DNA from: a virus
Virus record (IMG/VR): IMGVR_UViG_3300049255_000046
Span: 1-29,994 of that record
DNA length: 29,994 nucleotides
Strand: one strand, 5' to 3'
Below, piece by piece: positions 1 to 29,994 of this stretch. Numbering within the stretch: position 1 is the first letter of the stretch; every line of letters starts with the position of its first letter. The position numbers and the translations under genes were made by a program. Under the pieces are notes generated by a model. It had not been told where the DNA came from and ran no database searches. It was given only the letters and a program-made list of their open reading frames with translations.

Positions 1-127
1 GCCGGGGCCGCCCGTGCCGTAGCGCGACAGCACCCGGTATTCAAACAGCCCCTCCGCAACTCGGCGTCGCTCGACCGTGAACGCCCCGAACCGGGGCTTG
101 CGCAGGTCCCGCAGGCGGGCGGACACC
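1..127. repeat. Left copy of 127-bp terminal direct repeat
   Basis: Positions 1-127 are identical to 29868-29994. The early winged-helix gene reads off position 1 and, after one copy of the repeat is removed, continues in frame to a stop at 29835. This shows that the ends join. The exact length of 127 equals a common maximum k-mer size of de Bruijn assemblers, so I read it as an assembly overlap of a circular (or circularly permuted) genome rather than a biological terminal repeat; that last point is inference. Confidence 0.93.
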
Positions 128-300
128 GATTGCTCCGTGCCGCCGACCGCCGCGCGAATGGCCCCAAGCGTGCGCCAGCGGGAATCGAGCATAAGGGCCT
201 TGACCCGATCGAGTTGCGAGGCAAGCCGCGCCCCATCCGCGACGGTAAGCGCTGCGCCGTCAAAGTGCGGCGCAACCGGAAAGAGCGGCGGCTGCATCAT
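1..300 (-). CDS. Winged-helix DNA-binding protein (N-terminal 100 codons; gene crosses the contig junction)
   Basis: Starts at ATGATG (300-295) and reads leftward off position 1; once the 127-bp overlap is collapsed it continues at 29867 and stops with TAG at 29837-29835, giving 111 aa. The core pattern is a helix (SQLDRVKALMLDSRWRTL), a recognition-like helix (GGTEQSVSARLRDLRK) and a basic beta wing (FGAFTVERRRV...FEYRVL). This is typical of small phage winged-helix proteins. Its start overlaps the stop of the upstream 62-aa membrane protein, so translation is probably coupled. Likely role is DNA binding or early regulation; whether it acts in transcription or replication cannot be read from the sequence. 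Confidence 0.8.
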   Translation of the reverse strand, partial: MMQPPLFPVAPHFDGAALTVADGARLASQLDRVKALMLDSRWRTLGAIRAAVGGTEQSVSARLRDLRKPRFGAFTVERRRVAEGLFEYRVLSRYGTGGPG

Positions 301-485
301 CGCATCACCGCAACGAGCGCAACGCCGGCAACGATCAGGATGACCAGGAGCGCCCCGAGCGCAAGCGGGCCGAAGCCCTCCGGCGCGCGGCGCGGGTCGG
401 GGCGATACCAATCACGCCGAATGACCGGCTCGCCCGCGACCGTATCGACTCGTGGCGTGAGGTCGTGCGTAACCTTGTAGCCCAT
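297..485 (-). CDS. Small single-pass membrane protein (62 aa)
   Basis: A 62-residue protein with a polar, Arg/Pro-rich N-terminal half and one C-terminal hydrophobic segment (about residues 39-61, GPLALGALLVILIVAGVALV). ATG at 485 overlaps the TAA of the SSB-like gene (TAATG), and its TGA overlaps the ATG of the winged-helix gene, so it sits inside a coupled early operon. It has no recognisable family. A short single-TM protein in an early operon could act on the host membrane, but that is only a guess. Confidence 0.7.
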   Translation of the reverse strand: MGYKVTHDLTPRVDTVAGEPVIRRDWYRPDPRRAPEGFGPLALGALLVILIVAGVALVAVMR

Positions 486-1129
486 TAGAACGGGACTTCC
501 TCGTCGTCAAAATCATCATCATCGAACGGCTCGCCACCGGGAATGGGTTTTTTGGCCCCTTGCGGGCCCGCTGAGGCGTTCTGCTTGGCCCGCGCGGTCA
601 TTTCTTCAAACGCCGTGCGAAACGTGCGCCGTGGAGCCTCCGCCGGTGCTTCGGTCGGCCGTCGCACGACCTCGGTAATCTTCGGGTACTTGCCGGGCTG
701 CTTGATAATGACCATGCACGGGATAGGCTCAACGTGCGCTTGCGCCCATCGCGCAAGATCGCCGGGGCCGGCCGTATTGCCGAGTCCCGAAAGTTCCACC
801 AGGCGGTCGTAGAGCTTCGAGGAGCGCACGGCCTGTCCGTTGACCTGCCGGGGCGCAGCGATCTTAAAGGTCATCTGCTCCTGTTCGGTCGTGGTGTTCC
901 CGAGGTCGTAGCGCAACGCGATCATCTTTTCGCGCACGCGCCCTTCGCCCTTGCATTTTTTGCAATCCTCATCGCCCGTTTGCCCTTTGCAGTTGAAACA
1001 GCTATTGGTGGCTTCCCAGGCATCGGTGAAGCCCAGAAAGAAAGCATTATTGTAAACGCCGGACGGAGCGGAGATTTTCGAGTAGGTGCCGGTCTCTTGC
1101 GGCACCGCGTCGTTCCAATTTGTGGGCAT
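485..1129 (-). CDS. Putative ssDNA-binding protein with zinc site and acidic SSB-type tail
   Basis: 214 aa. The start is ATG at 1129, preceded by an AAAAGGGA ribosome binding site; the open frame runs further upstream but would overlap the nuclease gene. Seen: a CxxC-x8-CxxC zinc knuckle (C44, C47, C56, C59) like the DnaJ zinc module, a middle part mixing beta-prone and helical stretches, a Pro/Ala-rich linker, and a strongly acidic tail ending DDDDFDDEEVPF. A terminal acidic stretch ending in Pro-Phe is the partner-binding tail of bacterial SSB proteins. Together with the adjacent Cas4-like nuclease this suggests a recombination/replication pair acting on single-stranded DNA. The OB fold itself is inferred, not demonstrated. 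Confidence 0.7.
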   Translation of the reverse strand: MPTNWNDAVPQETGTYSKISAPSGVYNNAFFLGFTDAWEATNSCFNCKGQTGDEDCKKCKGEGRVREKMIALRYDLGNTTTEQEQMTFKIAAPRQVNGQAVRSSKLYDRLVELSGLGNTAGPGDLARWAQAHVEPIPCMVIIKQPGKYPKITEVVRRPTEAPAEAPRRTFRTAFEEMTARAKQNASAGPQGAKKPIPGGEPFDDDDFDDEEVPF

Positions 1130-1143
1130 CGTTGGTCCCTTTT

Positions 1144-1902
1144 CTACCTCGTCTGGAGGTGGTGTTCCGCGACATAGGCGGGGTTGCTGCGACAGGTGAT
1201 GACCGGGCAACTGCGGCAGAGGTAACTGACCCCCTTCGCGTTGCGGGTCCATTGCGGCGGGTTCGGGTCGGGCTCGACGGTCGGGTCGAGCACGGCCCGC
1301 ATGGCCTGCAAGCGCTCCTCGACCGCCGGCCATTCCTCGTCGGTGGTGAAGTGGTAATCCCGATCGGCACCCGTGCCGCGATCGGAAACGTGGATCGTGA
1401 AGCTCGGAGCGCGCAACGCCTTCGCGTAGAAGCACGCCTGCAGCACGTACTGCGTGCTCTTCTTGCGCAGGGTGTCCCGGTCGGGATGCTGCGGCGCGCC
1501 GTAGCCGTCACGAAAGAGCATGGTCGTCTTGATCTCAATCAGGTGGCGTTCGTCGGCACCATTCTTGAGGTAGGTGTAGAGGTCGGGATGACCGACCACG
1601 CCGAGGTAATCGATCGTGGTCCCATGGAGGCATTCGTAGCCGGCCTCTTCGAGCGCCGCGAACACGGTCTGCTCGTAGCGCAAGCCGTACTCCATTTTTT
1701 TCCGCGTGAGGTCATCGAATTCCGACTCCAGGCCGTTGTGGATGCGGTTCCAGACCGCGCGCTCGCACCCGTTTGCGATGTCGGCAACGTGGAGCTTCGT
1801 CGGCCCGTTGCCGCCGGCGGCGCGATCCTTGCGCCCTTGGAGGTGCTTGGCCCGCAAATAGGAGCTAACGAGACCGCTGATATCTATCGGCACAGCGGAC
1901 AC
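1144..1902 (-). CDS. Cas4/RecB-like PD-(D/E)XK nuclease with Fe-S cluster cysteines
   Basis: 252 aa. The nuclease core is visible: E77 in RYEQTVFAALEE, D107 in GHPD, E123-I-K125 (the E-x-K motif), and a Q-x-x-x-Y helix (QACFYAKAL, near 155-163). Four cysteines are placed as in Cas4 and AddB: one upstream (C46) and a C-terminal trio CRSCPVITC (C229, C232, C237), expected to hold a [4Fe-4S] cluster. Family members are DNA exonucleases, many acting on ends during recombination. There is no CRISPR array or other Cas gene here, so I read it as phage recombination/replication. It lies just upstream of the SSB-like gene and overlaps the preceding small gene by 19 nt. Confidence 0.88.
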   Translation of the reverse strand: MSAVPIDISGLVSSYLRAKHLQGRKDRAAGGNGPTKLHVADIANGCERAVWNRIHNGLESEFDDLTRKKMEYGLRYEQTVFAALEEAGYECLHGTTIDYLGVVGHPDLYTYLKNGADERHLIEIKTTMLFRDGYGAPQHPDRDTLRKKSTQYVLQACFYAKALRAPSFTIHVSDRGTGADRDYHFTTDEEWPAVEERLQAMRAVLDPTVEPDPNPPQWTRNAKGVSYLCRSCPVITCRSNPAYVAEHHLQTR

Positions 1903-2066
1903 GGGATGTCGGCGGCAAGGGCGAAGTCGTGGAGTGCTTGATGCGCTTTACGCAATTCGTCGAGATAGCCGCGCAGCTCGGTTGCGGCATTGGCGGCAAT
2001 CGTACGAAGTTCGGTTGCGGCATCAGCGGCAATCTCGCCGGTTTCGGTCGTGAGGTCCCGATTCAT
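1884..2066 (-). CDS. Small helical protein with an internal repeat (60 aa)
   Basis: ATG at 2066 is preceded by a strong AGGGGG site. The sequence is largely amphipathic helix with two similar segments (IAADAATELRT / IAANAATELRG), followed by a second helix and a C-terminal CPLC pair. It overlaps the start of the Cas4-like gene by 19 nt, so the two are probably co-translated. No family recognised; the CxxC end could be half of a metal site. Possibly a dimerising adaptor for the nuclease, but this rests only on position. Confidence 0.65.
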   Translation of the reverse strand: MNRDLTTETGEIAADAATELRTIAANAATELRGYLDELRKAHQALHDFALAADIPCPLCR

Positions 2067-2090
2067 AGTATCCCCCTAGTAGGTGCGTTC

Positions 2091-2258
2091 TTAGACGTTG
2101 GTGCGCGCCTTACGCGGCCGTAACGCTCGTTCGCACAGGTCAAGCATGGCCTGTGAAATCGAGCCGCCACAACGACGGTCAGCGTATTCCTGGATGCGCG
2201 CCATTAACTCCCGCCGGTCTACGGGCACATAAATAGTGCGTGAATGGAACTCAGCCAT
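2091..2258 (-). CDS. Ribbon-helix-helix (Arc/CopG-like) DNA-binding protein, 55 aa
   Basis: Reading from ATG 2258-2256 gives 55 residues with the ribbon-helix-helix layout: a beta strand (SRTIYVPV, about 6-13), helix A (RRELMARIQEYADRRCG) and helix B (SISQAMLDLCERAL), then a basic tail. Proteins of this fold dimerise and insert the paired strands into the DNA major groove, usually repressing their own promoter. The TATAGTATAGTA word directly upstream (2266-2277) is a likely binding site, and the same 12 bp recurs at the other early promoter (4935-4946). The start lies only a few bases from the predicted transcription start, so the mRNA may be nearly leaderless. Confidence 0.72.
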   Translation of the reverse strand: MAEFHSRTIYVPVDRRELMARIQEYADRRCGGSISQAMLDLCERALRPRKARTNV

Positions 2259-2259
2259 A

Positions 2260-2293
2260 CCTACATACTATACTATACGGGCTACGATAACAA
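2260..2293 (-). promoter_or_regulatory. Early promoter/operator upstream of the ribbon-helix-helix gene
   Basis: On the minus strand: a weak -35 (TTGTTA, 2293-2288), 15 bp, then overlapping -10-like words TATAGT (2277-2272 and 2272-2267). The direct TATAG repeat forms TATAGTATAGTA at 2277-2266. The -35 and spacing are poor, so a regulator may be needed. The predicted start would fall 2-7 nt before the ATG at 2258. Confidence 0.5.
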
Positions 2294-2506
2294 GACCTTA
2301 TGTGTAAGTAGGCTACGAAGTATTAGTCGGAAGAGGATAGGAAAGAGGTGGGCCGTTGTCGAAACGTGCGTCCGTAGGGGGAGTGCGTTAGCACGACCAG
2401 GCTCCGGCTCCTTGACGTAGGGGCTCCTGCGTCAAGTTGGAAAAAAAATCCTCGCTGCTTTAAAAGCAACCAGGCGTCAAGTATGCCGTATGCCTGTATA
2501 ATTGGG

Positions 2507-2654
2507 GTTGGCTTCTGGGCTCTCTAGCACATCGGGTCTTTGAAAAAAAGAAAACCGCCTGCCGTGCAGGACACGGGCGAGAAAGGGAGAAGCGGGACAA
2601 TGTGGTTCCCATGACCATGGGATTCGGTACATCGTACCGGGTCCCTTTTTTTTT
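2507..2654 (+). ncRNA. Candidate structured small RNA with own -10 box and terminator
   Basis: A perfect -10 hexamer TATAAT lies at 2497-2502 on the + strand (the -35 is weak), predicting a start near 2507-2509. The transcript would run about 148 nt to a run of nine T at 2646-2654. Stems visible inside are CCGTG-cagga-CACGG (flanked by CGC/GCG) near 2561-2583 and the three-way terminator fold at 2594-2645. There is no open frame with a ribosome site, and flanking genes lie on the other strand, so an untranslated regulatory or packaging-type RNA is the simplest reading. I recognise no known RNA family. Confidence 0.45.
2594..2654 (+). terminator. Branched intrinsic terminator (+ strand)
   Basis: GGGAC (2594-2598) pairs with GTCCC (2641-2645) and encloses two perfect hairpins: TCCCATG-ac-CATGGGA (2607-2622) and CGGTAC-atc-GTACCG (2625-2639). 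Nine T follow directly (2646-2654). The U-run is only on the + strand, so it ends a rightward transcript. Confidence 0.7.
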
Positions 2655-2707
2655 AAGATTCGCTAGGTCTCTTAGCTATGCATGGTCAAGAAGGTTTGTG
2701 TCGCAGA

Positions 2708-2715
2708 AGTGCTTG
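2708..2715. repeat. Left 8-bp target-site duplication AGTGCTTG
   Basis: AGTGCTTG abuts the left inverted repeat of the IS1595-like remnant and is exactly repeated at 3216-3223. Eight-bp duplications are characteristic of IS1595-family insertion. Confidence 0.85.
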
Positions 2716-2824
2716 CGACTTTATATACTTGGCGGAAGTTACCGCTGGAGGCCAAAATGAGGAATGGTGACAGGGCGGCAACGCGGTAGATCGTTTTGTC
2801 GCTGCTAGCATCTACCTCGGCGAC

Positions 2825-2993
2825 ATGGGAGAGAAGGAGTTGATTTCAATGGAAACGCTAGATGATGTTCCGGAATCGCGTTTTCTATGAAGTGCGGTCC
2901 GTCAAGCAAATCATTTCCGAACAGGGAATTAAGCCGTTGGGAGATTTCTCCCATCTGGCGTTGGACGAATACGGTAAGCGCCGAGGAATTTAA
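2825..2993 (+). pseudogene. Frameshifted small ORF inside the IS remnant
   Basis: From ATG 2825 (or ATG 2849, which follows GAGAAGGAG) the frame reads to ...DDVPESRFL and stops at 2890. The +1 frame continues from the same place as FYEVRSVKQIISEQGIKPLG... to TAA at 2991-2993. Removing one T from the TTTT run at 2881-2884 would join the two into a single protein of roughly 48-56 aa, so this looks like a gene broken by a one-base insertion. Family unknown. It ends where transposase similarity on the other strand breaks off, so it may be a passenger gene or a captured fragment. Confidence 0.4.
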
Positions 2994-2998
2994 TAGTT

Positions 2999-3166
2999 TC
3001 ATTCGCGAGTCCCGACGATGTACGCAACCTCAGCGTTACCGCAGCCCATTCGCGGGCAGGCAACACCATTCGGGAAGCGCAGTTCAGTGACGAACTTGTG
3101 CGCCACGTCCGGGTCGGAGAAGTATCTCACTGCCTCTAGGAGAGTGGCCGGAACCTTGGTTTCCAT
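2999..3166 (-). pseudogene. Truncated IS1595-family transposase (N-terminal zinc-ribbon region, 55 aa)
   Basis: From ATG 3166 the minus strand reads METKVPATLLEAVRYFSDPD... followed by a stretch ending FPNGVACPRMGCGN and AYIVGTRE, then TGA. This matches the usual start of IS1595/ISXO2-like transposases: a helical region, the 'P-G-x-x-CPxxGC' zinc ribbon and the 'I..R..W.C' strand that should follow. The frame stops exactly where the Trp of that strand is expected. The second CxxC and the whole DDE-type catalytic domain are missing, so it cannot be active. A GGTGGAAG site precedes the ATG. Confidence 0.85.
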
Positions 3167-3181
3167 GCTTCCACCATATAC

Positions 3182-4147
3182 CTAATTAGCACTTCCGTCA
3201 AAGTATATAATGTCGAGTGCTTGAGAATTCATACTGCACCAAACAGACCGAGACGGTCCTGGATGAGTGTGTGATATTCGGGATTGATCTCGTAAACCGA
3301 TCGCGACCTCGGCGGTCGTCCCGGTACCCATGAACGGGTCGAGAATGATTCCATCCTTTGGTGATCCGGCAAGGATACAGCGGCGGGCTAACTCCCTGGG
3401 CATGATGGCAGAGTGCTCGCCTGTGTAGGGTTCGGTTGGGATGGACCATACGCTACGAGCGTTCGCGCCGATAAAACCCTCGTCGCCTGCGGCCTTGCGC
3501 GGCTGCCACGTGATGGCTTTCATCGCGCCGTTGGTCTTCCCGCGGGCGTGCGCTCGCGTCGAGCCCTTTTGCGCATCGACGTTCTGCGAGAGGCGAGCTA
3601 TTGACGATTCGGCCAGCGGTTCGCGGATTGCGTCCTGATCGTAGAAGTACCGTGGGTTCTTGGTCAAAAGAAAAACGTATTCGTGCGCAAGTGTTGTGCG
3701 GTCCGTTACGCTCGACGGCATCCGGTTTGGCTTGTGCCATACGATCGTATCGCGCAACCACCAGCCATCGGCTCGCAGCGCCATCGCGACGGCATGCGGA
3801 ACAAGCATCTGATCTTTTTCCTTGAACCCGCCGGCGCGTCTATTCACGCGGCGGTTGGTAGCCCGTGAAGGGGCGTAGCAATCGCCCAGGTTGAGCCAGA
3901 GCGTGCCGTCAGGACGCAGAACCCGCCGAACCTCGCGGAACACGCCCACAAGCCTCGCAACGTAGGCTTCCAGCGACGGCTCGCGCCCGATCTGCCCGTC
4001 AACGCCGTAGTCCCGTAAACCAAAGTACGGAGGCGAGGTGACGCAGGCGTGGATTGAATCGCCGGGAATCTCCGGCATCCGCTCGGCGCTGCCGAGATGC
4101 ACGCGGTTCCAAAGGTCGCCGTCCGCGCTTGCGCTCTTATCGCTCAT
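3182..4147 (-). CDS. DNA adenine/N4-cytosine methyltransferase with frameshifted C terminus
   Basis: 321 aa. Motif IV TSPPY (residues 37-41) comes before motif I DPFMGTGTT (about 270-278), the order of beta-class N6-adenine/N4-cytosine methyltransferases. ATG at 4147 overlaps the TGA of a tiny upstream frame. After AEVAIGL the frame leaves the family: the expected end EINPEYHTLIQDRLG... is present in another frame at 3291-3229, closed by TGA. In frame, the protein instead runs through unrelated residues and ends inside the IS inverted repeat (DIIYFDGSAN). The segment that should contain W-I-G and the acidic SAM-ribose residue appears collapsed between ATCGGT-type words. Activity is therefore doubtful unless this is an assembly error. 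Confidence 0.82.
   Translation of the reverse strand: MSDKSASADGDLWNRVHLGSAERMPEIPGDSIHACVTSPPYFGLRDYGVDGQIGREPSLEAYVARLVGVFREVRRVLRPDGTLWLNLGDCYAPSRATNRRVNRRAGGFKEKDQMLVPHAVAMALRADGWWLRDTIVWHKPNRMPSSVTDRTTLAHEYVFLLTKNPRYFYDQDAIREPLAESSIARLSQNVDAQKGSTRAHARGKTNGAMKAITWQPRKAAGDEGFIGANARSVWSIPTEPYTGEHSAIMPRELARRCILAGSPKDGIILDPFMGTGTTAEVAIGLRDQSRISHTHPGPSRSVWCSMNSQALDIIYFDGSAN
3216..3223. repeat. Right 8-bp target-site duplication AGTGCTTG
   Basis: Exact copy of 2708-2715, directly abutting the right inverted repeat of the IS remnant and 5 bp beyond the original methyltransferase stop (3231-3229). Confidence 0.85.
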
Positions 4148-4218
4148 CGCATACCCTGTCGCATCCGATACAGCTCGCGGTTCAATGCGTCAATGCGCGC
4201 CTGATTCGCATAATGCAC
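4144..4218 (-). CDS. Tiny helical frame before the methyltransferase (24 aa, doubtful)
   Basis: GTG at 4218 opens a frame reading ...NQARIDALNRELYRMRQGMR, whose TGA overlaps the methyltransferase ATG. It has no clear ribosome site. The preceding 35-aa gene ends in another frame only 5 bases before this start, and both pieces look like one continuous Arg/Glu-rich helix, so this may be the second half of that gene, reached by frameshifting or separated by a mutation. Confidence 0.35.
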   Translation of the reverse strand: MHYANQARIDALNRELYRMRQGMR

Positions 4219-4222
4219 GGCG

Positions 4223-4330
4223 TCAAGGAAACCGCGGGCCTTTGACTTGCGCGCGCGCCTGCAATTTTTCGATCTCGCGCCGAATCTCGTTCACGTTTAA
4301 GCGCTTTGCGCTTTGTTCCATCGTACTCAT
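4223..4330 (-). CDS. Small charged helical protein (35 aa)
   Basis: ATG at 4330 follows a good AAAAGG site. The product is MSTMEQSAKRLNVNEIRR... with an amphipathic helix (NEIRREIEKLQARAQVK) and ends GPRFP at TGA (4225-4223). The stop context CCT TGA C resembles +1-shift sites; a +1 shift would fuse it to the next 24-aa frame as a helix of about 62 aa ending at the methyltransferase start. No family recognised. Confidence 0.5.
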   Translation of the reverse strand: MSTMEQSAKRLNVNEIRREIEKLQARAQVKGPRFP

Positions 4331-4335
4331 GCCTT

Positions 4336-4482
4336 TTAGGCAAGCAGGTGCCGGGTCACGCGCGAGAGGGTGATCCGCGCCTCGGGGGCTACCCGGCGAA
4401 TGACCTCGACCCGCCGCAAGGCTTCGAGGATCGTGCGCGGATAGGTGCGGTGTCCATTGACGGTCAGGCGATAGATAATCAT
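4336..4482 (-). CDS. Small basic protein (48 aa), unknown
   Basis: ATG at 4482 overlaps the TGA of the preceding zinc-finger gene (ATGA). The product begins MIIYRLTVNGHRTYPRTILE and continues with a helix (ALRRVEVIRRVAP) and a strand-like end (ARITLSRVTRHLL). The beta-helix-beta look, with ten Arg, would suit a small nucleic-acid or RNA-polymerase binder. I do not recognise a family; reality is supported by tight coupling on the upstream side and a 5-bp gap downstream. Confidence 0.55.
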   Translation of the reverse strand: MIIYRLTVNGHRTYPRTILEALRRVEVIRRVAPEARITLSRVTRHLLA

Positions 4483-4652
4483 GACGTGTTCTCCTTCGCT
4501 GCCGCACGCAGGCGGAGCTGACGCGCACGCGAGGAATTCGCGCACGTTTGACAGGTTGTACGGTTCTCGCGCGACGGCCGCGCTCCGCAGGTGATACAGT
4601 AGCCCATTGCCGCACGCTTGCGACGCCAGGCAGCTTGACGCTGCGCGCTCAT
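4479..4652 (-). CDS. Small four-cysteine zinc-finger protein (57 aa)
   Basis: ATG at 4652 overlaps the previous gene's TGA (ATGA); its own TGA overlaps the next ATG. Product: a basic N-terminal helix (SAQRQAAWRRKRAA), then GYCITCGARPSRENRTTCQTC, a CxxC-x11-CxxC zinc site (about residues 19-37), then a basic helix (ARQLRLRAAAK). This 'GxCxxCG...TxCxxCxxxxRxR' layout recurs in tiny phage proteins and suggests nucleic-acid binding. The longer open frame upstream would overlap the neighbouring gene almost entirely and is rejected. Confidence 0.65.
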   Translation of the reverse strand: MSAQRQAAWRRKRAAMGYCITCGARPSRENRTTCQTCANSSRARQLRLRAAAKENTS

Positions 4653-4894
4653 ATGCGCCCCGATCCGAAGCAATACGGACAAGGACGCCGGGCACGGTCG
4701 GCCGTCAAGGCTGCGAGGTCGGCCGCGTGACGCGCGCGCTTCTCGTCCGTCTTTGCGCGACGGTAGCGCGAGCGGAGGGCGTGGTAGGCGCGACGATAGA
4801 TGACACCACAGCGCGTGCAGCGCCTCTGGATACCGTTCGGCCGAAAGACGGTGCTGCAATCAATGCAGGCCGCCTTTGGTTCGATGACGCTCAC
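4649..4894 (-). CDS. Zinc-finger protein, first gene of the early operon (81 aa)
   Basis: Three cysteine clusters are visible: CIDC (near the N terminus), CTRC (CxxC-x12-CxxC together with the first) and a terminal CPYCFGSG. Between them lies a long Arg/Ala-rich helix. The best start is GTG 4894-4892, 12 nt after a GAAAGG site; TTG 4906 or GTG 4903 are possible but too close to that site. It is the first gene downstream of the promoter at 4929-4964 and is coupled by ATGA to the next zinc-finger gene. Likely an early nucleic-acid-binding or host-takeover protein; function unknown. Confidence 0.6.
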   Translation of the reverse strand: MSVIEPKAACIDCSTVFRPNGIQRRCTRCGVIYRRAYHALRSRYRRAKTDEKRARHAADLAALTADRARRPCPYCFGSGRI

Positions 4895-4928
4895 AACAAA
4901 CACCAACCTTTCGCAAAGTAATAGTATC

Positions 4929-4964
4929 TATCACTACTATACTATAGTGGCGTAACAGCGTCAA
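4929..4964 (-). promoter_or_regulatory. Strong sigma70-type early promoter facing left
   Basis: Minus strand: -35 TTGACG (4964-4959), exactly 17 bp, -10 TATAGT (4941-4936), predicted start near 4929. The region between overlaps TATAGTATAGTA (4946-4935), shared with the promoter at 2266-2277, and forms an inverted repeat with ATAGTAT at 4921-4927. It drives the zinc-finger/methyltransferase operon. Confidence 0.72.
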
Positions 4965-5589
4965 GCTGCCCGGCGAGGTCATTGACGGGGCGTGGTAGGA
5001 TGGAGCTAAGAGTGCGGCTCAATGCCTTACGGCAACGAGGCACCGGCACGGACCGCTGCGGCGTCAAGGTGATCGCAGAACAACGAAACCGCCCGGCGCT
5101 ATGAAGCGATACCCCTTCACGCCTTGAGTGCCTTAGGAAAGCACGGTACCTGGTCACGGATTCCTAACCGCGAGCGCAGCGAGCACCTCCAAGGGCCGTC
5201 CAGGCCCGCATTACTCACCTCCCGCTCAACACTACACCACCGCAACCGCACCGCGAAGCGCAACACCAACAACACCAACAACGAACAAAAAACACAATAA
5301 CCAACACAAAGCAAGGCAGCTAGTTACTAGTTAGTAACTAATAATTAGTAAGTTAGATAGCCTGCAGGTTGCTCGGTTGCTAAATTGCTAGATAGCTTGA
5401 TAGCTGTATAGCTGTATTAGTTAGATTGCTAGATTGCTAGATTGCTAGATTGCTAGATTGCTAAATACCTTGCAATCAATGAACCCCAGTCACTATAACA
5501 CCTATCGGCCCCCACGACCCCAAAACACTGCGCATAGCGCCGAGGTGGAGATTTTTTCAATTTTTTTTCTTGTGGTAAACTGTGGTGAA
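4965..5589. other. Non-coding divergent region, candidate replication origin
   Basis: About 620 bp without a credible gene, between leftward and rightward operons. From about 5200 to 5310 the + strand is A/C-rich. Then come AT-rich inverted repeats: AGTTACT-agtt-AGTAACT (about 5322-5339), then AATAATTAG-like words, then degenerate TAGAT/TAGCT/TTGCTA words leading into five exact GATTGCTA units. After about 5560 the + strand becomes strikingly G/T-rich. Strand-composition reversal, iteron-like repeats and AT-rich DNA at the divergence point together suggest an origin of replication. T-runs at 5551-5556 and 5560-5567 precede the first rightward gene; I could not pick a confident late promoter. 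Confidence 0.5.
5424..5463. repeat. Five tandem GATTGCTA units
   Basis: Exact 8-bp unit GATTGCTA repeated five times (5424-5463). It is preceded by degenerate relatives (TTGCTAAATTGCTAGATAGC, TAGCTGTATAGCTG) from about 5376. The repeats are non-coding and iteron-like in layout, although the 8-bp period is shorter than one helical turn. Confidence 0.9.
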
Positions 5590-5715
5590 ATGGGAGCGAA
5601 GGATGGGAAGGCTGCGAAGCGTCGTGTTGGGCTGCGTGCTGCGAAGCGGTGGATGGTTGCGTGCGAGCGGCGGGTATTGCCGAGTTTGGTGGTAAAGGGG
5701 AAGCGGTATGCCTGA
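5590..5715 (+). CDS. Small basic protein at the head of the late block (41 aa, tentative)
   Basis: ATG 5590 gives MGAKDGKAAKRRVGLRAAKRW..., a Lys/Arg-rich 41-aa product whose stop overlaps the next small ATG (ATGCCTGA). The ribosome site is weak (GGTG), and the frame is open further upstream without a better start. The local G/T-rich composition keeps several frames open, so the call is uncertain. Confidence 0.4.
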   Translation: MGAKDGKAAKRRVGLRAAKRWMVACERRVLPSLVVKGKRYA

Positions 5716-5764
5716 GTGGGCTGAGTGGCCTGAACGTGATGGTGCTGGGGATGAGGAGTGCTAA
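5708..5764 (+). CDS. Very short acidic frame (18 aa, tentative)
   Basis: ATG 5708 reads MPEWAEWPERDGAGDEEC and stops at TAA, whose last A begins the next ATG (TAATG). Overlaps on both sides fit a coupled chain of small frames, but nothing else supports it as a functional protein. It may be only a translational relay. Confidence 0.35.
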   Translation: MPEWAEWPERDGAGDEEC

Positions 5765-6108
5765 TGCGTAGGTGTGTGTGGTTGGTGCTGGTGCTGGTCG
5801 CGGTGGGTGTTGCGACGAGCGGTCGTGGTGAGGTGCGGGCTGCTCCGGTTCCGCAGCCGTCGGCAACGGTGCTGGACGTGTCGCATCGGCTGCCTGCGTC
5901 GGTGAAGAAGGGTGCGTTTGAGCCGATTCCGTGCGTGGTGTTACTGGAGCAGGCGAAGCTCAAGGGGAGTGATCCGGTGGATGCGTTGAACGTTGGGCGG
6001 CTTTTCGGGGTTGCGCTGTTGTTGCGTGGTGCAGCCGGCGGCAAGGTTCCGGAGTCGGTTTTTGACGCGGCGTATGCCGACGTGCTGAACTGCTTTTCGT
6101 GGCAGTAG
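5764..6108 (+). CDS. Secreted small protein with Sec signal peptide (114 aa)
   Basis: From ATG 5764 the product begins MRRCVWLVLVLVAVGVATSG, a positively charged start and hydrophobic core, with a likely signal-peptidase site after GEVRA (about residue 27). The mature part is about 87 aa, includes two cysteines (near PIPC and VLNC) and is helical. It sits immediately before the terminase genes, an odd place for an exported protein. No lipobox is evident. No family is recognised; periplasmic or envelope action (for example exclusion of other phages) is conceivable but unsupported. Confidence 0.65.
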   Translation: MRRCVWLVLVLVAVGVATSGRGEVRAAPVPQPSATVLDVSHRLPASVKKGAFEPIPCVVLLEQAKLKGSDPVDALNVGRLFGVALLLRGAAGGKVPESVFDAAYADVLNCFSWQ

Positions 6109-6109
6109 C

Positions 6110-6628
6110 GTGCGTTTGCGCTGGCATCACTTCTGCGATTCGGTCATTGCCGGAACGATCGTGCACGGCGCAATGAACGACGAGGTGCTCACCGAGGCGG
6201 CGCTTGATGCTTTTGAGATTACGCCCAGCCCCTCGGCCGACCCGGTGAAGATCGCCGATGAGCGCAAGCGGGCATTGCGTAAGGCCAAGAGCCTGCTGCG
6301 TAAGCCGCATGTGAAGATGCGCCTAGCGGAGATTTACGAGCTTGAGAAGTTTGACATCATGGATGCGGTCCGCATGCATATCAAGCATATCAAGGGGTTC
6401 GAGCGGCAAGTAGTTGACGAGCGGACGGGGGAGCTGATGACGGTGCAGGACCCGCCGAACTATGCGGCCTTGAAGGACTACTGGAAGATGACGCTGCCCG
6501 AAGCGCCCAAGACGCTCAACGTGAACCAGCGCAGCGTTAATGTCAATGCGACCTTTGAGGAGGCCCTGCGGAGCACGATGCCGCAAATTAGCGCGCGGGT
6601 CATCGGGAAGGCGAAAGTGCGCGAATGA
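6110..6628 (+). CDS. Terminase small subunit (putative)
   Basis: Up to 172 aa. GTG 6110 follows the previous stop by 1 bp; ATG 6173 (MNDEVLTEAALDAF) is an alternative, and neither has a good ribosome site. The helical N-terminal half (ADERKRALRKAKSLLRKPHVKMRLAEIYELEKFD) and the pattern 'PPNYAALKDYWKMTLPEAPKTLNVNQRS' are typical of phage TerS proteins, which bind pac/cos DNA and regulate the large subunit. Position two genes before a clear large terminase supports this. The next gene starts within its stop (ATGA at 6625). Confidence 0.65.
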   Translation: MRLRWHHFCDSVIAGTIVHGAMNDEVLTEAALDAFEITPSPSADPVKIADERKRALRKAKSLLRKPHVKMRLAEIYELEKFDIMDAVRMHIKHIKGFERQVVDERTGELMTVQDPPNYAALKDYWKMTLPEAPKTLNVNQRSVNVNATFEEALRSTMPQISARVIGKAKVRE

Positions 6629-6960
6629 CGCCGGAATGTTTAATCGAGGCGGTCATGCGTGGCCTGGTGCGTGCGGTGCTCGAATCGGGGGTGAAAGACC
6701 GGACCGCAGCGCCGCGAGGGAAGCGAAGCGTAGCAAAACGGCTGCCGGCGCGCAAGCGGCAAGCACTGGTTTCACGTGAAACCCTGCAAGCCGCGCAACC
6801 GCCCGTGCAGGCTTCGATGTTTGAGCCGCCCTCGCCCGGCGTGCCGAGCCCGCGCGAGTTGGATGAGATCATGGAGTCGATCGAGTCCCAGCTTCGCGGG
6901 GAGGTGCCCGAAGGCTATCGCGTGCCGTCCGAAGGAGACCAACGCTGGATGGGGAGATAA
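6625..6960 (+). CDS. Unknown protein between terminase subunits (111 aa)
   Basis: ATG 6625 overlaps the TerS stop (ATGA). The N-terminal third is a short helix (CLIEAVMRGLVRAVLESG), then a Lys/Arg/Ala-rich linker, then a Pro-rich stretch and an acidic helix (SPRELDEIMESIESQLRGEVPEGYRV). It has low complexity and looks partly disordered. It may help assemble the packaging motor, judged only from position. Confidence 0.65.
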   Translation: MTPECLIEAVMRGLVRAVLESGVKDRTAAPRGKRSVAKRLPARKRQALVSRETLQAAQPPVQASMFEPPSPGVPSPRELDEIMESIESQLRGEVPEGYRVPSEGDQRWMGR

Positions 6961-6967
6961 GCCCGGC

Positions 6968-9034
6968 GTGAATAATGCTGCGCGACCAAAGGTTCTCGAC
7001 CAGCTTCACCCGCGCGCTATTGCCATCTTCAAGCAGATGGGGTTTGCTGTTCCCGAAGGTTACAGCGACGACGGCGTACCGTTCTTTACGGGGGTGCCGA
7101 ACGACACCTGGCGCGCCCTTGAAGCCAACCACCCCAAACTCTTAGCCGAACTGCTGCACATCCTACGCACGGACTTTCCGACGTTTTGCATCTTGTGCGA
7201 AAAGATTTTCGCCAAGAAGGTCGGCCGGCTCATTCCTTTCGTGTTCAATCGCCCGCAACTGATCGCCTGGAACACGATGGCCGAGCAGCTTGCCGAAGGT
7301 AAGACGCTCTTCCTCGTGTTCTTAAAGTCGCGGCAGGTCGGCATCTCGACCTTGGTCGGGGCGTTCCAGCACTGGCAGGTCTGGCGTCTCTCGGATATTG
7401 AGTGTTCGATGGTTGGGCACGAGAAGGCGCTCGTGCATAGCTTTATCGATCGCTTGCGTATCTTCCATGACGAATTGCCGCCGATTGCAGGTATTGCACG
7501 CCGGCTGCGGAGCGATTCGCAAAAAGCGCGCGTTCCCAAAGACGAACTGTACTATGCGGATATGCGCAGTAAGATTACGACCGTTGTTGCTAAGAACGTC
7601 GAGTCTCGCGGCCGCTCGTCAACGCATGTCCTCCTCTCGGAACTTGCCTTTTACGACGATCCCGACTCGCTCTTGCAATCGCTCTTGCCGCAGTTGCCGC
7701 CGGTTGGAAGTGAAGCGCGCAAGCAATGCTCGGTCATTATCGAGACGACCCCAAATGGGAAAAATGCGTTCTACGATATGTGGCAACAAACGAAGTTGTA
7801 TGCTACCGAGTGGGTCCTCATCTTCTTGCCGTGGATGGTCATGGAGGATGAATACAGCCTTGAACCGCCCAAGGGCTGGCGCATGGATGACGACGAGTTA
7901 GCGTTGCAAAAGCGTCTCTCGCATATTCGCAAACAGATCGACGGCAAAACGGTCACGCGCGCGCAAATGTACTGGCGCCACCATACGCTCAATTCGGACT
8001 ACCGCGGCGATATCGACCGCTTCGATATGGAGTATCCAAGCGACGATGAAACGTGCTTCCTGATTAAGTCGCGCTCCATGTTCAAATCGCAAATGCGGTA
8101 TCTGCAAGCGTGTGTCGTGGAAAACGAATCACGCGCGCCGGAGATGTTTAAAAAGCGGCAGATGGAATGTACGGGAAAGTTTGTTCGCGGTGATTTACGC
8201 TTCGAGCGGTTTAACAATCCGTTCGGGCCGCAAAAGGCCACGCTTGCACAGTTGCGCCTAGAGCCGGAGTTTAAGGCAACTCCGGACGGGCATCTACTTG
8301 TTTGGTCTCCGCCGCAAGTCGGACATACCTACGTCATCGGCATGGATTGCGCCTCGGGGATACTCGAACGCGATAATGCCGTTGCGTGCGTGATCGACGT
8401 AAACGAAGGGCGGCAAGTCGCAGAGTACGCGCATAGCATAGGGCCCGAAGATTTTTCGGACTTCGCCGTTGCCCTCGGGTACTGGTACAACACCGCCATG
8501 CTCTACCCGGAGATCAACGGCGTCGGCACGGTCTGTATCAAACGCCTTAAACAAGTCTGGCAGTACCCGATGGTTGGGCGTGAAGAGAAGTGGGATGAAA
8601 TCGGCGTGAAGGCCAACAAGTTCGGTCACTACACGAACGATATGAATAAGCCTATTATGATTTCGTTCTTGAAGTATCTGGTTGACGAACATTACTTGAG
8701 CATTGCCTCCGATGCGCTGCTCTCCGAGATGTCTACCTTCATCGTCTCCAATTCCAGCGGCTACGAGAGCTTCGAGGCCGACGGCAACAGCCGCGACGAT
8801 CGCGTCATGGCGCTTGCCCTTGCCTGCTACGTCATCCGGCAGTCGCCCAAGCTCACGGCCTTGCTTCCCGGCAAGCCGCACGCCGCCGGCATTCCGCAGG
8901 CCGCGATCAACGATAGCCCGCCGCCAGGGTGGGATAGGCCCGAACTGCCGGACGTGGTAAAATCGCAAATGGAAAGCACCTGGTCGCCCCCTTGGAACCC
9001 GGTGCGGAGCGAATTGGAAATGGTGGACTTGTAG
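6968..9034 (+). CDS. terL: Terminase large subunit (ATPase-nuclease)
   Basis: 688 aa from GTG 6968, which follows the preceding stop by 7 bp and has GGGGAG upstream; the frame is open further left but would run through the neighbouring gene. ATPase motor: adenine-binding-like FNRPQ (93-97), Walker A variant KSRQVGIST (120-128), a hydrophobic strand ending SELAF (Walker B position), and the coupling motif ETTPNG. Nuclease domain: GMDCASG (first Asp), LYPEINGVG (Glu) and DDRVMALALA (last Asp). It packages DNA into proheads through the portal, cutting concatemers. The protein is on the long side for the family and has a Pro-rich tail. Confidence 0.93.
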   Translation: MNNAARPKVLDQLHPRAIAIFKQMGFAVPEGYSDDGVPFFTGVPNDTWRALEANHPKLLAELLHILRTDFPTFCILCEKIFAKKVGRLIPFVFNRPQLIAWNTMAEQLAEGKTLFLVFLKSRQVGISTLVGAFQHWQVWRLSDIECSMVGHEKALVHSFIDRLRIFHDELPPIAGIARRLRSDSQKARVPKDELYYADMRSKITTVVAKNVESRGRSSTHVLLSELAFYDDPDSLLQSLLPQLPPVGSEARKQCSVIIETTPNGKNAFYDMWQQTKLYATEWVLIFLPWMVMEDEYSLEPPKGWRMDDDELALQKRLSHIRKQIDGKTVTRAQMYWRHHTLNSDYRGDIDRFDMEYPSDDETCFLIKSRSMFKSQMRYLQACVVENESRAPEMFKKRQMECTGKFVRGDLRFERFNNPFGPQKATLAQLRLEPEFKATPDGHLLVWSPPQVGHTYVIGMDCASGILERDNAVACVIDVNEGRQVAEYAHSIGPEDFSDFAVALGYWYNTAMLYPEINGVGTVCIKRLKQVWQYPMVGREEKWDEIGVKANKFGHYTNDMNKPIMISFLKYLVDEHYLSIASDALLSEMSTFIVSNSSGYESFEADGNSRDDRVMALALACYVIRQSPKLTALLPGKPHAAGIPQAAINDSPPPGWDRPELPDVVKSQMESTWSPPWNPVRSELEMVDL

Positions 9035-9457
9035 ATGGCCAGGTACGATTTCGTATGTCGGATCGACGGCCGCTTCGAGGTGTCGCTGCCCATGTGCGGC
9101 GCGATCGAAGCCGCCTGCCCGACCTGCGGCGCGCAGGCGAAGCGCATCTACACCCTGCCGCAATTCACCCAAGATACCCTGCGCCTCTGGCGCAACCATA
9201 TCGACGGATCGCGCTTCTCCTACACCCTCGGGCAAGAGATGCCCGAGACGCGCCGGGACCTCGAACGGCTCTACATCCAGAAGGGCTGGGAGCCGGTCAG
9301 CAAAGCGACGATGCCGGAGGAGTGGAAGGAAAACGCCGAGTACCGCGCCCAGGTCGATGCTGGCGGGCAGCGCGAAAAGCCCAAGCCGGACGATACATCC
9401 AAGGGGACCAAGGTGGCCGACCTCGTTCGGGCTGCGCGCTTTAGGGTGAACCCATGA
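9035..9457 (+). CDS. FmdB-like zinc-ribbon protein (140 aa)
   Basis: ATG 9035 follows the TerL TAG with no gap. It starts MARYDFVCRIDGRFEVSLPM and has a CPTCGAQAKRIYT knuckle. This resembles the FmdB-type zinc ribbon 'YDF.C..CG..FE....CP.CG..A.RI', but the first CxxC has only one Cys. The C-terminal two-thirds is charged and partly helical. Such ribbons are frequent between terminase and portal genes in phages; the function is unknown. Its TGA overlaps the portal ATG. Confidence 0.65.
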   Translation: MARYDFVCRIDGRFEVSLPMCGAIEAACPTCGAQAKRIYTLPQFTQDTLRLWRNHIDGSRFSYTLGQEMPETRRDLERLYIQKGWEPVSKATMPEEWKENAEYRAQVDAGGQREKPKPDDTSKGTKVADLVRAARFRVNP

Positions 9458-11349
9458 GGACCGAAACGGTCGATCCCGAATACCAAACCAAACTCGTGCG
9501 CCATGTGGTGCGCCTCATTTCGATGGCCGACAAGGGCGAGGACGCCAGGCGCAAGTCCGACCGCGTTGGCGGCAATCTCTACTACGGCAAGCATTGGAAC
9601 GTCGCGGTCGCAAGCTCGCGCTCGGCGCTCGTGGTCAACCTCTCGAAGGCGCTCATCGATCATAAGATCAGCATCATGACCAAGCAGCGCCCGCTTCCGG
9701 TCATTGAAGCGACCGACGTTGGCGATGAGGAGTCCGCGCGCCTTATGCGCTCGTGCATCATGCAATGGTGGGACCGCGACCGGATGCAGCGCAAACTCGA
9801 ACAGGCGCTCTTCCTCGCCAACACGACCCGCAGTTCGGCGATCAAAGTCCTTTGGGATTCGACCCTCAACGATCGCGCGGGGGACATTACCTGCGACGTG
9901 ATCCCCGGCTGGCGTCTCATCGTGGACCCGCGCACGACCAACCCCAAGCGGATGCAGTACGCGGGCGACCGGGCGACCATGACGCGCTCTCGTGCGATGC
10001 TGCTCTACCCGCAGGCCGCCGCGCGCATCCAAGATGCCCCATCTGCGACCGACCAAGGCCCGCAGGCAAACGCCGTGGGGCGCGGCTCACCGCTGCGCGA
10101 CCCCTGGCAAAAACTTTCGTTCGATACCTCCACCACCGGCATCGTCAACGGCACGCCGACCCTCTTTAGCGGCGGCGGCCCCAACCACCCAAGCGGCATC
10201 GAAGAGATGGTCGAGGTGGCGGAGGTCTACCTGAAGGACCATACGCTGGTCGAGAAGATGCAGCCCAAGAAGCACCCGACCACGGGGCAAGTCCTACAGA
10301 AGCCGACGATGGACGCGCAGGGGATGCCGCAGTTCCGCGAGATCGAGCCGACAAAGCATGTTGTGGACGGCTTCGAGATTCACACACCGAACTTCGAACT
10401 CGTCATGGAAGATGTTCTGGAGCCCGTGCAGGTGTTTAAGTACCCGCACTGGCGTCGCGTGACGGTCATGCTGGACGGCTCGCCGGATTCGCAACTGCTC
10501 GAAGATGTTGCCTGGGACTTTCCGCTGCCGTATGCCTTCGTGCATGACGGCCAGGCGCTCGAAGGGTTCTGGGTCAAGGGCTCGATTTTGGACCTCGAAA
10601 CGCTGCAGGGCGCGCTGAACGTGTCGCTCTCGACCATGCTCGACAACCTGCGCTTCTCGGCCTACCGGGCCTATATTGCCTACAACGGCTCGCTGCTCGA
10701 ACGAACAAACATGAACCTCTCGCCCGGCGAGATTATCCGGGCCGGCGAGAAGGGCACGATCGAACCGCTGCCCGTTCCGGATGTGTCCCCTGCCTGGTTC
10801 CAATGGGTGAACTTCGTCATGTCGCTCATGGAGCGGGTCTTAGGCGCAACGGGCATCATGCAGGGCGAAGCGGCCGGCCGTGTGGATTCTGCGGCAGGCT
10901 ACGATATGTTAGCTGAGATCGGCGGCTCGCGCATCGTGAAGGCCGCGCAGCGCATGGAGTCGGCCATCTCCGATGTCGCGGCCATCGTCGGGGAGATCAT
11001 GCAACGCAAGTACACCGAGCGGCACGCCGTCGAGGTGGAGGACGCGACCGGGAACGTCACCTTCGAGCGCATCACCCCGGGCTCTCTGCTCGGGTCGTTC
11101 TCCTATAAGACCCTTACCGGAAGTAGCCTCGCATGGTCCGAATCCTCCATTCGGGCGCGGGTCATGGAAGAGTTTAACCTGGGGCTGCGCGATAAGGTCA
11201 GCGTATGGAAGGCCATGCATATCGAGGACTGGCGTCAGATCATGAAGCGCATGGAGACGCTGCCGGCGCAGTTGCAGCCCGCGCCGCCGCCACGGACCCG
11301 CAAGAGCATCCCGGCCCACCAGCATCCCCCCAAAGGCAGGCGCGCATGA
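9454..11349 (+). CDS. Portal protein
   Basis: 631 aa. It lies directly after the terminase genes and before scaffold and capsid. It has portal-like content: helical N-terminus, 'GNLYYGKHW', 'NLSKALIDHKISIMTKQRP', 'KVLWDSTLNDRAGDITCDVIPGWRLIVDP' (a wing-like beta region), and a long C-terminal helical stem and crown (MSLMERVLGATGIMQGEAAGRVDSAAGYDMLAE). The protein forms the dodecameric ring at one capsid vertex through which DNA is pumped. The C-terminal tail is Pro/Arg-rich. The ATGA overlap at 11346 couples it to the next small gene. Confidence 0.88.
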   Translation: MRTETVDPEYQTKLVRHVVRLISMADKGEDARRKSDRVGGNLYYGKHWNVAVASSRSALVVNLSKALIDHKISIMTKQRPLPVIEATDVGDEESARLMRSCIMQWWDRDRMQRKLEQALFLANTTRSSAIKVLWDSTLNDRAGDITCDVIPGWRLIVDPRTTNPKRMQYAGDRATMTRSRAMLLYPQAAARIQDAPSATDQGPQANAVGRGSPLRDPWQKLSFDTSTTGIVNGTPTLFSGGGPNHPSGIEEMVEVAEVYLKDHTLVEKMQPKKHPTTGQVLQKPTMDAQGMPQFREIEPTKHVVDGFEIHTPNFELVMEDVLEPVQVFKYPHWRRVTVMLDGSPDSQLLEDVAWDFPLPYAFVHDGQALEGFWVKGSILDLETLQGALNVSLSTMLDNLRFSAYRAYIAYNGSLLERTNMNLSPGEIIRAGEKGTIEPLPVPDVSPAWFQWVNFVMSLMERVLGATGIMQGEAAGRVDSAAGYDMLAEIGGSRIVKAAQRMESAISDVAAIVGEIMQRKYTERHAVEVEDATGNVTFERITPGSLLGSFSYKTLTGSSLAWSESSIRARVMEEFNLGLRDKVSVWKAMHIEDWRQIMKRMETLPAQLQPAPPPRTRKSIPAHQHPPKGRRA

Positions 11350-11528
11350 GTGAAGAGGCCCTGCGGAACACCCTCGCCCGGTTACGGGAAGAGAACCCGG
11401 AGGTCGTTCGCGAGTTGCTAGAGGTGCTTGAGCGGCCAAAGTATTCGCAGCAGATCGTGCTCAAGTTTAACCAGCATCGGCTGGCCTACGCTGAGTTTAG
11501 CCACACCGCACGGGGCAGGACAAAGTAG
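11346..11528 (+). CDS. Small protein coupled to the portal gene (60 aa)
   Basis: ATG 11346 overlaps the portal stop. The product MSEEALRNTLARLREENPEVVRELLEVLERP... is mostly acidic amphipathic helix with a basic C-terminal end (HTARGRTK). No family recognised. It is the last gene before the intrinsic terminator at 11587-11629, so it closes the packaging sub-operon. Confidence 0.65.
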   Translation: MSEEALRNTLARLREENPEVVRELLEVLERPKYSQQIVLKFNQHRLAYAEFSHTARGRTK

Positions 11529-11586
11529 ACAAGTTTTTACCTGCATGGTAAGGTGGAATCGGTAAACGGACCATTGGTACCCATCC

Positions 11587-11629
11587 AAGGTTGCTCGCAG
11601 CGCTTCGGCGCGGTTAGCAACCTTTTTTT
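11587..11629 (+). terminator. Intrinsic terminator inside the late operon
   Basis: AAGGTTGCT (11587-11595) pairs with AGCAACCTT (11616-11624); inside is a GCGC-TTCG-GCGC tetraloop hairpin (11600-11611). The stem runs directly into seven T (11623-11629). The preceding 60 bp (11529-11586) also hold small stems (TTACC/GGTAA, ACCATTGGT). Confidence 0.88.
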
Positions 11630-11639
11630 ATGAGGGAAC

Positions 11640-12161
11640 GTGTCGGTAGGAATTGGCCCCGGGCAACCGCCCATGACCGCCCCGCAGCAGAGTCAACTTG
11701 CCGCGGCCCTTGGCGCTTCCGCGCCGCCCGCGAACGCCCAGACCCCGACCCAGCGGCTTGACCCGCAGCACGAGTGGTTCATCGCCGTGCAGCGCGTGCG
11801 GATGACCCTGCGCGACATCATCGACCGCAACCTTGACGACCGCGATCCGGTCACGCAAAGCCTCTTCGTGGCCATGCACATCGCCACGGAGAAACTGCTC
11901 GCGCAGATCGATCCGAAGATCACGGCGCTCCTGTGCGCCGCGTCGATCGTCAAGGGCATTAACCCGAACCTTGGCTCGCAGCTTGAAATGCTGGCCGCTC
12001 AAAGTTCTGCGCCTCCTACGGTCCCGGGAGTTCCGCAGGTTGCCGCGCCACCTCCCCTCGGCGGGATGGGCGCGGGCGGACCAACGGCAGGGCCGCCGAC
12101 GGGGATGCCTCCGGGCATGCCGATGGTGCCCCCTGTGTCGCCCGGAATGCCTCCGGGTTAA
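11640..12161 (+). CDS. Pro/Gly-rich structural protein (173 aa), unknown
   Basis: GTG 11640 has GAGGGA just upstream (short spacing); ATG 11673 is an alternative. Layout: a Pro/Gln/Ala-rich N-terminus, a helical core (HEWFIAVQRVRMTLRDIIDRNLDD...VAMHIATEKLLAQIDPKITALLC), and a Pro/Gly/Met-rich low-complexity tail ending in repeated MPPG motifs. It lies between two intrinsic terminators, before scaffold and capsid genes. It is likely a virion or head-assembly component, inferred from context. Confidence 0.65.
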   Translation: MSVGIGPGQPPMTAPQQSQLAAALGASAPPANAQTPTQRLDPQHEWFIAVQRVRMTLRDIIDRNLDDRDPVTQSLFVAMHIATEKLLAQIDPKITALLCAASIVKGINPNLGSQLEMLAAQSSAPPTVPGVPQVAAPPPLGGMGAGGPTAGPPTGMPPGMPMVPPVSPGMPPG

Positions 12162-12187
12162 GCCTTCGGCAGAAAGGAAGCTCCGCA

Positions 12188-12229
12188 ATGCGTAAGCACA
12201 AGCGTGGCAAAAAGGGTCGCAAAAAGTAG
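12188..12229 (+). CDS. 13-aa highly basic micropeptide
   Basis: ATG 12188 with AAAGGAAG at ideal spacing (7 nt) reads MRKHKRGKKGRKK and stops with TAG. Ten of thirteen residues are Lys, Arg or His. A strong ribosome site on so short a frame, between two structural genes and just before a terminator, suggests it is translated. It could bind DNA or RNA or serve as a leader peptide for the terminator 26 bp downstream. Confidence 0.5.
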   Translation: MRKHKRGKKGRKK

Positions 12230-12254
12230 CCCCGCTGCAGTAGTCATCCACCGG

Positions 12255-12286
12255 CCGGGAGCGGTGTATATCTCCCGGAACTTTTT
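12255..12286 (+). terminator. Intrinsic terminator before the scaffold gene
   Basis: CCGGGAG (12255-12261) pairs with CTCCCGG (12272-12278) around a 10-nt loop, followed by AAC and five T (12282-12286). It is the second terminator in the late operon; capsid genes downstream must be reached by read-through, antitermination or a promoter I cannot see. Confidence 0.8.
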
Positions 12287-12307
12287 CATTCCCAGGGGAT
12301 ACCAGTT

Positions 12308-12994
12308 ATGAACGAATCAATAAACGACCAGCCAACAACAAGCGTAGAGGCCCCGCAAACACCGCAAGCGCCACAGGCGATCTATGAGGCCGACCCGCGC
12401 ATGCTTGCGCTGCATAACGAATTGCAGCAGTACCAGCAGGCGATAATGGAGTTGCAGCCGCACGCGCCGATTATCGAGCGGCTCGTCTCCGACCCGGACG
12501 CTAAGAAGTTTGTGCAAGAGGCGCTCGCGTCGTACACGGAAATGCAGAAGCGGCGCGAGCCGGAACTGCCGGCCGAGTTGCGCCCGCTCGAATCGAAGAT
12601 CACCAAGCTCAATGAGTACGTCGAGAACCTGCAGCAGCGCGAGCAGCAGGCCACGCAGGCCGCGCAGCAGCAGGCTTTTCAGGCCGAGTACGCCTATGCC
12701 GAGCGCCTCGTTGCGCAGCACCCGGAGTTGGCCGAGGATAACTATTTCGCGATCCAGGCGTTAAAACAGTACGCCACGCAAAACGGAATTTCGCTTGAGC
12801 AAGCCTATAAACGGCGCGGCTCGCAATTCCTCAAACAAGATACGGCACCTGCGCTGCCGTCAAGTCTGCGCGCAGATTTAGGGGAACTCGGAGTGCCGAC
12901 CGGCGAGCGATCGACCGGCGCGGCACCTCCAACTGCTGTCAGTTTCCGCGATGCTTTGCTCGCGAAAATGCGACAGGAACAACGAGGAGCATAA
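12308..12994 (+). CDS. Scaffolding protein (putative)
   Basis: 228 aa from ATG 12308, immediately before the major capsid gene. The sequence is Gln/Glu/Ala-rich with a long predicted coiled coil (LHNELQQYQQAIMELQ...ESKITKLNEYVENLQQREQQ), disordered ends and a C-terminal helix with basic residues (SFRDALLAKMRQEQRGA). This is the expected architecture of phage scaffolds, which line the inside of the prohead and leave during packaging. The call rests on composition and position, not on specific motifs. Confidence 0.75.
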   Translation: MNESINDQPTTSVEAPQTPQAPQAIYEADPRMLALHNELQQYQQAIMELQPHAPIIERLVSDPDAKKFVQEALASYTEMQKRREPELPAELRPLESKITKLNEYVENLQQREQQATQAAQQQAFQAEYAYAERLVAQHPELAEDNYFAIQALKQYATQNGISLEQAYKRRGSQFLKQDTAPALPSSLRADLGELGVPTGERSTGAAPPTAVSFRDALLAKMRQEQRGA

Positions 12995-13000
12995 CGATTC

Positions 13001-13996
13001 ATGGCCGACTATTCGGGTAGCTACGCCTACCTCAATAGCTTGCAGGCTATCACCCGCGAAGGCTTTGTTACCAAAGCCATCGTGGATACGGTATTCACCT
13101 CCAGCCGCTTCTTCCAGGCCATTCGCGGCGAGACGGACACCCAAAACGGGGCGCTCGCGTTGACCTGGCCGTTGAATATCGGAAAGTCAACCAACACGGT
13201 TGCCTTCTCCGGTGGGCAGGCGCTTCCGGCCAATACGCTCGATACGTTCATTCGTGCGTCCCTGCCCTGGAAGTACTACGCCGATGCGCTGGCGCTGAAC
13301 ATCACCGACCTGCAGCAAAACGATTCTCCCGAGGCGATTGCCTCGCTCGTCGATTCGCAACTCGACATCGTGAAGATGTCGCTTGTCGATCGCCTCGCGG
13401 GCGATTTCCTCACCTCGACGCAAGCGGCGTACCCGTTGCAACTTAACGGCTTTGCCGAAGCGATCGACGATGGCACGGTAGCCACGACATACGCGAACGT
13501 TTCGCGCACCACCTACCCAACGCAATGGAAGGCGCAAACGAGCTACAACATCACGTCGAGCACGCTCAACGCCCTGTATTCGCTTGACCTTCAATGCTCG
13601 ACGGACGGACACCGCCCGAACCTTTACGCGACCACCCGGCTGAACTTCGCGACCTTGCAGAATAGCCTCTATTCGCAAGACCGCTATAACCAGCCCGACA
13701 TGGCGCGTACAGTCGGCGGTTACGACCTTATTTTTAACGGCAACCCGGTTATCTGGGACCCGCATATTCCGACCGGCGTCGTGTCGCCGCAAACAGGCTC
13801 CGGCAGCGGCGGTTTGTTCTACCTCGTCAACCGCTCGACCCTGAAGTTTGTCATTGATCCAAAGATGAACTTCCAGGCGTCGGAATGGCTAAAAAGCACC
13901 ACGTCCGCGCAAATCATCTCGCGTATCCTCTTCGCCGGCAACGTCGTCGTCATTCGACCGCCGTCGAACGGTGTCGCCTGGATTTCGGGAGGTTAA
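13001..13996 (+). CDS. Major capsid protein (HK97-fold, putative)
   Basis: 331 aa from ATG 13001, 6 bp after the scaffold gene. It begins MADYSGSYAYLNSLQAITREGF and has the 'ADTVFTSSRFF...GGALALTWPLNI' type N-terminal arm, a long 'spine' helix (SPEAIASLVDSQLDIVKMSLVDRLAGDF) and a beta-rich C-terminal P-domain-like part (GGYDLIFNGNPVIWDPHIP...KFVIDPKMNFQAS...QIISRILFAGNVVV). Placement after terminase, portal and scaffold and its size fit podovirus coat proteins. It forms the icosahedral shell. Confidence 0.85.
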   Translation: MADYSGSYAYLNSLQAITREGFVTKAIVDTVFTSSRFFQAIRGETDTQNGALALTWPLNIGKSTNTVAFSGGQALPANTLDTFIRASLPWKYYADALALNITDLQQNDSPEAIASLVDSQLDIVKMSLVDRLAGDFLTSTQAAYPLQLNGFAEAIDDGTVATTYANVSRTTYPTQWKAQTSYNITSSTLNALYSLDLQCSTDGHRPNLYATTRLNFATLQNSLYSQDRYNQPDMARTVGGYDLIFNGNPVIWDPHIPTGVVSPQTGSGSGGLFYLVNRSTLKFVIDPKMNFQASEWLKSTTSAQIISRILFAGNVVVIRPPSNGVAWISGG

Positions 13997-14001
13997 TCAT
14001 C

Positions 14002-14220
14002 ATGGCAAAGAAGAGCAAGGGCAACAGCAACGGGTTCATTCAAACGCCGGGCGGTATCGCCACGCCGGTCCAACAGTTCACCTCGGACGCGGGCCTCAGC
14101 ACGCCTCCGGTTCCGGGCGAGTACGGGCCTCACGGCGACGGCGCGTTTCCGGACGGTGGCAAGCCGGGCGGCAATGCGGCAGCGCTCAATGCGTACTTCC
14201 GTAAGGGAGGCAAGAAGTAA
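14002..14220 (+). CDS. Small Gly/Pro-rich protein with basic C-terminal motif (72 aa)
   Basis: ATG 14002 is 5 bp after the capsid stop. It begins MAKKSKGNSNGF, has a disordered Gly/Pro middle and ends ALNAYFRKGGKK. The N-terminal 'MA..KSK' and the C-terminal 'AL.AYF.K..' end are shared with the 50-aa product at 15400-15552, so the two are probably related. Both lie among head genes; they may dock on the same partner through the C-terminal aromatic/basic motif. Confidence 0.65.
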   Translation: MAKKSKGNSNGFIQTPGGIATPVQQFTSDAGLSTPPVPGEYGPHGDGAFPDGGKPGGNAAALNAYFRKGGKK

Positions 14221-14729
14221 TGCCGTATTCCCGTGCCGTCAATAGCCCTTCGGGCTTTAACTACCAGGCCGACGCGGCATACGTCGATGTCGTCGTGCAG
14301 CTCGCCAGTGGTGCGGTTTGTACGACGGGTCAAGTGCTGTGTCGCGATGTCACGAACATCCCTTCCGCCACGGCCGCCGATCAATGCGTGCTGCCGACCA
14401 GCGCCAATGCGGGTCCGGTGATGGGCGCCTACCAAGGCCCGGCGATCACCAACAGCACGGGCGCAACGGCGACCTACACGATCCAACTACAGGTTGGCGG
14501 TTGGGGTTCGGTTTTCGCCGGCACCAACGCGACCCCGACGCGGGTCACGGTGGGCTCGAATCTTGTCGTGACAAGTTCGAACCTGTACGCAACCGTTGGT
14601 GCCTACGCGGTCAACACGGAAATCGGCGTGGCACTTGCGACCGGCACGAACACGGCTGTCGGCGCGAACCTCACGGGCGCGTCGTCCGGAAACACCGCCG
14701 TCGTCAACTGCTATATCAACTGCCGCTAA
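14220..14729 (+). CDS. Head-associated beta-rich protein, possible capsid decoration (169 aa)
   Basis: ATG 14220 overlaps the previous TAA. The product is Ala/Thr/Gly/Val-rich and beta-prone (YVDVVVQLASGAVCTTGQVL, TIQLQVGGWGSVFAG, RVTVGSNLVVTSSNLYATVGAY), with a cysteine-bearing end (VVNCYINCR). Length, composition and location after the capsid gene are typical of decoration proteins. The family cannot be named. Confidence 0.6.
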   Translation: MPYSRAVNSPSGFNYQADAAYVDVVVQLASGAVCTTGQVLCRDVTNIPSATAADQCVLPTSANAGPVMGAYQGPAITNSTGATATYTIQLQVGGWGSVFAGTNATPTRVTVGSNLVVTSSNLYATVGAYAVNTEIGVALATGTNTAVGANLTGASSGNTAVVNCYINCR

Positions 14730-14753
14730 GGCATCTACCAGGGGGACCGTTTT

Positions 14754-15419
14754 ATGTCACAAGTCCGCATCACGCTTCTTGAGAAGTACCGCAAGCCCGA
14801 GGAACTCAACGAGCCCATCCGGCTCGTTTACGGGACGGACGTTGCCGTGCCGATGAGTTTCGGCGGCATGACCTCCGAGGCGATCAACGATTTCCGTGGC
14901 CCACGGCAAGAGATCGTGGCCGAGCCGCGCGTGTGGTTGCTGCATTGGGATGACGAGGCCATGCGCTCGACGCTCGTCCCGCAGGAAGTCGCCGCGCACT
15001 ACTTCGGCGACCAGCGATGCAAAGACCCCGCGGCGGTCAAGGCGCTCGTTTGTAATCCGCTCAACGTCGAGCGCGATCGCGTGGCGAAGATTTGGGGCGA
15101 CTACGATTTCGCCTCGGAGTTCGGGCCGTACTCAAGTATCAAAATCGACGTGCCGCGCATGCCGAAGGTGAAGATTCAAAACGTCAACGGCAACGGCGTT
15201 ACGGTCGGGGAGAGTTTCTACGACCCGTGGGCGTTCTTCGAGTTCGAGAAACACCTTGACCCGCGCTCCGCACAACTGCGCTTGAAGAAGGCGCAGGCCA
15301 ATCGTGCGGTTGTGTCCGTGAAAGAAATGATCGAGCAACTCGATGAGAACACGCTGCGGCAGCTTGCCCAAGGGTTAGCGCCGCTCTTGAAAGGCAACAA
15401 TGGCAACCAAAAAGTCTAA
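14754..15419 (+). CDS. Head-region structural protein, unknown (221 aa)
   Basis: ATG 14754 follows an AGGGGGA site. Mixed alpha/beta: an N-terminal strand (RITLLEKYRKPEEL), 'VWLLHWDDEAMRSTLVPQEVAAHYFGD', and a C-terminal helical part with a basic patch (RLKKAQANRAVVSVKEMIEQLDE). It overlaps the next small gene by 20 nt. Probably a head or connector component judging from position. Confidence 0.65.
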   Translation: MSQVRITLLEKYRKPEELNEPIRLVYGTDVAVPMSFGGMTSEAINDFRGPRQEIVAEPRVWLLHWDDEAMRSTLVPQEVAAHYFGDQRCKDPAAVKALVCNPLNVERDRVAKIWGDYDFASEFGPYSSIKIDVPRMPKVKIQNVNGNGVTVGESFYDPWAFFEFEKHLDPRSAQLRLKKAQANRAVVSVKEMIEQLDENTLRQLAQGLAPLLKGNNGNQKV

Positions 15420-15552
15420 GGCGCAAGCGCCGGTCATTGGTGCGCTGCCTTGGTCCTATCCGCAGCCCACGAAGCCCAACGCCGAGCAAGGCCCGAAGGT
15501 CGGCTCCGGTTCGGCTGACGCGCTCGCTTCCTACTTCGGGAAGAAGCGTTAG
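15400..15552 (+). CDS. Small protein sharing a C-terminal motif with the 72-aa protein (50 aa)
   Basis: ATG 15400 lies inside the end of the preceding gene (GAAAGGC upstream). It begins MATKKSKAQAPVIGALPW, has a Pro-rich middle and ends SADALASYFGKKR. Compare ALNAYFRKGGKK at the end of the product at 14002-14220. Both are short, start MA..KSK and end with the aromatic/Lys motif. Unknown function, probably virion-associated. Confidence 0.6.
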   Translation: MATKKSKAQAPVIGALPWSYPQPTKPNAEQGPKVGSGSADALASYFGKKR

Positions 15553-15560
15553 GAGAGTTA

Positions 15561-15592
15561 GGGTGCTGCAGAACCCCCTGGCTGCAGCACCC
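15561..15592. promoter_or_regulatory. Perfect 11-bp hairpin between head and adaptor genes
   Basis: GGGTGCTGCAG (15561-15571) and CTGCAGCACCC (15582-15592) are perfectly complementary around a 10-nt loop. No T-run follows, so it is not a standard terminator. A good ribosome site (AGGAGAG, 15551-15557) lies just before it, and the next ATG (15602) just after, with only weak sites in between. The folded stem would bring the two within about 14 nt, so it may control translation of the adaptor or stabilise RNA. Confidence 0.7.
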
Positions 15593-15601
15593 TAGCGCGT
15601 T

Positions 15602-16399
15602 ATGGCCGTTCAGTTACAAGACCTCGAAAACGGGGTCCTTTCCAATACGCAGCAGTCGCAGTTAGTGAACTTCGGCGGGCCCCCACCGTGGGCAAATGCA
15701 ACCAACCCGCAACTTAATCAAGGCATCGTGGACTACGCCGTCAATCGCGCCTACCAGCGCCTCATGAGCGACCTGGCCGACATTGAGATATACACCTACC
15801 AAACGGTTTTCTCAAGCACGGCGAACACGATCAACTACAATTTCCCGCTCAATGTTGGCGATCCGAACATGCAGCGGGTTATGCGCGTTTTTTATCAACC
15901 GATCGGGCAGTCGTGGACCTTAGAGTTTGCTCCGGGCGCGCGGCTTGTGTCATGGACCCGCTTTCAAGCGTATGCCGGCGATGGGTACCTGCGCCCGTTT
16001 ACCTACGATATCATACCGCAATTTGCGAGCATTACGCCTAACCGTAAGACGCTCTCATTCTTTCCCGGCTGCGCGAATGCCGGCGATACCATCACCGTGC
16101 AATATGTGCCGGTGCTTACGCCCGGGACGAGTGTGCCGCCGCTCGTGGCGGAAACCGATGCGATCGTGCTGCCCGATGAGTGCGAAGAGGCAATCATCTA
16201 TTGGGCGACCTCGCTGTGCTGGCCGAAGCTGCGCGAGTTTGGAGCGATGCGCGAGTATCAACAGATGTACGCCGCAGAGGTCGAACGGCTGCGGGAAACC
16301 CTTTCGCAACGCAGTAAGGGCGATACGCAGCGGTTTGTCGATCGTGAAGAATCGCTCTGGAATTCGATGCCAATTGGCGGATTGACCTACCTGCCATGA
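15602..16399 (+). CDS. Head-tail adaptor / tail tube protein (putative)
   Basis: 265 aa. An N-terminal helical part (IVDYAVNRAYQRLMSDLADIEIY) precedes a beta region (TYQTVFSSTANTINYNFP...MQRVMRVFYQ) and a C-terminal helical pair (CEEAIIYWATSLCWPKLREFGAMREYQQMYAAEVERLRETL). Helix-rich adaptors with inserted beta sheets (P22 gp4-, T7 gp11-like) sit under the portal in podoviruses. Placement between head genes and a beta-propeller tail protein agrees. The start relies on ATG 15602; its own ribosome site is weak. Confidence 0.7.
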   Translation: MAVQLQDLENGVLSNTQQSQLVNFGGPPPWANATNPQLNQGIVDYAVNRAYQRLMSDLADIEIYTYQTVFSSTANTINYNFPLNVGDPNMQRVMRVFYQPIGQSWTLEFAPGARLVSWTRFQAYAGDGYLRPFTYDIIPQFASITPNRKTLSFFPGCANAGDTITVQYVPVLTPGTSVPPLVAETDAIVLPDECEEAIIYWATSLCWPKLREFGAMREYQQMYAAEVERLRETLSQRSKGDTQRFVDREESLWNSMPIGGLTYLP

Positions 16400-18111
16400 T
16401 TAACGGGGCTGATCCGAAAGCGCCGGTCTACATTCCGTATATGAATCTCGGGAGCCTGAACACGCGCAAAGACGTGCATGCGCTCAACCGGGACGAACTC
16501 GTGCAGTCGGTCAACTGTTGGCCGGCCTACGACCAATCGCTCTCCAAGCGCCCGGGCAACACCTATTTCGTCACCGCCAACGGTGCAACCGGCAGCGGTG
16601 CGGCCGGTAAGGCCCTGTGCTCCTGTCGCTTTGCCGATGTGACCTATAACCTCGTCCTCTCGGGCAGCACGGTCTACGCCGCGAAGGCGACCGATACGTC
16701 ATTCACGCCGATCGGCACGGTCAGTTCAAATGCGACCTATATTACTGCCGCGCAGATGTTCGACCCGACCACGGCGGCCGTCAACGGCGGCGACGGTATC
16801 GTGTTCGTGTGTGATGGGAATTCGACGCCGCAGTATTGGAAGGGGCCGGGGAATATGCTTGCGACCGTCGCGACCGGCGCAAACAACTTGCCCGCGCGGG
16901 CGGACCTCATAACGCCGATTCAACCGCAGTTTTGTAAGACGCTCGGGAACAACTCGCACCTCTTCTACTCCGGCGATGCGACCATGCCGAGTGCGGTGTT
17001 CATCTCCAACCCATTCAACCCGCAGCAGTTTACGTCTACGTCCATGATCTCTAACCCTTACGGGTACGCCTCGGGTGCCTACTTCCCGGCCATCATCGGT
17101 AATAACGATGGGGTCGAGGGCGGCAGGATTACGGGCATGGAGTCGCTCGGTGGCGCGATGCTGATTTTCAAAGAGGCCGCGATCTACAGCATGTATCAAA
17201 CGACGCTGCTCGGGGACATTCCTGTTTGGCAGGTGCAGCAGGTGTCCAATTCGGTTGGGTGCCTCTCGCCAAGAAGTATTGTTCGATTCGATACGTTCAT
17301 TGCGTTTCTATCGCTCGATGGCGTGTATATCACCGATGGGTCGGCCGTCACGAAGATTAGCGGCGACGTGCCGACCATCTTCGATTCGTCCTGGTCCGGC
17401 AACGCGGCGCTCATTACCAATCGCACGACCGCGATCGGCGTGCGCTTCTCGCAGAAGCTTTTGATCTTCTTTGCTAGTAACGGTTCGAGCTACAATAATG
17501 CGGGCGTTTGGTTTGCATTTGATCGGCAGGCATCCAGCGGCAATCCGAGCTGCGGCCAGATCAACGGCATGAATGTCGGCGGTGCGGCGCTGCAAAATGG
17601 CCCAAACGATATGGGTCTGGTCGTATGGTGCGACGGGTCCACAGATAAAGTCTCGACGTTTGGGAGCGGCTTTAGCGATTGGGGCAGCAACATTCAGTCC
17701 AACTTCGCCACCAAGGGCGATATGATGGATGACGTATTCGGCCCCGATTCGGCTATTTGCGTAAAGCAAGCGCAGGACGTGTTTCTGCTCGTGCAGTTGC
17801 TCGGCGTCAACTCGCAGCCCAATGTCAATTTTACGGGAATTGTCATTGCCGATCTCCTGCAAGCCTACACGCAAGCCTTATCGCAAGGGCTGCTACCGCC
17901 GCCCACGGGCGGAACATGGGGCGTCGGCACATGGGGCAATCTCATCTGGGGCTCATCGGCCACTAACGCGCAGTATTACGTCTTAAAGATTCCCGCGCAG
18001 TCGCTCGCGCAGGGGCGCATTTTACAGTTTGCTATCCAGGAGTCATCGCAAGTCCCGTGGATCATCATGGGGCTTCTCGCTTATGTGAATAAGCAGGAGG
18101 TTGGATTTTGA
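16396..18111 (+). CDS. Beta-propeller tail hub / DNA-stabilisation protein (P22 gp10-like)
   Basis: 571 aa; ATG 16396 overlaps the previous stop. The N-terminal 'MNLGSLNTRKDVHALNRDELVQSVNCWPAYDQSLSKRPGN' is the hallmark opening of podovirus tail tube/stabilisation proteins ('G.ntr.dp..l...el....N...d..G....RpG'). It is followed by repeated propeller blades (e.g. HLFYSGDATMPSAVFISNP, IYSMYQTTLLGD, VYITDGSAVTKISGD). It extends the tail below the adaptor. The next gene begins inside its stop. Confidence 0.75.
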   Translation: MINGADPKAPVYIPYMNLGSLNTRKDVHALNRDELVQSVNCWPAYDQSLSKRPGNTYFVTANGATGSGAAGKALCSCRFADVTYNLVLSGSTVYAAKATDTSFTPIGTVSSNATYITAAQMFDPTTAAVNGGDGIVFVCDGNSTPQYWKGPGNMLATVATGANNLPARADLITPIQPQFCKTLGNNSHLFYSGDATMPSAVFISNPFNPQQFTSTSMISNPYGYASGAYFPAIIGNNDGVEGGRITGMESLGGAMLIFKEAAIYSMYQTTLLGDIPVWQVQQVSNSVGCLSPRSIVRFDTFIAFLSLDGVYITDGSAVTKISGDVPTIFDSSWSGNAALITNRTTAIGVRFSQKLLIFFASNGSSYNNAGVWFAFDRQASSGNPSCGQINGMNVGGAALQNGPNDMGLVVWCDGSTDKVSTFGSGFSDWGSNIQSNFATKGDMMDDVFGPDSAICVKQAQDVFLLVQLLGVNSQPNVNFTGIVIADLLQAYTQALSQGLLPPPTGGTWGVGTWGNLIWGSSATNAQYYVLKIPAQSLAQGRILQFAIQESSQVPWIIMGLLAYVNKQEVGF

Positions 18112-18998
18112 GAAAACTTCTGTCGGTTCTAGCTTCGTGTATGCTGGTCCTGAGCGCCGTGACCGTGCTGCCGCAGGCGGCCGAGGCGGCTTCATGTAGC
18201 GTGCCGAACACGTTTACCAACGGCACGACGGCCGATGCGAACCAAGTCAACGCGAACTTCAGCAGCTTGGTGTCGTGCGGCAATAACATTGATCATAACA
18301 ATATCGGCACGGCCGGAATCTACGCCTCGCAGATCATTCCCACGACGACTACGCAGGCGACCTTTGGCGGCACGATAGCCTATGTATTCGCCAATGGCCT
18401 CACGGTCAACGGGGGGCTCACGGTCAACGGGGGGCTCACGGTTACGAGCGTAACGTCAACTAACGGCCTAACGTCCGGCTCGTCCACCTACGGCCCAACG
18501 AGTGCAACGATAGCGGGTTCCGGCGGTAACATCAATCTTGGCACAGATACAATAGGTACGTTCTCTATTGTCGTGGACACGTTGACATCGAACATCATCC
18601 CGTACTCGGCAAGTCGCCCGTTCAATGTGTCAAATGCCGCCGACACTGTCAATAATTTTCAGATAGCCGACGGCGGAGGTGTCCTAGGCCGTCAAAGCGG
18701 AAACACAACGCTGTCCTACGTTCCACCGATCTATACCGGGGCCGGCGTAGCGGTGGGTGCCACCCTCCATGGGGCAATGGGAACATGTGCATTTTCTAGC
18801 AGCACGGTGTGTACCGTAACACTAACGGTGTCGGCGGTCTTTAGTGGAAACAACACATATTCATGTAGCGTCGCCGACAACAACGGAAGCCGTGCATCAG
18901 GTGCCTTTTGGGTCATTTCGTCGAGCGGGTCACTTTTTTACATCAATTCCACCAATACAACAAGTGATACGGTTACCTACCTCTGCATCGGGACCTAA
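18108..18998 (+). CDS. Tail-fibre-like protein with Sec signal peptide (296 aa)
   Basis: Start TTG 18108 with a perfect AGGAGG 7 nt upstream. The N-terminus MRKLLSVLASCMLVLSAVTV... is a classic signal peptide with a likely cut after AEA (about residue 27). The mature start CSVPNTFTNGTTADANQVNANF...IDHNNIG is a known opening of fibre-like proteins. The middle has an LTVNGG tandem (18-bp DNA repeat at 18399-18434) and other beta-fibre sequence; the end is beta-rich with paired cysteines (CAFSSSTVC, YSCSV). Virion fibres normally assemble in the cytoplasm, so an export signal is unexpected. Confidence 0.7.
   Translation: MRKLLSVLASCMLVLSAVTVLPQAAEAASCSVPNTFTNGTTADANQVNANFSSLVSCGNNIDHNNIGTAGIYASQIIPTTTTQATFGGTIAYVFANGLTVNGGLTVNGGLTVTSVTSTNGLTSGSSTYGPTSATIAGSGGNINLGTDTIGTFSIVVDTLTSNIIPYSASRPFNVSNAADTVNNFQIADGGGVLGRQSGNTTLSYVPPIYTGAGVAVGATLHGAMGTCAFSSSTVCTVTLTVSAVFSGNNTYSCSVADNNGSRASGAFWVISSSGSLFYINSTNTTSDTVTYLCIGT
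18399..18434 (+). repeat. Two tandem 18-bp units in the fibre gene
   Basis: CTCACGGTCAACGGGGGG occurs at 18399-18416 and 18417-18434, with a partial third copy (CTCACGGTTACG) after it. It encodes LTVNGG repeats and can change copy number in frame. Confidence 0.9.
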
Positions 18999-19000
18999 CG

Positions 19001-19066
19001 ATGCCGCAATCCCGGAGTAACGCATCCACTATTCTGCGCGCTCGGCGTACAGGTCGGGTAGCATGA
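19001..19066 (+). CDS. Very short basic frame after the fibre gene (21 aa, tentative)
   Basis: ATG 19001, 2 bp after the fibre stop, reads MPQSRSNASTILRARRTGRVA and stops at TGA, overlapping the next ATG. There is no good ribosome site. Spacing and overlap are the only support. Confidence 0.3.
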   Translation: MPQSRSNASTILRARRTGRVA

Positions 19067-19140
19067 GGTTCATGCGTTCGGCCATACTCCTCAAGGAGGG
19101 TGCTCGTCTACCTTTGCGGGGCGGCAATGAACCACGATAA
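19063..19140 (+). CDS. Very short frame (25 aa, tentative)
   Basis: ATG 19063 overlaps the previous stop (ATGA) and reads MRFMRSAILLKEGARLPLRG... to TAA at 19138-19140, overlapping the next gene. It contains the AAGGAGG that may serve the next gene, so its translation may only deliver ribosomes there. Confidence 0.3.
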   Translation: MRFMRSAILLKEGARLPLRGGNEPR

Positions 19141-19441
19141 CGCGGGCGGCATCCTGAACTATATCCCCTTCGTGTTGCCGCCCGTTTTGAGTACCACGCG
19201 CCCGAACCGCTGCGGCCGTGGCGTGCTCGTCTATGTGTCGGCCGCTGCAAATACGCCCGTGGCCGTCACGCACAATATCGGCCGGGAGGTCCAAGGGGCG
19301 ATCGTCGTCATGCACAACCTCTCGGCTGGGGCATCGAGCTTTCCGCCACGGATCGCCCTGACTAGCGGCACCCGCACGACCCAGGTTCAGACCGTCCAGT
19401 TCGACGCGACCGCGACCAATGCGCTCGTGTTTCTTTTTTGA
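19100..19441 (+). CDS. Beta-rich fibre-associated protein (104-113 aa)
   Basis: GTG 19100 directly follows AAGGAGG (too close); ATG 19127 (MNHDNAGGILNY) is the alternative start. The product is beta-rich: GVLVYVSAAANTPVAVTHNIGREVQGAIVVMHN and a closing strand TVQFDATATNALVFLF. This resembles the terminal domains of phage fibre proteins ('V.H.LGR.P.G.IVV'), so it may be a separate receptor-binding or fibre tip subunit. The stop overlaps the next open frame. Confidence 0.6.
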   Translation: MLVYLCGAAMNHDNAGGILNYIPFVLPPVLSTTRPNRCGRGVLVYVSAAANTPVAVTHNIGREVQGAIVVMHNLSAGASSFPPRIALTSGTRTTQVQTVQFDATATNALVFLF

Positions 19442-19464
19442 CTTCTACGCAAGGGGAGGGTAGA

Positions 19465-19839
19465 ATGGTGAGGATGGCTACTGCGGCCGATTGGCCGCAG
19501 ATTCAGGCGCTTCGCGAAGCGCACTACGTTCGCTACCCGAAAACCCTCGTTCCGGTTCCCGAGAATGCCTTGTGGTGGGTAGTTGGAGAAGAACGAATCC
19601 TGGCGGCCTGCGCGGCAGTTTTTGTGACCGCTCCCCAAGCTTTAGCCTTGGTGAGTGATCTCTATTGCGTCGATGGTCCGGCTGGGGCGCGCGGGGTATC
19701 GGCGATCATCTCAGCGTTTAACGCGCTCAAGGCCAAAGGATTCCGCACCATGACGATCGTTCCGCAGGACAACCTCTCGATGATCAAGGCGCTCTACAAG
19801 CACGGCTTTCACGGCTCGGCCGTGGTGGTGGAAAACTAA
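19465..19839 (+). CDS. GNAT-family acetyltransferase (124 aa)
   Basis: ATG 19465 follows GGGGAGGG; the open frame extends to TTG 19438 but without a site. GNAT features: N-terminal MATAADWPQIQALREAHY, a beta strand (ALALVSDLYCVDGPAG) followed by the acetyl-CoA-binding helix (ARGVSAIISAFNALKAKGF), a strand (RTMTIVP) and the C-terminal NLSMIKALYKHGF motif. GNAT proteins are common among phage tail genes and may modify phage or host proteins; substrate unknown. TAATG overlaps the next gene. Confidence 0.8.
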   Translation: MVRMATAADWPQIQALREAHYVRYPKTLVPVPENALWWVVGEERILAACAAVFVTAPQALALVSDLYCVDGPAGARGVSAIISAFNALKAKGFRTMTIVPQDNLSMIKALYKHGFHGSAVVVEN

Positions 19840-20384
19840 TGCCCGCAGTCGCATTGCCGGTCATTGGCGGGGCCATCCTTAATGGTATTTTTCAGAACCA
19901 TCAGAACCAACAGAATCAGCAGAACGCGAATCAGGCGCAGCAGAACGCGCAGCAGTTTGACGCGCAGCAGGAGCAGCAGGCGTTTGCGAACCTGCAGCAG
20001 CAGCGATTGACCGCGCTCAATGCCCTCTCGCAGTACCAGCAGCAGAACCCCAACCCGGCGGCTGGCTGGGGGCCGATCATTCAGCCCGGCAACACGGCAC
20101 CGCAAACCATCGGCGGCGGCCTGGTCGGCGCGAACGGCTCCATGCAGCAGATGCCGACCGCTAGCGGCTTAACGGGCAACCCGAACCAGCCGGCAATGAA
20201 CTATCAATTATTGCAGGCGCTCATTTCCGCATGGTCGCCCCAGCGGCAGCCGACGCCGCAGCCGCCTCGAACGGTTGCGCCCACGGGGCCGGGTGGGGTC
20301 GGTATCCCTCCCCCCTGGAATCCCGGCACGGGCTTTTCGGGCACGCCGCCCCGTCCAACTCCGACAAGGTTCGAGGCGTTATGA
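19839..20384 (+). CDS. Gln/Asn-rich virion protein, probable ejection protein (181 aa)
   Basis: ATG 19839 overlaps the previous stop. A short hydrophobic start (VALPVIGGAILNGIF) leads into a long Gln/Asn-rich helix (NHQNQQNQQNANQAQQNAQQ) and a Pro/Gly-rich disordered tail. Small helical, Q-rich proteins placed between tail and large internal proteins are usually internal virion proteins that form the channel for DNA ejection in podoviruses. The call is from composition and context. Confidence 0.6.
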   Translation: MPAVALPVIGGAILNGIFQNHQNQQNQQNANQAQQNAQQFDAQQEQQAFANLQQQRLTALNALSQYQQQNPNPAAGWGPIIQPGNTAPQTIGGGLVGANGSMQQMPTASGLTGNPNQPAMNYQLLQALISAWSPQRQPTPQPPRTVAPTGPGGVGIPPPWNPGTGFSGTPPRPTPTRFEAL

Positions 20385-21457
20385 GCTTAGTGGCACCTTT
20401 CTCGGTTTGGAATACTACAGGCCAAAACGGAATGAGCAACATGCTCCCGCAGCGCCCGCCCTACACACTTCCGATTACCGGGCCGATTTTCAGAGGCATC
20501 GGTGGCGTCGGCGGTGGAGGCGTCGGCGGTGGAGGCGTCGGCGGTGGAGGCGTCGGCGGTGGAGGCGTCGGCGGTGGAGGCGTCGGCGGTGGAGGCGTCG
20601 ATGGCATCGGTGGCAGCCCGCAGCAAAACCTACAATCAATCCTGCAAAACTACAGTTCGCCCAATCCGCTGCAGCCGTACTACATGTCCAACCCGACGAT
20701 GGGGCAGGCGACCTACGGCACGGCCGCGTCAATGGGCGCGGCGCAGTCGAGTGCGAATCCGTACTTGAGCGATCAACTCATGCAGGCGCTCTCGCCCGAC
20801 TCGACCATCGGCCAGATTTACTCGTCGTTCATGCCGCAAGCCGCGCAGGCCAATAACGCATTACAGAACCAACTTGCCGCGGCGGGTATCGTCGGCGGCG
20901 GGGCGATCGACGCGCAGAACCAACTGCAGGCCAATCTCTCCGCCTCGCTCGGTAACGCCCTTGCAGGCGCGATTCAAAACGCCCAGGGCAACATGCTACA
21001 GGGCAGCGAGTTCGGGTCGGGGCAGAACATGCAGCAGTCGCTTGCGAACGCGAACTTCTTGCAGCAGGCATTGGCGCAGAACGCGGGCTTCCAGCAGCAG
21101 ATGGGGCTTGCGAACATGCAGGCCGGGAACGATATGACCGTGCAGAACCTGCGCGATATTATCGGGCAGCAGAGTGCGAATACGCAGCTTGCCAACAACG
21201 CCCAGAACGCGCTTGCAAATGCGTTGCTCAATAACTACTACAACAACTTCAACGCCTTCCAGAACGTCAATTCTGCTGGCCTCAACGGCGGCATCGGCAT
21301 TACGCAGCAGGGGCTCAGTAACGCCGGGTCGCTCGGCAACATAGCCGCGAACGCCTACGGTATCAGCTCAAGCTCGCCCTTTGCGGGCCTGGGCTCGGCG
21401 CTTGGGTATGCGTTTGGCGGGGGCCAGGCGCAGCCCTCGACCGGGGGAGGCTTCTAG
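20381..21457 (+). CDS. Gln/Asn/Ala-rich ejection-type protein with GVGGG linker (358 aa)
   Basis: ATG 20381 overlaps the previous TGA. An N-terminal part (VAPFSVWNTTGQNGMSNMLP) is followed by six GVGGG pentapeptides encoded by a 15-bp tandem repeat, then a long Gln/Asn/Ala-rich helical domain (LQNQLAAAGIVGGGAIDAQNQLQANLSASLG...) and a Gly/Ser-rich C-terminus. The composition fits internal virion proteins. The Gly linker is likely flexible and of variable length. The next gene starts inside its stop (TAGTG). Confidence 0.65.
   Translation: MSLVAPFSVWNTTGQNGMSNMLPQRPPYTLPITGPIFRGIGGVGGGGVGGGGVGGGGVGGGGVGGGGVGGGGVDGIGGSPQQNLQSILQNYSSPNPLQPYYMSNPTMGQATYGTAASMGAAQSSANPYLSDQLMQALSPDSTIGQIYSSFMPQAAQANNALQNQLAAAGIVGGGAIDAQNQLQANLSASLGNALAGAIQNAQGNMLQGSEFGSGQNMQQSLANANFLQQALAQNAGFQQQMGLANMQAGNDMTVQNLRDIIGQQSANTQLANNAQNALANALLNNYYNNFNAFQNVNSAGLNGGIGITQQGLSNAGSLGNIAANAYGISSSSPFAGLGSALGYAFGGGQAQPSTGGGF
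20504..20593 (+). repeat. Six tandem 15-bp units coding for GVGGG
   Basis: The unit GGCGTCGGCGGTGGA is repeated six times without change (20504-20593), with a diverged seventh start. It is a multiple of three, so copy-number change keeps the reading frame. It also keeps the other frames open, which explains overlapping long open frames here. Confidence 0.95.
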
Positions 21458-22446
21458 TGCCCTGGCAGCAAGAGTCACCGTTGGGGGCGGCGGTCGGGTT
21501 CGCGGCGCAGTATTTGAACGCCAGGCAACAGCGCGAGCTTGAGCAGCGGCAAATGGCGCTCGAACAGCAAGAGGCGGCGCGGCAGAACGCCATGCTTGCC
21601 ATTGAGATGCAACGCGCGAAAGCGGACGAGGCGGAGAGTGCTGCGCGCATAAAGAATTACGAGATGGAGAATGCCCAGAATGCCGCGGATCGGGCATTCG
21701 AGTCAGGCCTGCAGTTGCCGAAAAATTGGGGATCAATGACGCCGCAGCAGCAAGTGGCCTATCTGCAAGTGCGGCAGAACGCGGCGCGCAAAGCCGGCGA
21801 TAAAGATGTCGTCAATGAAACGCAGTCGCAGATTAACAGCATTTCACTTGGCGATCAGCGGTTTGCGAACACGCAATACACGCTGCAGGGGCGTCTCCCG
21901 CTGGCCCAAGCGCAAACGGAAAACGCGAAGAACGCCTTCAATCATGCCATGGCGCTGTTGGATGCGCGCGGCAAGATCGCGTTGCAGGCGGCCTACGCGC
22001 GCGGCGGTGGTCGCGCGGCCGGGTCAAGCGCCTACATTAATGCGCTTAACGCGCTTTCGCGCACGCAATACAGCGAACAAGTTCGCGCGGCGCTCGATGA
22101 ATACAACCAGCAGATGCAGAACTACCGCGCGTCATTCGACACAAACGGCAACCCTACGATGGCCGAGCCGGCGGCACCGAACATTCAGGTGTCCGTGCCG
22201 GTCTATGTTCCTGGCCCGAACGGGCAGCCAATGGTCATCCATGTTCCGCAATCGCAGCCTCGGACCCCGGCCGCGCAGCCGAGGGCGCAGGCCGCCCCGC
22301 CTGCCCAGCCGCAGCAGGGCGGCAACTGGTTCGGTGACGCCATTCACAACGTCGAGCAGTTCTTTGGTTTCGGCGAAAAGACAAGGAATATCGGCGGCAC
22401 GATCTACTACAAGCACGCTGACGGGAAATGGTACACGTCGCCATGA
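21457..22446 (+). CDS. Internal virion / ejection-type protein (329 aa)
   Basis: GTG 21457 overlaps the previous TAG. The product begins MPWQQESPLGAAVGFAAQYL and has a long Gln/Glu/Ala coiled coil (NARQQRELEQRQMALEQQEAAR...), further helical parts, then Pro-rich sequence and a compact C-terminus (WFGDAIHNVEQFFGFGEKT...GGTIYYKHADGKWYTSP). This fits podovirus internal core proteins that follow the tail genes. ATGA overlap with the next gene. Confidence 0.6.
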   Translation: MPWQQESPLGAAVGFAAQYLNARQQRELEQRQMALEQQEAARQNAMLAIEMQRAKADEAESAARIKNYEMENAQNAADRAFESGLQLPKNWGSMTPQQQVAYLQVRQNAARKAGDKDVVNETQSQINSISLGDQRFANTQYTLQGRLPLAQAQTENAKNAFNHAMALLDARGKIALQAAYARGGGRAAGSSAYINALNALSRTQYSEQVRAALDEYNQQMQNYRASFDTNGNPTMAEPAAPNIQVSVPVYVPGPNGQPMVIHVPQSQPRTPAAQPRAQAAPPAQPQQGGNWFGDAIHNVEQFFGFGEKTRNIGGTIYYKHADGKWYTSP

Positions 22447-24998
22447 GCGGATTAACCGATGCGCAACTCAATGCGCTGGAGGCGGCGCATAACGGGCAGC
22501 ATGGGCTAACGGACGATCAGCTTAACGCCTTGCAGCGCACCCACCAGGCAGCGGACCAGCTGCGCGTGCAAAGGCAACAACTCCCAAGCAGTAGGGTCAT
22601 TGATCTCCTGAAGCGCCAGGGGCAACTCGCAATTAGTGATTCCATCAGTTTCGCGATGCAGCCGATGGGTAAGATCATTGATCTCCTGTCGCGCTCGGAT
22701 GAAGCGACCACGGCCGGAATCCGACACGGCCTCGGGGCGGGCTGGAATACCTTTTTGCATTCCGAGCCGCAAACGCAATATCAGCACGATACTGCGGAGA
22801 TTACGCGGCACATGATGAGGCTCACGCCGCAGCAGTATGCACAACTCCCGGGGTGGAAGCGCGGGAGCGCTGAGTTTGCAACGCAGACGTTAACCGACCC
22901 GATCACATACATAGACCCGCTTGTTAGTGGTGGGCGCGGCCTTGCGGTGCGCGCAGGAAAGTCGGCGCTGCCGATGCTCATGCGCGCGGCGGAAGCGGCA
23001 GAGAGATCGAGGCTCCCGGGGCTCGCGACGGCTACTGAGGCTGCGCGGCACTACGCGACCAAGGCGCATAACTTCATGACGGGCGGGGGCGAAAATGCCG
23101 CACATGCGCTGCGCGAGGAGGCGCTCCGTAACGGCCCTGCCGGTGTGGATAACTGGCGGCGGCTTTACTCGCTGCGCGGTGCCTCCGATGCGATGAGCGC
23201 TGATGTGGCAAACGCCCTGAGCACGGGGTTTAATCGCGCCATCGAGGGGCTCAATAGCCAGGAGCGGCTGTCGGTCTATCGCGCTATTCACAACGGAACG
23301 ATCGAGAGTCTCCCCGACAACCTCAAGAACGCAGCGAAGCAGATCGTTGCCTATGATCGTGCGATTCCGTACCTTGGTGGTTCGCAGGCTTTACGCAAGC
23401 AGATGCAGACGCTGTACGGCTACACGCTGCCAAAGGACTTGCAGCGGTTCGACATCGGCACTGCCTTCACGCCGAGCAAAGCGCGCGGCGTCGTGCGGAC
23501 GAACAATTTTTTAGAACAGCATATTCCGCTGCCGCATGAGGCGACCCCCGAAGAGATCGCGGCGCTTGAACGGAACTACACGACGTTCGCTCGACCCAAG
23601 CGAGATGCGGCTTCCACGCGCAATTTACAGTTTCAGCCGCGCCGTCCGACCGATCCCGACATGGAAAACCCCCTGACAATTAGCGACCCGAACCTCATCG
23701 AAGAACTCTTTCACGGGTCGTTCAAGCGTGCGGGCCGGCAGATTGCCGCAGCGGATTTGCAGCAGCAGGTAGCGCAACTCTTCGGCAACCCACGACAGCT
23801 CAACGCGCGCCTTGGGAACGTCACCCGCGAAGACCTCGAACGTGCGACGAAGCTGCGGACGAATAGTAACCACGCGGACCTTTCGCTGCCGGCGCGGCGC
23901 AAGGCTCCTGCCGTTCCGGCCGTTCCGGCACGGCAAGGGACGGCGACGGTGAATCGCTACGCCGACGTACCGAGCCATATCCGCAATATGTTCGTTGACC
24001 CCGGCAAGCCAATGGCCGGTAATGCTGCGGTTCAGCAGATTAACGACCTCTTGAAGGGTGCCTCGGATTTGTCGCGCTCGACCATGTTTTACAATCCGCT
24101 GCCTCACGCAATGCGGATCGGGTCATTACTTGCGCTCCATGCCCCCGAGGCGATCCCGAGCGCGCTCGGAAAGTTCCTTCGAGCGGGGGTGGGCTTTGCC
24201 TCACCCGAGCGGCAAGCGGAAATCTACGGGGCCGCGCGACATGCGGGCGCGACCGGACTCCCGAATGTCGAGCAGTCGCGGCTTGTGGACTTGCTCAATA
24301 AGGGCGGCCCGATCGGCAAGACGGCCGGTTTAGTTTACAACACCTCCGGCAAGATGTTGTGGGGATGGGACAACGCGGCAAAGGCGGCGCTCTACGAGCG
24401 CAACCTCAAGCAGTACGGCGACCCGCTCCTAGCGGCGTATCACACGCAACAATCGCTCGTGAACTACGAGCGGCCGTCGCAATTTATCGAGGGGGCTCGC
24501 ATGCTATCATCCTTCCCAACCTGGCGCGTGCGCATGCCGATGGCGGTGCTTAAAGGCATTGCCGAGCACCCTCGCAACGCCGCGATGCTTGCGCGTCTAA
24601 ATGGTGGAGCCTTGTTTGGGGCACCATTCTCAATGGACGGCGAGCAGCGCAAGATGTCTAGCTCTGCGCTCGGTGAGGCAGCGGAACTCGTGGATGACCC
24701 GCGCGCCTACGTTCGCGGTTCGCTTTCGCCGACGGGCAAGCTGGCCGCAAGTGCGCTAACTGCGCTCCTTGCCCACGGAAAGGGTGCCGACCCGCAGTAT
24801 TGGACCTACAACAAACCGGCCGGGCAATATATACTCAACGAGCTTCCAGTGCTAAATCAGATTCTTCCATACACGGGCTACGGAATGTTTTCAGGAACGC
24901 CGCAAGACCAGGCGCTTATGCAACTCCTGGGGATACAAACACTGCATCCGTTTGTTGCAAAGCATCATGCCCGACATCATCGTCGCAGGGTGCCATGA
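22443..24998 (+). CDS. Largest virion protein, probable DNA-ejection/internal core protein (851 aa)
   Basis: ATG 22443 overlaps the previous stop. The N-terminus carries two copies of an 18-residue motif: GLTDAQLNALEAAHNGQH and GLTDDQLNALQRTHQAAD. The rest is mostly helical; the C-terminal third resembles large ejection proteins of podoviruses (KMLWGWDNAAKAALYERNLK...AAYHTQQSLVNYERPSQFIEGARML). It ends with a His/Arg-rich tail (KHHARHHRRRVP). No lysozyme or polymerase motif was recognised. It probably forms the core or periplasmic conduit during DNA delivery. Confidence 0.65.
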   Translation: MSGLTDAQLNALEAAHNGQHGLTDDQLNALQRTHQAADQLRVQRQQLPSSRVIDLLKRQGQLAISDSISFAMQPMGKIIDLLSRSDEATTAGIRHGLGAGWNTFLHSEPQTQYQHDTAEITRHMMRLTPQQYAQLPGWKRGSAEFATQTLTDPITYIDPLVSGGRGLAVRAGKSALPMLMRAAEAAERSRLPGLATATEAARHYATKAHNFMTGGGENAAHALREEALRNGPAGVDNWRRLYSLRGASDAMSADVANALSTGFNRAIEGLNSQERLSVYRAIHNGTIESLPDNLKNAAKQIVAYDRAIPYLGGSQALRKQMQTLYGYTLPKDLQRFDIGTAFTPSKARGVVRTNNFLEQHIPLPHEATPEEIAALERNYTTFARPKRDAASTRNLQFQPRRPTDPDMENPLTISDPNLIEELFHGSFKRAGRQIAAADLQQQVAQLFGNPRQLNARLGNVTREDLERATKLRTNSNHADLSLPARRKAPAVPAVPARQGTATVNRYADVPSHIRNMFVDPGKPMAGNAAVQQINDLLKGASDLSRSTMFYNPLPHAMRIGSLLALHAPEAIPSALGKFLRAGVGFASPERQAEIYGAARHAGATGLPNVEQSRLVDLLNKGGPIGKTAGLVYNTSGKMLWGWDNAAKAALYERNLKQYGDPLLAAYHTQQSLVNYERPSQFIEGARMLSSFPTWRVRMPMAVLKGIAEHPRNAAMLARLNGGALFGAPFSMDGEQRKMSSSALGEAAELVDDPRAYVRGSLSPTGKLAASALTALLAHGKGADPQYWTYNKPAGQYILNELPVLNQILPYTGYGMFSGTPQDQALMQLLGIQTLHPFVAKHHARHHRRRVP

Positions 24999-25016
24999 CG
25001 GGAAGTGGGGGTACAA

Positions 25017-25271
25017 GTGAGTGATCCAAACTGGGAATGGCGCATTGCTTATCTTGAGCGGCAGGATGTCGATAAGGAAAAGCGCCTGCGGGAATTGGAG
25101 AGCCGATTAGACGTGTTTAGTACCAAGCTGGATACTCTTGCCGAGGATACCCTCGAAATCAAAGCGGTCGTCAAGCTCTGGGAGCACGATCGCTATAAGA
25201 ACCTTTGGGGCTTTCTCGTGACCGTGGTGGCGATTGTTGCCACAGGCTTAGTGGAACACTTTGTAAGGTAG
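25017..25271 (+). CDS. XhlA-like membrane-associated protein, holin-region (84 aa)
   Basis: GTG 25017 has GGGGG upstream. The product is a charged coiled coil (WRIAYLERQDVDKEKRLRELESRLDVFSTKLDTL) followed by one C-terminal TM segment (LWGFLVTVVAIVATGLVEHF), the layout of XhlA/haemolysin-type lysis accessory proteins. A nine-residue frame from ATG 24995 (overlapping the previous stop) ends right at this start and may deliver ribosomes. It sits with a second small membrane protein upstream of the lytic enzyme. Confidence 0.65.
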   Translation: MSDPNWEWRIAYLERQDVDKEKRLRELESRLDVFSTKLDTLAEDTLEIKAVVKLWEHDRYKNLWGFLVTVVAIVATGLVEHFVR

Positions 25272-25277
25272 GTACCT

Positions 25278-25487
25278 ATGACGCTCGGACGTTTTTCTTT
25301 TGACCCCAAGGCCCTAGCCGGCACGCTTGCTACGATCGCCGGCGTGGTCGTGCAGTACGCCCCGCAGGTAACCCCGCAACTCCCCGCCAGCTGGCAACAC
25401 GGCGCGGGAATCGTGGTTGCCGCAGCGGGCTTTATTCTTGCTATACTAGCTGAGAAACCAACCATCCAACCGAAAGGCAATCCATGA
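25278..25487 (+). CDS. Putative holin (69 aa, two membrane segments)
   Basis: ATG 25278 follows AGGTAGGT. Two hydrophobic stretches (LAGTLATIAGVVVQYA and AGIVVAAAGFILAILA) are separated by a short Pro-rich turn, with a polar end. Size, topology and proximity to the transglycosylase fit a holin that times membrane opening. Its TGA overlaps the next ATG. Confidence 0.65.
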   Translation: MTLGRFSFDPKALAGTLATIAGVVVQYAPQVTPQLPASWQHGAGIVVAAAGFILAILAEKPTIQPKGNP

Positions 25488-25648
25488 AAATCAACTTCGA
25501 ACTGATCGCGCAGATTCTCGCGAAGGCCGAAACTTTCCTGACCGGCTCACCCGTCACGATTCCCGTTGCCCCCGAGGTCGTCACGATTGATGGCGTCACG
25601 CTCAAAATCGCGCTTGGGGCCGACTCCGTTACCATTCAGAAGGTCTAG
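25484..25648 (+). CDS. Small protein of unknown role (54 aa)
   Basis: ATG 25484 overlaps the previous stop (ATGA). A short amphipathic helix (INFELIAQILAKAETFL) precedes beta-hairpin-like sequence (VTIPVAPEVVTIDGVTLKIAL...VTIQKV). No family recognised; position suggests a lysis- or virion-associated role. Confidence 0.6.
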   Translation: MKINFELIAQILAKAETFLTGSPVTIPVAPEVVTIDGVTLKIALGADSVTIQKV

Positions 25649-25651
25649 CGT

Positions 25652-25984
25652 ATGGCAACGGTCGTAAACGGAATTCTCTCGGGCGGCGGTGGCGAGAGCC
25701 TTTCAAGCACGGGCGGAAGCAGCACGATCACCGTTGCGGCCGGAGCCGGCACGACGGTCCTCAAGGCATCTGCAGGGCGTCTCGTGCAGGTGCTCGTCAC
25801 GACGGCCGGCACGACCTCCCTCACCATCTACGATAACGCTTCGACCGGAAGCGGCACGATCATCGGCATTACGCCCCCGACGACTACCGTGGGTCAGGTC
25901 ATCGTGTTTAATACTCCCGCCGTTAACGGTATCACCGCCGTCGGCGCGGCGGGCTCCCCGGCCGTCACGGCGAGCATCTACTAA
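25652..25984 (+). CDS. Small beta-rich virion-type protein (110 aa)
   Basis: ATG 25652, 3 bp after the previous stop. Gly/Ser/Thr/Ala/Val-rich beta sequence: STITVAAGAGTTVLKASAGRLVQVLVTTAGTTSLTIYDNAST... This 'GRLVQVLVTTAGT..LTIYDNAS..SGT' pattern occurs in small decoration or tail-associated phage proteins. Function not established. Its stop overlaps the next ATG (TAATG). Confidence 0.6.
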   Translation: MATVVNGILSGGGGESLSSTGGSSTITVAAGAGTTVLKASAGRLVQVLVTTAGTTSLTIYDNASTGSGTIIGITPPTTTVGQVIVFNTPAVNGITAVGAAGSPAVTASIY

Positions 25985-26181
25985 TGGCAAAGCATTGGAT
26001 CAAGAGCGCGATTAAGCGCCCAGGCGCGTTCAAGCGCAAGGCGAAGGCCGCGAAGATGTCGGTCGAGGCATTCGCACGCAAAGAGCGACGCGCACCAGGC
26101 AAACTCGGGAAGCAAGCTCGCCTTGCTCTCACACTGAAGGGCTTCCGTAAGGGTGGCCGCATACGAAAGGGACGCCGATGA
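25984..26181 (+). CDS. Very basic small protein (65 aa)
   Basis: ATG 25984 overlaps the previous stop. It begins MAKHWIKSAIKRPGAFKRKAK and ends KLGKQARLALTLKGFRKGG..., rich in Lys and Arg. The 'WI..AIK.PGA..' start and 'LG..A.LA.TLK.F' end form a pattern found in many phage genomes as a short basic protein of unknown role. It could bind packaged DNA. ATGA overlap with the next gene. Confidence 0.65.
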   Translation: MAKHWIKSAIKRPGAFKRKAKAAKMSVEAFARKERRAPGKLGKQARLALTLKGFRKGGRIRKGRR

Positions 26182-26372
26182 AGAAACGACTCGGACAGAT
26201 GTCCGACCCCTCGGGCGATGATCGCAAGGTGAAGGGACGCCTGGGAGACCAGAGTCACGACGAATGCTCGCGTAAGAAGGGGTCCAAAGGGTCCAAGGGG
26301 CGCAAGGGCAAGATGCTAAAGGCCCTTGCGCACCATCGTGCAGGGAAGCGTAAGGGCGGTCGTCGCGCATGA
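26178..26372 (+). CDS. Very basic small protein (64 aa)
   Basis: ATG 26178 overlaps the previous stop. The product begins MKKRLGQMSDPSGDDRKVKG and has a GSKGSKGRKGK stretch and a basic tail (RAGKRKGGRRA). It is low complexity and probably disordered. Together with the preceding gene it makes a pair of polycationic proteins upstream of the lytic enzyme. No family recognised. Confidence 0.6.
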   Translation: MKKRLGQMSDPSGDDRKVKGRLGDQSHDECSRKKGSKGSKGRKGKMLKALAHHRAGKRKGGRRA

Positions 26373-26839
26373 GGGATGGAATCTCGGGCGATCCGGTGCC
26401 GGAGAGCTATCCCTATTCCTCCGCGACCAACACGGCCGCCAACGGCCACGACTTCTTCCCGATGGTCGCCTACGCGATATTCTGGCAAGAATCAATTGGA
26501 GGCGAAGTGGCGGGCAACTGGATTGCCTCAACGGTGGTCAGCCCGGACGGCGGCCACGGCTTGGGACAACTCACCTCGTCCTGGCCTGAAAATTGGGAAA
26601 ACCCCTACGCCAATGCCGACTACGCCGTGGTGCATTTCATGTTACCGGCTTATCAGTATTGGCGTAACTCCTTGCAGGGGCCGGACCTCGTGCGGGCGAT
26701 TGCGGCAAGCTACAACGCCGGTCTAGGCAACGCGATTGCGGGACATGCACGCGGCGACCTAGACAAATATACGACGGACAACTACGCCGCTCGCGCCCTG
26801 GTCAGTTATCAGCGCCTGCTTAACGGCGAGCAACTGTAG
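26369..26839 (+). CDS. Lytic transglycosylase-type endolysin (SLT fold)
   Basis: 156 aa; ATG 26369 overlaps the previous stop. SLT-like signature: catalytic Glu in FWQESIGG (E41), GHGLGQLTSSWP (residues 63-74) and AASYNAGLGNA (112-122). These enzymes cleave peptidoglycan glycan strands. There is no signal peptide, so it needs the holin or is virion-delivered. It is the last gene of the rightward block; its end overlaps the leftward gene by 20 bp. Confidence 0.85.
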   Translation: MRDGISGDPVPESYPYSSATNTAANGHDFFPMVAYAIFWQESIGGEVAGNWIASTVVSPDGGHGLGQLTSSWPENWENPYANADYAVVHFMLPAYQYWRNSLQGPDLVRAIAASYNAGLGNAIAGHARGDLDKYTTDNYAARALVSYQRLLNGEQL

Positions 26840-27047
26840 CCTCGTAGCGCGGGCACAAGCCGATATGCTGCCGAAAGGCGGCGACCGGATCGGCCCAATC
26901 AAGGTAGGAGTAGGTCTTGCCGCAGCCGCAGCAGACAAGGGTCTCTTTACGCGAGGCGGCCGTGTCGGGTTTCTTCATCGGTAGGGTTTCCCATAGCGCG
27001 GGGAAGGTGTATTCGGGTGCTGCTGTCATGGTCCCGCGTGTACCCAT
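26820..27047 (-). CDS. Zinc-finger-like small protein (69-75 aa)
   Basis: ATG 27047, or ATG 27029 (MTAAPEYTF). The C-terminal part holds CCGCGKTYSYLDWADPVAAFRQHIGLC, a C2HC-like spacing (CxxC ... H-x3-C). It is the last gene of the leftward block and overlaps the transglycosylase tail to tail. Function unknown, probably nucleic-acid or protein binding. Confidence 0.55.
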   Translation of the reverse strand: MGTRGTMTAAPEYTFPALWETLPMKKPDTAASRKETLVCCGCGKTYSYLDWADPVAAFRQHIGLCPRYEATVARR

Positions 27048-27056
27048 GACGAGCGT

Positions 27057-27191
27057 TTATTGTACGTTGCGGGCGGTCCCATTGTCGTTGCCGTCGTCCT
27101 CGTCCTCCCAGAATATCCGCAGGCAGCCCTTGCAGTAGATGTCGTCCCCAAGGATGGGTTCCTTGTGGCAGCGCAGGCACAGGCGCGTCAT
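27057..27191 (-). CDS. Small four-cysteine protein (44 aa)
   Basis: ATG 27191 overlaps the previous gene's stop. The product begins MTRLCLRCHKEPILGDDIYC and has a CxxC-x11-CxxC zinc knuckle (C5, C8, C20, C23), then an acidic tail (WEDEDDGNDNG). It belongs to the same general type as the tiny zinc proteins at 4479-4894. The acidic end could mimic DNA or bind a basic partner. Confidence 0.6.
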   Translation of the reverse strand: MTRLCLRCHKEPILGDDIYCKGCLRIFWEDEDDGNDNGTARNVQ

Positions 27192-27286
27192 TCGTCCTCA
27201 TTGCGCACAACGATGAGCGCCCACACCACCGCGAAGATGACAAGCGGGGTCGCAACGCCGAGGAAATAGACGAGCACGGGGTTCAT
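27188..27286 (-). CDS. Tiny single-pass membrane protein (32 aa)
   Basis: ATG 27286 has AAGGAGA at 6-nt spacing and overlaps the resolvase stop. MNPVLVYFLGVATPLVIFAV... is one TM helix with a charged C-terminus (VVRNEDE). It is coupled at both ends, which supports translation. Role unknown. Confidence 0.6.
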   Translation of the reverse strand: MNPVLVYFLGVATPLVIFAVVWALIVVRNEDE

Positions 27287-27687
27287 GCAGTTCTCCTTCG
27301 GAACTTCTGGCGGACGAGGGGGCCGGTTGCGCGCACGGTTACGCGCACACGTTCGGGACCGTCGTCGAGGTACTTCTCGATCGTGAGTTTGCGGATGCAA
27401 CGATCATCCGGGTAGACCGGGCCGATCATACCGTCGAGGATGCACTTGGGGAACGAGTCGATGTCACCGCGCGAATTGAACACGTCGATGCTCACGTGCG
27501 CGCCGAGCGGGTGGGTCCAACGCGCCAAGAGCACGGCGGCCTCCGCAAGTGATCGAATCCGGGCCTGATACTCGCGCGCCTCGGCGGACTTGAGCGCCTT
27601 GCCGGCAACGTGCCGATAGACCCGGTTATTAAGGCAGGGCCTTCCGGTGATCGTGAAGGCGACGCTTGGATTGTCGTCAGCCTTCAC
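27283..27687 (-). CDS. RusA-like Holliday junction resolvase
   Basis: 134 aa. The acidic core matches RusA: R73-G-D75-I-D77 with K81, then D85, and Y92-P-D94-D95 followed by a basic strand (RCIRKLTIEK). RusA dimers cut four-way junctions in pairs; phages use them to resolve recombination or packaging intermediates. Start is GTG 27687, whose GTGA overlaps the stop of a 22-aa frame. The ribosome site is weak. The resolvase probably works with the Cas4-like nuclease and SSB-like protein. Confidence 0.82.
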   Translation of the reverse strand: MKADDNPSVAFTITGRPCLNNRVYRHVAGKALKSAEAREYQARIRSLAEAAVLLARWTHPLGAHVSIDVFNSRGDIDSFPKCILDGMIGPVYPDDRCIRKLTIEKYLDDGPERVRVTVRATGPLVRQKFRRRTA

Positions 27688-27752
27688 GAGAGCCGGAAGT
27701 TCACGTTGTGCCCGCAGATGCGCCGGAAGCTCGATATCCTTCTTCTCATCAT
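27684..27752 (-). CDS. Very short frame between DUF6745-type gene and resolvase (22 aa, tentative)
   Basis: ATGATG (27752-27747) reads MMRRRISSFRRICGHNVNFR... to TGA overlapping the resolvase GTG. No clear ribosome site. Likely a coupling frame if anything. Confidence 0.28.
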   Translation of the reverse strand: MMRRRISSFRRICGHNVNFRLS

Positions 27753-27760
27753 CTCGCGAT

Positions 27761-29341
27761 TTACGTCTCGATTAGCGGTCGATAGTCGTTCGACTTCACG
27801 TCAAACGTCCACGCCAGCGCTTCTTGCGTCGTCTCGCACTTCGGATCAACTCGGAGCGAGTACATCTTGTGCCAGCGCTTCCCGACCCATACGCCCGCGG
27901 CGTTCTCGTCCGGCTGGTAGTCAACAGGTTCTGGCGTCGAATTGACGACTTCCACCATGCACAACGGCTCTACATCGCCGATGTCTGCAACGAGCAGCCG
28001 GCGCGGGAAACCGTATTGGTCGGTATCTTCGTGGCGCACTTCCGCGCCGATCGCTTGCAAGTATCGCGCCGCGCCGAAACGGTCGATCATAATGCGCCGA
28101 ACTTCCGCGTTGCGCTCGGATTGAATCTGCTGCGCCGTGATGGTCTCCGGCGATTCTACGACGTTCTGCTCGACCTGGATTCCGTGGATGAACCACAATG
28201 CCGTACCGTCGCGCCATGCAACAGCCGGACCTTCGAGCGAATGTAAGCGCCGAACGCCGCCATGTTCCGGCTCGCGTTCCAATATCACCGGCGGTTCGCA
28301 GACCATCACGAAATCTTCGCAGAACCATACCCAGCCGGCGGACATAAGATTCTCGTATGCTTCGAGGCGCGCGGCAATATCCTCAGAGATCGCGAGCCCC
28401 GCAACATCGCGAAAAAACGTCAGGTATGCAAGGCCCCAGCCGTAGCTGTATCCCGACCACCAGCGTCCACCCAAGTACCCGTACCACCATTGCGAGATCG
28501 CGTCGAGATATGCCCTACGGATAGCGCCATCATTTTCCGTTCGGGCGCTGTTAACGGCGCTGCGAACGGCGCTGTCAACGGTAATGCGAACGGCATCGTG
28601 AACGGCACTGCCAATGGTGTCGTAAACGTCACGGTGAACGACGCTGTCAACAGCGCTTTCAACGGCGCTGCCAACGGCGCTGCGAACGGCATCGTCAACG
28701 CTGTCAACGGCGCTGCGAACGGCGTTTTCAACAGCGCTTTCAACGGCGCTGTTAACGGCGCTGCGAACGGCGTCGTCAATGGCGCGGCCAACGGCACTGC
28801 GAACGTCACTGTTAACGGCAATGCGAACGGCGTTTTCAACAGCGCTTTCAACGGCGCTGTTAACGGCGCTGCGAACGGCGTCGTCAATGGCGCGGCCAAC
28901 GGCACTGCGAACGTCACTGTTAACGGCAATGCCAACGGCGTTTTCAACAGCGCTTTCAACGGCGCGGCCAACGGCGCTGCGAACGGCGCTGTCAACGGCG
29001 TCATCAACGGCGTTGCCAACGGCGTCATCAACGGCGTTGCCAACGTCGCTGGCAACGGCGCGGCAAACGGCTCCTTCGTCGAGTTGACCTCTACGAAGAA
29101 GCTTGATCGTTAATGCGGCTACGGGTCCGGAAACAGCCATGATCACAGGTGAATCGACCCACACGATCGCCTTCGGCTCGGGCTTTCCCGCAAAGCGTAA
29201 TGCGGCGCGAATACCACGCTCAACGCGCTCTCGATCTGCGGGCTTCGTCGAGAGACTTTGCTCAATCCAGCGGTCAGCCCACGGCTGCATTTGCGCCCGC
29301 TCATGAGCGGTCAGCTGTTTAATATATTGGCGCTTCCGCAT
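27761..29341 (-). CDS. DUF6745-type protein with long tetrapeptide-repeat region (526 aa)
   Basis: N-terminus (1-90): helical 'E..QM.PWADRWIEQSLSTKPADRERVERGIRAA...IVWVDSPV', typical of this family. Residues about 91-270: tetrapeptide repeats of the form x-A-V-x (SAVRSAVGRAVESAVENAV), encoded by 12-bp units and including a 36-residue (108-bp) duplication. Then WWYGYLGGRWWSGYSYGWGL, and the family-typical C-terminal part (LHSLEGPAVAWRDGTALWFIHGIQV, ERNAEVRRIMIDRFGAARYL, EPLCMVEVVNSTPEP, REAW-like end). Function is unknown; related bacterial proteins are also repeat-rich. ATG 29341 overlaps the stop of its partner gene (TAATG), a pairing I also associate with bacterial relatives. Confidence 0.75.
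   Translation of the reverse strand: MRKRQYIKQLTAHERAQMQPWADRWIEQSLSTKPADRERVERGIRAALRFAGKPEPKAIVWVDSPVIMAVSGPVAALTIKLLRRGQLDEGAVCRAVASDVGNAVDDAVGNAVDDAVDSAVRSAVGRAVESAVENAVGIAVNSDVRSAVGRAIDDAVRSAVNSAVESAVENAVRIAVNSDVRSAVGRAIDDAVRSAVNSAVESAVENAVRSAVDSVDDAVRSAVGSAVESAVDSVVHRDVYDTIGSAVHDAVRITVDSAVRSAVNSARTENDGAIRRAYLDAISQWWYGYLGGRWWSGYSYGWGLAYLTFFRDVAGLAISEDIAARLEAYENLMSAGWVWFCEDFVMVCEPPVILEREPEHGGVRRLHSLEGPAVAWRDGTALWFIHGIQVEQNVVESPETITAQQIQSERNAEVRRIMIDRFGAARYLQAIGAEVRHEDTDQYGFPRRLLVADIGDVEPLCMVEVVNSTPEPVDYQPDENAAGVWVGKRWHKMYSLRVDPKCETTQEALAWTFDVKSNDYRPLIET
28715..28930 (-). repeat. Two 108-bp direct repeats within 12-bp repeat array
   Basis: 28715-28822 and 28823-28930 are essentially identical, and a third partial copy starts at 28931. 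The wider region (about 28545-29060) consists of 12-bp units such as AACGGCGCTGTC. The lengths are multiples of three, so expansions and contractions preserve the frame. Confidence 0.92.
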
Positions 29342-29676
29342 TAGTCCATCACCGGAACGGGAGCCATGTCATGTGATGTGTATTCCCGCTGTTGCACGAC
29401 TTCGTATGTTCCTGGCGGTAACGTGATCGTCGCGTGCTCTTCATGCCGCAATTCGACACCACTGCTTGCCATGATGCGGAGAAAACGCTGGCCCGTGTCT
29501 GCCGTGCGAACGAGTTCCACCGCGTGGCCCGTGGGAGGATTAATACGATGCCGGTGCCCGGTCACTTCTCCCCATGCCAAAACGATAGCGCCATCCGTAT
29601 CGTTCGGCACCACCTCTGTGCCGTCCGGAATCGCGGCAATCTTCCTGATAAGTACGTCACCTTGTCTAAACATCAT
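29341..29676 (-). CDS. Small conserved partner of the DUF6745-type protein (111 aa)
   Basis: ATG 29676 (or 29673) follows AAAGGGAAACC. The product begins MMFRQGDVLIRKIAAIPDGT and has LAWGEVTGHRHRI, a strand RFLRIMASSGVEL, then RHEEHATITLPPGTYEVVQQREYT. The family 'M.RQGDVL...GEVTGH.H.I...HEEH..I.LPPG.Y.V..QREY' is widespread in bacteria and phages, is beta-rich and contains conserved His/Glu pairs that could bind metal. Its role is unknown. It is fused by TAATG to the DUF6745-type gene, suggesting joint function. Confidence 0.72.
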   Translation of the reverse strand: MMFRQGDVLIRKIAAIPDGTEVVPNDTDGAIVLAWGEVTGHRHRINPPTGHAVELVRTADTGQRFLRIMASSGVELRHEEHATITLPPGTYEVVQQREYTSHDMAPVPVMD

Positions 29677-29759
29677 GATGGTTTCCCTTTCCGCACGCCG
29701 AGCGCGCAAACCGTATTAGTCTCTTTGTGGCGGGTCAACGTCGATTTTGTCGTGCTCAT
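29673..29759 (-). CDS. Very short basic frame (28 aa, tentative)
   Basis: ATG 29759 overlaps the stop of the methyltransferase vestige, and its TGA overlaps the next ATG. It reads MSTTKSTLTRHKETNTVCAL... A GGAGAGAG site lies about 12 nt upstream. It may simply carry ribosomes between genes. Confidence 0.35.
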   Translation of the reverse strand: MSTTKSTLTRHKETNTVCALGVRKGKPS

Positions 29760-29854
29760 GCTGCTCGTTCTCTCTCCGCGGCGGCGTAGAGGCCCAAATC
29801 AGCGCCGCCGATGCCGGAAAACAACGATACGACCCTAATCAAGGCGGCCGTCAT
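29756..29854 (-). pseudogene. Vestige of a C5-cytosine DNA methyltransferase (motif I only, 32 aa)
   Basis: ATG 29854 lies within the last codons of the winged-helix gene. The frame reads MTAALIRVVSLFSGIGGADL, then GLYAAAERERAA and TGA (overlapping the next ATG). VVSLFSGIGGADLGL is the S-adenosylmethionine-binding motif I of Dcm-type C5 methyltransferases, including the F-x-G-x-G core. All later motifs (PCQ, ENV, QxRxR, TRD) are absent and no continuation exists in nearby frames. I read it as a gene reduced by deletion to its first 20 or so residues; chance resemblance is possible but the motif is specific. Confidence 0.62.
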
Positions 29855-29994
29855 GCCCCTCTGCGCAGCCGGGGCCGCCCGTGCCGTAGCGCGACAGCAC
29901 CCGGTATTCAAACAGCCCCTCCGCAACTCGGCGTCGCTCGACCGTGAACGCCCCGAACCGGGGCTTGCGCAGGTCCCGCAGGCGGGCGGACACC
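29835..29994 (-). CDS. Winged-helix protein (C-terminal part, right-edge copy)
   Basis: Positions 29994-29868 repeat codons already present at 127-1; 29867-29835 supply the unique last eleven codons (CAEGHDGRLD after GGPG) and stop TAG. This is the same gene as 1-300, completed across the junction. Confidence 0.78.
   Translation of the reverse strand, partial: VSARLRDLRKPRFGAFTVERRRVAEGLFEYRVLSRYGTGGPGCAEGHDGRLD
29868..29994. repeat. Right copy of 127-bp terminal direct repeat
   Basis: Identical to positions 1-127. It should be counted once; the non-redundant circular length is 29,867 bp. Confidence 0.93.

Follow-up and report, generated by a model that had tools for sequence, protein, structure and literature searches.

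An IS1595-family remnant, very probably a deleted cargo-carrying element, next to a methyltransferase gene in a phage contig

How did the beginning of a bacterial transposase gene come to lie, framed by two copies of an 8-bp sequence, among the genes of a phage? The question is raised by a 500-bp insertion at positions 2716-3215 of a linear IMG/VR contig of about 30 kb. What we call the window (the whole stretch of DNA that was analysed) takes in all of its 29,994 bases. The G+C content is 51% in the element versus 60% in the whole record. A sequence-only reading of this DNA had seen here an IS1595-family remnant with its target-site duplication, inside a phage genome. We conclude that this is very probably a cargo-carrying IS1595-family element (a "transporter IS", tIS) in a copy that an internal deletion has made non-autonomous, inserted next to a methyltransferase gene.

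The borders of the element can be read from its flanks and from its ends (see Table 1). The sequence AGTGCTTG is present on both sides, identical at 8/8 positions and directly flanking the inverted repeats, so that the perfect 8-bp duplication announced by the sequence-only reading is genuine; the start given there, 2708, takes in the left duplication, the element proper beginning only after it. The terminal inverted repeats are 24 and 25 nt long: 14 of their 15 outermost positions are paired, and a 1-nt indel follows. In 200 simulated windows of matched dinucleotide make-up, the best combination of an exact 8-bp repeat with a 15-nt inverted repeat reached at most 13/15 paired positions (mean 10.5). 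From the duplication and the ends taken together we infer an insertion event. Inside the inverted repeat of the transposase end, the motif TTGAC looks like the -35 box of the transposase gene.

Table 1. Positions of the element, its parts and the neighbouring gene in the window, followed by the passengers recognised in full-length relatives (named by element)
Feature	Position in window, or relative	Strand	Basis
Left target-site duplication AGTGCTTG	2708-2715	.	8/8 exact repeat of 3216-3223
Terminal inverted repeat CGACTTTATATACTTGGCGGAAGT, non-transposase end	2716-2739	+	pairs with 3191-3215; 24 relatives have homologous ...TATACTTGAC ends
Subterminal motif GTGACAGGGCGG, non-transposase end	2767-2778	+	12/12, 52 nt from left end
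Probable passenger-gene remnant, two frames	2771-2993	+	inferred from position and orientation
5' remnant of IS1595-family transposase gene, 55 codons	2999-3166	-	Pfam Zn_ribbon_IS1595 and tblastn relatives
Terminal inverted repeat CGACATTATATACTTTGACGGAAGT (minus-strand reading), transposase end	3191-3215	-	pairs with 2716-2739
Right target-site duplication AGTGCTTG	3216-3223	.	exact, abuts inverted repeat
Phage N6/N4 DNA methyltransferase gene	3229-4147	-	Pfam N6_N4_Mtase E=2.5e-43, alignments, frame translations
SocA/Panacea antitoxin-like passengers	L156, L164		
HicB-like passenger	L018		
PIN passenger	L159		
ClpP-like SDH protease passenger	L170		
DUF3800 passengers	L019, L022		
DUF1828 and DUF6978 passengers	L021		
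WapI immunity-like passenger	L020		
DUF5343 passenger	L166		
DUF6932 passenger	L015		

The element is located just downstream of the methyltransferase gene. In the frame supported by its relatives, this gene has its stop at 3229-3231, 5 bp beyond the right duplication; the ORF as called mechanically extends into the element. We rejected the methyltransferase homology inside the element to which tblastn alignments up to residue 321 pointed, the canonical C-terminus SVYEINPEYHTLIQDRLGLFGAV being read in another frame and ending at that same stop. As the conserved C-terminus ends outside the element, the insertion is intergenic. The methyltransferase gene also has a frameshift near 3300 (3229-3310), where a few codons are apparently lost after ..TTAEVAIGL and before the conserved C-terminus: the frameshift may be genuine or may stem from the assembly.

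What remains of the transposase justifies the term "non-autonomous" used by the sequence-only reading. Of a gene of about 310 codons, the window copy has kept no more than the first 55, which cover the N-terminal region and the first half of the zinc ribbon. The Pfam profile Zn_ribbon_IS1595 matches this 55-aa ORF with E=2e-4 and 21.7 bits, a score below Pfam's curated cut-off of 25.4 bits because only 27 of the 46 profile positions remain in the truncated sequence. The closest transposase (299 aa, with 72% amino acid identity over 47 residues by tblastn) is that of the element L013, from a Candidatus Eremiobacterota genome of palsa peat; at the DNA level the two are 73% identical over about 140 bp. 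The likeness ends at about residue 50, halfway through the zinc ribbon, and none of the frames of the element codes for a DDE catalytic domain. Since the catalytic domain is lost, the element is unable to move by itself. Compared with what is expected of the IS1595 family, the window copy has the zinc ribbon, the 8-bp target duplication and inverted repeats homologous to those of its relatives, but it lacks the DDE domain, as its gene stops at codon 55: it is the remnant of a family member and not a functional one.

A search for full-length relatives and their hosts, which the sequence-only reading had proposed, gave 24 elements which we could delimit, mainly in soil-bacterial MAGs and genomes. 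They measure 1.7-3.9 kb, and in all of them a transposase of about 310 aa is found near one end. Their target duplications are exact (8/8) in 23 cases and 7/8 in the remaining one, and their ends are of the GG..(T/A)TATACTTGAC type, with 13-20 of 20 positions matching (the weakest, 13/20, is L167). The ends in the window have the same ...TATACTTGAC core and the same start position; the nearest pair is that of L170, CGACGTTATATACTTGACGC / CGACATTATATACTTGACTC, and CGAC begins both sides. These like ends and 8-bp duplications uphold the reading of the locus as an IS1595-family remnant in a phage contig. The sources are Eremiobacterota genomes, one viral contig (L004) and MAGs labelled Acidimicrobiia, Acidimicrobiaceae, Verrucomicrobia, Spartobacteria, Acidobacteriales, Phycisphaeraceae and unplaced bacterium. 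Between the transposase and the far end, the relatives carry one to three further ORFs, mostly different from one element to the next; besides the passengers listed in Table 1, these are unknown genes. The full-length relatives are IS1595-family tIS elements.

Two observations on individual relatives may be added. The elements L016 and L017 are almost identical, in MAGs labelled Verrucomicrobia and Acidobacteria respectively, whose sample names are alike; either the element passed from one phylum to another not long ago, or the binning is at fault. The 3' end of L013, from 3892, is apparently interrupted by another insertion soon after the transposase stop, and the sequence from there onward resembles the start of an IS21-type istA gene.

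The subterminal motif GTGACAGGGCGG was found with at least 10/12 matching positions in 7 of the 24 relatives, at a distance of 44-56 nt from the terminus that lies away from the transposase: it is complete (12/12) in three Eremiobacterota relatives and in L016, and has 10-11/12 in three others. In control stretches of equal size taken from the relatives, the same threshold is reached in 5 of 1672. With the motif and both termini present, the window element is therefore an internal-deletion derivative. The candidate passenger remnant is open over 2771-2887 and continues in the next frame over 2862-2993; it points towards the transposase remnant, like the passengers in many relatives. It has no homologue in Pfam, in NCBIfam, in plasmids, in viral contigs or among the relatives' own passengers. 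Weak matches in genomes (E 0.004-0.1) were discarded as chance, their loci having no element ends. The passenger gene has probably been lost from the window copy.

We propose the following course of events. A transposase of this clade, encoded by the element or provided in trans, would have worked on the two ends and inserted the element into phage or prophage DNA, probably within an Eremiobacterota-like host, and 8 bp of the target would have been duplicated at that moment, as the flanking repeats show. A deletion would have removed all of the transposase gene beyond codon 55, and most likely the passenger gene too except for a small part, while both ends and the subterminal sequence survived, as is visible in the anatomy of the element. 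This deletion may have preceded the insertion (the transposase then acting in trans, as with MITEs) or followed it, in a phage under genome-size pressure. The present element would have no coding function, and would be mobile only if an element of the host supplied a matching transposase.

On the timing, we give slightly better than even chances to a full-length element of 2-3 kb which entered phage or prophage DNA whole and was shortened there afterwards. Such a history agrees with the length of the relatives (1.7-3.9 kb), with the fact that one full-length relative, L004, sits with an exact target duplication in a viral contig of 53 kb, and with the two frames of the putative passenger remnant, which are what decay would give; it agrees less well with a target duplication and outer ends that are little decayed, and no intermediate was seen.

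It is quite possible, though we would not wager on it, that the element is instead a true MITE, deleted before it entered the phage, multiplying in the host genome and moved by the transposase of a full-length relative. The ends and the subterminal sequence are intact though the transposase is gone, and the exact target duplication suggests no great age. This possibility suffers from the lack of any other copy in the viral contigs or in the 148 Eremiobacterota genomes, a sample outside which the true host species perhaps falls. The 500-bp sequence has no match in phage or plasmid records, and the 55 aa have none in plasmids; the exact element ends are absent from the viral contigs scanned and the exact end pattern from the 148 Eremiobacterota genomes, where DNA similarity to the element is confined to the transposase part. 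Short forms combining an end with the motif gave 5 matches in Eremiobacterota, about as many as a reversed control pattern: three are elements already in our set, and for the remaining two no partner end flanked by a target duplication was seen. The comparison with a MITE made by the sequence-only reading is thus right in part: the element is short (500 bp), has both ends and, with its 55 codons, has no complete transposase gene, but the several copies of a MITE family did not appear, a second copy being absent from the viral contigs, the 148 Eremiobacterota genomes and the phage and plasmid records, which makes such a family less likely. Because no second short copy was found, and because L004 lies in a viral contig, we lean slightly towards decay in place. 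Finally, a chance resemblance (ordinary intergenic phage DNA with a fortuitous pair of repeats) could invoke the Pfam match, which by itself is under the curated cut-off, but its probability is practically negligible: none of the 200 simulated windows equalled the observed pair of repeats and duplication, and the transposase similarity, the end sequence and the subterminal motif all fit one clade of elements, of which 24 relatives are at hand.

The sequence-only reading had also claimed that the element points to the host lineage, and the distribution of the transposase supports this as a lean towards Eremiobacterota. With the 55-aa query at E<=1e-8, 30 of 148 Eremiobacterota genomes match, with up to 70 bits. 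In two other phyla, to which an Acidobacteria and an Acidimicrobiia relative belong, the counts are 3 of 297 (<=39 bits) and 6 of 296 (<=50 bits). These comparisons single out Eremiobacterota as the most likely origin of the element and as a plausible host of the phage. The phage terminase has no match in the 148 Eremiobacterota genomes, a search which divergence makes uninformative, so that the hint about the host comes from the element alone. No close relatives of the phage were found by terminase, by major head protein or by megablast, and a copy of the site free of the element did not turn up. The phage genes scanned, a subset of the ORFs, include those for terminase, portal, head and adaptor proteins; none of them codes for an integrase.

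The contig has some further features. About 12 tandem copies of TTGCTAGA are found at 5369-5463 of the window, upstream of the terminase gene. A long array at 28544-29061 consists of 12-bp units in 108-bp repeats (about 4.4 copies), and a 526-aa protein with a DUF6745 domain (E=2e-36), encoded on the minus strand at 27761-29341, overlaps it.

IS copies with passengers are called transporter IS, a term which, with its link to the IS1595 family, is cited in a passage of PMC3129680; tISCpe8 is an IS1595-family example (PMC5704250). Our element resembles these by its IS1595-type transposase, its short terminal inverted repeats and its 8-bp target duplication, and its full-length relatives do so by the passengers between the transposase and the far end. 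It differs in lying in a phage contig and in being reduced to 55 codons of the transposase gene and a passenger remnant that can no longer be recognised. Among the relatives, the passengers are not resistance genes but toxin-antitoxin-like, immunity-like or unknown ones. With IS-derived MITEs, short forms which a related intact IS can activate (PMC3129680), it shares its small size, the preservation of both ends, the target duplication and the lack of a complete transposase; it differs from them in that a single copy is known here and no amplification of a family is seen. As a transposable element within phage DNA it recalls the IS described in 347 temperate phages, which are very rare in virulent ones (PMC8136500), but the window copy is deleted and has no full transposase gene, and transposase searches with a coverage threshold would skip such copies. 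The IS1595 family and IS in phages are already known, and the window copy is another member.

We suggest, tentatively and as something rather doubtful, that the element is the phage-borne fossil of an undescribed IS1595 clade of soil bacteria, Eremiobacterota above all, whose exchangeable passengers of one to three genes, many of toxin-antitoxin or immunity type, lie beside a conserved subterminal motif and are spread between hosts by phages. In the element, an encounter between an unplaced phage and a bacterial lineage has left a physical trace, which gives a hint about the host where close relatives of the phage are lacking. Searches for transposase genes overlook such deleted remains of transposons, so mobile elements may pass through phages more often than is counted. 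The relatives make up an IS1595 group that carries cargo and occurs in soil phyla which have received little study; this clade is a more interesting lead than the window copy, and its passengers merit a survey of their own.
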